Shown: positions 1-64,000 of the stretch, piece after piece
How positions within the stretch are numbered: the stretch's first letter is position 1
Layout: every line of letters begins with the position of its first letter
DNA from: Rhizoclosmatium globosum
Lineage: Eukaryota > Chytridiomycota > Chytridiomycetes > Chytridiales > Chytriomycetaceae
NCBI GenBank assembly: GCA_002104985.1
Contig: MCGO01000101.1
Location: 83,585-147,584 of the forward strand
Direction: 5' to 3'
DNA length: 64,000 nucleotides
Position numbers and translations under genes: made by a program
Notes under the pieces: model-generated
Told to the model about the DNA's origin: nothing
What the model saw: only the letters and a program-made list of their open reading frames with translations
The model's database searches: none

Positions 1-102
1 GTCGATGCATTCGATTTGAGATGGCGGAAGCGGAGAGACGGTGAGCTGATTGGGCTGGATCCAGTCTTGGACAATGATTGCCTTTGCGTTTGAAATGGTC
101 AT
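1..102 (-). CDS. MDR/quinone-oxidoreductase-like protein, 5' end only
   Basis: The open frame starts at an ATG read from 102 to 100 on the minus strand and runs off the left edge, giving 34 residues. They begin MTISNAKAIIVQDW and continue with a Leu-Thr-Val-x-Pro-Leu-Pro-Pro pattern. That fits the N-terminal strand of medium-chain (zinc-type) dehydrogenases and quinone oxidoreductases, which open with a K-A-[IV]-[IV] strand and then a stretch of the 'E-V-P-x-P' kind. No catalytic or NAD(P)-binding motif lies inside the window, so the family call is inference from a short stretch. It is divergent from THI5, with 200 bp between the two starts, so the two genes may share a promoter region. Confidence 0.4.
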   Translation of the reverse strand, partial: MTISNAKAIIVQDWIQPNQLTVSPLPPSQIECID

Positions 103-302
103 TTGTAATGTTTCTTTTACTGCTTAGTAAACTGCGAATTCTATTTAATTTAAACTTCTTTCACCTCATTTATTCACTACATTAATCAATTATTAATTCC
201 CGATGATTCGATCTGTTTACCACCACAAAACGCCCCCAAAAAGCCAACTTCCGCAATTCATCCGTTTCCCCAAAACTACCACAAAAAAGATAACTTGAAA
301 AA

Positions 303-1369
303 ATGACCATCTTGGGACACACTGACAAGATCACCGTTCTCCTCAACTGGGCTGCTAATCCTTACCACGCCCCGCTCTACCTTGCCCAACAGCTCGGCTA
401 CTTTGCCGACGAGGGCATCAAAGTCGCGATCCTCGAGCCATCCGATCCTTCCGATGTAACTGAGATCATTGGCAGTGGTAAGATCCAACTCGTTCTTTAA
501 TATCAGATTCGGTCAAGTTTCTAATATTTCACCCCACATTCCAGGTAAGGTCGACCTCGGTTGCAAGGCCATGATCCACACCATCGCCGGTGCTGCCAGA
601 GGGTTCCCCGTGACTTCCATCGGAACTCTTCTCGACGAGCCTTTCACTGGCGTCGTGTACCTCAAGAGTAGCGGAACGATCACGGAGGACTTCCATTCCC
701 TCAAGGGCCGCAAGATTGGGTATGTTGGTGAATTCGGGAAGGTGATTATCGATAACTTGACTAAGCGTTATGGTATGACTGTGAGTGTTTTTTGATTTTG
801 ATTGATGTTGATTGGTTAGACTTATCCGGATGGACTCTTGATAACATTAGCCTGAGGATTATACTGCCGTCCGTGTAGGTATGAATGTTTCTGATGCCAT
901 TATTCGCGGTGTCATTGATGCCGGAGTTGGGCTTGAGAACATTCAACAAGTCGAGTTGGAGGAATGGTCCAAAGCCCAAGGCCGTACCGCTGATGACGTT
1001 GGAATGCTTCGTATCGATGAACTCGCCGACTTGGGTTGCTGCTGCTTCTGTTCCATCTTGTACATTGGGAACGACAAGTTCATCGCTGAGAATCCTGAAA
1101 AGGTTCGCGCGTTCATGAAGGCTGTCAAGCGTGCCACAGACTTTTTGTTGGAGAACCCAGAGAAGGCATACAACCAATACGTTGAAATCAAGCCGTACTT
1201 GGGTTCAGACTTGAACCGCAAGATGTTTCAACGCTCTTTGCCTTACTTTTCCAAGTCTTTGGAGAATGTTCAACGCGACTGGACCAAGGTTGTCAACTTT
1301 AGTAAGACTCTTGGTGTTGTTGATGAGTCCTTTGTCCAGAACATGACCAATGAGTTTTTGGACGTCTAA
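303..1369 (+). CDS. THI5: 4-amino-5-hydroxymethyl-2-methylpyrimidine phosphate synthase (THI5/NMT1 family)
   Basis: This enzyme makes the pyrimidine half of thiamine from PLP and one of its own histidines, a suicide reaction that needs iron. Exons 303-477, 545-780 and 851-1369 join in frame to 309 residues; both introns are GT..AG (67 and 70 nt). The protein has the family core: [17 protein letters not shown] near the N-terminus, KAMIH with the donor His near residue 70 and the PLP lysine at about 66, the EPFTG block, [10 protein letters not shown], and the cysteine motif LGCCCFC. It ends NEFLDV, about 30 residues shorter than yeast Thi5. The start ATG has an A-rich context (gaaaaaatg). A TPP riboswitch follows the stop codon, which points to feedback control by the end product. 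Identification is very secure. Confidence 0.97.
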
Positions 1370-1414
1370 TTGGGCTCTCTGTGCTCTTCTCTCTTTCTTT
1401 GTTCCTTCTTTAAA

Positions 1415-1494
1415 TTGCGAAACGGGTGCTTAATTGAGCTGAGAGGATAACCGTCATAACCCGAACATGGTAATGCATGCGTGGGGATTTGCCA
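1415..1494 (+). promoter_or_regulatory. TPP (THI-element) riboswitch in the THI5 3' UTR
   Basis: All hallmark parts of the TPP aptamer can be read in order, starting 46 nt after the THI5 stop. P1 pairs GCGAA (1417-1421) with TTTGC (1488-1492). P2 pairs ACGG (1422-1425) with CCGT (1451-1454), followed by the usual GGTGC. P3 is a short hairpin, CTT/GAG (1429-1438). The T-loop CTGAGA that senses the pyrimidine is at 1439-1444. P4 pairs ACCC (1459-1462) with the G-run at 1483-1486. P5 pairs CATG (1466-1469) with CATG (1476-1479) around GTAATG, followed by GCGTGGGGA. Deviations are minor: one weak position in P2, and G for A at the first base of the P5 loop. It lies on the THI5 strand, and the next gene is convergent, so THI5 is the only candidate target. 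Confidence 0.92.
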
Positions 1495-1498
1495 ACAA

Positions 1499-1504
1499 AA
1501 TAAA
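1499..1504 (+). promoter_or_regulatory. Polyadenylation signal AATAAA after the riboswitch
   Basis: A canonical AATAAA begins five bases after the riboswitch P1 helix closes. It is the first such hexamer after the THI5 stop, so the aptamer should be inside the normal THI5 mRNA 3' UTR. The position would let ligand binding affect 3'-end choice or splicing. Confidence 0.6.
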
Positions 1505-1618
1505 CCTTTTCTACTTTGATTGAATTTGATAGGAAACCTGAGATAATTATATTAAATTAATTACAGATCAATTGAGGATCAATGCCTGGTGGAATGATGC
1601 TCGGACGTTAATGATTCT

Positions 1619-2908
1619 TTATTCCAGACCTGATGACCTTAATTTATCCCACATCTCTTTCTGGTCCAGCTCTTCAATCATACGAGATAAAAAGACAACC
1701 ATGTCCATATCACTCATATTTTCGGCTATTCCAACAGCGTTCTCCAAAGTTTCCATCGTTTTTACTCGAGAATCCTTCAACAATAAACCAACAGCTTCCT
1801 TGTTTTGACTTCGAACTGCCGTCAAAAGAGCCTCATTATTGTTCTGAGACGGATCCACGCGCAAATCACCAACAAGTAACCTGACGCAATCCATGCTTTC
1901 ACCATGTAGCGCTTCAATAATTGCTTCACTACCGACTTGAGCGGGATCAACTCGCTCATGCTTCAACAAAAGTTCCAAAAGGTCCGTCCATCCATGTCGG
2001 GCAACAGCTGGAATCGCCATATTATTGCGAATAGATGGGTCGACGCGTGGATCGGTCAATAAAAATGCAGCAAACTCCTTGTTCCGATTCAACGCCATCA
2101 GAAATGCTCGATTATTGTTTGCTGCTGGATTAACGCGACCATCTTCAAGTAGAACCCGAAGAACATCAACCGACGCCTCATTCCAACACGCAACAGACAC
2201 ACAGAAGCTGTCGCCTACACATGGATCGACTTTGTCGGACGCAAGTAATATCTTGATAATCTCCACATTGCTTTGCTGGCACGCAACCAGGAACGGCTCA
2301 TAACCTCCATGCGACAGATCAACTTTGTCACAATTCACAAGGAGCCGCACAATATCAGTGGAGTTGTTGATAATTGCGGTTATGATACAATAATCATTAT
2401 CAGCCCGTGGATCCACCTTCTCAATAGAAAGAAGGAACTCGACAGTGGAGGTATACCCCAACATAACAGCAACTCGAAGTGCCCGGTCTTTCTGTGAAGT
2501 TACATCCATCACACCAACCAGAGTCTTGATAATCCGCAGTGATACCTCTTCGGGAACTCTCCACCGTTCATGATACATCAAGTTAGCATCGCTGAGCCCA
2601 ATTTGTGCGTTTAGATGCCACGTCGGCTCTGCGAGAATCAAGCTGTACACTGCGCATTTGTAGTTGAAGGGCAGCGACTTCCACTCGTTGTACTTGATGC
2701 CGTTATCATCGAGATACTCCCACAGTGTCAGTGAAGGACGGGGTATGAGTGATTGGACGTGGAGGCGGGCAAAGGTGAGGTCGTTGAGGATAGTTTCGCT
2801 GAAGAGAAGTTTGGATGACAGCGCCACTGATCGCAGGTGTTTGTCGATGGGAAGATGCGATATAATACTGCGAATAAGCTCGTGAGGAAGGATTGTGACA
2901 TGATTCAT
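1619..2908 (-). CDS. F-box-like ankyrin-repeat protein (copy A)
   Basis: A single open frame of 429 residues; the ATG at 2908 is chosen because it gives MNHVTILPHELIRSI, matching the start of the paralogue at 32403. Residues about 5-45 (LPHELIRSI..HLPIDKHLRSVALSSK) look like an F-box, the Skp1-binding module of SCF ubiquitin ligases. The rest is a series of roughly 33-residue ankyrin-type repeats marked by [KR]-V-D-P and NN-x-A. In this architecture the repeats would select the substrate. The gene is divergent from the F-box-like/LRR gene, with only 65 bp between the two ATGs, and convergent with THI5. It is strongly similar along its whole length, also at DNA level, to the gene at 32403-33659 in opposite orientation. 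Confidence 0.85.
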   Translation of the reverse strand: MNHVTILPHELIRSIISHLPIDKHLRSVALSSKLLFSETILNDLTFARLHVQSLIPRPSLTLWEYLDDNGIKYNEWKSLPFNYKCAVYSLILAEPTWHLNAQIGLSDANLMYHERWRVPEEVSLRIIKTLVGVMDVTSQKDRALRVAVMLGYTSTVEFLLSIEKVDPRADNDYCIITAIINNSTDIVRLLVNCDKVDLSHGGYEPFLVACQQSNVEIIKILLASDKVDPCVGDSFCVSVACWNEASVDVLRVLLEDGRVNPAANNNRAFLMALNRNKEFAAFLLTDPRVDPSIRNNMAIPAVARHGWTDLLELLLKHERVDPAQVGSEAIIEALHGESMDCVRLLVGDLRVDPSQNNNEALLTAVRSQNKEAVGLLLKDSRVKTMETLENAVGIAENMSDMDMVVFLSRMIEELDQKEMWDKLRSSGLE

Positions 2909-2973
2909 TTTTGAGAAGGTTATTAAATAGATGGTTATTACATTATTTGTCTCATCAAAACCTTTCTTCACCA

Positions 2974-4197
2974 ATGGTCACCTTCTCAGACCTTCCTGTT
3001 GAGATAGTGACATACATCCTACTCATGGTTAGACTGCCTGGTCTGTTTCGTTACCGCGGACTATCAAGACGCATCAACGAGATCATCTCATCAGAGCAAT
3101 TTGCCATTGCCTCCCTCGAAAGAGTATTCAGCCCAGTTATTAAACGACCTAAAGTGACGAATTACGAACCATTGTCCCAATTATTCTTTTCAGTGATTGC
3201 GACTCCACCACCTGCGTTCCAAGAAGCCATTGCCACGTTGTACTGGAAAGATACTACCCACATTCAATTGGATCTGCAGAAACATTACGAAACTCGCCTT
3301 GCTCGATACAATGAAGACTTGAAGGGATGGTGGGAGAACAAGACTAGTCACCCAATCAAACCTGTACTTTCGGCGGCGATCTGCCTTATCTCAAAACTCA
3401 CAGATCTGAATTTGAACGGCATAGACGGATATATTCCACACCAAATTGGAGAACTAAAGAGCTTAACTTATTTGTTTCTTTCCGGATCATCTCAGAGAGG
3501 TGGACTACCAGATGAAATGGCGCAATTGATTCATCTTAGGGAGTTGAGTCTGCCTGAATTCATTTCTGGTCCCTTTCCAGAAGTTGTCTGTAAATTGACA
3601 AACCTCAGAAAGCTTGCATTGTATCGCAATGATTTAGAAGGGCCTATTCCTGCTGCGATTGGAAACTTGACGGAACTAGAAGGGCTCTATTTGCAACACA
3701 ATCAACTGACTGGACCCATCCCGCAAGAAATCAAAAAATTATTTAACCTAGATAATCTTCATCTTGACTTTAACTGTATTACGGGTGAGATTCCAAAGGG
3801 AGTCGGAAACTTGACAAAGTTGATCCAATGTGGGCTTTCCTATAACGAGCTGTCGGGTCCTATCCCTGCAGAATTTGGACGATTGTCAAGGCTCTATAAT
3901 TTACATATGAGGGGCAACAATTTGGTTGGTCCAGTCCCAGATTCTATTTCTTTGCACAAACAGTTGGGGTTTTTGAGTATTTGTGAGGACCAGCTCAATC
4001 ATCCTTTCTCTCACGCATTCGTGGATCACATATACAGAAGGAAATTGTGCAATTCTGTAAATGGAAAACCGTTCTACTTGGAAGAGAGGAAAGTGGAAGG
4101 CAGTGATACTACTCTTTTTTACGCGACAAGGCAGCCTCGTGATAAGGAACATCCCCATGGTTACGTGTACAGACTTGAAAATGAAAGAGAAGTTTAA
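2974..4197 (+). CDS. F-box-like protein with plant-type leucine-rich repeats
   Basis: An intronless frame of 407 residues from the ATG at 2974 (MVTFSDLPVEIVTYILL); the in-frame start upstream at 2911 is TTG and would overlap the neighbour. The N-terminus looks like an F-box (DLPVEIVTYIL...RGLSRRINEII). From about residue 130 there are at least eight LRRs of the plant-specific class, with units such as LYLQHNQLTGPIP and LGLSYNELSGPIP-type spacing (LxxLxLxxNxLxGxIPxx). No transmembrane helix or signal peptide is seen, so this is probably a cytosolic substrate receptor rather than a receptor kinase. A degenerate fragment of the same kind of LRR is at 35627-35818. Confidence 0.83.
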   Translation: MVTFSDLPVEIVTYILLMVRLPGLFRYRGLSRRINEIISSEQFAIASLERVFSPVIKRPKVTNYEPLSQLFFSVIATPPPAFQEAIATLYWKDTTHIQLDLQKHYETRLARYNEDLKGWWENKTSHPIKPVLSAAICLISKLTDLNLNGIDGYIPHQIGELKSLTYLFLSGSSQRGGLPDEMAQLIHLRELSLPEFISGPFPEVVCKLTNLRKLALYRNDLEGPIPAAIGNLTELEGLYLQHNQLTGPIPQEIKKLFNLDNLHLDFNCITGEIPKGVGNLTKLIQCGLSYNELSGPIPAEFGRLSRLYNLHMRGNNLVGPVPDSISLHKQLGFLSICEDQLNHPFSHAFVDHIYRRKLCNSVNGKPFYLEERKVEGSDTTLFYATRQPRDKEHPHGYVYRLENEREV

Positions 4198-4255
4198 AAT
4201 AAATGAAAGCCCCATCCTTTGTCCTTTGGCATATTAATTATTATTCAAGTTTATC

Positions 4256-6063
4256 TCAAAATAAGAAAATAAAGGAAACTACTGTTAACATTAAAAATGC
4301 ACCGAGTTTAGCAGCCGAAGATGTCCTATTGGTTGTTTGTGCTCCAGGTGAAACTGCTGCTGCATTATTCGATGGATCAGGCTGCCCCAAGAACACCAGA
4401 GCCGCGGAAAAAGCTGGGACTGTGACAGAATACAACGAGTTTGATGCTGATATTTTCGCTGCATTGTATAATCCGACAGGGAATCCATCTCTCGTTCCAT
4501 CAAACGTCTGGCCACCAATCGATATACCACTGACCGCCGAGATGTCTCCAGTGGTCTGCTGAATCAACTCAACGCTCCCTTTGTAATTAAATTGTTATTT
4601 TGATGTGGAAATACGTATCGCGCGCGTTTACATACCTGTAAGACTCGTAGCGAAACCCGTCGGTGGCCCAAACTGAATCACAACCTCCGTCGAATTCTTA
4701 TTCACAATCACAGCAGACCATCTCGAAGTAACAGTAGGATCCACAAACGCAAAATACTTTACACCGCGAACCGCATCCACCTTCACTTGAGCCCCACCAC
4801 CTCTCACAATTTGTATCCCAGCCGTCCCAACCCAATTCAACACTCTCGTGAAACCAAGCAACGCGTAAAACCCAGGCCGCGCATTGATAAGCGTAGGATC
4901 GTTCAAGTTCACGTAGATGGGAGAATACCCGCCCGCAGAAGCAACAAACACATTTGAAGTTGCTTTATCAGTCGAACCTTGCACTGCACCGTGGAACCAA
5001 GCGCCTTTAAATCCACTCCACGCGGAAGTTGCGAGATGGTCGAGCGTCCATAACGTTGCAGCGTATACATTTGAAACGCCGCCTGTTCCCCCACTTGACC
5101 GTGAATTCGTCTCGCCGAGTACGAAATCGTATTTTGGTGTGTGAACGGTCGAAAGGAAAGAGTATGTTGTGTCGGTGGGGTATTGCAGGAGGTCTTTTGG
5201 ATCTGTCGAGCTTTTAATGTTTTCGGCGTAGTAGTGGAGTGTGATTGGGTTGACGGATGGTTTTGTGGATAGAAAGGATTGAAGGATTGATCTTCCAAGG
5301 GATGTTCCTATACTTGTCGCGGGTCCAACAAATTGGGTGGGTTGTCCCAACCCAGATGTGATTCCAGTCGCAAGAGCCGCCCATTCGGTTGGATATGCTG
5401 TTGTGATGTTATACGGCTTGGCGGGACGAATCTTTCCCTGCAATAAATACAATAATTTTAGTTTAGTGCTATATATGGTGAAAGAAGTGAGTAGAATCAC
5501 CTGAACCCAATCTTCTGGTTCATTCCCAAGTTCAACTCCTAGGAATTGCTCAGACTTCCAGTTTGGTAGAACTGCGCCCTTCAAGTATTGGACAGCCATG
5601 CTAATTTGGTCGTTTGTTGAAGTAGGAGCCATATTGACACCGACAGAAGTCTTCACAGGTACTGCCAAAGCAGAATAGAAAGTGGACACGTTCTTCATTC
5701 CATTTGAATCAACCTTCGTTATCCACGTTCGGTTAGTCCATTAAAATACAAGGTTCTCTTAAAAGGACATACCACGCAAGTTGTATTGACGCCTTTCTCA
5801 ACGCCTGTAGTCTGAGCATACCAAACATTGTCGGCTGAGTTTCCACCAATTCGAAGAAAGAAGGGAAAGCTCGAAGTTGTTCGGTTGTTCAGAGTGTTCA
5901 TCAAGTTGATAAGGCCTGGATTCGGAGTTCCGTTGGAGAGGACAAGGGGAGACCTGGCCACGCAGGGCTCCTCCATCGAGAAGCCAACATAGTTTGGAGC
6001 GATAGTGTGGCCTGATATTGGTGGAGGGAGGGCATCAGCTGCCAAGAAAGATACTACAGACAT
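4256..6063 (-). CDS. GH79-like secreted glycosidase, probably GPI-anchored
   Basis: Exons on the minus strand are 6063-5773, 5713-5501, 5437-4636 and 4578-4256, joining in frame to 542 residues through GT..AG introns of 58-63 nt. The protein resembles fungal GH79 beta-glucuronidase-like enzymes: RIGGNSADNVWY near the N-terminus, LGNEPEDW carrying the acid/base Glu, FVLGETNS carrying the nucleophile Glu, and a C-terminal beta domain (TTGDISAVSGISIGGQTFDG). It has many N-glycosylation sequons. The last 20 residues are strongly hydrophobic after a Ser/Thr-rich stretch, as in GPI-attachment signals. The chosen ATG gives only a short signal peptide; the frame stays open upstream (AHFLSTIM..), so an upstream exon may supply more of it. 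The substrate cannot be told. Confidence 0.85.
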
Positions 6064-6348
6064 AATTGTTGACAGAAAATGGGCACGCTCCAAACAATCT
6101 AGAGTATTCTTTCGAAAGAAGCTGTTTCTCTGACTTTGGCATTAAAACAAGTTAATTCTCACCAGTTACCAAATACTTTGTATATGTTGACTACGATCAT
6201 AGCATACTTGGAAGTCTCCTTTATACCATCGCTAAATCAAAGCATCATTCTTATTACAAATGTATAAATGAGGCAATTCCCGTTTCTCTGATGTAGTATA
6301 TTTGTTATTTACTTTCGTTCCCTTCTTTTTCCATTTCCAAAAACAACC

Positions 6349-7172
6349 ATGAGTGACGGCATCCCTCCAAGAAAGGTAAGCTCTTCCTACATCCAGTCAC
6401 ATTCTGTAGCATTATCATTCATGAATGATGTTTTTAATGAAGGAGAAAGAGGAAAGGGCAGAGTATATAACCCCAACTAACCCTCTTCTTTCCTTCAGCG
6501 TTTGAGCATCTACGACGAGCCATCAGCTCCAAAGACTATTCCAACTCCAGAACCAACTCAGGTTGAACTAGCTTTGCGATCGGTGCGTTGTTGACCAATT
6601 GACTCAACGATTAACCATGTTTGATCTAAACCAGTCCCGCCACACTGTCTCAGACTACTTCAAAGAGACCAGAGTACGTCATTCCTCAAACTCTACCCTT
6701 CCTCCAGTACCTAACCTCTGCCAACACTACTCCATCAAAACAACCCTTTCCAAAATAGGCAACACTCCAATCCTACACAAACAGCTACCTCGCCTTCGAA
6801 CAATCCGTAATCGACTCCGCAAAGCCATTCGTAACCCCATCCGAACCACTCCTCCCCAACTTTCTCTACGTTACCCTCGCAACATGCGGAGGTCTCGTTG
6901 CAACAGCTTCTTCAAAACGTTTCTCGTCACGTGTGTTTGTTCCGCTTGGATTGGGGACGGCGGCTGTTGGGTGGTGGTACCCTAAGACGTCTGGGAACTT
7001 GATCAAGGCTGCTGCGAAGGCGAGTGGAATCGATGAGCAGATTGAGAGTGCGGCTACTACTTTGAACGCGCAGTGGGGGGCTGTGAAGGGGAGTGTTGGA
7101 GCTGCGTACAAGGATGCTAATGAGGCTGTTTTGAATGGTGTGGCTAGTGTTACCGGTCAAGCGAGAAAGTAG
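6349..7172 (+). CDS. MICOS complex subunit MIC26/MIC27 (apolipoprotein O-like)
   Basis: Exons 6349-6375, 6499-6582, 6635-6673 and 6759-7172 join to 187 residues. The N-terminal part (IYDEPSAPKTIPTPEPTQVE) precedes a helix (SRHTVSDYFKETR..YTNSYLAFEQSVIDS) and a glycine-rich membrane segment (LPNFLYVTLATCGGLVATAS, then VFVPLGLGTAAVGWWYPKT). This is the usual order in MIC26/27 of the inner mitochondrial membrane, which shape crista junctions. The C-terminal helix is amphipathic and Ala-rich. The first exon encodes only nine residues, so gene finders may miss the start. Whether it is the MIC26 or the MIC27 branch cannot be decided here. Confidence 0.87.
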
Positions 7173-7278
7173 ATTGAAACGGAGGATACTGTTTGCATCT
7201 GTCAGAAATTATGGTCAGAATAAATTCTCGGTGTTTTTGAAAGAGTCGTTTATGAACATTTATTGGTGAAATCAAGAA

Positions 7279-8906
7279 TCACAACTCATCCCTTCCACTG
7301 TCCTCATCCTTATGCTTCTCACCCGTCTCAATGGACTTCTTGCTACGTTTTTCCTTCACAACACGCACAAGCTCCTCAATCAAACGCCAACTTCTCTGAT
7401 CCCCAACTGCCTGAAACTCCATAAAGTTTGGCGTAAAACTGAGACTAATTCCAAACTCCTCACTGAAAAACACTACACTCCCTCCAGCCCCAGTCCACCC
7501 AACAAATTCAACCCCAGCCCCCGCCTTCGAAGGCCCGAACCCATCCCTAAACACCCCCATTCCACATTGAGTGAAAGTAATATTCCCCAACAAAACACGA
7601 TCCACCTCCGTCACCCGATTCTCCTTATACCCAAACCCATACACCTCCTTCGCCAACATCGCCGCCTCCCCTCCCTCCGCCGACCGTCGAACCACCTCCG
7701 CAAGCCACGCAAGCGACCTCGAATTCGTCAACACATTAAACGAAGGCGACTGCGACCGTCTCAACACAGCGTCATTATAACTCCACGGGAACTCAGCCTC
7801 CCTCCCCTTGAAATCCGGGCCCGACCCAATCAGCGATTTACTCGACTCCGTGTCTTTGAAAAAGTACGCGTTGATCAGCGCTGGGTCTACTTTCAAGTGT
7901 CCAAACAGGGAGAGGAACGAATTGGGTGCGATGGCGTGGAATATCTTGTATATGTAGCTGGCGGAGTCAAGTGGCGCGACGCGGACGCCAAGAGACTCGA
8001 CGAGATCCGCGGGGCCGTCTGGGATTCCGTAGTGGAATTCAAAGGGAGAGTCGGGGTGGTTTTTGTTGAGGAGGGGCATGATTTCCGTGTACATGATTTC
8101 ACGGACTGTGAGACCTGTGACTCTACGTGCGATTTCGTTGAGGTACCAGCCACGTGTGACGGCGTGGTATGCACTGACTTGGGTTCCGTTGAAGTTGTGA
8201 GGTTGTCCTGCGATTTTTGAAGCGAGGAGGTCGAGGTTGAGTAAATCTTCTGGCGTGGGAATACGTTCTTTGTCGAGGAACGCGACGCCGCTTCTGTGTT
8301 GGAGAAGATGTTGGATTGTGACATGGGATTTGTTTCCGTGGCTGAATTCCGGCCAGTGTTTTGAGATTGGGTCGGAGAGATTGATTCTGTTTGTGTTCGC
8401 GAGATGGAGAAATACGGTGGAGGTTACGAATTTTGAGCATGAAAAGACTTGTTGGAGGTGGTAGGGTCTGTATCGTGTTTTGTAATGTGTTGTTGTGAAT
8501 CCACCTGCGATGTCTGCCACAAGGTTGCCATCAACTGGTTTAAATGTGTGAATAGTTAGTAAAACTGATGAAGGAAGGGGATGTTGGGGGCGTTGGAGGC
8601 TGACAGACGAACCATAGGCTGTGAACTGGGACCCAAGGTCTTCGCCATTCTTGAGACCCTCTGGCGTACTCATTAGTTATTAAGCTTAACCAGTAGCACA
8701 AGCTTACTGTGCATGATTGTCTTCAGGTTCTCGTACCCTGGTTCTGTGGTTCCGTACACTCCGACCAATGGCTGTGCATACAGCCCAAACATCTTGTGCT
8801 GCCAGTGAAACACGGGTCCATACCGAAGAAAGTACGAGTAGAAACAGTTGAGCAATCCGAGGACCACTACAATTCGCATCCATCCAAATCCATCGCCATT
8901 TGTCAT
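7279..8906 (-). CDS. Beta-lactamase-fold serine hydrolase with C-terminal RDEL (copy 1)
   Basis: Exons 8906-8708, 8660-8613 and 8534-7279 give 500 residues. An N-terminal membrane helix (MRIVVVLGLLNCFYSYFL) is followed by a class C beta-lactamase/LACTB/EstB-like domain. The SxxK nucleophile motif is seen in FSCSKFVTS, a YxN-like motif in GWYLNEIAR, and the block YWPEF/HWPEF..HVTIQHLLQHRSG is typical of the family. The final residues are GRDEL, an ER-retrieval signal of the KDEL type, so the catalytic domain is probably in the ER lumen. The gene is divergent from its paralogue at 9019, with 112 bp between starts. The middle intron lies at the same codon as the intron of that paralogue, and its 5' site, GTTCGT, is unusual. 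Likely an esterase or peptidase; substrate unknown. Confidence 0.88.
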
Positions 8907-9018
8907 TTTGAAGGGATAACAAATTCCTTCTCAATTATCCTGCCAATTTAATTCTTAAATCGCCTGTCCTTTCTTCTTTTAAATTGATTACAATATCTTC
9001 CCTGAAAGAAATTGAGCC

Positions 9019-10566
9019 ATGAGTGATGCTGTTGCCATTGCCGTCCCAGTCACGATCGTGGCCCTAATTGCAGCAACAGCCACCGCAGCGTACCTTCACT
9101 TCATCCGCAAAGGCCCAGCCTTGACTGCCAAGTACAAGCTCTTGGGTTTGTCCAAACCTCCTGCTCCAACAGTCGTAGGTTTCACTGCCAAAGGATACGA
9201 ACAACTCGCAGAGCTTGTCAGAAAAGAGTTTGTCGATGGTGATTCATGGGGCTCTCAGCTAGCTGTCTATGGTGAGTGGTGATGACTTGATGTACTGGAA
9301 GTAGTCAGGGCAGAACACTGATTTCCACTTGTTCCAGTCAAGGGCGAACTTAAAGTCGACATTGCATCTGGATACACTGATACCACCTACAAGACCCCAT
9401 ATTCTCAGGACAATTTACAATTAGTCTTCTCATCCTCCAAATTCGTTGTCTCTGCTGTAGTTTTGCACCTCATCAACACTGGCCGCATCAAGCTCTCTGA
9501 CCGCATTGCTCAATACTGGCCGGAATTCGGTGCTGGAGGAAAAGAAAATGTTACAATTGGACAGTTGATGTCACACCGATCCGGAGTCGCATTCCTTGAT
9601 CCAGAACGTGCACCCACTCCAGAAGACATTCTCGACTTGGACCACCTTGCCCAAAAGATTGCAGGCCAGCCACACAATTTTGATGGAAAGGAAGTCAGTG
9701 CTTACCACGCCGTCACTCGCGACTGGTTCTCCAACGAAGTAATTCGACGTGCAACAGGAAAGACGATTCGAGACATTATGTACGATGAAATCATGCCCCT
9801 CCTCAACAAAGACAACACGTCCGGTGTCCCTTACGAATTCCACTTTGGTGTTCCCGAGGATGCAGTCATCAGACAATCCGTCCTCTCCAGACTCACAAAG
9901 TTGCACGGACACACGTTCTTTGAAAAGTTGTTTTTCATTGTGATGCCATCCAAGTTTTTGAAGTGGCTTGGCGTGTGGCCAGTTCCACCGAACCTGATGA
10001 CCGCCTACTTGAGCAAAGGCACACCACAGAACAATTCTCTGTTTAAATCGGGACCAGACTTCAAAGGAAGAGAGACGGAGTGGCCGTGGTGCTACAACGA
10101 CGAGACGCTGTTGAAGGGACAAAGTGGTTCGTTCGGGTGCTTGACAAACGCGCATTCTCTTGCAAGACTCGCTGAATTCGTGCGCAGAAGTTACAACGGA
10201 GAAAACGGGCTTGTGTCGAAAGAGGTTTGTCGCGACTCGATCAATGAGTTGGATACTCAGTTTGACTGTGTGGTTGGACATGATCTTCGAATGACCCAGA
10301 TTGGATTCGGCATCTTTGGTTCTTGGCGGGACTTGGATATGACGGAGGATATTCCAAAAGAGAATGTGAAATGGATTGGATGGGCTGGTGCAGGTGGCTC
10401 GATGGTCATCTTTTCGTTGGAGCATGAGTTGACGTTCTCGTACACTCAAAACTTTATGTTGTTGCAATCGGTGGGAGATCATAGAACTTGGAGGCTTTAT
10501 AGTGAGTTGATGAGAATTTTGGAGCGTGGTGGAAACCAAGACACCTCTGTATACATTTCCTCCTGA
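9019..10566 (+). CDS. Beta-lactamase-fold serine hydrolase (copy 2)
   Basis: Exons 9019-9271 and 9338-10566 give 493 residues. The start MSDAVAIAVPVTIVALIAAT forms an N-terminal membrane helix. The domain matches copy 1 along its length: VFSSSKFVVS with the SxxK motif, YWPEFGAGGKENVTIGQL, AYHAVTRDW, GWAGAGGSMVIFS and VGDHRTWRLYSELMR. Unlike copies 1 and 3 it ends TSVYISS and has no KDEL-like tail, so its location may differ. In the YxN position it has DWFSNEV, with Phe instead of Tyr, so activity may be altered. It is divergently paired with copy 1. Confidence 0.88.
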
Positions 10567-10661
10567 GAAAATAACGACAGCCTAATTCATAAACAGTTTA
10601 TTAAATGCAGTGCAGTATGATTCCTGAATTAAAGCTCCATACAGGTGGACATCTTCTTATT

Positions 10662-12488
10662 TTATACACTTAAGTTACAAGAATAGAACGCGAGCAACAA
10701 AGCCTGCTTCACTTCAAGCGGCATCCTCCAGTCATTCAACAAAAGCTGGCAAATATCCATATGTCCTTGCTTCGCAGCTGTTACAATCGCAGTACAATCA
10801 TCCTCCAGCAGATTCACCTTCTTATCCTCCAATATAATTTTACACACATCCATCCGTCCAAGGAAACACGCGTAATTCAGTAAAACAGTACTCTTGAGTT
10901 CTGATGACACACGTGCATCTGTAAGAAGCTTTCTCGCTACTTCAGATGACCCATGTTCAATATAGAAATGCAGTGTCTCGTATTCCTTATCAATTGGATT
11001 TAGCCGAGGATTCATAAGCAGCATTTCCGTTATTTCTTTGAAGTCAGTGGATGCCGACAACCTCAACGCCGCGTTCTCGCACAGAGAAGGATCTATTCTT
11101 GCGTCTTTGAGGAATAATTCGACGATGGGAGTGTGTCCTGCCTGTATGGCGACCATGAAAGGAAATTGGCTGTTGTGGGAGGGATCCACACGCCAATCAC
11201 TCAAAAGGGCTTTACAGACTTCGACGTTTCCTTCGTTTGCGGCAAAGAGGATGGGTGTGTTGTCGTCGATGGATGGGTTGACTCGGGGATCCGCGAGAAG
11301 CAATCTAATGATGTCGATGTGTCCGTTTCGAATGGCTGAAAATAAAGGTGCATTGTTCCTGGCAGTTGGGTTCACACGTAGATCTGAGAGATATATCTCA
11401 ACTTGTTCCGCCATTCCATTTTGAGCACTGATGCATATGAGTTGATTATCGTTGTTTGCAGGGTTCATACGAGGGTCTTCGAGAAGGCGTCTCACGATAT
11501 CAGTAAAGTTGGACTTGGCGGCTTGATTTAACGCCGAACTGTTTCGTATGGATGGATCCACACGAGAATCCTGCAATAAGCGCTCGACAATTTCCACTTT
11601 TCCAGATTTTGCAGCCCATACAATCATGTTTCGCGACCGCGGATCCACGCGGGGATCTTTCAATAATCGATCGACTATCCCCAAATGTCCTCCAGTGATT
11701 GCCATCTTCAACGCCAAGTTGTCTTTGAAAGACGGATCAATTCGAGGGTCTTGGATCCAAGTATCAAGTTCAGCTTCATATCCATATTGAGCAAAATACG
11801 ACAGAATATTCATTTTGTCCGTTTGTGGGTTCAGACGCGGGTCATTTAACAACAATTTAACGATTTCTTCGTAATGAAAGTGACAGGCACAACCAAGCGC
11901 TGAATTCTGGTTCGCTGACGGATCTGTTTGAGGGTATGCCAAACAAAGCTCGACGACTTCGCGGTATCCTAGCATACAAGACCATCGCAGAAGCCGAAAC
12001 TCTTCTCTTGACATGTCATAATCCAGTTCATTGATCAATGTCTTCGCGATATCCAAGGCCTTTAGCGGAGGTAGCTTCCACCTGACAAGCAGAGAGTAAA
12101 ACTGATCTAATTTCGAGTCTGAGCTATTTGGCAATGACGACGGAGATTTAAGAGGAGGGCCACACATGAGTTGGTGATAGACAGCAACTTGGAGGGTAAA
12201 TGGAAGACTCCTCCACTTTGCATCTCTGATTCCTTCACTATCAAGAAACTCTGAAACATTAGCGCCAGAGAACTGAATCTTTGCTTTGAGAAAGACAAGG
12301 GAAAATCCGTGTGAGCTGAAAACAGATGCGGAAAAGATGTGTTTGTTTGAGAGCGCAAATTCAATCAGCGACGATTCAAATGGAAGATGGAGCATGATCT
12401 CTTGCAGGATTTCAATTGAGATCGATTCGAAAGGACTGGAAATATTGGTATCATTGGTATTGGAATGGGTGGGTATCAATGTCGTCAT
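10662..12488 (-). CDS. F-box-like protein with many ankyrin repeats
   Basis: An intronless frame of 608 residues from the ATG at 12488 (MTTLIPTHSNTNDT); the open frame extends upstream only to a TTG. Residues about 20-60 (SISIEILQEIMLHLPFESSLIEFALSNKHIF) look like an F-box. They are followed by at least a dozen ankyrin-type repeats of about 33 residues with the recurring core LLxDxRVDPSxxNxxAL. It belongs to the same family as 1619-2908 and 32403-33659 but is longer and more diverged. Probable role is substrate recognition for an SCF-type ubiquitin ligase; this is inferred from architecture only. Confidence 0.83.
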   Translation of the reverse strand: MTTLIPTHSNTNDTNISSPFESISIEILQEIMLHLPFESSLIEFALSNKHIFSASVFSSHGFSLVFLKAKIQFSGANVSEFLDSEGIRDAKWRSLPFTLQVAVYHQLMCGPPLKSPSSLPNSSDSKLDQFYSLLVRWKLPPLKALDIAKTLINELDYDMSREEFRLLRWSCMLGYREVVELCLAYPQTDPSANQNSALGCACHFHYEEIVKLLLNDPRLNPQTDKMNILSYFAQYGYEAELDTWIQDPRIDPSFKDNLALKMAITGGHLGIVDRLLKDPRVDPRSRNMIVWAAKSGKVEIVERLLQDSRVDPSIRNSSALNQAAKSNFTDIVRRLLEDPRMNPANNDNQLICISAQNGMAEQVEIYLSDLRVNPTARNNAPLFSAIRNGHIDIIRLLLADPRVNPSIDDNTPILFAANEGNVEVCKALLSDWRVDPSHNSQFPFMVAIQAGHTPIVELFLKDARIDPSLCENAALRLSASTDFKEITEMLLMNPRLNPIDKEYETLHFYIEHGSSEVARKLLTDARVSSELKSTVLLNYACFLGRMDVCKIILEDKKVNLLEDDCTAIVTAAKQGHMDICQLLLNDWRMPLEVKQALLLAFYSCNLSV

Positions 12489-12677
12489 TTCGAATAGAGG
12501 TTGTTTGAAATGATTTCCTCCCCTGTTTCCACCCTCTTCCTCCTTTCTTGTTCTTTTTAACAAATAATAAATTATAAAATTGAGAAGTTAACGTAATTTT
12601 GAGAAGAATATCCTTTGTTCTCAAACAATCAGACTTTGCATATCGATAAAATTGCAACTTGTAGCTTTATCAACAGT

Positions 12678-13567
12678 ATGACACAACCTGAACTGTACAT
12701 TTCGATAGTGATGGCGTCAATCTCGTTCCTCGAGATATGGGCACTTCTATACTATGCTATTGTCGAAGAAAATATGAAAATGGGATCCAAAGTCACATTC
12801 AAAACGATCTTCACACCTTTCACAGCACTCCTATTCGTCATAATAATCGCCAATGTCGGAGAATACTCAGTTCAAGCCATGTTATTTGCTGAAGATTCGA
12901 AATCTATATTTCCAACTGACATTTTGAAAACGATTCGTTCATGTTGTGACTGTGCTGGTGAATATTGTTATGTCGTCTACAGTTTACTTCGAGCCGATGC
13001 AATCGTCAAAATAGTATTACCCAAAATCCAGCCTGCTCTCAAAGTGATTCGACGTTTTGTCGTGCCGGTGGCTTTTTTGGCTCAAGCTGGTACGAGGGTT
13101 GTGGCTATTGCCTTAGCAAGTGAACCAGATAAAGTCGAAAAAATTGTATTAATGTCTCCACTGCGTTCAACGGCGTGTTGGTTATATTTATCGATGCAAT
13201 TTGTTTAGGCACTTTCATACAGTTTTTGCGAAGAATCCAAAAGGATGTCGATTCCTTGGACAAACGTTTCATCATTATATCGCAGCATGGTATCGTCAGT
13301 GTGATTGTATGCACGTTATCGTTAGTTTTCTCTATCATATACGCTTGCACAAAATCAGAACGCTGGCTGCTTATTATGTACCTGCATTTTTCAGTCGTAG
13401 TTCTTGTTTTATTTCTGATGAAGCGAGCACTACTCGAAGACAGAAAGACAACGAACGATACACCATCGAAACGATTGGAATCAGGAGAGCATTCTTTTAA
13501 AAAGAGGATGACTGAGACGAAGGAGACAAAAACAATGGAAGCCACTTTGACTAACCATCGTATTTGA
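12678..13567 (+). pseudogene. Seven-helix membrane protein, copy A, broken by a 10-bp deletion
   Basis: The frame from the ATG at 12678 encodes helices 1-4 of the same protein as the two downstream copies (ISIVMASISFLEIW, FTPFTALLFVIIIANVGEY, CDCAGEYCYVVYSLLRADAIVK). It then stops at 13208. The remaining part (helices 5-7, FNGVLVIFIDAICL onward) continues in another frame to 13567. Alignment to copy C shows that ten bases are missing at about 13152, where copy C has CTTGTTCATG before ATGTC; the ATG repeat there could have mediated the deletion. No intron with usable borders removes the break. Either a recent pseudogene or a truncated four-helix product. Confidence 0.75.
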
Positions 13568-13805
13568 AGGGACTTTCTGAAACATAACTAATAATAATAC
13601 TCTAATAAAATTTTAATGCGCGAATTGGTTGAAGATAGAGGGGGAAAACGTGTTTTTAATTCGCCTTACATCCATCTCAATTCCAAATTTATGTTAATAT
13701 ATGATAAGTTCAGACACAGCATTTCTGATGCAGATTCGTAATCGACATTGTTATCAAATTGAAAAGAACAATCAACAACTCCGCCACAACTGTCAGCAAG
13801 TCGCA

Positions 13806-14702
13806 ATGACCCATATCAAACGAAACGTTTCAATCGTAATGGCTTCCTTCGCTTTCATCCTGATATGGGTACTGCTATATTACGCTATTGTGGAGGAAAA
13901 TGTAAAAATGGGGTCCAAGGTTACGCTCAAAACAATCTTCACACCGTTCACCACGCTCCTGCTCGTCATGATTATCGCCAATCTTGGAGAATATGTGATT
14001 GAGGCATTGTTATTTGATCAATACGCGAGCTCGCTCGTTTCAACTGAGATTTTGGAAACAATTCGTACAGTGTGTGATTGTGCTGGTGAATATAGTTATC
14101 TGACCTATGGATTACTTCGGGCCGACGCGATTGTCAAAATGATATTTCCCAAATTTCAGCCCATTCTCAAAAAACTTCAACGGTTTGCTGTCCCCGTGGC
14201 TTTCCTCGTTGAGGCTGGTTCCAGGATTTTAGCTTTTGTGTACGCGACCAACATTCTCGACAACACTATTTTACTTGTTCATTACATTGTGAGTGCCGTA
14301 AATGGATTATTGATTATATTTGTCGATGCAGTTTGCTTGATTGCCTTCATTCGGTTTTTGAGAAGAATCCAAGAAGATGTTGATTCGTTGGACAACCGCT
14401 TTATTATTATCTCGCGTTATGGTATCGTCAGTGTAATTGTATGCATATCAGCGTTGGGGTTCTCAATTGCGTATTCTTTTACGCAAGAAGAAACTTGGTC
14501 CTTGATTATTTACCTACATTTTTCAGCCATTGTTCTCGTTTTATTTTTGATGAAACGAGCGCTGCTTGAGGATAGGAAAACAACAAACGAGGCACCATCT
14601 AGAAGATTGGAATCAGGAGAGCATTCCATCATAAAGAGGATGACTGTGACGAAGGAAGCCAAAACGATGGAAACCTCGTTTACCAAGAAGAGCCACATTT
14701 AA
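13806..14702 (+). CDS. Seven-helix membrane protein, copy B
   Basis: 298 residues from the ATG at 13806 (MTHIKRNVSIVMAS), chosen to match the starts of copies A and C; an in-frame ATG at 13701 would add 35 residues. Seven hydrophobic segments can be counted: VSIVMASFAFILIWVLLYYA, TTLLLVMIIANLGEYVI, the segment with CDCAGEYSYLTYGLLRAD, FAVPVAFLVEAGSRILAF, VSAVNGLLIIFVDAVCLI, GIVSVIVCISALGFSIAY and LIIYLHFSAIVLVLFLMK. A basic, Ser/Thr-rich tail follows. The layout resembles a small receptor or sensor, but no known GPCR signature was recognised. It is the middle copy of a tandem triplet on one strand. Confidence 0.78.
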   Translation: MTHIKRNVSIVMASFAFILIWVLLYYAIVEENVKMGSKVTLKTIFTPFTTLLLVMIIANLGEYVIEALLFDQYASSLVSTEILETIRTVCDCAGEYSYLTYGLLRADAIVKMIFPKFQPILKKLQRFAVPVAFLVEAGSRILAFVYATNILDNTILLVHYIVSAVNGLLIIFVDAVCLIAFIRFLRRIQEDVDSLDNRFIIISRYGIVSVIVCISALGFSIAYSFTQEETWSLIIYLHFSAIVLVLFLMKRALLEDRKTTNEAPSRRLESGEHSIIKRMTVTKEAKTMETSFTKKSHI

Positions 14703-15001
14703 TTGGACTGTCTAAAAATTCGATGCTTAAACGTTAATAAACCTATTTATTATGAGTAATCGACATGAAAATGTAACTTTTTGAATACTTAGATAGTTTC
14801 GTATTAATCCAAAAGTAATCGACAGTAACTAGCGTTTCTAAATGTTGGTTATAATCGTTTATAATCGTTTACTACTTGCGAACCTTCCTTCCTTAAATGG
14901 CTCGCGTTAATAAATTTAAGGCATGCCATTTTGATACGCGTCAGAACCGTTTCTAGAAATGGTAGTGTCATTGTCTTCAATTCAATCAATGGAAAAACGG
15001 A

Positions 15002-15814
15002 ATGACACTGACCGAACGAAACATATCAATAGCAATGGCATGTTTGTCATTCTTCAAAATAGGAGCTCTACTTTACTATGCTGTCATTGAAGAAAATGTA
15101 AAGATGGGAACCAAAGCCACAATGAAAACAGTATTCACACCATTCACAATCCTCCTTCTCGTTATGATCATCGCTAATCTCGGAGAATTCATAATTCAAG
15201 CCCTGGTGTTTTCTAATTCATTCTATCCAATGGAGGCATTGAAAACGATTCGATCGATTTGTGATTGTGTTGGTGAATATAGCTATTTGATTTATGGCTT
15301 GCTTCGAGCAGACGCAATTGTCAAAGCCGTATTTCCTCGATTTCAGCCTTTCCTCAAATCTATTCGCCAATATGTTATTCCGATAGCATTTGTGGTTCAA
15401 GCTGGTACGAGGATTGTGTCTGTCATGTTACCGAACAAATCTGAGAAGGTCGAAATAATTATGTTGCTTGTTCATGATGTCTCGAGTGGGATTAATGGAT
15501 TATTGGTTATATTTATTGATACAGTTTGTTTTTTTGCATTTGTCCAGTTTCTGCGAAGAACTAAAATGGATATTGATTCAGTGGACCTACGGTTCATTAT
15601 AATATCGCGCTATGGAATTGCCAGTGTGGTTATATGCACATCATCGTTCGGGTTCTCCATTTTATATGGTTCTACGAAAGCAGAAACCTGGTTACTTGTG
15701 GTGTACCTTCCCTTTTCGGCAATAGTTCTGGTATTATTTCTTATGAAATGTGCATTACTCGCAGAAAGGAAGAAGACCAAAGAATCACTTAATGGGAAGC
15801 TAGAAACAGGATAG
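15002..15814 (+). CDS. Seven-helix membrane protein, copy C
   Basis: 270 residues from the ATG at 15002 (MTLTERNISIAMACLSFF). It shares with copies A and B the block VKMGxKxTxKTxFTPFT, the CDC/CDCVGEYSYLIYGLLRADAIVK signature in helix 3, the loop DSVDLRFIIISRYGIASV before helix 6, and LVLFLMKCALL in helix 7. Its C-terminal tail is shorter than that of copy B. Not recognised as a named family; a lineage-specific membrane sensor is a guess. Confidence 0.78.
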   Translation: MTLTERNISIAMACLSFFKIGALLYYAVIEENVKMGTKATMKTVFTPFTILLLVMIIANLGEFIIQALVFSNSFYPMEALKTIRSICDCVGEYSYLIYGLLRADAIVKAVFPRFQPFLKSIRQYVIPIAFVVQAGTRIVSVMLPNKSEKVEIIMLLVHDVSSGINGLLVIFIDTVCFFAFVQFLRRTKMDIDSVDLRFIIISRYGIASVVICTSSFGFSILYGSTKAETWLLVVYLPFSAIVLVLFLMKCALLAERKKTKESLNGKLETG

Positions 15815-16083
15815 ATATTGTTGGCCGACACCTTGAAACATGTCAAGGCTGAGGCTCATGATTCTAGGATAATCTTAAAATGCAAAGAGTAAACGATTAG
15901 ATGGCATAGACTTAGAGTTAAATACCTGATGTTGCGATAGGAGTTCCAAGACTGCACGTCAGTTTGTTTCTTTGGATGAGCTCTCTCTTTATTTCTGATC
16001 GGTCTTTATAAATCGCTATAATTATTATCCTGCATTTAATTGCTCCAGATCTGGTTTCTCCTGTTATTTTGTTTGTTTAAATA

Positions 16084-17327
16084 ATGAGCGAAGGACCAGT
16101 AACATTCACATCTGCCGCCTCCTTTATTATCGACGACATCCGAATAACGCACAATGGATCCACCGAAGAAAGAAAGAATCTTTTGGGAGGGGCTGGAGCC
16201 TATGCATTATATGGCAAGTACCATTCTTCTTCACCAATCAACAGCTTATTCCAATCAGGCAGCCGGCTGTTTCTGAATCCCTCGAATGCCACTTCACTTT
16301 CGTATGTCGTCCATGAAGGAAGAGGCTGCTCGGCGATTGGCAGTCTCGAGGGCCTTGGCGTTACTCTGCACAAAATACAACATCCAACAATGGACCATCC
16401 TCGAGCCTGGAATATCTTTGTACCTTGCTTTCCGTCTTTATTTTCGTCGATCTTATGCCCATGTTAGAACACAGGAGACCCCCTGGACCTCAATGACACC
16501 CGAGGATTCTACTTCCAAACTCCAGAAATCGAATACGCCAATCACTTCCGGATATTGCCAGAACACTTGCCACAAAGCTGGTGTGACTCTCTCGAATATA
16601 TTCACGTTTGCACTTCTGGGACTCGATTGATCAAGTGGGTGAAATCGTTTCGAGAGAGAACAACCAGGTTAGCCTCTCAGTTATATTTGATTGTACTGAA
16701 GTTTCACATGTGTAGGCCCGTTCGATTCATTTGGGAACCAAGTCCCAACTCTTGCAAACACGAACATCTTCAGGAATTCCTTGATGCCCTTCCATATGCC
16801 GATATTGTATCTCCAAATCATGAAGAGCTCGCCGCTTTATATGGGATGGAAACGAATATCGTTGATTTACACGCCCTTCAAGAACGAAGCATTCCACTTG
16901 TCTCTAAAACCAACAATGGCGCGTTCGTGATCAGAGCTGGAGCAAGAGGCTGTATTGTTTTGAGACAGGGCGAGACTAAAGGTGTTATGGTTCCTGCGTA
17001 TTGGAGTGCAGAGAAATCAGGTTAGGAATGATTCCTGAAAGTTGTAAAAAATTGATAAAAATCTACAGATAATGTTGTTGACGTTACTGGCGCGGGTAAT
17101 GCATTCCTTGGGGATTCATGGTTGGGTTGAAAGAATCTGGTGGTGACATTTTAGAATCCGTCCTTTACGGAAGTGTAGCGGCAAGCTTTGTTGTACAACA
17201 ATTTGGCCCGCCAATTCGCAGCTATACGGTTATCGACGGCCGTGATGAGGAGACGTGGAATGGGGACTTCGTGCGTGAGAGGCTGTTGAAATTGAAAGGG
17301 CGTATGGCGTCTCATTTATTCCATTGA
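16084..17327 (+). CDS. pfkB-family carbohydrate kinase, MAK32-like, with one apparent frameshift
   Basis: Exons 16084-16213, 16259-16419, 16468-16667, 16716-17020 and 17069 onward. The joined protein has LLGGAGAYALYGSRLF near the N-terminus, YVVHEG, RAWNIF, FQTPEIEYANHFRILPE, FIWEPSP, DIVSPNHEELAALYG, and the pfkB signature DVTGAGNAFLG, where the substrate-activating Asp is replaced by Asn as in MAK32-type proteins. The first intron (45 nt) starts GC rather than GT; its length is a multiple of three, so read-through would only insert 15 residues. Just after GNAFLG the frame breaks: four Gs at 17110-17113 where five are needed to continue into GFMVGLKESGGDILE. This is either an assembly error or a recent loss of function. 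Substrate unknown. Confidence 0.78.
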
Positions 17328-17496
17328 ATGCGATGAAAAGTTACAATAGCATTTAAATAATTATCAAGTTAAACTTGTGTGTGGCTGGGTTTATCGCATT
17401 GAAGCTTCCGATCTCCACATTCAATCTCCTCTGTTCCATGGATTTTGCGCTGAAGTTCCTCTTGCCGAGGAAAAAAGACAATTGAGAAAACGATCG

Positions 17497-20400
17497 ATGA
17501 CTTCAACGCTGTTACCGTCGTCCAGCGCAAACGACCAAGCTCAGGCCAAAATTGAGCCTTCCACCAGAGTTGAGCCACGACTTCAAAGAACCTACCTACT
17601 CAAAGATGTTCTTCTGAAACTGACTTCATTTCTGGCGTCTCTTATGGTTGTGACTTGCAGTGTCGCTTCGTTCGTTGGATTGAGATCGCCACTTTTGTAT
17701 GCAACTTCTTGTTGTTTGATACTTTTCCTCTTCTTACACGAACTTACAGGGATTCAAAGTGGCCAATAACGTTCATCCTAATGATGAAGGGGTACACAAG
17801 CTATAATCTCATACAAGATGAGCATATTATCCCTGTTATAGCCTCATCGCTGTTATCGGTTCAATTCTGCCTTGTTGCGTTTACTCTCATTATATCAGCA
17901 TTACAAGCTGGATTGTGTTCCGAACTTCGATATGCAACAGCGGCAAGCATCATGTTTCAAAACATGACTTCATCTCCTTTTGGAGAAGAATACGCGGCAA
18001 TTCCTAATTGGTGTGAGTTGCGGACAATTTCAGATTGGGCTGTCTTCAACAATAATTTGGTGAGACTTCCGCGTTTTCAGTTGACGTACTCTAAAATCCA
18101 TGACCAAGTTCACACTCAACACTGATGACTGGACTGATTTTATTAACATGGGAACAATGTTGTGGATTACTCCTGCTCTGTTTATTGGTGAGTTTAAGGC
18201 GTTGGTTTTTAGAAACTGAACGTTTAGCAGGTGGAATCTTTGCTGTCATAATTTCATCTTTAATTCGCGGACTTCCGAAGACGAGAATTTTGATTTACGC
18301 TGCAGTGGCAGCTTTTTCATGGGCAACTTGGACTTACAACGCTGTAATTGATTCGTTATGTTCAAACAGTCCAACTGATCTCGTATATAGGTGTTAATTT
18401 TTGGCATCGGAATAGCGGATTTTGCAAATTCCGCCGCATTGAGGTGGCTTCAAGAGTCTACTTTGAGGTTGGCCAAACTTCAAGTTGCACTGGTCGGATG
18501 TTTTGCTGGTGTCATAGCTGCGAGAAGTTGGGTTGATTCCGGATTCTATTCGTGGCAGGTCTTTCCAAAGTTCGAGCAAGTAAGGAAAGTTGTGTATTGT
18601 GCTCAAAGTTGAGAACCTTTTTCAAGTTCACAGCTTCAAACATCATCATCTCGGCTTTATTCGCTTCGATGATCGTATCCTTGGCACGGAAAGTCCAAGC
18701 TCCGGCTGGGTTTGTGGGAATTATTAATTTCCTGCATAAATTGGTTCTACCCATTCTTCTCCTACACCCCGTGATTCTATTCACGGTGTACCCTCGCCTT
18801 GCATTATACTCGGAGGCTATACGTGATTTCGGCCTCGCGGCTTTTGTTGTCAGTTGCGTCACGGTTCTCTGTAGCGTGCCGCTTGCCCTAATTGCCGACT
18901 TAATTTGTCATATTTGCAACTCTTGTGCTAAAAGTGATTGCGACACGTTTTGCTACGTGTGTCGTTTCATTGGTTCAAATTCTTCATCAGAATCTCGACA
19001 AGATAAAAAACTCTCACAATCAAATGAAGTGAGCAGAATAACTTGGTTGGATGGAATGCGAGGTCTATCTGCCGCTTTCATATTTGCAGACACTTTTGGA
19101 ACCCATGTTGACGGCGCTAACTTTCACAATTTTATGTGAGCGGTGTTTGTATAGTTAGCCTTCGCTCATTCAATACAGCTCAAGTCAGCTTGTTTTGAAC
19201 ACGTTTTACATTATAAGTGGGAGAGTCATTGCTACCAGATTCATTCACAATTTTACGGAACAATTCGACAACTGGAGATCAATGGTTTTTCGTCGAAGTC
19301 TACGATTGGGAATCCCAGTGGCCTTCGCCTTTGCAATTCAAACGTGTATCAGTTCGGATAATATTAAATCGTTTGTGGAGGTTTGTTCCTTAGTCTAGTT
19401 TCTCAATATATCTCATAACGTTATTCAGTACTGCCAGGTTTTGATCCAACTTGTGCGTATTGCGATTTTGAGGTTGTTTCGCTAATATGAGAGTAGTTTA
19501 CGCTTGAAGAAACATCCTATTCACGAGCAATTGTTGGACTGCTTTGGTGTATGAAAGTTCAGCTTTGGGGTACATGACTTTGCTATTTCTAGTGCTAAAG
19601 TCGTTTATACAGGATCATTCTGTGTCTTATTTCTTATATTGGTGCTGAGTCCTTTTCGTTGGCATTATCGTCTTGTATTCCAAATTATTGTGTTTGCAAC
19701 CCTATACATAGCCACAAACCCAACTTCGGTTTGTCTATGGATTACTTAGAGAATTTGTCTAAAAATTGATTCTAGCTCTTTGTTGCTGGTCTAATTTTCG
19801 CAGAAATGGATGCAATCGGTATTTACCAAAAAATTGAGAAGCAGCCGTTTTATGTTCTCCTGCCGATACAATGGAGTCTGTCCGGAATCATCTTATTTTT
19901 TACGTTAAGTCCCTACGATGCTGCGGTAGACTCTGCTATGCGCAGTGTAACTGTATTTGAAGGGATTTGGAATAATCCTGTCACTGATTCGATCACATTG
20001 ACTCGTACATCCACAATTCTATCAGCTTTGGGACTTGTGTTTATCTGTAATATTTCACCTACGTGCAAATCTTTATTGAATTTCGGCATTTTACGGAATA
20101 TAGGCCAGGTGACTGCTGCTAATGAGTTTTGCTTGTTCTTATTGCCCAACAGATATCCTTCAGTTTCTTTTTAATTCAGTACACATCAATTCTATTGCTG
20201 TCTCCAAAATTTGCGGCTGTTATGAGCGTGGCTCTCAACTTTTCAATTACATTTGCGATAACGATTGTGGTTGCTTGGATCTTCTTCAAAATCATTGATT
20301 CTCCGACCGTCCATGTTTCAAAGGAGCTATGGAAACTGATACAAGATAACAATCCTCACACTACATTGTGGAAGTTGTGTGTCAAATTAGGACAATACTA

Positions 20401-21924
20401 TGCCCAACTTCCAAGTTTCATCTCTCATTGGATACACAAACAAACTAAAAAATTGAAAGAAATTCAGAAACGTTTGCCAAAAGCAGCTTTGGCTGACATG
20501 AAGCCAGAGGTGGAAGGTTTACACGACACATACTGGACCACCGATGTTGCGACTGATGAAATGGCGAAAAGAGCCATATCAGTACTGAAGCTAAACAACC
20601 ACTTTTGGATGTTTCATCCAATCATTTGTCTGTCCGTCTCCCTTCTTTGGCTATATTACTTCCCTTGGGCAAGAATTTCGACAGATGTCTTGACGGTCAA
20701 CACAACGTGGAGAGTCCTTTGGCTGATGATGATACCCTACGCGATTATTTCATTTCTTGGTTTAGCTGTTCCAAGGATAGCGCTTTCAAAGGCTCAAATG
20801 GATTCAAGACCTGTCAAGCGGCGATATATTCGAAACTTTTACATTGTTAATGTGACAAAAGGATCAAATGAAGAAGCCGTGCGGTCCAGTTACGACGCGA
20901 TGAAGGCTTTTGATAAGTTGCATCCTGCAGTGAAAGCGATCGTCCTCTCTGATGAGCCTTACTCATTTGAAGGAACCAACAACATCGTTTGCCCTCGATT
21001 ATACAAGTCACCAAACGAAAAAGCCAAGGTATGACTACAAATTGTATTTGAATTATAACGCTAAATCTTTAAAATTAGCATAAAGCCCGTGCTCTCTCGT
21101 ATTTTGCAGAAACAATGAACTTAGATGAATATGACTGGGTCTTGCACATGGATGAAGAGTCTGTTATAGACCCAGAATCTCTGCGTCGCTGTTTTGACTT
21201 CATTCGATATGGTTCCAACGACTTTGGACAAGGGATCATCATTTACAACAGAAAATGGTATTGGAAAAGCTGGCTTATTACTGTAGCGGATGCTATTCGA
21301 GTTGGAGACGATCTTAGTAGATTCCACTTCCAAGCAACTGTATTTGAAAGACCTATTGTTGGCGTACACGGATCATTTTTGTTGTTGAATGGTAAAGTCG
21401 AGAAAGAAGTTGGCTGGGACTTTGGGTCACTTGCTGAGGACTTTGAATTCTCACACGCAGCTTGGGAAAAGGGTTTTACATTTGGAACAATTCATGGGAT
21501 TGTGATGGAGCAGTCACCAAGTTCGCTAGCAGACTTTATGAAACAAAGGCGCCGGTGGTATCTTGGTATCAGTCAAATCAAGGGCCTTTACAGCTTACCA
21601 GCTATTATGATAAAGCTATGGACAAGCGGACTCATTTGTTTGAGTGTAACTATTGTGAACATTGCCATGTCGTTCCTTGTTGATGGTTCTGGATCGCCAT
21701 TATGGCTTGTGACATTGAGCGCATTTAGTGTTGGAGTTTTGGTTTGGTTGTATATTTGGGGAATCATATTCCAGGATTTGCACCACAAGACTCCCTGGTA
21801 CATGATTATTGTACACGTGTTATCTGCCGTAGTTATTCAACCTATTGCAACTATTGTGGAGGCGGCGTCTATTTGTTATGCAATCCGCGATGCAATTATG
21901 GACTTTGAAGTGATTAAAAAGTAA
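17497..21924 (+). CDS. Fusion of acyltransferase-3 domain and egghead-like family 2 glycosyltransferase, multi-pass membrane protein
   Basis: Thirteen exons join in frame to 1,289 residues: 17497-17696, 17750-18059, 18109-18187, 18231-18343, 18391-18579, 18627-19135, 19179-19380, 19429-19452, 19497-19569, 19613-19728, 19776-20108, 20153-21028, 21079-21924. Residues 1-430 are mostly membrane helices and end in an AT3-like HPVILF segment, possibly a decayed acyltransferase. At about 437 WLDGMRGLSAAFIFADTFGTH starts an AT3 domain, running to about 780. A membrane region follows, then a GT2 domain from about 930: VLHMDEES (metal-binding DxD type), FGQGIIIY, WDFGSLAEDFEF (catalytic Asp), QRRRWYLGI, and C-terminal helices. 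These blocks resemble egghead beta-1,4-mannosyltransferases. Exon 12 is one open frame containing both the AT3 end and the GT2 start, so the fusion is not an artefact of joining two genes. Confidence 0.85.
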
Positions 21925-21976
21925 AAAGCAAAAGGGTTCACATGAATAAAATGAGATATGCTGTTTTATTTATCAA

Positions 21977-23770
21977 TTACAACCGGACGGTGACTATGTT
22001 GCTATAGCTACCTTGGCCATACTCATTCTCGCCAGACACTCGATATGAATATTGTCCAGTCTTCACCGCATCCTCAAGGAACGCTTCATTGCCAACAACA
22101 GCATCTGAAACATTACCAGATAACAACAAAAATGCTAGTGTTGGGTCAGAATCCAGATTCTCCAAGCCTCGCTCAACTTTGTAACTTTGCGCACCTGTGC
22201 TTCCCCTCCACCTCAAGCCCACCTTGAATGTCTCGTTATTCAATTTCTTGATTACTGGATCGAATAATATTGGTGCAAATACAGGAGGTTTCTGATAGAA
22301 TGTGTAGTTCTTCGGTGAATTGCTTGCGATCGAGAAATTCTTGATGAGCTGAACGGCCATAACTTCATCACTTCCGAACCCTGACTTGGTGATAGTTGTT
22401 CCACTACCAAGGATTTCATCTTGTACTACTTGAAATCCTGGCCAATGATACGACTGGAAAGAGTCAACTTCAGCGTGAGTCCAGAAGCTGCCGTTTCTGT
22501 TATGCGACCTCATACTCCATATCAACGCGCCAGCAGCTTGTGAAGAATTGACTGCGTTCAAAAGATTAGCGAATTCGCTGATGCTGTTGAGTCCAAATTC
22601 TCCCACGTAAAACAGCTTTTTGTACTTCAAAACCAGATCATGATCCTGCTTGAAGCGCTCTGCGTAACTTTGAGGTGGTTTTGGCTGAATGACAACTGAA
22701 ATCGTAACAGAGCCAATAATTGAACATAGACCTGCAACCAAAAACCCAAGAAACAACAGAATGGTCTTTGTTTTTACCATTTGAAGCGCATACTGTTCTT
22801 TCCCCTTTTTTGATTTGATTTTTAGAAGTGATAGAATTCCCTTCGTATCGTATGTTTCAAAACCGAATAAATCGGGTTTGAACCACATTAGACATGTCCA
22901 CAAGCAAAACACCATCGTCAATCCGGCACAAAAAATTGAGCCTGCGTATTCTTTAGGATCTGTTGGCGGAGGAGGTTGAATCTCGTAGTAGTGTCCAGTA
23001 AAGCCATCAACCGAATCATCAAGAAGGACTTTTTCTTCCCAGCCGTGGAAGCTCTCGGAACCGTCGATTACGTATTGCGTCACATTAATCTGTTGTTTTA
23101 ACAATTTCGTCACTTGAAGTGTCCAAGAAGCGGGAACGGGACCACTACGAAATGAAAGCTCATTTCCAGTCTCCCACGCGTAAATGCCAGATTCCTTGGA
23201 GTATGGCACACCAGTCAGCGTATTATTTCTGCTCGCAACAAATTCTGTCATGGCGAGAAAGTTAGAAATAACGCGTTGGGAGGTGAAGAATTCGTCTTGA
23301 GTTGCGTTATGAAAGTTTGAGAAGGCTGGGACACCTCCCCACCTGCCATTCAAGAATCAACTTTTTAGCGATTGACCAGCACTTAAGCGATCAACGTACC
23401 AGTCAAGCTTGTCTATAAGCGGCACAATGATCTTAATCCCAATGTCAGAAGCTGTTTTAAAGACTTCATCCATCACTCGGAACAGATCTTCGTTTGCATA
23501 TAGAACTGGGTCTTTGGTATTTGGGATCACAGTCCAGTTGAATCCGGTCTCAAGGTACTGCGATACCGATATGTGCGTGAGCTTGTTGACGGGAGCACCA
23601 TATGCCAAGGTATACATGCGAGTGACTGAGGTTCCAGCTTGGGCAAGCGATATCAATGTGTCTTGGATTTCGAAAGAGTTTGGAACGACGAAGGGTGTTG
23701 GATTGGCATCGTCAATAAGATGCAAGGCCGGGACATTGAAACCAAAGAATTTAGGGGCGCTCAGAGCCAT
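21977..23770 (-). CDS. GH5-like beta-mannanase interrupted by two transmembrane helices
   Basis: Exons 23770-23400 and 23342-21977 give 578 residues; splicing restores KLDWWGGVPAF across the junction. GH5_7-type features are the early block FFGFNVPALHL, VTRMYTLAYG, IYAWETGNELSF with the acid/base Glu, and FYVGEFG with the nucleophile Glu. Between the two catalytic glutamates lies a 110-residue insert with two hydrophobic helices (GSIFCAGLTMVFCLWTCLMW and ILLFLGFLVAGLCSIIGSV) joined by a basic loop. The C-terminus has a fibronectin/Ig-like strand pattern (SYKVERGLENL..YSYRVSGENEYG). There are many N-glycosylation sequons but no signal peptide at the chosen ATG. It is tail to tail with the AT3-GT2 gene, with 52 bp between stops. 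Confidence 0.8.
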
Positions 23771-24450
23771 GCTTGTCTTGTTGCTTTTCAATCGACTTCA
23801 ATTCGTTTTTGGGGGGGAAGCCTTGACGGGACAAGGATCCACTTCCGATCTCCACATTTTCAACCAGCCACATTAAATCGCATGCACCATAAAAAGGTGA
23901 TAACTGTTGAGGGATGGGATCTTGGTTTGGGTAAAAAATCATTTATTGATTTCATTACAACTGTGAAAATACTCAAAAACGAAACCTCACCAGAACAAGC
24001 TACCTACGCTCAAAAAAGAAGCTAACCGTGCCACAAAGTCTCGTAAGTGCTTCCATCTGAGGCATCCTGCCTCCCAGATTCAGACTTTGGTCTAATTCTC
24101 AGCACGATACAGCGGTCACCCCATTTGAATGATGGGAGACTGTATCATGAACCCTGTCAAATCGATTTGAAATTTGTGATGGTGATGTTTTATGGCGTGA
24201 TCCAATTCCGCTTATCTTTAAAGTATACCAAGAGTCGGTTTCATGTTGCAGTGTCTCCTTATGAAGAGATAAAGTTCATAAATGGACTTGTAAGTCAATT
24301 TAGATGATTTTCATACGATACTTGCGAATGCGGATACATCTTGGATACCGAGGCTGAAGAATAACCAAATTCCGAATTTTGATTGATTGAGAAGAAAATT
24401 AAAGTTGTACTGACGAAAGTGCTTTTCATATTCCAACAAGGTTTCACTGA
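23771..24450. other. Intergenic region upstream of the GH5-like gene
   Basis: 680 bp between the 3' end of CSN5 and the start of the GH5-like gene. No coding frame, RNA gene or repeat was supported. It presumably holds the GH5 promoter; a missing upstream exon encoding a signal peptide was looked for and not found. Confidence 0.5.
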
Positions 24451-25857
24451 TTATACACCCTCGTTGAACAAAACATTTTTAAGAACCTGTGCCATGACTC
24501 CGTGCAAACTCTCGACCCCAATCTTACATCCATCTTTGCTCACTTTCGCCAACTCACCACCCGACGATGCGTCACCCTTTCCACCTTTCTTCTTACCAAC
24601 TTCACCAATCATCATCGGTGCAGCCCTCGAAAGCGCCACCTCCGACTGCTCAATCTTGTCCGCAAGATCCGCAATCTGGCGCGCGGTATAATCCCAATTC
24701 TGGTATAAATCAATCAGCCCTGAATCCAATCACATAAACAAAACAAAATCAACCAGAAAACTCAACTGCAAGAATGGGATTCGCACTCAAAGTCCCAACC
24801 CAATACTTATTCCACAACAACTCCAACACGCCTTTATCCATCGCACTCGTGAAATAATCGACATCCATTTCGTAGTATCTGTTTGCATGGACACCGAAAT
24901 CTTCAATTTTGTTGAGTGGGATGCTTTGGTACTCAGACTGGGGCACGTCTGGAGGGGTGTAGGATTCGGGGTAGGTACGGAAGGCGCCGAGAGAGACTGC
25001 TCCGGATGAGATTGTGCGGTTTGGGTCGATGACTACGGCGCAGAAGGGCTCTTGGTAGGTTTGGTTGAGGAGTTGGGTTGAGACGTCGATTCCGGAGAGC
25101 CAGCAGCCGTAGCCTGGGTGGGAGTGGTACCAGCCGATAACGTTTTCGAGACGGCCAACCTGTTTTTTATGAGGATATTTTAGTAAATGGGTCTCTTTCA
25201 TTGGGTAGGGGATTTGAGTACGACATGGAATCAGTTGAAAGCCTTCTCCTTCACATTCACGTTCAATTATTTCGTTCCCACTTGATTCTTTCCAAACACG
25301 ACTTCAATCCTTCAGTGTATTCTCATTACACTCCGCGATCCACTTCCCCGATTCCTGACATCCACAAAGATACTACAAAAACTCACCTCCTTCCCTTTAA
25401 TAACATAATCAACCATATATTCATACCCTTCCTGTGCAGCATTCACTCTCGTCTCGGTTCCTTCAACAGGAAGTGCAAACGCATCCATCACAATCATTTG
25501 ATCACCAACAACCTTCCCTTGCATAAGTCCCATGACTTCAATGCTTCCACCTGAGCGCGCGTGCATAACCTATGAATAATGCAGTGTTAGAAGGGGGAGT
25601 GTGGAGAGTGGGTTGGGGGTATACAAGAAACCATTTTGACCAATGCCACGGCTGAAATGCGGACTTTCTTGAAATGGTTTGGATCTTTTGTCCATGGCTT
25701 CTCCTTCATGATTTGTTGCTGTTGGGCATTGTCGTAGGCAAAGATGTTGTCGACTTCGGAGATGTTGTTGTTGAGGGCAAAGGTCTGGTGTGCGTGGTTA
25801 GTACAGTAGCAAGGGTAACCATGGTAGCGATACCTTGAAAGCATCCTGGGCCTGCAT
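24451..25857 (-). CDS. CSN5: COP9 signalosome subunit 5 (CSN5/JAB1), deneddylating metalloprotease
   Basis: Exons 25857-25834, 25784-25632, 25569-25387, 25159-24767 and 24699-24451 give 333 residues, the usual CSN5 length. The JAMM zinc motif is complete: EVMGLM with the catalytic Glu, then [16 protein letters not shown] with both histidines and the Asp. The neighbouring blocks [52 protein letters not shown] and LLWNKYW are diagnostic. CSN5 removes Nedd8 from cullins and so controls SCF ligases, which fits the several F-box-like genes nearby. The last intron is placed so that LA joins NWDYTARQ, matching LTNADYTTGQ in animal CSN5. It shares a 92-bp upstream region with the divergent MMS2. Confidence 0.96.
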
Positions 25858-25949
25858 CTTTGAAAGGGATTCAAAGGATGGATTGAAGGTGGAGAATGGT
25901 TGCTTTGCAGTGTAGAAAAAAGACACGTTAAACTCTTCTTCCACAGACA
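25858..25949. promoter_or_regulatory. Bidirectional promoter of CSN5 and MMS2
   Basis: Only 92 bp separate the two divergent start codons, so the regulatory DNA must be shared or overlap the 5' UTRs. No TATA box was identified in it. Both genes act in ubiquitin-type signalling, which makes co-expression plausible. Confidence 0.6.
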
Positions 25950-26960
25950 ATGGCGACAGGTGCGTGCAAGATTAGGATTAGGAGAGAAGCTACGAGGTGG
26001 TAGTCCTTGAATTGTGTGAATTGGATTTGGGATTGGATTGGGATTGGCAAGGAGACCTTGGAGACCTTAAAACCATCCGTAACTAACTCATCCAACCTCA
26101 CCTCTTTAGTCCCACGTAACTTTAGGCTTCTCGAAGGTACATTATCATTCATTGAACCTCTTGCCATCCGTCTTCGAATCGACCAAGCTCTTGACAAACC
26201 CCCAACCCAACCCTCACAAACCAACAAACCAACAGAACTCGAAAAGGGCGAAAAGGGAATCGGAGACGGAACAATCTCATACGGTCTCTCAGACGGCGAC
26301 GACCTTCTCATGACAAACTGGCATGGAACTATCATTGGCCCTGGAAACGTTCGTGCTTTCAACAGTCTATACTACCCATAACCAAAACGTGTGACTCACC
26401 TTGTTTTGTCATAGACTGTCCATGAAAACAGAATTTACAGCTTGAGAATCGTGTGTGGGCCAGAGTACCCTGGAAAGGCGCCACTCGTGTCTTTTGCTAG
26501 TCGTGTGAATATGAGTGGTGTGAATCAGACGAATGGAAAGGTTCGTTTTTATTTTTTTGGCTCTGATGTGAGAGTGGGAGGGAGGGATGTGAATGCGTGG
26601 TTTATCGTGGTTCCGAAGGGTTTCGAATCGTGTGGAAGGCGATATTAACGCGATGTTCATCGAGTTGGATAAATATTGAGGATTCTATCGTGTTCAGGAA
26701 TTATGGGAATACTCTTCGCATGGATGGACATTGTCTCGTAGTCGCAGGAGCTTGCCTCTTTCTCATGTTATTGTTCTAGGTTGAGAAACTCGGGTGCTTG
26801 GATGCATGGAAATCTAGCTATACTATTGAGAATATTCTGGTTGAATTGAGAAGGTTCGTGTTTTGTTGTTTATCTTGGGACTAACGCTGCCTGAAACAGA
26901 GAAATGGGATCGCCAGCCAACAGAAAGCTTGCTCAACCAGCAGAGGGAAGCATGTTTTGA
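25950..26960 (+). CDS. MMS2: Ubiquitin-conjugating enzyme variant MMS2/UEV1
   Basis: Six exons (25950-25959, 26110-26136, 26236-26348, 26415-26540, 26780-26853, 26900-26960) give 136 residues: [78 protein letters not shown], and a C-terminus EGSMF. There is no active-site cysteine where E2 enzymes have one, as expected for a UEV. With Ubc13 it makes Lys63-linked ubiquitin chains for DNA damage tolerance. The first exon encodes only three residues plus one base, so automatic models will probably start wrongly. Introns of 150, 99 and 239 nt are longer than most in this window. Confidence 0.95.
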
Positions 26961-27249
26961 AGTTGCTGTTCAATAAGAATAAAACGTTGATGGCATGAAT
27001 GTGCTGTGATGAAATTGATTTGGTTCATTTCGTTACTTCATTTGATAATGGCAATTTGAAGAAGATCGATTTCTCATTTTAAATAACATATCTGTCTACG
27101 TTAGTCAAATTGAATTGATTTCAATCAGACACAGACCGCAGTAAATGATTTGAGCGAATAATCCAGTGAATTTCTGTCCAAGTATATAGGTAAAAGGTAA
27201 TATGCTTCAAAAGTATGTAGGTGTATTTTACAGTTTATTGATATTGGCC

Positions 27250-27732
27250 TTATTCTTCTGTGTGGTTCAAGACAACAGACAAAAATCTTGTACGGGTAGT
27301 TGAATTATGTAATTGAGTGAAGGTGTCTGGTTCGTGTAGAGTAGCTAAACTGCACTTGTCTTGTGTGCCGTATTGTAAGCATCTCATGCAAGCGCCATTC
27401 AACTCATTTTTAAAAGTGGGGGCAACAATGACACTCAAGTTGGGGGCAACAACACACTTTTTCTTGTCTTTCCTGCAACGGGTGCATGATTTAAAGCGTT
27501 CTTCTGGTCGTTGGGTGTTCAAGTAACCTGGAGCCAAGTCACATGCGTCTTTACGACGGATGCAATTAGTACAAGGACCAGAAGTTGAGCCAGGTATTTG
27601 AATGCATTTACGCTTCCTGTAGCGACAAGTACTGCACGCCGTGGAGAGCCAGTGGGATGATGATATTTGCATAGTTTTTGAATTCGTTGATTGTGATGAA
27701 GGGAATGAGTGAGTGGTTGTGGGGTTTGGCAT
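27250..27732 (-). CDS. Small protein with two tandem zinc-cluster (Zn2Cys6-like) motifs
   Basis: An intronless frame of 160 residues. The first cluster is canonical Gal4 type: Cys33-x2-Cys36-x6-Cys43-x10-Cys54-x2-Cys57-x6-Cys64, with basic residues RYRKRK in the first loop. A second follows: Cys83-x2-Cys86-x6-Cys93-x21-Cys115-x2-Cys118-x8-Cys127, with RKDKKK in its first loop and a longer middle. There is no room for the usual middle homology domain of fungal transcription factors. It could be a DNA-binding protein lacking an activation domain, or it may need a partner. Two zinc clusters in one short protein are unusual. Confidence 0.72.
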   Translation of the reverse strand: MPNPTTTHSFPSSQSTNSKTMQISSSHWLSTACSTCRYRKRKCIQIPGSTSGPCTNCIRRKDACDLAPGYLNTQRPEERFKSCTRCRKDKKKCVVAPNLSVIVAPTFKNELNGACMRCLQYGTQDKCSLATLHEPDTFTQLHNSTTRTRFLSVVLNHTEE

Positions 27733-27811
27733 TTCCTTTTGTTTTCCTCTTTTCCTTTCCTTCTCTTTCTTTTCTTTTCTTTATTTCTTCCACAATTAGT
27801 TTAGGATATTA

Positions 27812-27900
27812 CACAGCGACTCCCGGGAGTCGAAGGCTCCCCCCACTCATTGTGACTCACATGGGAGCCAGACATCATTCTCCTCCCGGGAGTCGCTGTG
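27812..27900. repeat. 89-bp fold-back element with perfect 18-bp inverted ends
   Basis: CACAGCGACTCCCGGGAG at 27812-27829 is the exact reverse complement of 27883-27900. Each arm contains the palindrome ACTCCCGGGAGT or CTCCCGGGAG. The element could fold into one long hairpin. Its left part (27820-27850) is repeated in inverted orientation near 28.8 kb. Confidence 0.85.
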
Positions 27901-28523
27901 GATTTGAATAGGAAAATTTCCACGGCGGCTCCCAGGAGCCCTTTTGGCTTGCAAATCAAAAGTTTGTTGTTTATGATGTGAATGTGTACTTTTACACTCT
28001 TTTCAAAAAGGAAAGAATTCCACAAATATAAGTGCTTTACCCCTCTTCTATGTGTCTTTAATTCTTTACTTCTTTCATCCCTCTTCCACTACATGAAAAA
28101 TACACTTCCTTTGCAACCTCCAATCCCATTCCTTAATTCAATGTAAGAAGTGGCAAAAGATAATGATTTATTATGTCAGATTGCAACTTTAGCATAAAAT
28201 CAGAAGTTTCCATTACCTGAGAATGAAATGCTATAATATTAACCTCTTCAGTGCACAGCGAATAATCTCAAGTACATTTTGCAGCTACCAACAACCCAAC
28301 GCTGGGGCAATAATATGGGTTGTTTCCCTTGAATAAATGGACTTGACAAGGATAAAGTGTTTCAACTGGTTGACGATGTGAATAAGGTCGCTATCTATTT
28401 AAGGGGCAGTACATACCTCACCAACTAATGCAATACAGCGTGCTCTCCTTGTCTGTCTGCTCTTGTTTGTGAAGTCAGCGTAAGAAGAATTTGTTAACGT
28501 GATCAAGTTAAACATCTTGGCAA

Positions 28524-28748
28524 CTACTTACTGCAAGGGTAGATAAGATCTCGAGTGAGCTCCGTAACTCCAACGGCATCATCGGGCTTCAGACAATGAG
28601 CGTTGAATGCTGTTTCCACCTCTGGTAAAAGTAGATCTCGTCCGTTGCGCTTCAACAGCCATACATGCGATGCAATGCGAAGATCTGATTGTCTGTGTTG
28701 CTTATCATTGATTGTTTTATTTGATGCTGTCCGAAAAGATGTACCCAT
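28524..28748 (-). other. Short open frame inside the repeat-bounded region
   Basis: From the ATG at 28748 the frame encodes about 74 residues, including HVWLLKRNGRDLLLPEVE and KPDDAVGVTELTRDLIYPC. A GTAAGT-like splice donor follows at its end, but no convincing downstream exon was found. It may be a captured gene fragment or chance. No family recognised. Confidence 0.25.
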
Positions 28749-28909
28749 AGAGATAAGAAGAAGAAAAAAGGGGAGAGGGAAAATGAAATTCAAATTATAT
28801 GACTCATGATGAGTGGGGGGAGCCTTCGACTCCCGGGAGCCGCCGTGGTTTTTCCATTAGTTTATTTGCATCGCCCCCAACAAACAAACAAACCAACGAA
28901 TCAGAACCA

Positions 28910-31900
28910 ATGCCTGATCTGCAAGACGAGTCGCCGACACAGCCGCACCCGCACCCGCACGGCCGCCTTCTAATCGTGTCCAATCGGCTTCCAATCACCG
29001 TGACCCGCGACAAGCACACGGGCCAATACACATTCGTCAAGTCTTCGGGCGGCCTTGTTTCAGCGCTGAGTGGCCTTTCGAGCAATCTTCCTTTTGTTTG
29101 GATTGGATGGCCTGGTTGGTCGCCTCTTCTTTGTCTTTGTTCGTTGAAACTAAACTATCGAACTAAACTATCAAACAAACAGGCATCACAGTCGCTCAAA
29201 ACGACGAAGCTACAGTCACAAACTCCCTCCTCAATTCACACGCTTCAATCCCCGTCTTTCTTCCCCCTGAAACTGCCCATGCTCACTACAATGGCTTCTC
29301 GAATGGCATTCTGTGGCCCCTGTTTCACTACCACCCAAACGAACTCAGTTTTAATAAGGAGCATTGGGATGGTTATTTGGATGCCAATAGACGGTTTGCG
29401 GAACGCGTGGCGAAGGAGTGGAGGGAGGGGGATACTGTTTGGGTGCATGACTTTCATTTGATGGATGTTCCGAGGGTTCTTCGAGCGTTGCTTCCAGGGA
29501 AGAATGTCAGGTTCGTATGTGGTTGTGGGTGTTTTGGAGTGGCGAATGACTCACTCAACAACAGGATCGGATTCTTCCTTCACACTCCTTTTCCGTCCTC
29601 AGAAGTGTACAGAATTCTTCCAGTCAGAAAAGCGCTATTGAAAGGTGTTCTTGATTCGGACGTGATTGGGTTCCAGACATATGACTATGCGCGCCATTTC
29701 ATGTCCAGTTGTGCACGCATTCTGGGATTACATTGTTTCCCTGATGGAATTGAAGTAGAAGGACGGAAAGTGAGGGTTGGTACTTGGCCGATTGGGATTG
29801 ATCCGACAAAGTTTGTGAAAGGTACCTACTTTGTCGTTACAAAAAGTGCAAAGCTGATGCTAATTTTATACGTATCACCTAGGTTTACAGTCTGAATCCA
29901 TCCAAGCCCACATTGCACGGCTACGCGCACGGTTTAAGGGTACAAAGATCATGCTCGGTATCGATCGACTAGATTACATCAAAGCACTTCCTCAAAAGAT
30001 CCATGCATTCTCACACCTCCTTCATACCCACCCATCCCTTCAATCAAAAGTCGTGCTCATTCAAATCGCTGTTCCATCGCGTGAAGATGTCTTGGAATAC
30101 CAGAACCTGGATCGTGTTGTGAACGGTCTCGTGGGGAAAGTAAATGGTCGATATGGGAGCGTGGAGTTTGTGCCGATTCATTATGTGCATAAGGGTGTTG
30201 GATTTGAAGAGCTTGTGGCGTTGTATGCTGTTGCGGATGTGTGTGTTGTGAGTAGTACGAGAGATGGAATGAATCTTGTGAGTTATGAGTATATTGCGAG
30301 TCAGGAGGGGCAATGTGGTGTTCTTGTGTTGAGTGAATTTTGTGGAGCGGCTCAGAGTTTGAATGGTTTGTTCCTTTTGTATATGGTTTATGCATTCTGA
30401 ATACTTTCAAAAAAAAATAGGAGCTATTATCGTGAATCCGTGGAATACGGAAGAACTTGCTCAAGCTATGTATGACGCGTTGACTATGCCACAGAAACAG
30501 AAGGAAACGAGTTATGCAAAGTTGAATCGCTACGTCCACAAGTACACGGCTGAGCGATGGGGCTCTTCATTTGTCAATGAATTACGTTCATTGCCAAGTT
30601 CATATAATGGAACTCAGTTGACAAAGTTGACAACTCAAGTTGTTGTGGACAAATTTTTGAGGTCGCGAAAGAAGAAGGTATGCTGGTAATATATCACTAT
30701 ACTTACGTATTAAACTGGCATCCATAGGTCTTCTTCATTGACTACGACGGAACTTTGACTATCAACCACAGTCTTCCTGAGTTCTCAAGCCCTCCAAAAG
30801 CCATTCGCACTTTGGTGAAACGGCTTACAAGTCTCCCTGATACATTTGTCTACATCTTTTCTGGTCGTTCTCGAGCTTACTTGGATTCTTGGTTCACTGA
30901 TATCAGTGTTGGTCTCTGTGCGGAGCATGGGTGCTTTTACCGTCATCCACCTTCAAAGTTTGACGATAGTCTGTTGGATTATCTCGAACCAGAAGGCGGT
31001 GCTGCGCCATTGAGCCCATACACATCTCCCAACACGCTAATAACCACAATCCCACAAACAAACTCGTTCCAAAACATCCCTGCCCTCGGAGAAACAATGC
31101 TCGCCTCCTCTCCACGTCCATTAAAATCACTTGGCTCCCTCATTGCATCCCCGCTCCCCTACTCCCCCCTCATGCGTCACATCAGTCCCTTGAAACTCGC
31201 TGCAACCGGCGGCCAAACCACACCCTCCCCAAAACTCGGATCCTCCCTCGGCTCAACCCTAAAACCAACCCCGCGCCGTCTCCAACACGGCTGGCTCGCC
31301 CTCGTCGACGACCAACAAGACAACACAGCATGGACACACGAAATCCGGCCCCTCTTCCAATACTACACCGAACGCACACCGGGCTCCTTCATTGAAGAAA
31401 AAGAAGTAAACCTCACATGGCACTACCGCAACTCGGACCCCGAATTCGGAATGTGGCAAGCAGCCGAACTCCACGTGAACCTCGAGCAAATACTCAACCA
31501 CGTTGCCGTCAGTGTGATTCTCGGGAACAAAACGGTCGAAGTCCGGCCGAGCATGGTTGATAAGGCTAGTGCTGCCCGAAGTGTTGTGCATGATTTGGGT
31601 GTCATGGGAGTCGGTGTTGATTTCTTTTGTTGTATTGGAGATGGAAAGACGGATGAAGTTGTGTTTCAGTATTTGAATGATGCGTTTGGAGGGGATGGGA
31701 GTGGGGAGGAGGTTGTTACTTGTACGGTTGGGAGGAAGCAGACGGAGGCGAAGTGGGTTTTGGAGGGGGTGAAGGAGGTGGAAGGGTTTTTGGGGGAGTT
31801 TTGCGATGTTGTGTTTGAGATGACTGGCGTTGGTGTTGGGGGTGTGGAAGCGGGGAAGAAGAGTTTGGATGCGCTTGGAGGTGTTGGGTTGGGAGTTGTT

Positions 31901-31912
31901 GATGTTGAGTGA
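28910..31912 (+). CDS. Trehalose-6-phosphate synthase with C-terminal trehalose-phosphatase domain
   Basis: Exons 28910-29114, 29183-29510, 29565-29821, 29883-30365, 30421-30677 and 30728-31912 give 904 residues. The GT20 synthase part shows LLIVSNRLPITV, SSGGLVSAL, VWVHDFHLM, FLHTPFPSSEVYR, GIDRLDYIKALPQK and RDGMNLVSYEYIASQ. A HAD-type phosphatase follows, with FIDYDGTLT (nucleophile Asp) and IGDGKTDEVVF. The bifunctional layout fits Tps2-like or class II TPS proteins; both active sites look intact. Inside the phosphatase cap is a Ser/Pro-rich, low-complexity insert of about 95 residues (from EGGAAPLSPY to TPRR) with several S-P sites. It may act as a phosphoregulated loop. The ATG at 28910 is chosen because upstream in-frame sequence is part of the repeat element. 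Confidence 0.93.
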
Positions 31913-32402
31913 ATTAGGGAATTGATGGGATTGCGGAATTGCTGGCGTTATTCATTGAATGTATATAATAAATTAGTTCAATTTAATTGTTTAGCGGAAT
32001 TCATAAATGGTGGATAACGGTACCGAGATCGGAAACCATTTTGGGGAGTTGGTATCAAGAGGTGGGTGAGTTTTTAAACTCACTCCTCAACATAATGAGC
32101 CAAAAATCGTTGCAGAATATAGTGACCTATCAAATGATTGCATACATTCTTCAGAGACTCAAGTTTGTAATATAAAAGTCGAAATTTACAACGATAATTG
32201 AGTCACTTTGTGTTACTCAAAGTCCACTTGCTATTCCTTTCAACATTTAGTTCAACTCTAAAGTACAACGATTGACTTGAAAAGTGACTCATGGATAAGT
32301 GAGAGAAAGTATTAATATTGTTTCATAGTACAGCATGGCGATGTGGAGTAGCAATTTGCTCAATTAACACAACAGAATAACCTTGCAATAACCTTGCCAC
32401 AA
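31913..32402. other. AT-rich intergenic region
   Basis: 490 bp between the trehalose synthase stop and the F-box/ankyrin copy B start, both on the plus strand. An AATAAA-like sequence lies near 31967. Nothing else was recognised. Confidence 0.5.
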
Positions 32403-33659
32403 ATGAATTATCTCACAATCCTTCCTCACGAGCTTATTCGCAGTGTAATATTGCATCTTCCCATCAACAAACATCTGCGATCAGTGGCCCTATCGTCCAA
32501 ACTCCTCTTCGGCGATGCAATCCTCAACGACCTCACCTTGGCCCGTCTCCACGTACAATCACTGATATCCCCGTCAGTGAGCATGTGGGAGTACCTCGAT
32601 GATAATGGAATCAAGTACAATGAATGGAAGTCGCTGCCCTTCAACTACAAATGCGCAGTGTACAGCTTGATTCTCGCTGAGCCTGTGTGGCTTTTAAACG
32701 GAAATACATCACACACTGATTTCCACGCAATGTTCCATGAGCCGTGGAGGGTTCCCGAAGAGGTATCGCTGCAGATTATCAAGACTTTGGTTGGTGTGAT
32801 GGATATCACTTCACAGAAAGACCGGGCACTTCGAGTCGCTGTTATGCTGGGGTATACTTCCACTGTCGAGTTCCTTCTGTCTATTGAGAAGGTGAATCCA
32901 CGGGTCGCTAATGAGTTTTGCATAATAACTGCCATCCTCAACAACTCCACTGATATTGTGGGGCTTCTTCTGAATTGTGACAAAATCGATCTGTCTTATT
33001 TAAGTTATGACCCATTCTTGATTGTATGTCAGCGATGTAATGTGGATATCGTCAAGTTATTCCTTGCCTCTGGTAAAGTGGATCCATGTGCGGGCAACAG
33101 CAGCTGTATTGTTTCTGCAAATTCGAATGATGCGTCTGTTGATGTTCTTCGTGCTCTCTTGGAAGACGGCCGCGCCAATCCAGCAGGCAACAACAATAGA
33201 GCACTTCTAATGGCATTGTCATTTCCAACGCAAAACAAGGAGTTTGCTAAAGTTTTGCTCGCCGATCCACGCGTCGATCCGAATAGGGCAATTCCAGCTG
33301 TTGTCCTACTCGGATGGACGGACCTTTTGGAACTCTTGTTGAAGCATGAACGAGTTGATCCGAGTCAAGTTGGAAGTGAAGCTGTTATTGAAGCGATACA
33401 AAGTGGTGGAAGCATGAATTGTGTCAGGTTACTTCTCGCAGACTCGCGCGTTGATCCGTCTCAGAACGATAATGAGGCTCTGTTGACGGCAGTTCAAAGT
33501 CAAAACAAAGATGTTCTCGGTTTATTATTGAGGGATTCGCGAGTAAGAACAACGGAGTCATTAGAAAGAGCCGTTGGAATCGCTAAAAATATGGGTGATG
33601 TAGACATGGTTGTCTTTTTGTCTCAAATGATTGAAGAGCTGAACCAGAAAGAGATGTAG
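32403..33659 (+). CDS. F-box-like ankyrin-repeat protein (copy B)
   Basis: 418 residues from the ATG at 32403 (MNYLTILPHELIRSV). It matches the gene at 1619-2908 almost block by block, including YLDDNGIKYNEWKSLPFNYK, PEEVSLQIIKTLVGVMD and SQKDRALRVAVMLGY, so the two are a recent inverted duplication about 30 kb apart. Differences are concentrated in the ankyrin repeats (for example PTQNKEF against RNKEF, and loss of IRNN), as expected if the repeats diverge for new targets. Both remain open frames. Confidence 0.85.
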   Translation: MNYLTILPHELIRSVILHLPINKHLRSVALSSKLLFGDAILNDLTLARLHVQSLISPSVSMWEYLDDNGIKYNEWKSLPFNYKCAVYSLILAEPVWLLNGNTSHTDFHAMFHEPWRVPEEVSLQIIKTLVGVMDITSQKDRALRVAVMLGYTSTVEFLLSIEKVNPRVANEFCIITAILNNSTDIVGLLLNCDKIDLSYLSYDPFLIVCQRCNVDIVKLFLASGKVDPCAGNSSCIVSANSNDASVDVLRALLEDGRANPAGNNNRALLMALSFPTQNKEFAKVLLADPRVDPNRAIPAVVLLGWTDLLELLLKHERVDPSQVGSEAVIEAIQSGGSMNCVRLLLADSRVDPSQNDNEALLTAVQSQNKDVLGLLLRDSRVRTTESLERAVGIAKNMGDVDMVVFLSQMIEELNQKEM

Positions 33660-34099
33660 GATAAGTAAAGAAAATCAGGTCTGGAATAAATCATCAATGA
33701 TGAACATCACTCAGTCGGCCAAATAAATAATAAATCCTCCATTTATCTCGAATTTTGGAGCAACTATTATCACGTTTTGTCTTCAAAGATTTTACTTCGT
33801 GGACAATTCATGCAATCAGTGTGTAAACGGCATTTTATTAAATTCCGTGATTCCATGCATACATTTCCATATTCAGAGAAGCTCAAATCTCAGCGCATAT
33901 TCGTTTTGATTTTTCTTTAGCCATTTTACTTTATGAAATGACTTAATTTTCCCAGTGTGCAAGGGAATGCATATGATAAATAATATAAAAAGATGCAGCT
34001 GAATTTATCACCGATGGTTTCTAGATATTTCTCTATCGCCTTTGTTTTTTTCAGCTGTAAATCTCACCTAGTAAATCTTGCACCGAAAATATCTTCCAA
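33660..34099. other. AT-rich intergenic region
   Basis: 440 bp between the ankyrin copy B stop and the kinase start. AATAAA occurs near 33685 and 33724. No gene seen. Confidence 0.5.
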
Positions 34100-35542
34100 A
34101 TGCCCACCAAAATGGCCGATTCGCACAGCACGCTGCACACCTACTACCAAGGCGTAGTTCGAGGGATCACTAGCGACTTTGTCAAACTTAAAGAAGAAAA
34201 GAGTCGAATCGACGATGAGCAGAATTTACAGTCTGTTGCATATTCTGACAGTGTCAACAGCCTTGGAACCCTTGTCTACGACATGTGGAATATACGTGAT
34301 GCTGAAAGCCAGAACTATGATGAAATTATTACTCAAAAGGACATGGAAGTTAGGAACTGGGCTGAAAAATGTCTCATGCTTGAAATGGATAACTGTGGGT
34401 TTATGGATAAAATCGCACAACTTAAAAATGAGCTCCGTCATGCTCGAAACGAAATTAACAAAGATGATGACAAGCGAAGAAATGAAATGGCTTATTTGGG
34501 TGAGTCCTTGTCCTTGAACATAAGGCGATTAACCAGTCAGTGATTTGCAGAAAATGCGGTTGAAAACTCAGCACCATTGTCTTCTACATACAACATTGAA
34601 GGTGCTCTTGGACAAGGAAACTTTGGGACTGTCCACCTTGGTCGCCACAAGAGCACAGGGGAGCTCGTTGCAGTCAAAACAATTCCAACCACCGATATGC
34701 ATACATTAGCAACAGAATTTAAAGCCATGATGAAATGTTCCTCTCCATTTGTCGTTCAATGTCTTGGTATTTTCCAAAGTGAACAGAGATTATCAATCCA
34801 CCTTACAATGGAGGTCATGTGCAAAGGGTCACTTGACAAACTTCTTGCAGTTACAAAAATGGACGAAGTGGAGGCTGCCACTGTCTTATATCCTGTTGTT
34901 ATGGGTTTGCGCCACCTTCACTTGCTTGGAATACTGCACAGAGATGTAAAGCCGGGGAATATCTTAATTAACAGATTGGGTGAAGTAAAACTCGGTCAGT
35001 AGCCCTTATTTTGAAATGCACAGGAAAATGTCCTGAGAATATTATAGGAGACCTTGGAGAATCGTATATAATGAGTGATGTTGCTGATTTTCCTAGAGGA
35101 CAAGGTGAGATTTGTCCTCTTGGAAAGAGATATTTCTAATTAAAACAGCTGGTGACCTTGTCTACTCCTGCCCAGAAGTAGTGACGGGTAAAATGCATAG
35201 CTATGAATGCGACGTTTGGATGGTTGGTACAACTTTCCGGAAGATGCTGAGTGGACCACACCAGATTTTCAATTCACGCGAATTGATTGGAATGCTGGTT
35301 GCGGGGGATTTCCCAGAGCTTTTCCACTTTCCCCAAAGCTCTGAAGCTTGTAAATTGCTGGCGTCCTGTCTTCAGCCACTATGGTCCGACAGAATCGCCA
35401 ACATGGATTCCATCCTTGAGGTACGACACAGACCTTGAATACCGAATCTAAGTCTCCTTTCTTTTAGCACCCATTTATGGCTCTTCGAGCTGGACCTGAA
35501 ATGGTCCTTGCCTTTTGTGAGCGATGTATCGAACTTGGCTGA
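34100..35542 (+). CDS. Serine/threonine protein kinase with N-terminal coiled coil
   Basis: Exons 34100-34499, 34551-34994, 35048-35104, 35149-35420 and 35468-35542 give 415 residues. Residues 1-130 are charged and helical. The kinase domain has GALGQGNFGTV (glycine loop), VAVKTI (Lys), LHRDVKPGNILI (catalytic loop), VKLGDLG (Mg-binding Asp, DLG for DFG), SCPEV for the APE motif, and CDVWMVGTTFRKML. The domain closes with a HPFMAL motif and ends soon after, in ERCIELG. All residues needed for catalysis are present. The subfamily is unclear; the short activation loop and HPF ending fit STE/CAMK-like or other small kinases. Confidence 0.87.
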
Positions 35543-35626
35543 ATTCTTCGCTTCTTTTTTGCCTTTGTCTGCATATTTTGGAATAAGAACTTTTCGCTAC
35601 AACCGACCAATTGCACTTGTATTTTG

Positions 35627-35818
35627 TTAGTGATCCAGATAGTACCCGCAAATATCAAAAATCACTTTGCGCATGAAGATATAGAATCTGGAGCTGGGAT
35701 CTGAGAATTCATTATGGGAGAGCGTAGATTGAATCAATCGCTTCATGTTTTCGACTCCCATAAGAATCTTGCCAATCAGTGTGTTATAATCCAGTTGTAA
35801 GTTAACTAATACACGCAC
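35627..35818 (-). pseudogene. Relic of a leucine-rich-repeat gene
   Basis: The frame reads NLQLDYNTLIGKILMGVEN followed by MKRLIQSTLSHNEFSDP, which aligns with NLHLDFNCITGEIPKGVGN and LTKLIQCGLSYNELSGP in the LRR gene at 2974. The IP of the plant-type repeat is lost and the frame has no plausible start. It is about two repeats long. Probably the remains of another copy of the F-box-like/LRR gene. Confidence 0.5.
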
Positions 35819-36533
35819 ATTGAAGGTGAATTGGTGAGATCTTTAACGTGTGCATGATTGAGCCTTATTCTAATATCTCTATATTCCTCTATCGTTTATC
35901 CACAATTTTTTTGGTTTGTTGAATTGTCATGTCATTCCTCCCGCCTCCAAATACCTGACCTCAAACCAGTCGCGTCCCTCATGTCCGCAACTCGTTTCTT
36001 GAGTCAAGCTCGATGAAGTCCTAGATCGTCTTTGTTCCGTAGCTGTCGTCCAGTCTCTAGATAAGTTACAACATCGGTGGCTTCCTATAATCCGTCCTCT
36101 ATCTGATTATTTACGTTAAGTCATGAGCCTCGTGTCGCTGACGTCGCTTCGAACCGCCCTCAAACCAAGTCAGCTTCCTCTGAAGGCCCGCCGGATCGAC
36201 TTCGCCCATTTTCTGTTTTTTATACCTTATGTTGTTGTACGTCTTGGGTGATTCAGTCAACAGTACTGTTGTTCTGTTCAACTGAATGGGATAGGTAGAA
36301 TATTATGGAACTAAGACGTTGATGAGATTTCCTCTGACGCTCACCTTGCCCTATGTTATTCGATCGCGGTGAAACCTCTCTTTGAGAATCCACTGGGTCT
36401 TTGACTGTTTGACATCACCCTTTACTGTTATGAATAAATTGTAAATATATTTAAATAGAAGTCTGTTTATTCTCACTTTCACACTTCAATACGTCATCCA
36501 TCCTCATCAAAATAATAGCCTGATCATTTTCTG
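35819..36533. other. Intergenic region without a supported gene
   Basis: About 700 bp between the LRR relic and the 3' end of the hypothetical gene. All frames are short and no RNA gene was recognised. It may contain further remains of the LRR copy. Confidence 0.4.
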
Positions 36534-37538
36534 CTACAAAGACACTGATTCAAATTTTCTGGAGGCCATACTGCGGGCAAAGGCAAGGTTGTGGACATCG
36601 AGAAGTTCCGGAATGTTAAAAACAGGATCATATGGAGCCAAAACTTGAATTTCGCCTTCGACCGGTTCCAATGAGAAACTAAACGAAGCCATAAGCCAAA
36701 GATGTAAAGTTTAAAGTCATTTCTTACTCAAAGTCGGAAATATTTTCCGGATATTTCATATCAATCAACTCTTGTACTGTTGCAATAATGTCAGACTTCA
36801 TATCCTTTAAATAGAAAGATCTTAGATCGTCTAGAGTTTTTCATCAGCATGATGGGCTTTAGGTTTTGATTGAACTTCGGATTCACCTGACACAGCTACA
36901 GGAATAGTTTACTCAAAACCATCCTCATTAATTGAAGACGCTTGAACAGCAGTAGAAGAAGTATCACGAGCTGCTCTGCTTAAACACAAGGCAGAATATC
37001 TCATTTCACGAGCACTGATTCCAACCTGGCGTATAATATGATTTTCATGAAGAACAGTGCGTTTTTTGATAATTTGGCTGATAGAAACAATTGTTTTTCA
37101 TTATGGGTGTACAAATCTATCGCAATGACTAACCTGACAATTCCAGTTGCCACACCAAGGTTTGGTTTTCGAAGTTTGGCTTTCTGGGTTTCCTTACGCA
37201 TCTATAGATACATGTTATTAGATAGGATCATATGTTGAATATTCGGAAGTTCTATAAGTAGATGACAGGTGACTATTTTCTGGCAGAAGCTCGTCCTCAA
37301 TTTAGAACCTCCAGTATGCTACCGCAGATAAATGCTTCTAAATTTAGCGCGATCGGTATTCTCGCGGTATTAAAGGAGCACTTTGATTTTGTTTGTTTAC
37401 CTCTAGTTTTTTGAAAGTTTGAAAAAATGTTGACAGCATCAAATTCAAAACACTGATTAGCAGCAATCGTTCGTCAATACTCTGAAGCGGGTTGACCACT
37501 ACACTGTTGATAAGCCGTCGCACTTTATTTCCAATCAT
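36534..37538 (-). CDS. Hypothetical protein, several short exons
   Basis: No long frame exists here, but splice motifs join protein-like pieces on the minus strand. They are 37538-37401 (MIGNKVRRLINSVVVNP), then 37201 to about 37136 (MRKETQKAKLRKPNLGVATGIV), an exon with KKRTVLHENHIIRQVGISA and REMRYSALCLSRAARD, an exon with DMKSDIIATVQELIDMKYPE, and a last exon with LAPYDPVFNIPELLDVHN, stopping at 36534. At least two junctions have clear GT..AG borders (GTTAGT..ATCAG and GTAAGA..TTTAG). The link between the first two pieces is uncertain. Not recognised. The start codon lies only 12 bp beyond the stop of the PACT gene on the same strand. Confidence 0.45.
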
Positions 37539-37550
37539 CACCCAGTCAAT

Positions 37551-40500
37551 TTAATTATTCCCTTCTTCTCCTCCCACTGACCGTCTTGCAGAAGCAAACT
37601 CTTGAGATGCGCTTTTTCCCATTCCAGGCGGGATTCCACCATTTGATCCACCAGGAACAATCCATCTCGGGTCTACTCTTTGTGAGAGCTGATGAGGGAG
37701 AGGAGGAGCTTGTTGCTGGTACTGGGGAATATGCTGAGGATAACCTCTTCCGCGAGCTTTCCTACTGTCCAAATCTTGACCGTAAATTTGACGTCCTCCG
37801 ATATTACTGATATCTGAAGCATCAGACGCGTACATGTCTCCGGGGGGTATCGGTATTGCTGAGGTTGTGATCGTTGAGGGCCTGCTCCGGCATAAGGGTT
37901 TGTTTGCAATTCGCGTGCACTATTAGATGCGGAACGACCTAAGGCAAGTGAGGATCCACCATATGGAGTGTTTGGCATAGAAATGTCTGTCAAGATGCCA
38001 TCGTCATCAATGTCTTGAATTGTTGATGGCACAATCGGCAAATAGTCCCGGTTGTTTTCTTCCAAGGTGTCTTGCCACGCGCGCGCCATTACCCTGTTGC
38101 AAGATTATCAGACAAATAGAATACAAGAGTGTGACTCACATCATACGGTAAACTCCAATCACAACATTCACTCCAGCTCTAAACTTTTGAAGTGGTCGTA
38201 ACACTGGTGCATCCAAATCCCGTTGAGGCGCGTCCACACCCATTTCTGTAATGAACTTGACTGTCGCTTTTTGGCTTTCAGCCAAATCAGCAACTTTAAG
38301 AGCGAGATAGACTTTTTGGTATTTCAAGTCAGCTCTCCACAAGAATAGACGACTTGCCAGAGCACGTAGATAAATTACTTCGGCAATTAGTGAGCTCATT
38401 TGATTTCTGAGACGAGTCATATCGATACGCTGGGACTGGCGGACAATCATAGACGATGCGCTTGTGGCGCTGGCTGGAGCAGCGTCAATAGAAGCTTCAC
38501 CGACAGTGTTAACTAGAGTATCACGGATGATATTGATGATTTCGCTGCGGGATTGTTTGGCAGAATGAAGCTCTCGTCTAAGTTGAGCAATCTCATCGTG
38601 AAGCTAGAGTCATGTTAGCAACTTTCAATTCAAGGTTATTTTATACATACTTGATCTTCTGCAGTTCCACCACGAGGTGCTGGTCGCAAAGCACTGTTGA
38701 TGGACTCTTCCTGGTCTTCCAATAACCGTTGCTGATACTGATAACGGCGCTTGAGATCATCTGCCTTGACTGAAAGACGCTTTGACCGATCTTTTTCAAG
38801 AGTGAGCTGAGATTCCAGTTCCCTTCGAGCCTGTCAATCGACGTCAATAAATATATGTTCCTCCGATTTAGTATTGAATACTAACATGATCTGCGTTTGC
38901 CAACTGATTCTTCAAGTCACGGATTTGGCTGAATGATGCTTGTAAATCACGCTCCATTTCCATTTCTCTTCGACTTCCTCCAGGTCGTCGAGGAGACTCA
39001 GCTTCTTGCAACAGCTCTTGGATACGGACTTCCAGAGTATGAATTTGATTGTTTCTCAACATTAAATCATGCTCAAGATGCTCCTTCTCTGATCGGAAGA
39101 CGCGAAGCGCATCCTCCATGCTTGAGTTCCCGCGTCGTCTCAAGTCCTCTTCGCGAATACGTTGCCACTCCGCCTCGCGATCCATCATTCTGCGTTCATG
39201 AACCTTACGTTCTTCGTGGAGCTGTCTTTCCAGGGCTTGCACATCCGCAACCAATTCCTGTTCCCGACGGCCCAAATCACGGTTGTCAAGGTTGCGAGAT
39301 TTAAGAGATGAATTCTCTTGGCGCAAGGTATCACAGGACTTTTCAAGATCTTTTGAGTGGTCCTTCAATGAAGTGACTTCCGTCAGCAATCTGTTGCGTT
39401 CCTTCTCCAAGTTGCTAACCAACTTGTTCAAGGCAACTCTCTCCTTGTCATACATATCTTCCAACTGCTGATTCTGTTCAATGTGCTGCTGCTCCATTTC
39501 AAAGAAGCGGCTGTTAAACTGCTCCTCTGCACGAACTTCCGCGTTTCTCACCAACTCTCCTTCTTTTCCACCTCATTTCGAAGAAGATCATTTTCTGCTT
39601 GGCTTTCTTCAAACAAAACAGCAAGTTCATCGAATTCTTCTCTCAAGCTCAGATTTTGTTTTCTTGATTCCTGTTCAGCAACCATATTTTCGGCCTGGGT
39701 CTTAGCAATCAGGTTTCGCAAGATCATATTGGCACTAAGTTCGTGTGACCACACTTTCTTGAGCTCATCAATCTGTTGAGTCATAATGCGGAAGGTCTGT
39801 ACATCAGAAACTCCAACACTTCCAGTCTCACGGGCAAGCTTGAGGTTCAAGGCATCCACGGCTTGCTTGAGAATCTGAATTTCACGAACATGTTCAGCCA
39901 GCAAGGTTTGTGCATTTTCGACTTGGAGTTGGTATCGCTCGCTTTGATTCGCTTTTGTGACAAGCTCCCCGTATTCGCGAGACGACAAATGGTAATCGTT
40001 ACCAGCATCTGGCTTTGAAGGAGCTTGCTTCACTTTGTTGACTAAAGAGCCAAGGTAGCTGATTTCCTTCTTCAACAAGTTGTTTTGGGATGCCACATCT
40101 TCCAGGCCACTAATCAGAATATTCAGCGAAGAAAGAATTGTTTTCGATTGGACACTGGTTGAATTCATAGCTATAAACGATTGTTATTATACAACTACAA
40201 AATCTCTCAAAAACTTGCCTCGAATGTCTTCAAGAACCGCCTGCTTTGTCAAAGCAAAGCCATTCACTGATTGCTGGTACTCTTCTACTTTCACAATGAA
40301 CTTTGATACCAAAGAAAGTGTTTCCACGGAAAGGTCTTCTCCAGTACTCTTCTTTGATGATCCTGACTCCTTGAAAAGTCTCGCTAAAACTTCAACGTCA
40401 TTCAACAAGCGCTTGTGGTCATCCAAAATAGAAGATTGAGATTGGACAATCAGCTTGATTTGGCCGTCGTCTGTTCTGGGGACAGAGGAGGATGGCACAA

Positions 40501-43500
40501 TGCCGCGGGGTGATGAGACAGACACTTCGTTCAAAATCTTACGTGAAATAGAAACGTTGGTCTCAGTAGATCTGATCAGTGTGCTAATTTGGGATGTGAG
40601 AACATCAAGGATCTCAGCCTTTTCGATTGGACCAAAGACTGGAACAGATCTTGTTCCTCTTTGAGAAGTTGCTGACAACAGCTCATCAAGCGTTTTTGAC
40701 GTCTTCCCTGCTCTGTCAATCGCCTCTTCATACTTGGAAATATCAAGCATACTAATAAAAAAGGCAAGTTTAGAAACCGAATGATTATTGCACATTGCAA
40801 ACCTAGTGTCGGGAGTCTCCTTGATGGAACCAGGAATTGTAGACTTCAATCTAAACAGCTCTTCTTCGACTACATCTAGACGATCCGACTTCTTCACGAG
40901 CTCGTCACGATAGAGTTCCATAGATTGCACACTAGACTTGTTAAGTTTCGCCAAACTGTTGAGCTTCTCCTCCAATTCTGCGAGCGCAGTCTTGTATGAG
41001 GAGTGAACAGATGCAAGCTCATCTTCCTTGTTACGGACTTCAATCTTCAACAAAGCCAATTCATGCTCGACAGTGACACGCCCGCCAGTGCTTCCAGCAA
41101 AGAGAGAATCGGCGGTTGGGATTCCGGCAAACACAGGGTTTGGCGAAGCATTTAAGCTTTTCAATTGGAAGAGTTCACGCTCCAAGTTCTCGATAATTTG
41201 CTGCTTATGAGCAATATCCTGAACCAAAGATGTTTCATTGTTGATGACGGAGTTGAATTGAGCACGTTGAGACTCAAGACTGTCGACTAATTGTTCGAGA
41301 GTTTTAATTCTTTCGTCAGATTGACTAATACGTGAATGGAGCTCTTCTAGTTCGACACGTTGAGCTGCTTCAATCTCACGGAACTCAGTCAACTGTCTGT
41401 CAAGAGAGTCACGCTCGCCAGAAATGAGAAGTCTTTCTTGTTCAGAAGCTTCCAACTTGATAGCAGCTTCTTTCAATTGGAATGAAATCGAGTCAATGGC
41501 TTGTTGTGACTGTAGCAAAAATTAAGAAACGCAGAAATAAACCAACAATTACATTACCTCAGAATATTGCGCCATCATGCCTTCCAGCTGGGCTTGTAAG
41601 CTCTTCCACTGCGACTCCGCTTCATCGCACCTTCCAGACAAACTTTGCCTTTCATGTTCGAAGTACGACTCCTTCTCCGCTGATACCCTGTAGCTTTCGT
41701 CCAGAGCGTTTTGAAGATTATAAATCGCCGAGTCCTTTTCCGCAAGAAGCGCATTGGTCCGAGCATCACTTGACTCAAGATCATTTTTCAAAGTCTCAAG
41801 CATATTGGCCCCATCCAAGAACTTTTCTTGGATTTCGTCACGTTCGGCTTTCAGTTGCGCCACAGCCATTTCCAAGTCTCGACAAGCAGTTTCGGACCTA
41901 GTCGCTTGAGCTTCCACATCATCGAAACGAAGCTGCAATTCAGTGACATATTTGGTTGATTCCTCGAGTTGTAGGGAAGCATTTCGTGCCTCTTTATCAG
42001 CCTGTTCAGCCTTTATAAACATCAGTGAACGCACGACAATACAACCAACGAACCTCCAATGTAATTTGCTTCAGACGTTCTTCCAGAAGAGAAAATTCCT
42101 CCTGCTTCTCAGATTGGTATTGAGCGTAAGTGTTTGAGAACTGTTCCATTCGAATTTGAATATCGGCTTCGTGTTGTTGATGCATCAACTGAATCTGGTT
42201 TTCCAGATCCGTCAACTTAGACTCGTACTGAGAACGGATTTCTTCCCTCTCCATTCACTCAGACCAGAGCTTTGATTCACATTGTCTAAAGTCATCTGGA
42301 ACTCGTTACGTTCACCCAAAACAGCATCGCGCTCTTGCTCCAAAGCGGCAACAGCAGCTTGTAAGTCAGAAACTTGCTGTTGATAGTACGCAGAATCACG
42401 GCTTGTAGAATCAAGCTGTTGCTGCAACTGCTCATACAACGCGTTGGTCTCGTCGAGCTGGCGCTCCAATCCAACACATCGCGTCTGAGATTCATCGATC
42501 GCACCTTGTAGATGTTGATACTGTTCTGCAACATGGGTTCGTTCCCGCTCCAACTCTCCAACAACACCACGCAACGTATCAAGTTCAACGGCAGCTGCAG
42601 TCAAAGACTCCTTTTCAGCCGCATACTCATCCATTTGTACCTTCAACATAGAACACTCCTCGCTGAGAGCATTCCTCTCCGCGCGAGTTTGCTCCAACTC
42701 ATCAGTAATAAAAGCAATCTGCTCCTCAGCGGCAGACAACTTTGCCGTGACCCTATTCAATACCTCGTCACCACCCGCTAAATCACTCTCAATAAGCTGC
42801 AAACGGCCTTGAGCTTCTTCATATGCATGCGTAATTGATTTAATTCAGTAGTTAATCCCTGCTTTTCAGCTTGCAATGACGCGGAAAACTCTTCTTCCGC
42901 ACTAAAGCGCTCTTTCAAAAAGTCGATTTCGTATTGAAGTTGACCGCGCTCGGTGTTAAAGCTTTCAATAGCTTGTGAGGCCAAGTTGAGTTGATCTTCC
43001 AAATGAATAGTGTGCGCTTCTCCATCGGTGAAGAGCTGGTCATAGCGAGCCTATAAAGTCATTTCCGTTCAGGCAAGAAACATCCTCGAACAACAAAGCA
43101 GAACTTACCTCCGGCTTCAACAAGCTGCTGTCTCAAGAACTCCACCTCCTCAGGATCCGCAGATTGAGTTGACTCTCTCAATACATTGCACTGATGTGTA
43201 AGCTCGTTGACTTGAGCAAGAATCTGATCCCGCTCAGTCTCAAGTTCCCGAACCTTCTCAGTCAAAGTTACATTTTGTCCAGTAACATCCTGCAACTGAT
43301 CAGCAAGCTGTCCACGCTCCATATCAATTTGCTGCATGCTTTCAAAAGTAGTTGAGTGTAAGTTTTTGACTTGCTCCTCCAATTCATAAGTTGTGTCGAC
43401 TTCTGCTCCAGCTCCGCATTTTAGCAGCCAAGTCCCGCTCATAGGTATCCTGCTTTTGGAGAAGCTCAGAGTTCAGTGTAGAAAGATCTTGGTTGTCGTA

Positions 43501-46500
43501 TTTGAGGGTGTTATAGGTGTCAACTTGCTCTTGAATTGTGTGTTTCAAGTCACTGTTTTCGTGCGTCAAATTTCGCAGAGTATCAACCAGCTCAGCAGTA
43601 TCGTTGGTAGACTTTGCTTCAATTTCGCGGTAAAGCTGCTCGAAACGAGACGCGCGAGATTCGGCCTCCTGCAAGACGTGCTGGCTATTGTCAAGCTCGT
43701 TTCTCAGTTCTGCAATCTGGTTCTCGAGAACGGCTTTTTCTTCAGTAAAGCTTGCCAATTGCGCGGTAAGATCATCAACTTGTGCTGCAAAGGCATCCGC
43801 CTCCTCTTCCAAAGCCTGACGATCCTCCAAAATCTTTGCACCAGCTTCACGCAGGGTATTCAACTCTTGCTGTAACATGGCATTTTCCTCTTCCAAAGAA
43901 GACTTCTCGCCGACGACTGCAGAACCGCTTCTCGAATGTGATGGTTCTGAGCACTCAGTCCTCAAAGCGATTTGACAGGTCGTCATATCGTGCGACAAGG
44001 TCTTGATGCCTAGCATGCATTTCTTCAGCAGCAGCTACGAGCGATTGGTTTTGAGCATTCAAGTCAGAGTGTTGAGCCGTCAACAGTTCTTGCTCTCCCA
44101 AAAGCTGTTCATGCTCAATCAACAACGCCTCGTGCTCCGTTTCAACTTTTTGAAGTCGTTCCCGACATCAATAGCGTCACACCGCATATCCTCAACCCGA
44201 ATCTCAAGCTCCTCCTTCGCCCTAGCGACTTCTTCAAACTGTCCTTGAGCAGCTTCCATCTCCTCCCCAATGATCTCATACCGGTTCTTGAGCGAATCAT
44301 ACTCCTTTTGGAGAGTCAAGAGAACTTCAAGATCAACAGATTGAGTAGCCTTGAACGAAACCTCCTCCTTCAATCGGTCCAACTCCTCTCGAACCCGTGT
44401 CCTCTCCGCCAAAGCCGCATCACGTTCAGAAACAGCAACCCCAAGTTTCGCCTGAACGTCCTCCAAATTCGTGTCGCGTCTCCAGTACCATACTAGCCTC
44501 CAAAAGCGCCGCATCCCGCTCCTTCCTCGCCTCCTCAACCAGACTTTGCAAAGCCTTCACATCCGCTTGCACAGTCGCAATCTTTTGCAACAACGAGTCC
44601 CGCTCGATATGAACGGCTCGAACCTCTTCTCCAAGGTCATCCCGCTCTTGCAACGCCATGTCAGTTTCTCCAAGCTTCATTTTGGCGAAATCACAAACGT
44701 CAAAGTCGTGTCGGAGTGTTCGAGCTGTTGTTCAGGTGCTTACGCTCTTCCAGAGCTACAGTTAGTTTTCGAGGGCGGTGATTTTATCTTGCGAGAGAAC
44801 GTCGATTTGGCGGTTCAGGTCGGAAATTTGAACGTCAGTGTTGGCGCTTTGTGGAACGATTTCAGAGTCCCATGAATCCCATTCCTCTGTGTTGGTAGTA
44901 GGTTGAGGTTGAGGAGTGATGGATCTTGGAACAGCAACGGGTGGGACAGCATTGGGTTGAGCTTCCAGTTGCTCTTCCAGGAGCTCAAGTTTCTCGCGGA
45001 GTTCCATGTTGTCTTCCTCACTGGCCTTGAGGTATTTTTTAAGCTCGTTGATTTCCTGCTGCATATGAGCGACGTCTTGGCTGTTGTTGGCAGCTGACGG
45101 TGGTGGGAAAACAAACTGCTCCTGCTGACGCTGACGCAACAGATCCAATTCCTCTTCCGTCTTTTCAAGAGAATTCCTCAATTCAGCATTATCTTCCTCA
45201 CTCGCCTTCAAATACTTTCGCAAATCAACAAGCTCCTGCTCCAGCCTCAAAACAACCTGTTTGTGCAACTGACGTGCAGCTTCCACCTCTCCCTTCAACT
45301 TCAACTCTTCAGGAGTCTCTACTCGAGGGAACACAAATTGTTGCTGGTGTTGTTGAACCCATGCCTCTTTCTCTTCCTCCAAGATTTCTACACGCTCCCG
45401 CAATTCCACATTGTCCTCTTCACTTGCCTTCAAGTACTTTTTGAGCTCAAGCACTTCAGTCTCCAACCGCTGAGAATCGTTCTCATACAAAACCCGAAGC
45501 TCTTCAAGCTCTTTCTTAACTCGAACAACTTCTTCCCCAGCAACGACACCACCAGGTGCATTCGCCCCAGTAGGCGAGTTCCTCACAGACCGAACAACTT
45601 CCTCCAAATCATCCACTTCTCTCTCAACCCCCCATTCTCCTCCTCAGCAGCCTTCAAGTACCTCTGCAACTCCCGAATCTCATTCTCAAGACGCGTGCTC
45701 TGTTCAACGAACCGATTCGCCTCTGTCTCCTTCAACTGCTGGAGATCCATGATTTCTTGTTGGAGTTGTGCGACTTCAAGGGCGGTTGATTTGAAGTGGG
45801 TGAGGGAGGTTTGGAGGTCGTGAGAGCGGATACGTTCTTGTTCGGCTTCGCGGGAGAGGGTTTCGATTTCGGTTTTTAGGTGGGTGATTTCGGATTTGAG
45901 AGAGTCTAGTTCTGCGTTGGATGGGGTTGTGGTGGTTGTAGGGAAGGAAGGGGAAATGGCGCTGTTTGGTGGGGTCTTTGATTTTGGGAGGCGGCAACGT
46001 TGAGGGTTGGCCATTCTTGGTCCCATTGGAGTTGATCGATTTGTTCTTGAAGTTTTTGGTTTTCGGAACGAGACTCGAGAAGGTCTTTTTCGAGATTGAT
46101 GAGTTTGGTTTCCAAGTCTTCTGTGAAAGTGGAAGTTTTGGGTTCAGATGCAGACGATTCAAGAGTTCGGATACGCGAAACGAGCGAGTCCTTCTCTTCT
46201 TGCAGTTGTTTGACGAGGGAATCTGACGCTTCCACGCGGGTGAGTACGTCCTTCCCAGCCTCCACTCCCTTTGTGAGTTGATCCACTTGACTTTGAAGGG
46301 ATCCAATCAATTCACTCTTTTGCTCTAATTCTTTCAGATATTGAGATCGCTCAGCTTGAACAAGTTGGAAATCTCCTTGAAGAAGTTGAAGTTGACTGTG
46401 GACAGACTCCAGTTGTTCGTCTTTGGCAGCCAATTTTTCCAAAAGATCGGCTGTATTATCTGACGTGGGTATGACGGCTGTCGTTGCTGCAACGAGTGAA

Positions 46501-47334
46501 GTTTCCAGCTCTGAGATTTTGATATTCAGGGAAGCTTCCTTAGACTTTGCAGCTTCCAAGTCAGACTCGAGTTGTTGGTATTTCTCCAGTGATACTCGCG
46601 TTGGACTTTGTGAGGCGCTTCTCTTTGTTTGTGATTCAACAGCTTCCTTCTCTCGCTCCAAAAGAGCAATCTTATCCAAAAGAGCGCATTCAAAGATGAG
46701 GTTTGAGATAGACGAGATTCAAGTGAGTGTTTGGCGCTAGAGAGTTCTTCAATGATGGCCAATGTTGTGTCACCTGTGTTTTTGGGTGAAAATGTCAGGT
46801 CCTGTGTGATGGTTGAAGGGATAAATATACATTGAGCGGCTTTGAGGACTGAATAGGACTCTTTGCCTGAGGACTCCGAATGGATCTTCTTGTAGGCTGA
46901 AGCAGGAGAAGGGCCTTTGTTAGTGCTAGTAAAGCGAGACTTCCACACGCACCGATGTCCTCGCCGATGGCCGAACCGCGTTCTTGGACGGCCTTCGAAG
47001 TGACGAGGGAGACAGTCTTTGGCGCCACTTAACTCGTTTGAAGGATACTTTTAATCGACACTTACTCGTTCTCGTTCTCGTTCTCGTTCTCGTCGTCGCC
47101 AAAGTTGGACACGAGGCCGGCCGGACTTTGCCCGTGGCTCACCTCGTCGAATTCGTACAGCGACACGCTCGACGACCCGGGCGCCGCCGATGTTCGTGCG
47201 CGCTGGAACCGGTCGAGTTTGCGCTTTGCCTGGAGAAGCTGTCGAATTGGACGTGGTTGGAGCATAAAAGGTGTGCGTGAGTAAACTGGTTAAGTGGTCG
47301 GGGAGGGGCGTACCTTGGTCTCCCGGTTGATCAT
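37551..47334 (-). CDS. Giant coiled-coil protein with PACT domain (pericentrin/AKAP450-like), frameshifted in this sequence
   Basis: The start is MINRETK (47334-47314), spliced to LLQAKRKLDRFQRARTS at 47238. About 2,800 codons of nearly continuous heptad coiled coil follow, interrupted by a 41-residue unit repeated three times (YLKASEEDN at about 45.4, 45.2 and 45.0 kb). Near the C-terminus is a PACT-type region: LYLRALASRLFLW-like helix, KYQKVYLALKVADL, then KFRAGVNVVIGVYRM and ARAWQDTLEENN across the last intron. PACT targets pericentrin and AKAP450 to centrosomes or spindle poles. A low-complexity Gly/Pro/Gln tail ends at 37551. At least ten apparent 1-nt shifts break the frame, most in short homopolymers (for example about 46.68, 45.63, 44.76, 44.15, 43.42, 42.25, 39.55 and 37.84 kb). 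The frames between them stay open for up to 1.3 kb, so the protein may be real. Confidence 0.7.
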
Positions 47335-47514
47335 CCCAGTGCGGGGTGTTTGTTGGTGAGGTAAGTAAATTGATGTTCTGATTTCTCTCTTCCTCTTTCT
47401 CTCTCTTCATAAATTAACTATGATAAAAGGGCCCTCTTTGTTGTTACCTTAATTATTCTTTATTTATCTTTAATGGAGGGGTGTTGAAAATCTCCGTCGA
47501 ACTGACTGGCAAAG

Positions 47515-50500
47515 ATGGAGGTCTTACCACCACAGGAGCCTCACGTCCAAAAAACAGGAAAAGAGCTGTGGAATATTGTGCGGAGCGCAGTCTCGCCAGA
47601 GAAATCATCTCGACCGATTCCAGACACTCAAGATCAACCAACAGGTTCCGCCCCCTATCCACTCACAATCAAACAAGGCTTTCAATTTCGGTTCAGACTA
47701 AGATCAAAACACTTGCTTTCTACTATGGTTGTTCACGAAAAGATGCCGCGTCACAGAGAAGACTGTCACTTGAGGATAATATGGATCAAGTCACTTCTTC
47801 AAAACATCATAAATCAACCAAGCAAGATTCTGCTGTCCTTCTTGAAGATGGCAACAATGACCCAATTTCGTCGCGTCCGCCACCTCTTCCCTTTCCCCCG
47901 GACATTGTAACACCTGCTACAACAACAGCAAAAGACAAGAAAACAGCTTACACGTTTGTACTTGTTGAAACCAATAAGGCAATCAAATGCTGGGACTCTG
48001 TGAAATGTTTACCAAACCATCCTCGATACTCAACAAAAGTCAGCAAGAGTATTGGAAAGCTTTGTTTTATCCCGCGATATAGTGTCTACGCTGCTTGTTC
48101 CGACGAAAAAGCTATTCGAGTAAGTCCTTTATCTCAGTAATTGACAGATTCTTGCACCTTACGCGAATATAGTTCTATAACCCTCACTTCGAACTTATAC
48201 AAACACACAAAACAACTCAACACATACAATTGTAAGACTTCTGATTATCTCTCTGCGTTCCATTCATTTAACTCTCCACAGTTTACTCTACAACCCACAC
48301 TTGCACCAACTAATTGCAATAAGTTCACACGTAATCACAACCTGGGCCATGAAAGCAATCGTATTCAGGTACTCTTTCCCCACCTCACGTCTCTCATCCT
48401 AACCACCCAAAAACCAGAGGAACACTCACAATCGACATGACCCTCCGCTCCCAAACCGAAATCTCCCTCCCCCCAACAGAATGGATAACCTCCGCAACAT
48501 TCGACACCCACACAACATACATCCACATCCTCGTCTCCTCAAAAGTCCTCGTCTACGATTCCACAACACTTATGGAACTCGACTCCTGGCTCTCTATATC
48601 ATCGCGCCAGGTGACGTGTCTCGTAACGTACCATCCGTATGGGTTCACGGTTGTAGGGTGTAAAGATGGGTCTGTGAAGGTGTTGAATAGCGCGAATGTG
48701 CTTGTGCATGAGTTTCAGAGTCAGTATAAGCCTGTGACGGCTGTGGCGGTGTATCCATATGGACCTGTTGTTGTCGCGTCAGCGATGGACAAGACGGTGC
48801 GGATGTATAATTTGAGGACTTTTAAGGAGGTTTATTGGTATGTGTTTGAGGATTTAGGTTTGGAAGCATACTGATGGCTTGGTAGTCTTCAGCTGCAGGA
48901 TAAGCCTCTTGATATGCATATTATGGATGAAAATAGCATGTGCCTTATGTGTACTGATTCAGTTATGGTCTGGAGTCTGAATCACATCAACACTCAGTTC
49001 TGTAGCATAAATGCACGTCCTCTTAAAATCAGAAATATTGAATCGATGGGAACTCCATCACGTATTCTAGCAAGGTCCGAGGATGAAGTCATTCGATTAA
49101 TCAGTCCAATATCCGGAAAAGTAATTACAACGTGTCTCCCCTTATTTGAAATGGACAGAGTAGTAGACGTGATTTATGCCGCAAAAGCAAGTTGAGTCCT
49201 CTATAATACCCACAGTCTATCCAAAACACTAAACGCACCAACAGACAAAATGTTCCTTCTCATCGAGAACGGCGAAATCTGGATCATAGGCACAACAGTA
49301 AACCCATGCGTAGTTCTCGACATCTGGCGCCCAGATAGCGACGGAGAAGACATCAGCTGTCTCTGCATCGTTGAAGGATTCAAACAAAGCAACACAGTCG
49401 TCCCCGATATGCGAAGGAAATCTGTCATCAGCAAAAGGACGAACGGGAAAGAAAACAAATCCCCGCTTGTACCGTACAGCGTACTTATGAGTGGAACCAA
49501 GAACGGACAAATCCTGATTTATAATTTGGTGGGCGATGTTGTTCATCGCCAGCAGCTCCATTTTGGGAATGTGACGTGTATTGCGAATGATATGGAGCAG
49601 GATATTCTTGTGACGGCGGGTGACGATAATGTGATTAATGTCACGCATTTTAATCCTGGGGCTGCGAATATGTTTGAGGTTAAGGTTGCGATTGAAACAG
49701 AACATGTACCTAAGGATATATGTATTGGATTGAACCATATATGCGTGACTTATGAGGATTCCACCGTGCATATGTTTTCGTTTGATCTTGAGGAAGGGAG
49801 TTGAGTCATCCTCCTACTCTATAACTTTGACACATCTGACCATTTCAAGTATAGCTTGGAAGCCGTTACCGAATCACAGTCGCAGTGACGACCACTCAGA
49901 ATCGATTTCTTCCATCTGCTGCATTAAGAAGCTTGGTTTATTCCTAACATCAAGTCACGACGCGACAATCAAAGTGTGGGATCTCCAAAATAACCTTGTT
50001 CGGTGAGATTTCATGAGTCTGTATCTCAGCTTACACTATTCCAGCGAAATTCAATTTCACGATCCAATCGAATCAATATGCATCGCAAACCCTAAAGGCG
50101 ACATCTTAATCGACATTGAAAACCGGATCGACATCATAAACTATGCGCTCTACCTCCCTCCTAAATACGTAAAGCTAGCGGACAACTTAGACGACACAAC
50201 TTCCGCAATAGAAGACCCAATCTCCTTCGACGAAGACTTCAACTTCAAACTCAACTTCGCCGCGTCTCACGTACCCTGTAAAGACAGTGCAAACGACTTG
50301 GATGGCATCGACTTTTCATGGTTGGAAGGATCCAACCCACAATCTGAATCGAAAATGCATTTCATGACCATGAATTTCGCGATTGATTCGTATTCGGAAG
50401 CGAAGATCAAGACGAGGTTGAGATTAAGTGCTCATCGGAGGAAGGAGGCGCAGAAGGAGCAGGAGCAGGCGTATCAGGCGTTGATGGATAAACTTGCTGT

Positions 50501-53500
50501 AATAACTGAACGTAGGAGGAAAATTGTTGATAGTGCAAAAAGACGGATTGAGTGGAGAATTTGGAAATTGAAAAGAGAGTATGTGTTACTGTTCATTCTT
50601 TGGTGACTCATGAAGGTTTTAGGATAATATTCTGCATGAGGAGTTTGAAAAGTTCCAGCGATATAAGGAGATACTGGACATTGAGCCATCATATCTTCGA
50701 AAATCTCGATGGCAGACTGGATCGTTCTATGAAATGGCCCCCGAAGAAAAGAAGGCATTCTTGAAGGATAGTGACGACGAAGAAGACGAAGAATATGTTC
50801 CACCGAAATACTTTGATGATGAACCAACTACGATTCCCAAAATTGTCGGAAACTCGAATGAGTCTATTGAGCAACCAAAAACTGTTGGAGTAGATGAATT
50901 TGAAGTTGTGAAACCATTCGATGATGACTTTCATATGGACTTTTTGGCGGAACTTCTGCCAAGCTCACCGGAGCCAGCTGATTTGGAGGTATATAACGTT
51001 TCATTGCCTTGAAATCTGTTACTGACATATCATAGCTTGCGGTTGAGGCTATGATTGAGGAACAAGTATACAAGAACCTGAAAACCCTGTGTCAACAGAG
51101 CCAGAGACTACCGCAACAGTGGCTGGCGAGGAGCCTCAACTAAAGCCAGAAGAAATTCAGAAACCTTCCCTCAAAATCTTTGTAGCTCCAGACGGCGCCC
51201 TTCCCAACTCCGTTCTCACTGACACAATTCAACAATGGAGAGACTTACATCCACAACTCCCCGAAAAGCTTCCCTTCGCAGACCTAGTCCGCCAAATCAT
51301 TCTAAAAAAGAAAGAAAAGAAAGTCGAAATCGCGGAAACATCCGATCAAGACAAGAAGAAGGAGGAATTCAAAGCAAAGATCCAAGAAATGCTGAAAAAG
51401 AAGCAAGAAGATGAGAGACTAGCTGAAGAGAAAGCTGAAGCAGAAAGGAAAGCCCGTGAAGCAGCTGGCGCAGCCGAGCCCGAAAAGCCACCTGAAGAAC
51501 CTGTTCATGAGAAAGCACCGTCCAGAGGCAAAACACTCCAAAGCAGACCTGTCACATTCGTAGCTCCGCAACAACCTCAAAAATATCCGAAAATTATCGA
51601 ACAACTGTTGCAATACTCTTGGTTCCCCGAGGACGAAATCTTTTACCCAAAGATTGAAAAAGCACAAAGCATGTACATCAAAAAGGAAAAGAAGGACGAT
51701 GAATTACGAGTACTTAAAATCGAGCCGACAGCGGATGTCATGATTGGCATCATCCTCGAACTCTTTAAAAAAGAGCAGTCGGTCAAGAAAAAGACGGAAA
51801 TGTTTGATTATATGACTTGGATTTATCAAGAAATGGGAAATAAGGATACGACAATGATTATTCGAGCTCTTTGTATACCTCCAAATCAACCCGTTCTTTG
51901 ATCTGGATGAAGATGAAAAACGAGTAAGACCGAAAGCACTATGAATTACAATTAATTCATATTTACAGTTACGAGAGCGTATTATCTCTTACTTACCAAA
52001 ACTTGGGTTGGGTCAACTTGAGCTGCTACCAACCCTCCTCATGCAGCTCTACTCCAATCGAAACCATAAAAAATCTCGCCCTTGCAGAATTATTTAATAT
52101 TGGATGGTACGAAGAATATCACGACCTCTTTCTCCAAAAGTTGAAAGATCTCGCGAAAGACCTGGAACCCTCTTTGCTCACAGAAGCAGTAGCATTCAAC
52201 AAAGCCAAAAAAGGCGCTCCAACGGCGAAACAACTTTTACTTGCTGGGGCTACTTTGACGACTCCTCCAAACAAGGGAACGCCGCCATTTCTGCAAAGGA
52301 ATCTTTCTCCACAACCTTCTCCACACGGTTCTTCGATGCAACTAACAGGTCTTCCACCAAGATCCCCGTCTACAGGACCATCGTCGGGACCAAATTATAC
52401 GATGGAGTTAAGAGTATGTTTCACCAATGGTACCAATATCATACTCACGATTTACCTTAGAATCAAATAATGACATTCCTCCGCAAAGGGTTCCGAAAAT
52501 TTCATTCGAACAGCGAAAGACGATGAAACTCTTGGTAAACTGTTGGAACTGAATGAAAGCGGCATGTTGGACAAGAACAAGCAAAGTATGAGGAAAAAGC
52601 AAAGGAGGATAAAGAGATGGTGGCTCAGAGAGAAAAGGATCGTGGTGTTCCCAACAAACCGGCAGCTTCGAATGCAGCAATAGCTACAAAAGCTGCTGCT
52701 CCTGGCGGTAAAAAAGGAGGGAAGAAGAATTCGATAACAAAAGATTTACTGGTGGCTGGTAATAAGGGAGGCAAACGAGTTTCGGTTGACATCAGTGCTT
52801 CACCTTCAAAATTGCCTCAAACCGAATCTAAAAGACCCAAAAGCGCCAACTCAATCGTATGTCAATTTATTTCATCTTTATGATTTTAATCCGTACTCTA
52901 TACAGGATATACTGTACAAAATGGCACCAGCAAACCCAACACAAATCGGACTAACCAGAAACGCTTTAATCGCACTACAAACTCCAACTATTCTGGATTT
53001 CATTGGTGTCATGAACATGTATTCCATAAGTCTAGACAGGAAAATGAAACGCGAACAGAAGGAGTATCTTGAAAAGATTGCCAGAGAAGCTAGGATAGCT
53101 GAGGAGCAACAAAAGGAGCGCGAGAAGCTGGAAGCTATGGCTGAATATATGCGATTAAAAGAGGCAGAGAGAATTGCAAGGGCTCAAATGCTCAAGGACA
53201 AGATTGCGGCCAAAGAAGCTGAAAAGGCTGCTGCGAAATTGGCAGCTGAAATGGCGCTGATTAAGAAGCCCACAAAAGCTTTCAAGGGGTTTACAGGACC
53301 CACTCACGTCAGTAAATGCCATCCATCGAGAGAAACGTTAGACAGTTGAGTTTATACATCTTATATTCAACCTACTAACTCTATACAGCTACCCTTCCCT
53401 GTATGCATCGCCACGACCATAGCCTCGGAACAACAATGCTCGCCAATCATTTCAATGCAATCAACAGGTCAATGCCAGTGGAGCACATTCAACTAAACCC

Positions 53501-54071
53501 ATTTGGATACAACGACGGTCACGCAGCACTTCAAGCACATCATAACCAAGTCACACTTCCTCCACTTGCACCTCCACGAATCCAACGCAAAGTAGAGTCC
53601 CAATCTCCAAAGCTTCCTATTCTCATGTCACCTCAACCCAAAAAATCTTCCACGAAATCAAACTCATCGTGGCGGTTACCGTCATTCTACGATGCGCCTG
53701 ACGCGATCGATTATATCAATCCGAATGTTGATGGTGGTGTGACTTTGAGTCAGGAATTGGAGTATATTCGTAAAGGCCCCAAGAATACTGGGCCAATTTA
53801 CAATTCTATAGGGCAACCGATTGCTGATGGACGCGCCACATATTTCACTGTTGGAAGGAAATATTTTATGGTAGATTTGACTGAACCTGATGATGTGGAT
53901 GATGTTGATGATCATGACCATCATCATCATGGGCACACCCATGGTCACGGCCATAATCATACTCACGTGTCGCATCATCATCACAATCATCATGGACATG
54001 AACGATCGAAAGCATCGCCGAAAACTCAGAATCGCAGTTCCAAAAAGAGGGCGACAAATCAAAAGAAGTAA
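47515..54071 (+). CDS. Large WD40-repeat protein with charged coiled-coil region and His-rich tail, probably ciliary
   Basis: Starts at MEVLPPQEPHVQK (47515). WD40-type blades are visible between about 47.95 and 50.1 kb, for example YPYGPVVVASAMDKTVRMYNL and FLTSSHDATIKVWDLQ. Then come an acidic stretch (KDSDDEEDEEYVPPKYFDD), Lys/Glu-rich helices at 51.3-51.5 kb (KKKEEFKAKIQEMLKKKQ) and 53.04-53.24 kb, and a domain with ALAELFNIGWYEEYHDLFL. The end is a histidine-rich segment (53.92-54.0 kb) before a basic tail. The order of blades, then charged coils, recalls WDR87/WDR97-like proteins of cilia; that name is a guess. Exons are short, and several apparent 1-nt shifts occur (about 47.77, 48.41 and 51.08 kb). 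I cannot exclude that it is two genes. It is divergent from the PACT gene with 180 bp between starts. Confidence 0.55.
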
Positions 54072-54231
54072 CGATCGACCAATGATCAAAGAAGAGAAAC
54101 AAGAGACAGGAAATAAAGTTTATTGATTTGGATTATAATCAAACCCTTTCGCACCCCCCAACAACTTCACAAAAAAGAAATGCTATTCAAAAAATTACAG
54201 GCGAATTTCTATCGAACAGATTTTTCTTTGC

Positions 54232-54875
54232 TTAGAGCTGGTTGGCCTTCAAGGCAGCACGACGGAGCTTGGCGAACTGCTTTCCAATGATGGCTCTCTT
54301 CTGCTTCTTGGCAATCATAACCTTGAATCTGTCAAAGTCGGACAAGTTCTCTCTGACCTTGCGGACAGCCAACTTCTTGGCCCAGGAGGTCTTGGCCCAG
54401 AGAGAGACAATGTCAGCCTTCTCGAGAGCCTTGGTGATGGCGTGGGTTCCGGCAGCGCGTGGGACCTTGACGACAATGTCGGTCAAGTTGAAGCGCTTGT
54501 AGTTGAGAACCTGACGCTCAACACCAGTGGTTGGTCCGTCGACGAGGACCTAAAATAGTTGGGAATCAGTAAAGCAGTTTGAAATTGTGGGTTTTTGCTG
54601 ATTGGAAAGGAGAAGAAGTGCGTCCAGTGTCATACGAATTGTGAGCGACATTCATTCGAACAGAAGACAGATTCCAGGATAGTTCAATGCGCCGAAATGC
54701 AGTTCAGAAGGAACTTCGCAAGTTGGAGTCAAGGGATGGGATAATGGATTGAGAAGATGGGTGAAATACGCACACGAGCGTGGTCGACAATGTCAACGAT
54801 GACGGCGATCTTTCCGGCATCTGGTCCGTAGTTGACGAGAACGACACGGCCAACTTCAATGAAACGGTTGTAGAC
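54232..54875 (-). CDS. RPL14: 60S ribosomal protein eL14 (first exon not located)
   Basis: Exon 54875-54774 encodes [20 protein letters not shown] and [14 protein letters not shown]; exon 54549-54232 encodes [13 protein letters not shown] through [16 protein letters not shown] to the stop. This is the full eL14 core, with the KOW-like N-terminal fold and the basic C-terminal helix. The first listed exon starts with a splice acceptor (TTTTTCAG), so an upstream exon must supply the start methionine. In many species that exon carries only one or a few codons, and I could not fix it between about 54.9 and 55.3 kb. The last exon is rich in TTG, AAG and GCC codons, as expected for a highly expressed gene. 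Confidence 0.93.
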
Positions 54876-55638
54876 CTGAAAAAGGGGGCAGAGGTTAGGC
54901 ACGGGTTCCAGCGCAGTTTGAGAGTGCGTAGTTTGGAGGAAGAGTATCCAGTAGCAGCGACTCTTCGATGCGTTGAGTGTGTTTGATGAAACCAAGTTCG
55001 CTGAGTTGGTTGTTTCGCTGACTGTTCCTCTCACACCTTCTCCTTCCACCGATCCCTCTTCAACAACACGAGCCAATCTTCCAACTTCCAATAGTTCGAA
55101 TTCGACTGTTCACGTGGCTGTCACTGAAAGCTGCCGCTGGAGAAGATGGCTTCAGTTCGATTGCGACATGGCATCTCTCCCTCGCACGCCCAATCTGCCA
55201 TCGAACGACCCTCCTCCAAGATCAATATGCGTCCCTGATGTCTTCGGATGCGTATTTGAGAGTGTCGGATGTCTGATGAGTTGGTGGTGGATGGGGATGG
55301 GACATGGTGGTTGGTCGGGTACCATTGTGATTTTTCAGGTGATTGCTTCCTTTCTGACACCAACACACACCTACTACTAACCAACTGCAAAGTGTGCTTC
55401 GTGTTCTCTTTAGTTGATATGATCTACTTGATTTATTCGTAACACTAGGTTTTAAAGCCGCATAGTTCTTGACTACATCCAATGATCCAGACAGATTCAC
55501 AAAAACTGCTAAACTATAGCTTAATTAAAGAGACACAAATCGCGTGTTAAAATCGAGCTTATGAAATATCTATTATTCACTTTTACTTTAAATGGTATAG
55601 TTGAAGGCCAATCAGAGTGAACCAAGCAATAATCCAGA
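54876..55638. other. Region holding the unplaced first exon of eL14 and the promoter of the six-cysteine gene
   Basis: No long supported frame. The eL14 start exon must lie on the minus strand in the first few hundred bases. The remainder is AT-rich upstream sequence of the gene at 55639. Confidence 0.4.
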
Positions 55639-56912
55639 ATGCTCCTTCTAACAACACTTATTTTTACGCATATAGTCAAAGGATATACACCACCGTGAGT
55701 TCAATGAGTATTGAAAGATATTGGACATATGTGTTCTGACACCAACACAGAATATCTCAATATGTGGGGGATACTTGCAACTTGGAAGGAGCCTATGCAT
55801 GTAGCTATGACATCATAGCAAATCTCAACTCGATCGTGGCGTGTTGGGGAGGAGAAGTGTTGTTAATAGGGCACTGCACAGGAGACGATAATTACGACTG
55901 TGCATACTTTGATAATAGTCCGTTCATGATGCCATATTGCGTTCCTGGACCTGTAAGTAATGTATTGGACTTTGCTTGGTTACTTAACATTTATCAGTCC
56001 CTGATGGTCCTCCTCCTGACTTTGTCATCCCGTCCAATGTTATTTCGAGCATCATAACTTCAGATAGTCCGACTGTTCAATCGATTTTCGAATCTCCATT
56101 CGCGTCAACAGCTACACCATATTTCCGTCTTCCTCATCTGTATCTTTAAATGAACCTTCATCAATCGAAGCCACAATGACTGCCTCTGTAACAAATAGCA
56201 GTGTTCCACAATCTACAATCTTACAGAGTGACATTTTTCAGTCATTTCTGTCAGAGTCTTCAGGATCATCTGAATCTGCTGCAAACTTCGAAAAAACTGA
56301 AGCACCAACAAAGACTGAGGGCAGTACAAGCGAAATTAAGTCAGAATTGCGAACATCAACCAATATTTTGCCCACTGTCACTGGTTCGGAAAGCGTGATT
56401 GTCCTTGAAAATAGCTCCGTCAGTGACAGTGGGCTTGAATAACAATCGCAACCATAATATCAATAGCAATGATAGCTATCGCACTGTCATTCCACATTTA
56501 CTTCAAATACAATCTAGTTTTCGCTTTCATCCCAAAGCCCAAAGAGGAAGAGCATATTCCAACCGAAACCCCTAATGTCATCACAAAACCACAACCGCAA
56601 GGAGCTGATCCGAAACGAAAATCACCACCAAACAGCGTTGGACCCTCAGGTGCTCAGCATGAGGTCACTGATGACACAGCTGATCCATCAAAATCAAGCA
56701 ACTCAAACCCAAACAATCAATCACATTCACATTCAAAAATTTCATCACCACTGACGCTTCCGGATAATATTTCAAGCACATTAGAGAATGAAGAGGATCT
56801 CAAACCTTACACGCTTCCAAGAATTTACGTAGTTGGCCAAAACGACATGATGAGGGACATAGCTGAACGAAAATGGAGGGATCAGTGGATTCAGGAACGT
56901 ATTCGAAAATAA
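55639..56912 (+). CDS. Secreted type I membrane protein with one six-cysteine domain
   Basis: Exon 1 (55639-55694) is a signal peptide, MLLLTTLIFTHIVKG. Exon 2 (55751-55952) encodes one copy of a six-cysteine domain, Cys-x7-Cys-x13-Cys-x10-Cys-x7-Cys-x12-Cys, with AYACSYD after the first cysteine and FMMPYC at the end. A Ser/Thr-rich stalk follows (about 56.0-56.4 kb). Then there is one membrane helix (ITIATIISIAMIAIALSFHI) and a cytoplasmic tail of about 140 residues with Pro/Ser-rich and acidic parts, ending in DIAERKWRDQWIQERIRK. Three apparent 1-nt shifts (about 55.99, 56.13 and 56.44 kb) must be corrected to read this through. The same domain occurs twice in the next gene. The architecture is that of a cell-surface binding protein. 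Confidence 0.65.
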
Positions 56913-57053
56913 AATGACGTGCTATAGATATACTTTAGGCTTTTTATAGTGATGGTTTTCACCAATCGTTTACACACCAATCAGAACAAGGCAAGAGTTC
57001 TTTTGTAAACTAGAACGCAAAACAAAACAAATCATTCAACTAAAAAACCAAGA

Positions 57054-58571
57054 ATGTCTGCATACGTACCTCCGTAAGTTTCATTCATCTACACACCCAG
57101 CTTTGATTCAATATCTGCACTCATAGAATTTCGATTTATCCTGGTGACGCTTGCTCACTAGAAGCCACATATGCATGTGGATACGACCTAATCAGAAACC
57201 TGAATACGATCGTTGCATGTTTCAATGGCGTAGTTGTGACAATCGACGCTTGTCCTGGAATAGGAGACCCATTCCCTGATTACTCGTGCGTTTATTATGC
57301 GCAAACCAACAGCCCATTCATGATGCCCTACTGTGTTGGAGGATCGGTCAAGTATTCCTGTTGCTCCACCGTTGAAACTAAACAGCATTCAAACAGAAGC
57401 CAACGGGACCTCCTCAAGGTTACAAAATACCTACTTTAACTTCCGTAACAACACCAGCCTACACCGGCCCTCAATCCCATATCAACGCCAGCATCTGCCC
57501 CAGTATTCACACCTGGATTAGTACCCTCATCAGTCTTTGTTGCAACAACAACAAAAGCACCAGTTGTCATTCCAACCACAAAACCATACACACCCCCAAT
57601 TAGTATTTACCCTGGAGACTCATGCACTTTAAACGGAGTATACGCGTGCAGTTACGATTTCGATCTCAATCTCAACATGATGGTGGCTTGTTACAACAAC
57701 ATCGTCGTCAAGATTGACGTCTGTAGTAACGCGTACGGGTGGCCAGATTTCAACTGTGTGTATTACGCTCAAGCAGACAGTCAATATATGATGCCGTACT
57801 GTGTTGGCGGAACGAAGCCGACTGGACCACCAGCTGGTATTGTTCCAAAGCCAAAACCATTGCCATCTCCAAGTCCTACGCCGAGCGTCTCAACGATTCC
57901 AGTTCCATTGACGAGTTCGATATCGACAAAGTCCTTTGCACCAACTCCAACCCCAACTCCCACAGACGAGCTCTTCGATATTTACGGCATCAACAATAAA
58001 AACATCAACACTTCCACCGCCAACACTAATTAAACCGGACTTGCCATCAGGAACTGGACTATCCATCACAAGTCCAGCCAACGGGTCTGTCTATCAAATC
58101 GGCTCCAACCTCGTAAGCTCAACAACAACACTACTTTTAATTTTATTAACTTCGCCTTCACAGCAAATTATCTGGCAAATCAAAGGCATCCCATCCGACG
58201 CCTTCCTAAACGCGACAACCGCTTTCGAAATCGCAGACTGCAGCAACCCTCAAAATGTGCAATCCCTTGCAAATGGAACACTTCCAACCACCGCTAAATT
58301 CGCAGACCTCACTGCGAAAGTAACTGTTCCTGCCTTGGCGAAAGGATCAAGCTATTGTATCAAGGCAGCGTATAAGGATAAAACTCAATGGGTGTATTGG
58401 TATTCACCAACATTTTCGGTTATTCCTGTTCAAACACTTGTAGTGCCTTCGACAATGACTGCGGTAGCGACTGCTAAAGTCACTACCAATATTGTGACAA
58501 GCCACGGAGTGAAGAGAATTTCATGGGAGGCTTGGGTGTTGGTTGTTATCTTCAGCTTGGTACTGTTTTAA
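57054..58571 (+). CDS. Surface protein with two six-cysteine domains and a Kre9/Knh1-like domain
   Basis: Exon 1 is tiny (MSAYVPP) and splices at the same codon as the intron in the preceding gene. Two six-cysteine domains follow, starting ISIYPGDACSLEATYACGYD (about 57.13 kb) and ISIYPGDSCTLNGVYACSYD (57.60 kb), both ending MMPYCVGG. A Thr/Pro-rich linker comes next, then a domain beginning SITSPANGSVYQIGSNL, spliced to QIIWQIKGIPSD, with the strand pattern of Kre9/Knh1 cell-wall proteins. The C-terminus is hydrophobic (WEAWVLVVIFSLVLF), like a GPI signal. No signal peptide is visible at the chosen start, so the true first exon may lie upstream. Apparent shifts occur near 57.35 and 58.0 kb. 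Confidence 0.6.
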
Positions 58572-58847
58572 TCTTTGGCACTTCACATTTTCGCTTTATA
58601 CCAATACACCTTCTTCATAAAGACAATAATTACTTATTTCGTATTGTAGAGAATGAAGACAGTTGGTAGATCCAAAACGTTCAAGATTTGACTCCTTTTT
58701 CTGGATACACAGCCTGTTGAGGAACCAAACACTGCGGCACTGACGTAAATACCAGTCAAGTCAATAAAAGAAGAAATTGTGATATTGGAGCCCATACAAA
58801 TGTCTTATGCATAGCTTTATATTGTTTTGGTTTATTAAATGTCATCT

Positions 58848-58929
58848 GGGCAGATGACCGAGCGGTCCAAGGTGCCACGTTAAGGCCGTGGTCTCTCCGG
58901 AGGCGTGGGTTCGAATCCCACTCTGCTCA
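58848..58929 (+). tRNA. tRNA-Leu (anticodon AAG)
   Basis: The acceptor stem pairs GGGCAGA with TCTGCTC (one G-U). The anticodon stem CCACG/CGTGG encloses the loop TTAAGGC, giving anticodon AAG. A long variable arm (TCTCTCCGGAGGC) marks it as class II, and the T arm contains GGGTTCGAATCCC. No intron. Reads CTT codons, and CTC after A-to-I conversion. Confidence 0.95.
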
Positions 58930-59247
58930 CGTGTTTTAGTTTGTGGCGGTTGTGGTGGTTTGGGGTAAGGAAGGTGGACGGAAGAATTCACTATTCACAC
59001 GAAGTGCCCTCTAGTTCACGAGTTTCCCTCCTCTAACCAATTATTCAATGCGTTAAATATGATGGATATCAGAGTGTTTGAAGGAAAGCGCATGGGGGAA
59101 ACAGTGGGTTTGAAGTTATTATATTCTAGATGCCTTCTAACTTATAGCCAATCTAATTATCTTTTACGCGCTTTTAACGCGTTGGAGTTAGTTTTGGTGC
59201 GTTTCTATAAGAAGTTAAAGAAATTTTTTATGATTTCTAGATCACAT

Positions 59248-59319
59248 TCCTAGATCGTCTAGTGGCTAAGATTCCACCCTCTCACGGTGGCGACCGGGGT
59301 TCAATTCCCCGTCTGGGAG
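59248..59319 (+). tRNA. tRNA-Glu (anticodon CTC)
   Basis: The acceptor stem pairs TCCTAGA with TCTGGGA. The anticodon stem CCACC/GGTGG encloses CTCTCAC, giving anticodon CTC for GAG codons. The T arm has GGGGTTCAATTCCCC. Length 72, no intron. Confidence 0.95.
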
Positions 59320-59678
59320 CGTTTTGGCGGCGGCGTTAACAACTGGAAAGGTGGGGATACTGCTGGTTAACTGCAAGGGAAAAGAATACGCATGCGTTCT
59401 GAAATACACCCACGGTCCATGCGCAGTATTCATTTATGTCCGGGCAATAAGTTTTGAGCCGCTTTGCACATTTGTAAACGCTAGGAAAGAACTTGTAGCC
59501 TCAGTCTCAAAGGGCCTCTCCAAGCAGGCAACTCCCAAGTATGATGGCCCTGACATCGTGCTACTGTACATATCAGTTGCTTTTTGTGCGCAGAGAACTC
59601 CATATATTCTGTCAGTTATTTTTCAACAAGCGATTGATGAAAAGAAAGTAATCAGCGCATTGTTTTGTCAACATTTAT

Positions 59679-61298
59679 TCACAACTCGTCCTTTCCATTT
59701 TCATTCACTTCATTATGTTCATCAACAAAGTTCTCTTCAACGACTTCCTTCTTCCGTTTCTCCTTCACAATCCTCAATACTTCACAATCAACCTCCAACT
59801 CCGCTGATCACCCACAGCCTGTAACCCTGAATAATTTGGGTGAAAGCAAAACTTATTCCATAGTCCAATTCAAACCAGACCAAACTCCCGCCTGCTCCAC
59901 TCCATCCATAGAACCGCTCTGTGGTACCCGTCTCCCACTTGGTTCCAATGCCAAACCCTTTGCTGAAATATCCAACACCAATTTTAGCGAACGTAATTTC
60001 GCGATTGATGACGCGGTCAATGCCTGGTGGACGAGTGGCAAAAGACGCGTTGAATGTTGCAGGGGAAACAAATGCGTGCGTTGTTTTGAGCGACGTACAA
60101 GCTCTGCAATCCTAGCAAGGGTGCGTGCGTTCGTGAGTCCGTTGAAGGAAGGAGACTCGGATCGACGTGAGGTCGGGTCGTTGTATGACCATGGGAACAT
60201 TTTGTTGTGAACGAAAGCTGGGCTGTTTAAAAAAGGTTAAACGAAGACAGACATTTAAATAAAAGACGAACATACCCTGACCCAAAGAGTGCCTTATTTT
60301 GAACGCTCCCTTTCAAGAACACGGCTTTGATGAGTGCAGTGGGAACAGAACCTTGTCCAAACAGTTTGGAAACCCACGCTGGTGTAAGAATGTGTACCAA
60401 TCTGTACCAGATAGGAGAAGAATCCAGCTGTACCACTCGAGATCGGACAGAATGTGCTAATGCCTCAGGTGTGTCTGGAATCCCGTAATGAAACTCATAA
60501 GGAAAGCTCCCATTGCTAAGCGGGTCCTCCACACCAAACACTTTGTTTCCTCCATTCAGTTTGGGAAGGATTTCTTTGTACATAATTTGACGCACAGACA
60601 TTCCTCCCGTTGCGCGTCTGGCGACTTCGTTCAGATACCATCCACGCGTTACAGCGTGATACGCACTCACTGGCTTTCCACCAAAGTTGTGAGGCTGGCC
60701 TGCAATCTTTGCAGCAAGAACGTCCAAATCCAGCATTTCCTCAAGCGTCGGAACGCGTTCCTTGTCCAAAAACGCCACACCGCCGTGATGCTGCAATAAC
60801 AGTCCAACGGTAACATGCTCCTTTCCACCTTCTCCGAATTCAGGCCAGTATTTAACGACAGGATCCGATAGTTTGAGTCTCCCTGTATCAATCAAGTGCA
60901 GAAAGACCATGCTCGTGACAAACTTTGAGGAAGAGAATACTTGTTGGAGGGTATTAATGTTGTACTGAGTTGAGTACGTCTTGTCTGTGAATCCGCCAGC
61001 CAGTTCAGCAACCAGGTTTCCGCCAACTGAATCAATCGAGTCAGCTTCAACCAAGTTCAACCAAGTCAACCAAAACACTCACCATACCGACACTTGACTG
61101 CCAAGGTCGTCGCCGTCCGCGTATCCCTTCTTCAACAGCCCTCGGAGCGACTCGTATCCCGTCGCCGTGAATCCAACCAGTGGCTTCCGGTGCCGCATTC
61201 AGCCCGAGAATCTTGTACTCGCCACTGAACACGGGCCCTTGGTGGTAGAAATAGAGGTAGAAGGCGACAAGGACAGCGAGGGAAACAACCCGTCGCAT
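59679..61298 (-). CDS. Beta-lactamase-fold serine hydrolase with C-terminal KDEL (copy 3), frameshifted in this sequence
   Basis: The start MRRVVSLAVLVAFYLYFYHQGPVF gives the N-terminal helix. Main exon 61024-60245 contains VFSSSKFVTS (SxxK), YWPEFGEGGKEHVTVGLL, GWYLNEVAR (YxN-like) and YEFHYGIPD. The last exon has FPWSYND, NGLTNARTLARIAELVRRS, and, after a 1-nt correction, GWSGAGGSLVWFE, VGDQRSWRLI and a C-terminus NGKDEL. The introns are at the same codons as in copies 1 and 2. Four or five apparent indels (near 61.16, 61.08, 60.10, 59.83 and 59.80 kb) interrupt the frame; several are in A-runs. The KDEL tail implies ER retention, as with RDEL in copy 1. Confidence 0.75.
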
Positions 61299-61370
61299 TG
61301 GAGGTTGTAAAGGTTTGAAAATAAAAAGAAATCACCCATACTTTATAGATATTCAATGCTTCAAAATAAA

Positions 61371-62886
61371 TTACAGAATAGCCAGACCTTGGCCTTCTGT
61401 GACTTCCCGCTCCAGTAGTATTCGCTTGTTTTCCGTCTGGTAAAATATTGAACCAACAACAGATATTCCAGCCAATGTAATTCCAATAAATAATGCCTTC
61501 CAAAGCTTTCCTGTCACTGGCTCCGTCAGAGAATTAGTTACGAATATCACAATAATCGTGAACATCTGTGAAATAGTCATCAATATTCCCGTTGATGTCC
61601 CCTCGGCTGTGTAAAAAAGCGATTAACATCAGAAATCGTGGTTGGCGCCTTACCAACTGGCCAAGTACATTCAGCCCCAAGCTCCATACACAAACTCATC
61701 ACAGGTAATCCACCAACTCCAATCAATCCAGCCCCGAAATATACCAGCCAACCAGTACTATTCGTCACACCAAAATAGAAACAAATAGTTCCGACGGCCA
61801 GTTACAGACAACACCTTTACTGCTACTTGATGGGATTTCGTCTTGTCACACAACAACCCAACCAAGACCGCAGCGACAATACCACTTAACACAAGCGCAA
61901 CCCCGAAATTCCCCGCATCTTCTTCACTGAATCCATAAGGCGTCACATAATTCGATATAAAGGTGTCATCAACTGGAACGTGCTGAACACTCCTGTAAAT
62001 ACAACAACCAGAATCCAAAATCCACTGTTCCGAACAATCAATCCAAGACCTTCTTTAAATCCTACTGTTCCCTGTTTCGCACTTTCCGACGGCGGAGTAG
62101 GTGGATCGTTAAAGACTGCGAATGACATCAGTCCAAACCCAACCGAACAAGCAAATAGAACACAATTAAACGTGTCGACGTTTTTGGATCACCAGAAACG
62201 ATCATAGGACCCATCAAGAGACCGGCTGCACCTCCAAGTGGAGTCGCTAATCCCATAACTGCATTTGCCGTCAAACGCCCTTCTCCAGAAAACCATCGCG
62301 CAGCAGCTTTCGTAACAGCTGCATTTTTTTTTCAGGTTGAATTCATTGTTGATGGTGGATGAAAGGAACAAACCGTCAGCAGACAATGGACTCGCACGCC
62401 TATTATGGCTGACCCAGCGTACAACATATTCACTTTCATGTCAGGAGAACTAGCAGCAAAACTGAGCCATCGTAGCATAGATCCAAACGCGTTTATGAAG
62501 CCAGCTGAGATGATGGCGGGACGGAGACCATGTCTGACAAGAGCAAGTATCAAACTAGGAATATCAAAATAAATGGGTTTCATACGTGTCAAGGAGCCAT
62601 GTTGAAGGGTATACTGCCGGAAGAAGGCTGCCATATTCCAGATGTTGAGCGAATTGATGGTAAAGTTCCCAACTTCGTAGTGTTTCGCGACGGTGGGTGT
62701 GACGCTTCCGTAAGCGGCGAACTGCATCACGTTGGAGAATATCACAAAGAAGATTGCTTTGGTAGGGCGATGTTGTTAGGACTTTGATAATCGTGATAAG
62801 TAACAATAGACCTGTGACTACAACAAATCTCCATGGATAGAGCTTGAACTCGGATGCACTCTGCTGACTTTGCTTTTCCTGTCCAT
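61371..62886 (-). CDS. MFS transporter, FLVCR/SLC49-like
   Basis: Reading from the ATG at 62886: SASEFKLYPWRFVVVTGLLL, MQFAAYGSVTPTVAKHYEV, IWNMAAFF, AARWFSGEGRLTANAVMGLA, TPLGGAAGLLMGPMIVSG, SGFWILVVVFTGVFSTFQLM, FGVALVLSGIVAAVLVGLLC, DKTKSHQVAVK, SLCMELGAECTWPVG, then AEGTSTGILMTISQMFTII and a tail ending QGLAIL. The blocks W-F-x-x-x-E/G-R-x-x-A-N-A and E-L-x-[AV]-E-x-[ST]-[WY]-P-V are typical of FLVCR (haem or choline) transporters. Several apparent 1-nt indels (for example an A-run at about 62.18 kb) and short introns break the frame. Substrate unknown. Confidence 0.75.
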
Positions 62887-62985
62887 TGTGGGAAAGTTTG
62901 CATTAGGTGGGATTCTTCTCGAAGTACGAAAACTGTAAAAACAAGAAATGCCCAGACACCCAAATTAATTTTATGAATGAGCACT

Positions 62986-64000
62986 TTACTCCAAGCTATT
63001 CGAAGTGTCGGACTTTTCCATCTCAATTCTTCGATTATCACTTGTGTAAGCGAATGAACCAACCATGCAACAAACGACAAAGCAATTACACATATCAATC
63101 CTTTCCACAGCTTTCCTGACCCCGACTCCGCCAACGCGTTTGTAACAAAATCATGGAGATGGTAAAGACTTGAGAAACTGTCATCAGGAGCCCAGTACTC
63201 GTTGCCTCCGCTGAACCAAAATAAGTAAATTACTAAATCACAGCTTCAATTCTTACCAACAGGATACGTCGCCTCAGCTCCCAACTCAAATGAAATACTC
63301 ATCAAGGGTAATCACCAATCCCAATCAACGGACGAAACAAAACACCAAAACAAGGTTCGAGTTGTAGTTCCAAAGTAAAGCCCAATGCATCCCAAAACAC
63401 ATGAACGGAAAGCACCTTCAACGCAACCTTGTGTGCTTTGGTTCGGTCAAGAATTACACCCGCAATTATCGCTGCTACAATCCAGACCCAACTACCGTCA
63501 CCCCGAAATTCCCCGAATATCTTCACTGAACGATCCGTCATAATTCGACAAGAACGTGAAATCAACTGAAACGAAGCATACACACCAGTGAACACAACAA
63601 CAAGGATCCAGAACCCGCCGTTCTTAAAAATCTGTTTGAGTCTTGCTTGAATTCCATAGTCCCCTTCTCAGCGCTTTGGGAAGGCGGTGTAGTTGGTTGT
63701 TGAATGGAGGGAAGCGAGACCGAGAACGAGGGAGAGGATGAGAATCATGTTGAAGAAGTCAACGTTGTTTGGATCGTTGTTGACGATTTGGGGGCGAGAA
63801 GAGGCCTGTGGAAGTTCCGCTGTTATAAGAAAAGGATCGTAGGACTTTTTTACCTAGAGCGCCGCCAATCGGTGTGGCCAGAGACATGACGCATTGGCCG
63901 TTAATCTGCCTTCACCGGAGAACCAATGAGCAGCAGTTTTCGTTACGCATCGCAGATAAAGGAGAAGAGCTCCAATAATAAACGAACCAGCACTCAATAA
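62986..64000 (-). CDS. MFS transporter, FLVCR/SLC49-like, 5' end beyond window
   Basis: A tandem paralogue of the preceding transporter. Visible parts are KTAAHWFSGEGRLTANA near 63.9 kb, VFTGVYASFQLISRSCRIM, AIIAGVILDRTKAHKVALKV, a segment before FELGAEATYPVG near 63.27 kb, the block SGSGKLWKGLICVIALSFVA, and a C-terminus reading DNRRIEMEK to a stop at 62986. That tail matches TENKRILLE of the first copy. Only about 98 bp separate the two genes. Frame breaks are again frequent, so it could be a decaying copy or a region of poor sequence. Confidence 0.65.

Follow-up and report, generated by a model that had tools for sequence, protein, structure and literature searches.

How might a TPP aptamer that lies behind the stop codon of a thiamine gene act on this gene? 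The question is raised by a locus of Rhizoclosmatium globosum (Chytriomycetaceae), which belongs to the chytrids, an early-branching fungal lineage. The stretch of DNA that we analyzed, referred to below as the window, comprises 64,000 nt (contig MCGO01000101.1). The features of the locus, all in window coordinates, are as follows.

303..1369, + strand: THI5/NMT1 gene, HMP-P synthase of 309 aa, with exons 303-477, 545-780 and 851-1369
1367-1369, + strand: THI5 stop codon
1384..1411, + strand: pyrimidine-rich tract in the linker between stop codon and aptamer (28/30 C/T in the best 30-nt window)
1417..1492, + strand: predicted TPP aptamer (RF00059, 62.3 bits; Rfam match 1412-1504)
1417-1421 with 1488-1492, + strand: aptamer helix P1 (GCGAA/UUUGC)
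1439-1444, + strand: aptamer motif CTGAGA
1469-1475, + strand: aptamer loop L5, GGTAATG
1479-1481, + strand: aptamer motif GCG
1499..1504, + strand: AATAAA, the first one past the stop codon, a probable poly(A) signal and the proposed expression platform

When its three exons are joined, the THI5 frame is open over 309 aa, and the last exon matches the Pfam NMT1 family PF09084 with an E-value of 4.7e-27, thus bearing out the identity given to this gene by the first-pass annotation. Among the best 120 of 1505 relatives, the top match is a protein of Rhizoclosmatium sp. JEL0117 (99% identity), followed by one from Podochytrium (92%). Several public chytrid relatives among the same 120 are labelled “glycylpeptide N-tetradecanoyltransferase”, which looks as if NMT1 (“no message in thiamine”) had been taken for N-myristoyltransferase.

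The first-pass annotation had also proposed that a complete TPP aptamer follows the THI5 stop codon on the coding strand. A covariance search with RF00059 clearly supports this: the match at 1412-1504 (+) covers the full model (1-105) and scores 62.3 bits (E 7.9e-10), above the family gathering score of 54.3 bits. Counted from the stop codon, the Rfam match begins 42 nt on and P1 47 nt on; the AATAAA does stand directly after the aptamer, at a distance of 6 nt from the end of P1 instead of the five given earlier. The only other Rfam matches in the window above their family cut-off are two tRNA genes at 58848-58929 and 59248-59319 (both +, 52.0 and 54.2 bits). Downstream of THI5, a 451-aa frame on the opposite strand, which we take from reading by eye to be ankyrin-like, terminates at 1619, and on the + strand the next long frame begins at 2911; judged from these frames, the aptamer is therefore best placed in the 3′ UTR of THI5.

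To see how the arrangement is distributed, the whole genome (56.9 Mb, 420 contigs) was searched in two ways. With RF00059, 11 sites were obtained at E ≤0.001 and 7 weaker ones at E up to 10, and these counts are lower bounds because 49 of the 1822 candidates were scored. A strict core pattern, which finds aptamers matching the strict core only, so that divergent ones would escape it, gave 18 sites genome-wide, the same 18 as RF00059, and none in the reversed control. The genome thus carries at least 18 predicted TPP aptamers, each just past the stop codon of a thiamine gene. The family cut-off is reached by 5 of the 18. The seven weaker sites are whole aptamers with a long insertion in P3, for which the whole-genome Rfam search had returned the 3′ parts only (26.4-27.5 bits); with permissive filters and one copy scored per family, the following values were obtained, all of them under the cut-off.

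L039:2506-2667: MFS aptamer with a 76-nt pyrimidine-rich P3 insert, 51.5 bits
L041:2869-3055: SSF aptamer with a 91-nt pyrimidine-rich P3 insert, 39.8 bits
L016:4366-4529, − strand: THI20 aptamer with a 73-nt pyrimidine-rich P3 insert, 46.4 bits

A fast Rfam scan may, then, recover eukaryotic TPP aptamers with a long P3 only partially. The CUGAGA and GCG motifs, assigned as TPP contacts according to the accessible text of PMC9544697, are present in 18/18 sites. Standard pairs form P1, P2 and P5 in all 18, and the fourth pair of P4 is G.A in nine; from their sequence, these predicted aptamers would be expected to bind TPP.

The genes that precede the aptamers fall into seven families, listed here with THI6A and THI6B on one line.

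THI5: 3 copies, 3/3 with aptamer (PF09084)
THI4: 3 copies, 3/3 with aptamer (PF01946)
THI6A and THI6B: 2 + 3 copies, 5/5 with aptamer (PF02581, PF02110)
THI20: 3 copies, 3/3 with aptamer (PF08543, 8.3e-82, and PF03070, 1.5e-49, in the copy on contig C5, its exons joined by eye for the scan)
MFS transporter: 2 copies with aptamer (PF00083, one copy scanned)
SSF-type transporter: 2 copies with aptamer (identity through relatives)

For THI5, THI4 and THI6, nine of the 11 genes were scanned against Pfam, and the genome profile searches cover all 11. The THI4 count leaves out five weak matches limited to profile positions 1-65, three of them close to THI4 genes and the others on contigs C399 and C374, and the THI20 count leaves out two PF08543 matches, on C364 and C301. 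The pieces of the SSF-type gene gave no Pfam match apart from a doubtful one; its relatives are chytrid proteins, three of them with PF00474, a domain carried by 5 of the 15 matches. The MFS protein (L039:1109-2429 on C112, divergent from THI6A) and the SSF-type protein (L041:1352-2789 on C35), each with a 3′ TPP aptamer, are candidate transporters of thiamine or its precursors. The sole TPK gene found lies on a contig (C334) in which the strict core pattern detected no aptamer site. Hence, what had been noticed at one locus, a true TPP aptamer beside an AATAAA in the 3′ UTR of a fungal gene, recurs on all copies found of THI5, THI4, THI6 and THI20 and on two transporters.

Each of the aptamer-bearing thiamine loci is present two or three times, on different contigs, and TPK was found once. 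Over the last 300 nt of coding sequence the copies of a locus differ in 0.3-5.6% of columns, as in a polyploid, a hybrid or an uncollapsed assembly. At three loci (L017, L016 and L018, on contigs C5, C35 and C312), THI20 and THI6B stand in tandem, and 67-79 nt separate the end of the AATAAA behind the THI20 aptamer from the start codon of THI6B. Given this order, a blocked 3′ end of THI20 would lead to read-through straight into THI6B. The THI20 aptamer could also lie in the leader of THI6B; we regard this as less likely because it follows the THI20 stop codon in the same layout as the others. Close behind the THI6B aptamer on C35, a start codon and an open frame are present (L016:2047-2412, −); in C5 and C312 the corresponding frame is cut short by an early stop codon, and it may represent no gene or a decayed one.

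The layout is the same in 18/18 copies: stop codon, a linker of 39-79 nt, aptamer, AATAAA. In all 18, the AATAAA adjacent to P1 is the first one past the stop codon, and it starts no further than 5 nt inside P1 or 10 nt beyond it, a span taken post hoc from the data. The gaps between P1, for which the best helix without gaps close to the core was taken, and AATAAA are given below.

THI6B −5, THI20 −3, THI6A −1: AATAAA overlaps P1
THI4 +4, THI5 +6, MFS +6, SSF +9/+10: AATAAA starts 4-10 nt past P1

For comparison, we used 108 ends of stop-to-stop frames of at least 200 codons, drawn from the window and 200 kb of one contig, some of which will be exon ends. An AATAAA starting ≤10 nt from the stop codon was found in 3/108 of them. 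Past these control ends, the density of AATAAA in the first 80 nt exceeds that in the next 315 nt by a factor of 4.6 (20 vs. 17 sites), and it takes third place among hexamers, behind TATTTA and TTTAAT; it is absent within 300 nt in 79/108. Use of the AATAAA at the aptamers as poly(A) signal is probable. Only in THI4 and THI5 do all copies have a second A[A/T]TAAA in common over the following 300 nt, so that a conserved fallback signal of this form was not found across the families.

This constant closeness bears on the possibility that TPP acts on the finished mRNA, altering its decay or translation, with the poly(A) signal simply coming next in a compact 3′ UTR. Nearly the whole aptamer lies 5′ of the AATAAA and would remain in the mature mRNA, and in 4/7 families P1 pairing does not mask the AAUAAA, just as such a mode of action would allow. 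It leaves unexplained, however, why the AATAAA lies in P1 or within 10 nt of it in 7/7 families, overlapping it in three, when so few control ends have one that close to the stop codon. We therefore consider action on the finished mRNA unlikely.

The pyrimidine-rich tract upstream of the aptamer, also pointed out in the first-pass annotation, is well founded too. In 16 of the 18 copies, the linker contains at least 25 pyrimidines in 30 nt, and both MFS copies have 24; among the control ends, 5/108 have at least 25 in the first 80 nt, and none of the 108 reaches 27, a count that THI5 exceeds with its 28, whether the first 55 or 80 nt are taken. The tract was considered as a pairing partner of the aptamer and rejected, since with one copy per family its pairing did not rise above that of shuffled tracts: with the part from CTGAGA to P1, 0.0-0.2 pairs are expected in THI5, THI20 and SSF, and the values for THI4, THI6A, THI6B and MFS lie within one SD of those of 30 shuffled tracts. 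This test revealed no role for the tract.

The aptamer of plant THIC also lies in the 3′ UTR, and the first-pass annotation had suggested a plant-like control that arose separately in a fungus, with GGTAATG as a plausible donor hidden by ligand binding. In a control of this kind, TPP would alter the splicing of an intron in the 3′ UTR and only thereby the choice of poly(A) site, with GGTAATG or another sequence as the donor and the pyrimidine tract before the aptamer as part of a 3′ splice site. The proposed donor has to be rejected, because GGTAATG is the ordinary consensus loop L5 of the aptamer and lacks GT in 4/18 copies (both THI6A copies and two of the three THI6B copies read GATAAT). 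Other donors were sought in the form GTRNG only, from 60 nt before the stop codon to 250 nt past the AATAAA. Between stop codon and P1, such a sequence is common to the copies only in SSF, where the GTGAGC is the P1 strand itself; the remaining common ones lie downstream or inside the 3′ part of the THI5, THI6B, THI20 and SSF aptamers, and the latter, which might be counted in favor of splicing, were discarded as donors because they are aptamer sequence. On the acceptor side, P2 reads CGGG and not AGGG in 18/18. There are AG dinucleotides nearby, as P2 continues as CGGGAG in THI20 and SSF, and MFS reads AAGCGGG with an AG one base before CGGG. The long-P3 forms of THI20 and MFS, furthermore, have a CAG directly before GCTGAGA, behind the pyrimidine-rich insert, and the SSF form has none. 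Finally, the AATAAA is found at or past the aptamer end, unlike in plants (PMC10226581, accessible part). Within the splice-site forms searched, a plant-like set of parts is not supported, and we regard splicing-mediated control as improbable, even more so than action on the finished mRNA. Control at the 3′ end thus stands as the likeliest function, and the splicing part of the earlier proposal falls away.

Our preferred reading is that the aptamer and the AATAAA form a 3′-UTR TPP riboswitch in which the poly(A) signal serves as expression platform and its use is hindered by TPP; we estimate the probability of this reading at roughly 0.48. P1 is the helix that is stabilized by TPP binding. When TPP is scarce, P1 would be unstable and the AAUAAA readable by the cleavage/polyadenylation machinery, such that THI5 mRNA would be made. 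When TPP is plentiful, the aptamer would fold while leaving the polymerase and close P1 on or directly against the AAUAAA, thereby hindering 3′-end formation by pairing or crowding, and the transcript would read through and be lost. The further statement that this is a natural riboswitch with the poly(A) signal as its direct output, acting without splicing and governing THI5, THI4, THI20, both THI6 genes and the two transporters, is put forward tentatively, with slightly less confidence.

Folding was calculated with an energy model at 25 degrees for one copy per family (7 of the 18 copies). When P1 is forced, the probability of a fully free AAUAAA (all six bases) is 0 in THI6A, THI6B and THI20. 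The corresponding values with forced P1 and with the core lacking P1 are 0.093 vs. 0.118 in THI5, 0.344 vs. 0.484 in THI4 and 0.000 in both states in MFS; SSF changes in the opposite direction (0.067 vs. 0.032). Since the model pairs the AAUAAA in 3/7 families only, base-pair masking as the means in every family was given up, and crowding must be assumed for THI5, THI4, MFS and SSF. For THI6B, P1 is mostly unpaired in the Rfam register, and the overlap with AATAAA requires P1 to be shifted to a register with four unpaired bases. An extension of the MFS P1 to the AAUAAA, drawn by eye, was dropped, as the sequence of the other MFS copy is different at that place. Without ligand, the AAUAAA is clearly accessible in the THI4 ensemble (0.591) and in no other, the remaining families ranging from 0.000 to 0.118, and in none of the seven families does the energy model yield an on/off contrast of AAUAAA accessibility.

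The missing contrast in the model would fit aptamers that are conserved and yet do not switch their genes in response to thiamine supply, as is the case in a diatom, P. tricornutum, where a comparable arrangement was put to experiment with negative results (PMC9544697, accessible part). Against this speak the fact that no copy found of THI5, THI4, THI6 or THI20 lacks an aptamer and that the two transporters have one as well, and the low variability of the aptamers, with 3/566 variable columns outside the P3 inserts compared to 57/2105 in the last 300 nt of the coding sequences. Both suggest that the aptamers are in use, and we consider the non-switching alternative rather improbable, on a par with splicing.

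These counts are variable columns summed over families, the copies being from within one genome and closely similar at each locus. The linker has 27/406 variable columns and the P3 inserts 12/244; the stretch that begins behind P1 and includes the AATAAA has 0/59, followed by 15/143 and 25/151 in the next two 20-nt steps (40/294 together). When THI4, which shows hardly any variation anywhere between its copies, is left out, the stretch from P1 to AATAAA has 0/49 vs. 40/254 in the next 40 nt (Fisher p 8e-4), and its comparison with the upstream linker gives p 0.06. The three THI5 copies have no variable column in the aptamer, and their constant stretch extends 20 nt past the AATAAA, that of THI6A about 120 nt. 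By these column counts, the constant block takes in both the aptamer and the AATAAA. The sequence of P1 varies by family and is paired throughout in the register chosen for each. THI5 and THI4 are similar around the AATAAA. The seven families may share one ancestral copied cassette, so that the seven gaps should not be counted as seven independent events.

Taken together, the aptamer, its position and recurrence, the constant closeness of AATAAA and the conservation between copies make a strong anatomical case, from which we infer TPP binding, the use of this AATAAA as poly(A) signal, the way in which control runs, and masking or crowding as its means. The arrangement suggests that most vitamin B1 genes of this chytrid are turned off through hindered formation of the mRNA end. 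If true, this would add a further mode of eukaryotic riboswitch action to the 5′ or internal splicing and the splicing-coupled 3′-UTR control of plants. With 3′-UTR aptamers fixed to an AATAAA on most thiamine genes of one fungus, direct metabolite control of mRNA 3′-end formation becomes testable in a natural system.

How does this arrangement compare with known systems? The statements that follow refer to the accessible parts of the papers cited. With plant THIC, the chytrid genes share the aptamer in the 3′ UTR and a likely control at the mRNA 3′ end. In plants and green algae, P2 carries AGGG with the acceptor AG (PMC9544697), and the plant poly(A) site precedes the aptamer, within a retained intron (PMC10226581). 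Here, in contrast, there is no upstream GTRNG donor apart from the P1 strand of SSF and no AGGG in P2, and the first AATAAA is located in or past the 3′ strand of P1 in 18/18 copies.

A closer likeness is found in diatoms, where the THIC and SSSP aptamers also lie in the 3′ UTR and have no AG acceptor in P2 (PMC9544697). P1 of the P. tricornutum THIC aptamer overlaps a predicted poly(A) signal, AACAAA, just as the chytrid P1 lies on or near AATAAA; all three diatom-type traits, a 3′-UTR aptamer, P1 overlapping or near the signal, and P2 without AGGG, are thus present here. The authors of the diatom study held the same hypothesis of alternative polyadenylation, and the 3′-UTR aptamer over the predicted signal gave no thiamine response (PMC9544697). 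However, the diatom case concerns one predicted non-canonical signal with negative experiments, whereas in the chytrid a canonical AATAAA stands in this place in 18/18 copies from seven families, and the fungal targets, unlike those of diatoms, include THI4, THI6 and THI20.

The fungal TPP riboswitches of types I to IV (Mukherjee 2018) are located in introns, either of the 5′ UTR or internal, and, where the gene has a single exon, in its 5′ UTR (PMC5882874). The chytrid genes have the same aptamer and overlap with theirs in the set of genes (THI5/NMT1, THI4 and transporters) and differ in that 18/18 aptamers are past the stop codon of a thiamine gene. As only NMT1 and THI4 were found regulated among the fungal biosynthesis genes in the 2018 survey, fungal TPP aptamers are here extended to THI6 and THI20; an HMP kinase with a TPP riboswitch was reported in oomycetes, and the fungal 3′-UTR case named there, Postia eIF5B, was not validated (PMC5882874). 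In a survey of 156 medically relevant fungi, 5′-UTR and intron types were described (PMC11683625), and the accessible main text of this paper has no mention of “chytrid”, “THI6”, “THI20” or “polyadenyl”. Our literature search, with most subscription papers outside its reach, returned no report of this chytrid arrangement of 3′-UTR aptamer and AATAAA.

In Micromonas and other algae, 3′-UTR TPP aptamers are known, some of them on SSUA/THI5-like single-exon genes (McRose 2014; PMC4260697). They resemble the chytrid aptamers in position and in the inclusion of THI5-like genes; no mechanism was assigned to them there, and their relation to a poly(A) signal is not described in the accessible text, whereas in the chytrid an AATAAA stands at P1. 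The closest functional parallel to our preferred reading is an engineered one, a guanine-responsive poly(A)-signal riboswitch by Sporing et al. 2020, which lowered expression 5.2-fold in human cells (per PMC8230432). In both, the ligand would close the aptamer on the poly(A) signal and thereby lower expression. The engineered switch is synthetic and based on another aptamer, and the chytrid case would be its natural counterpart.
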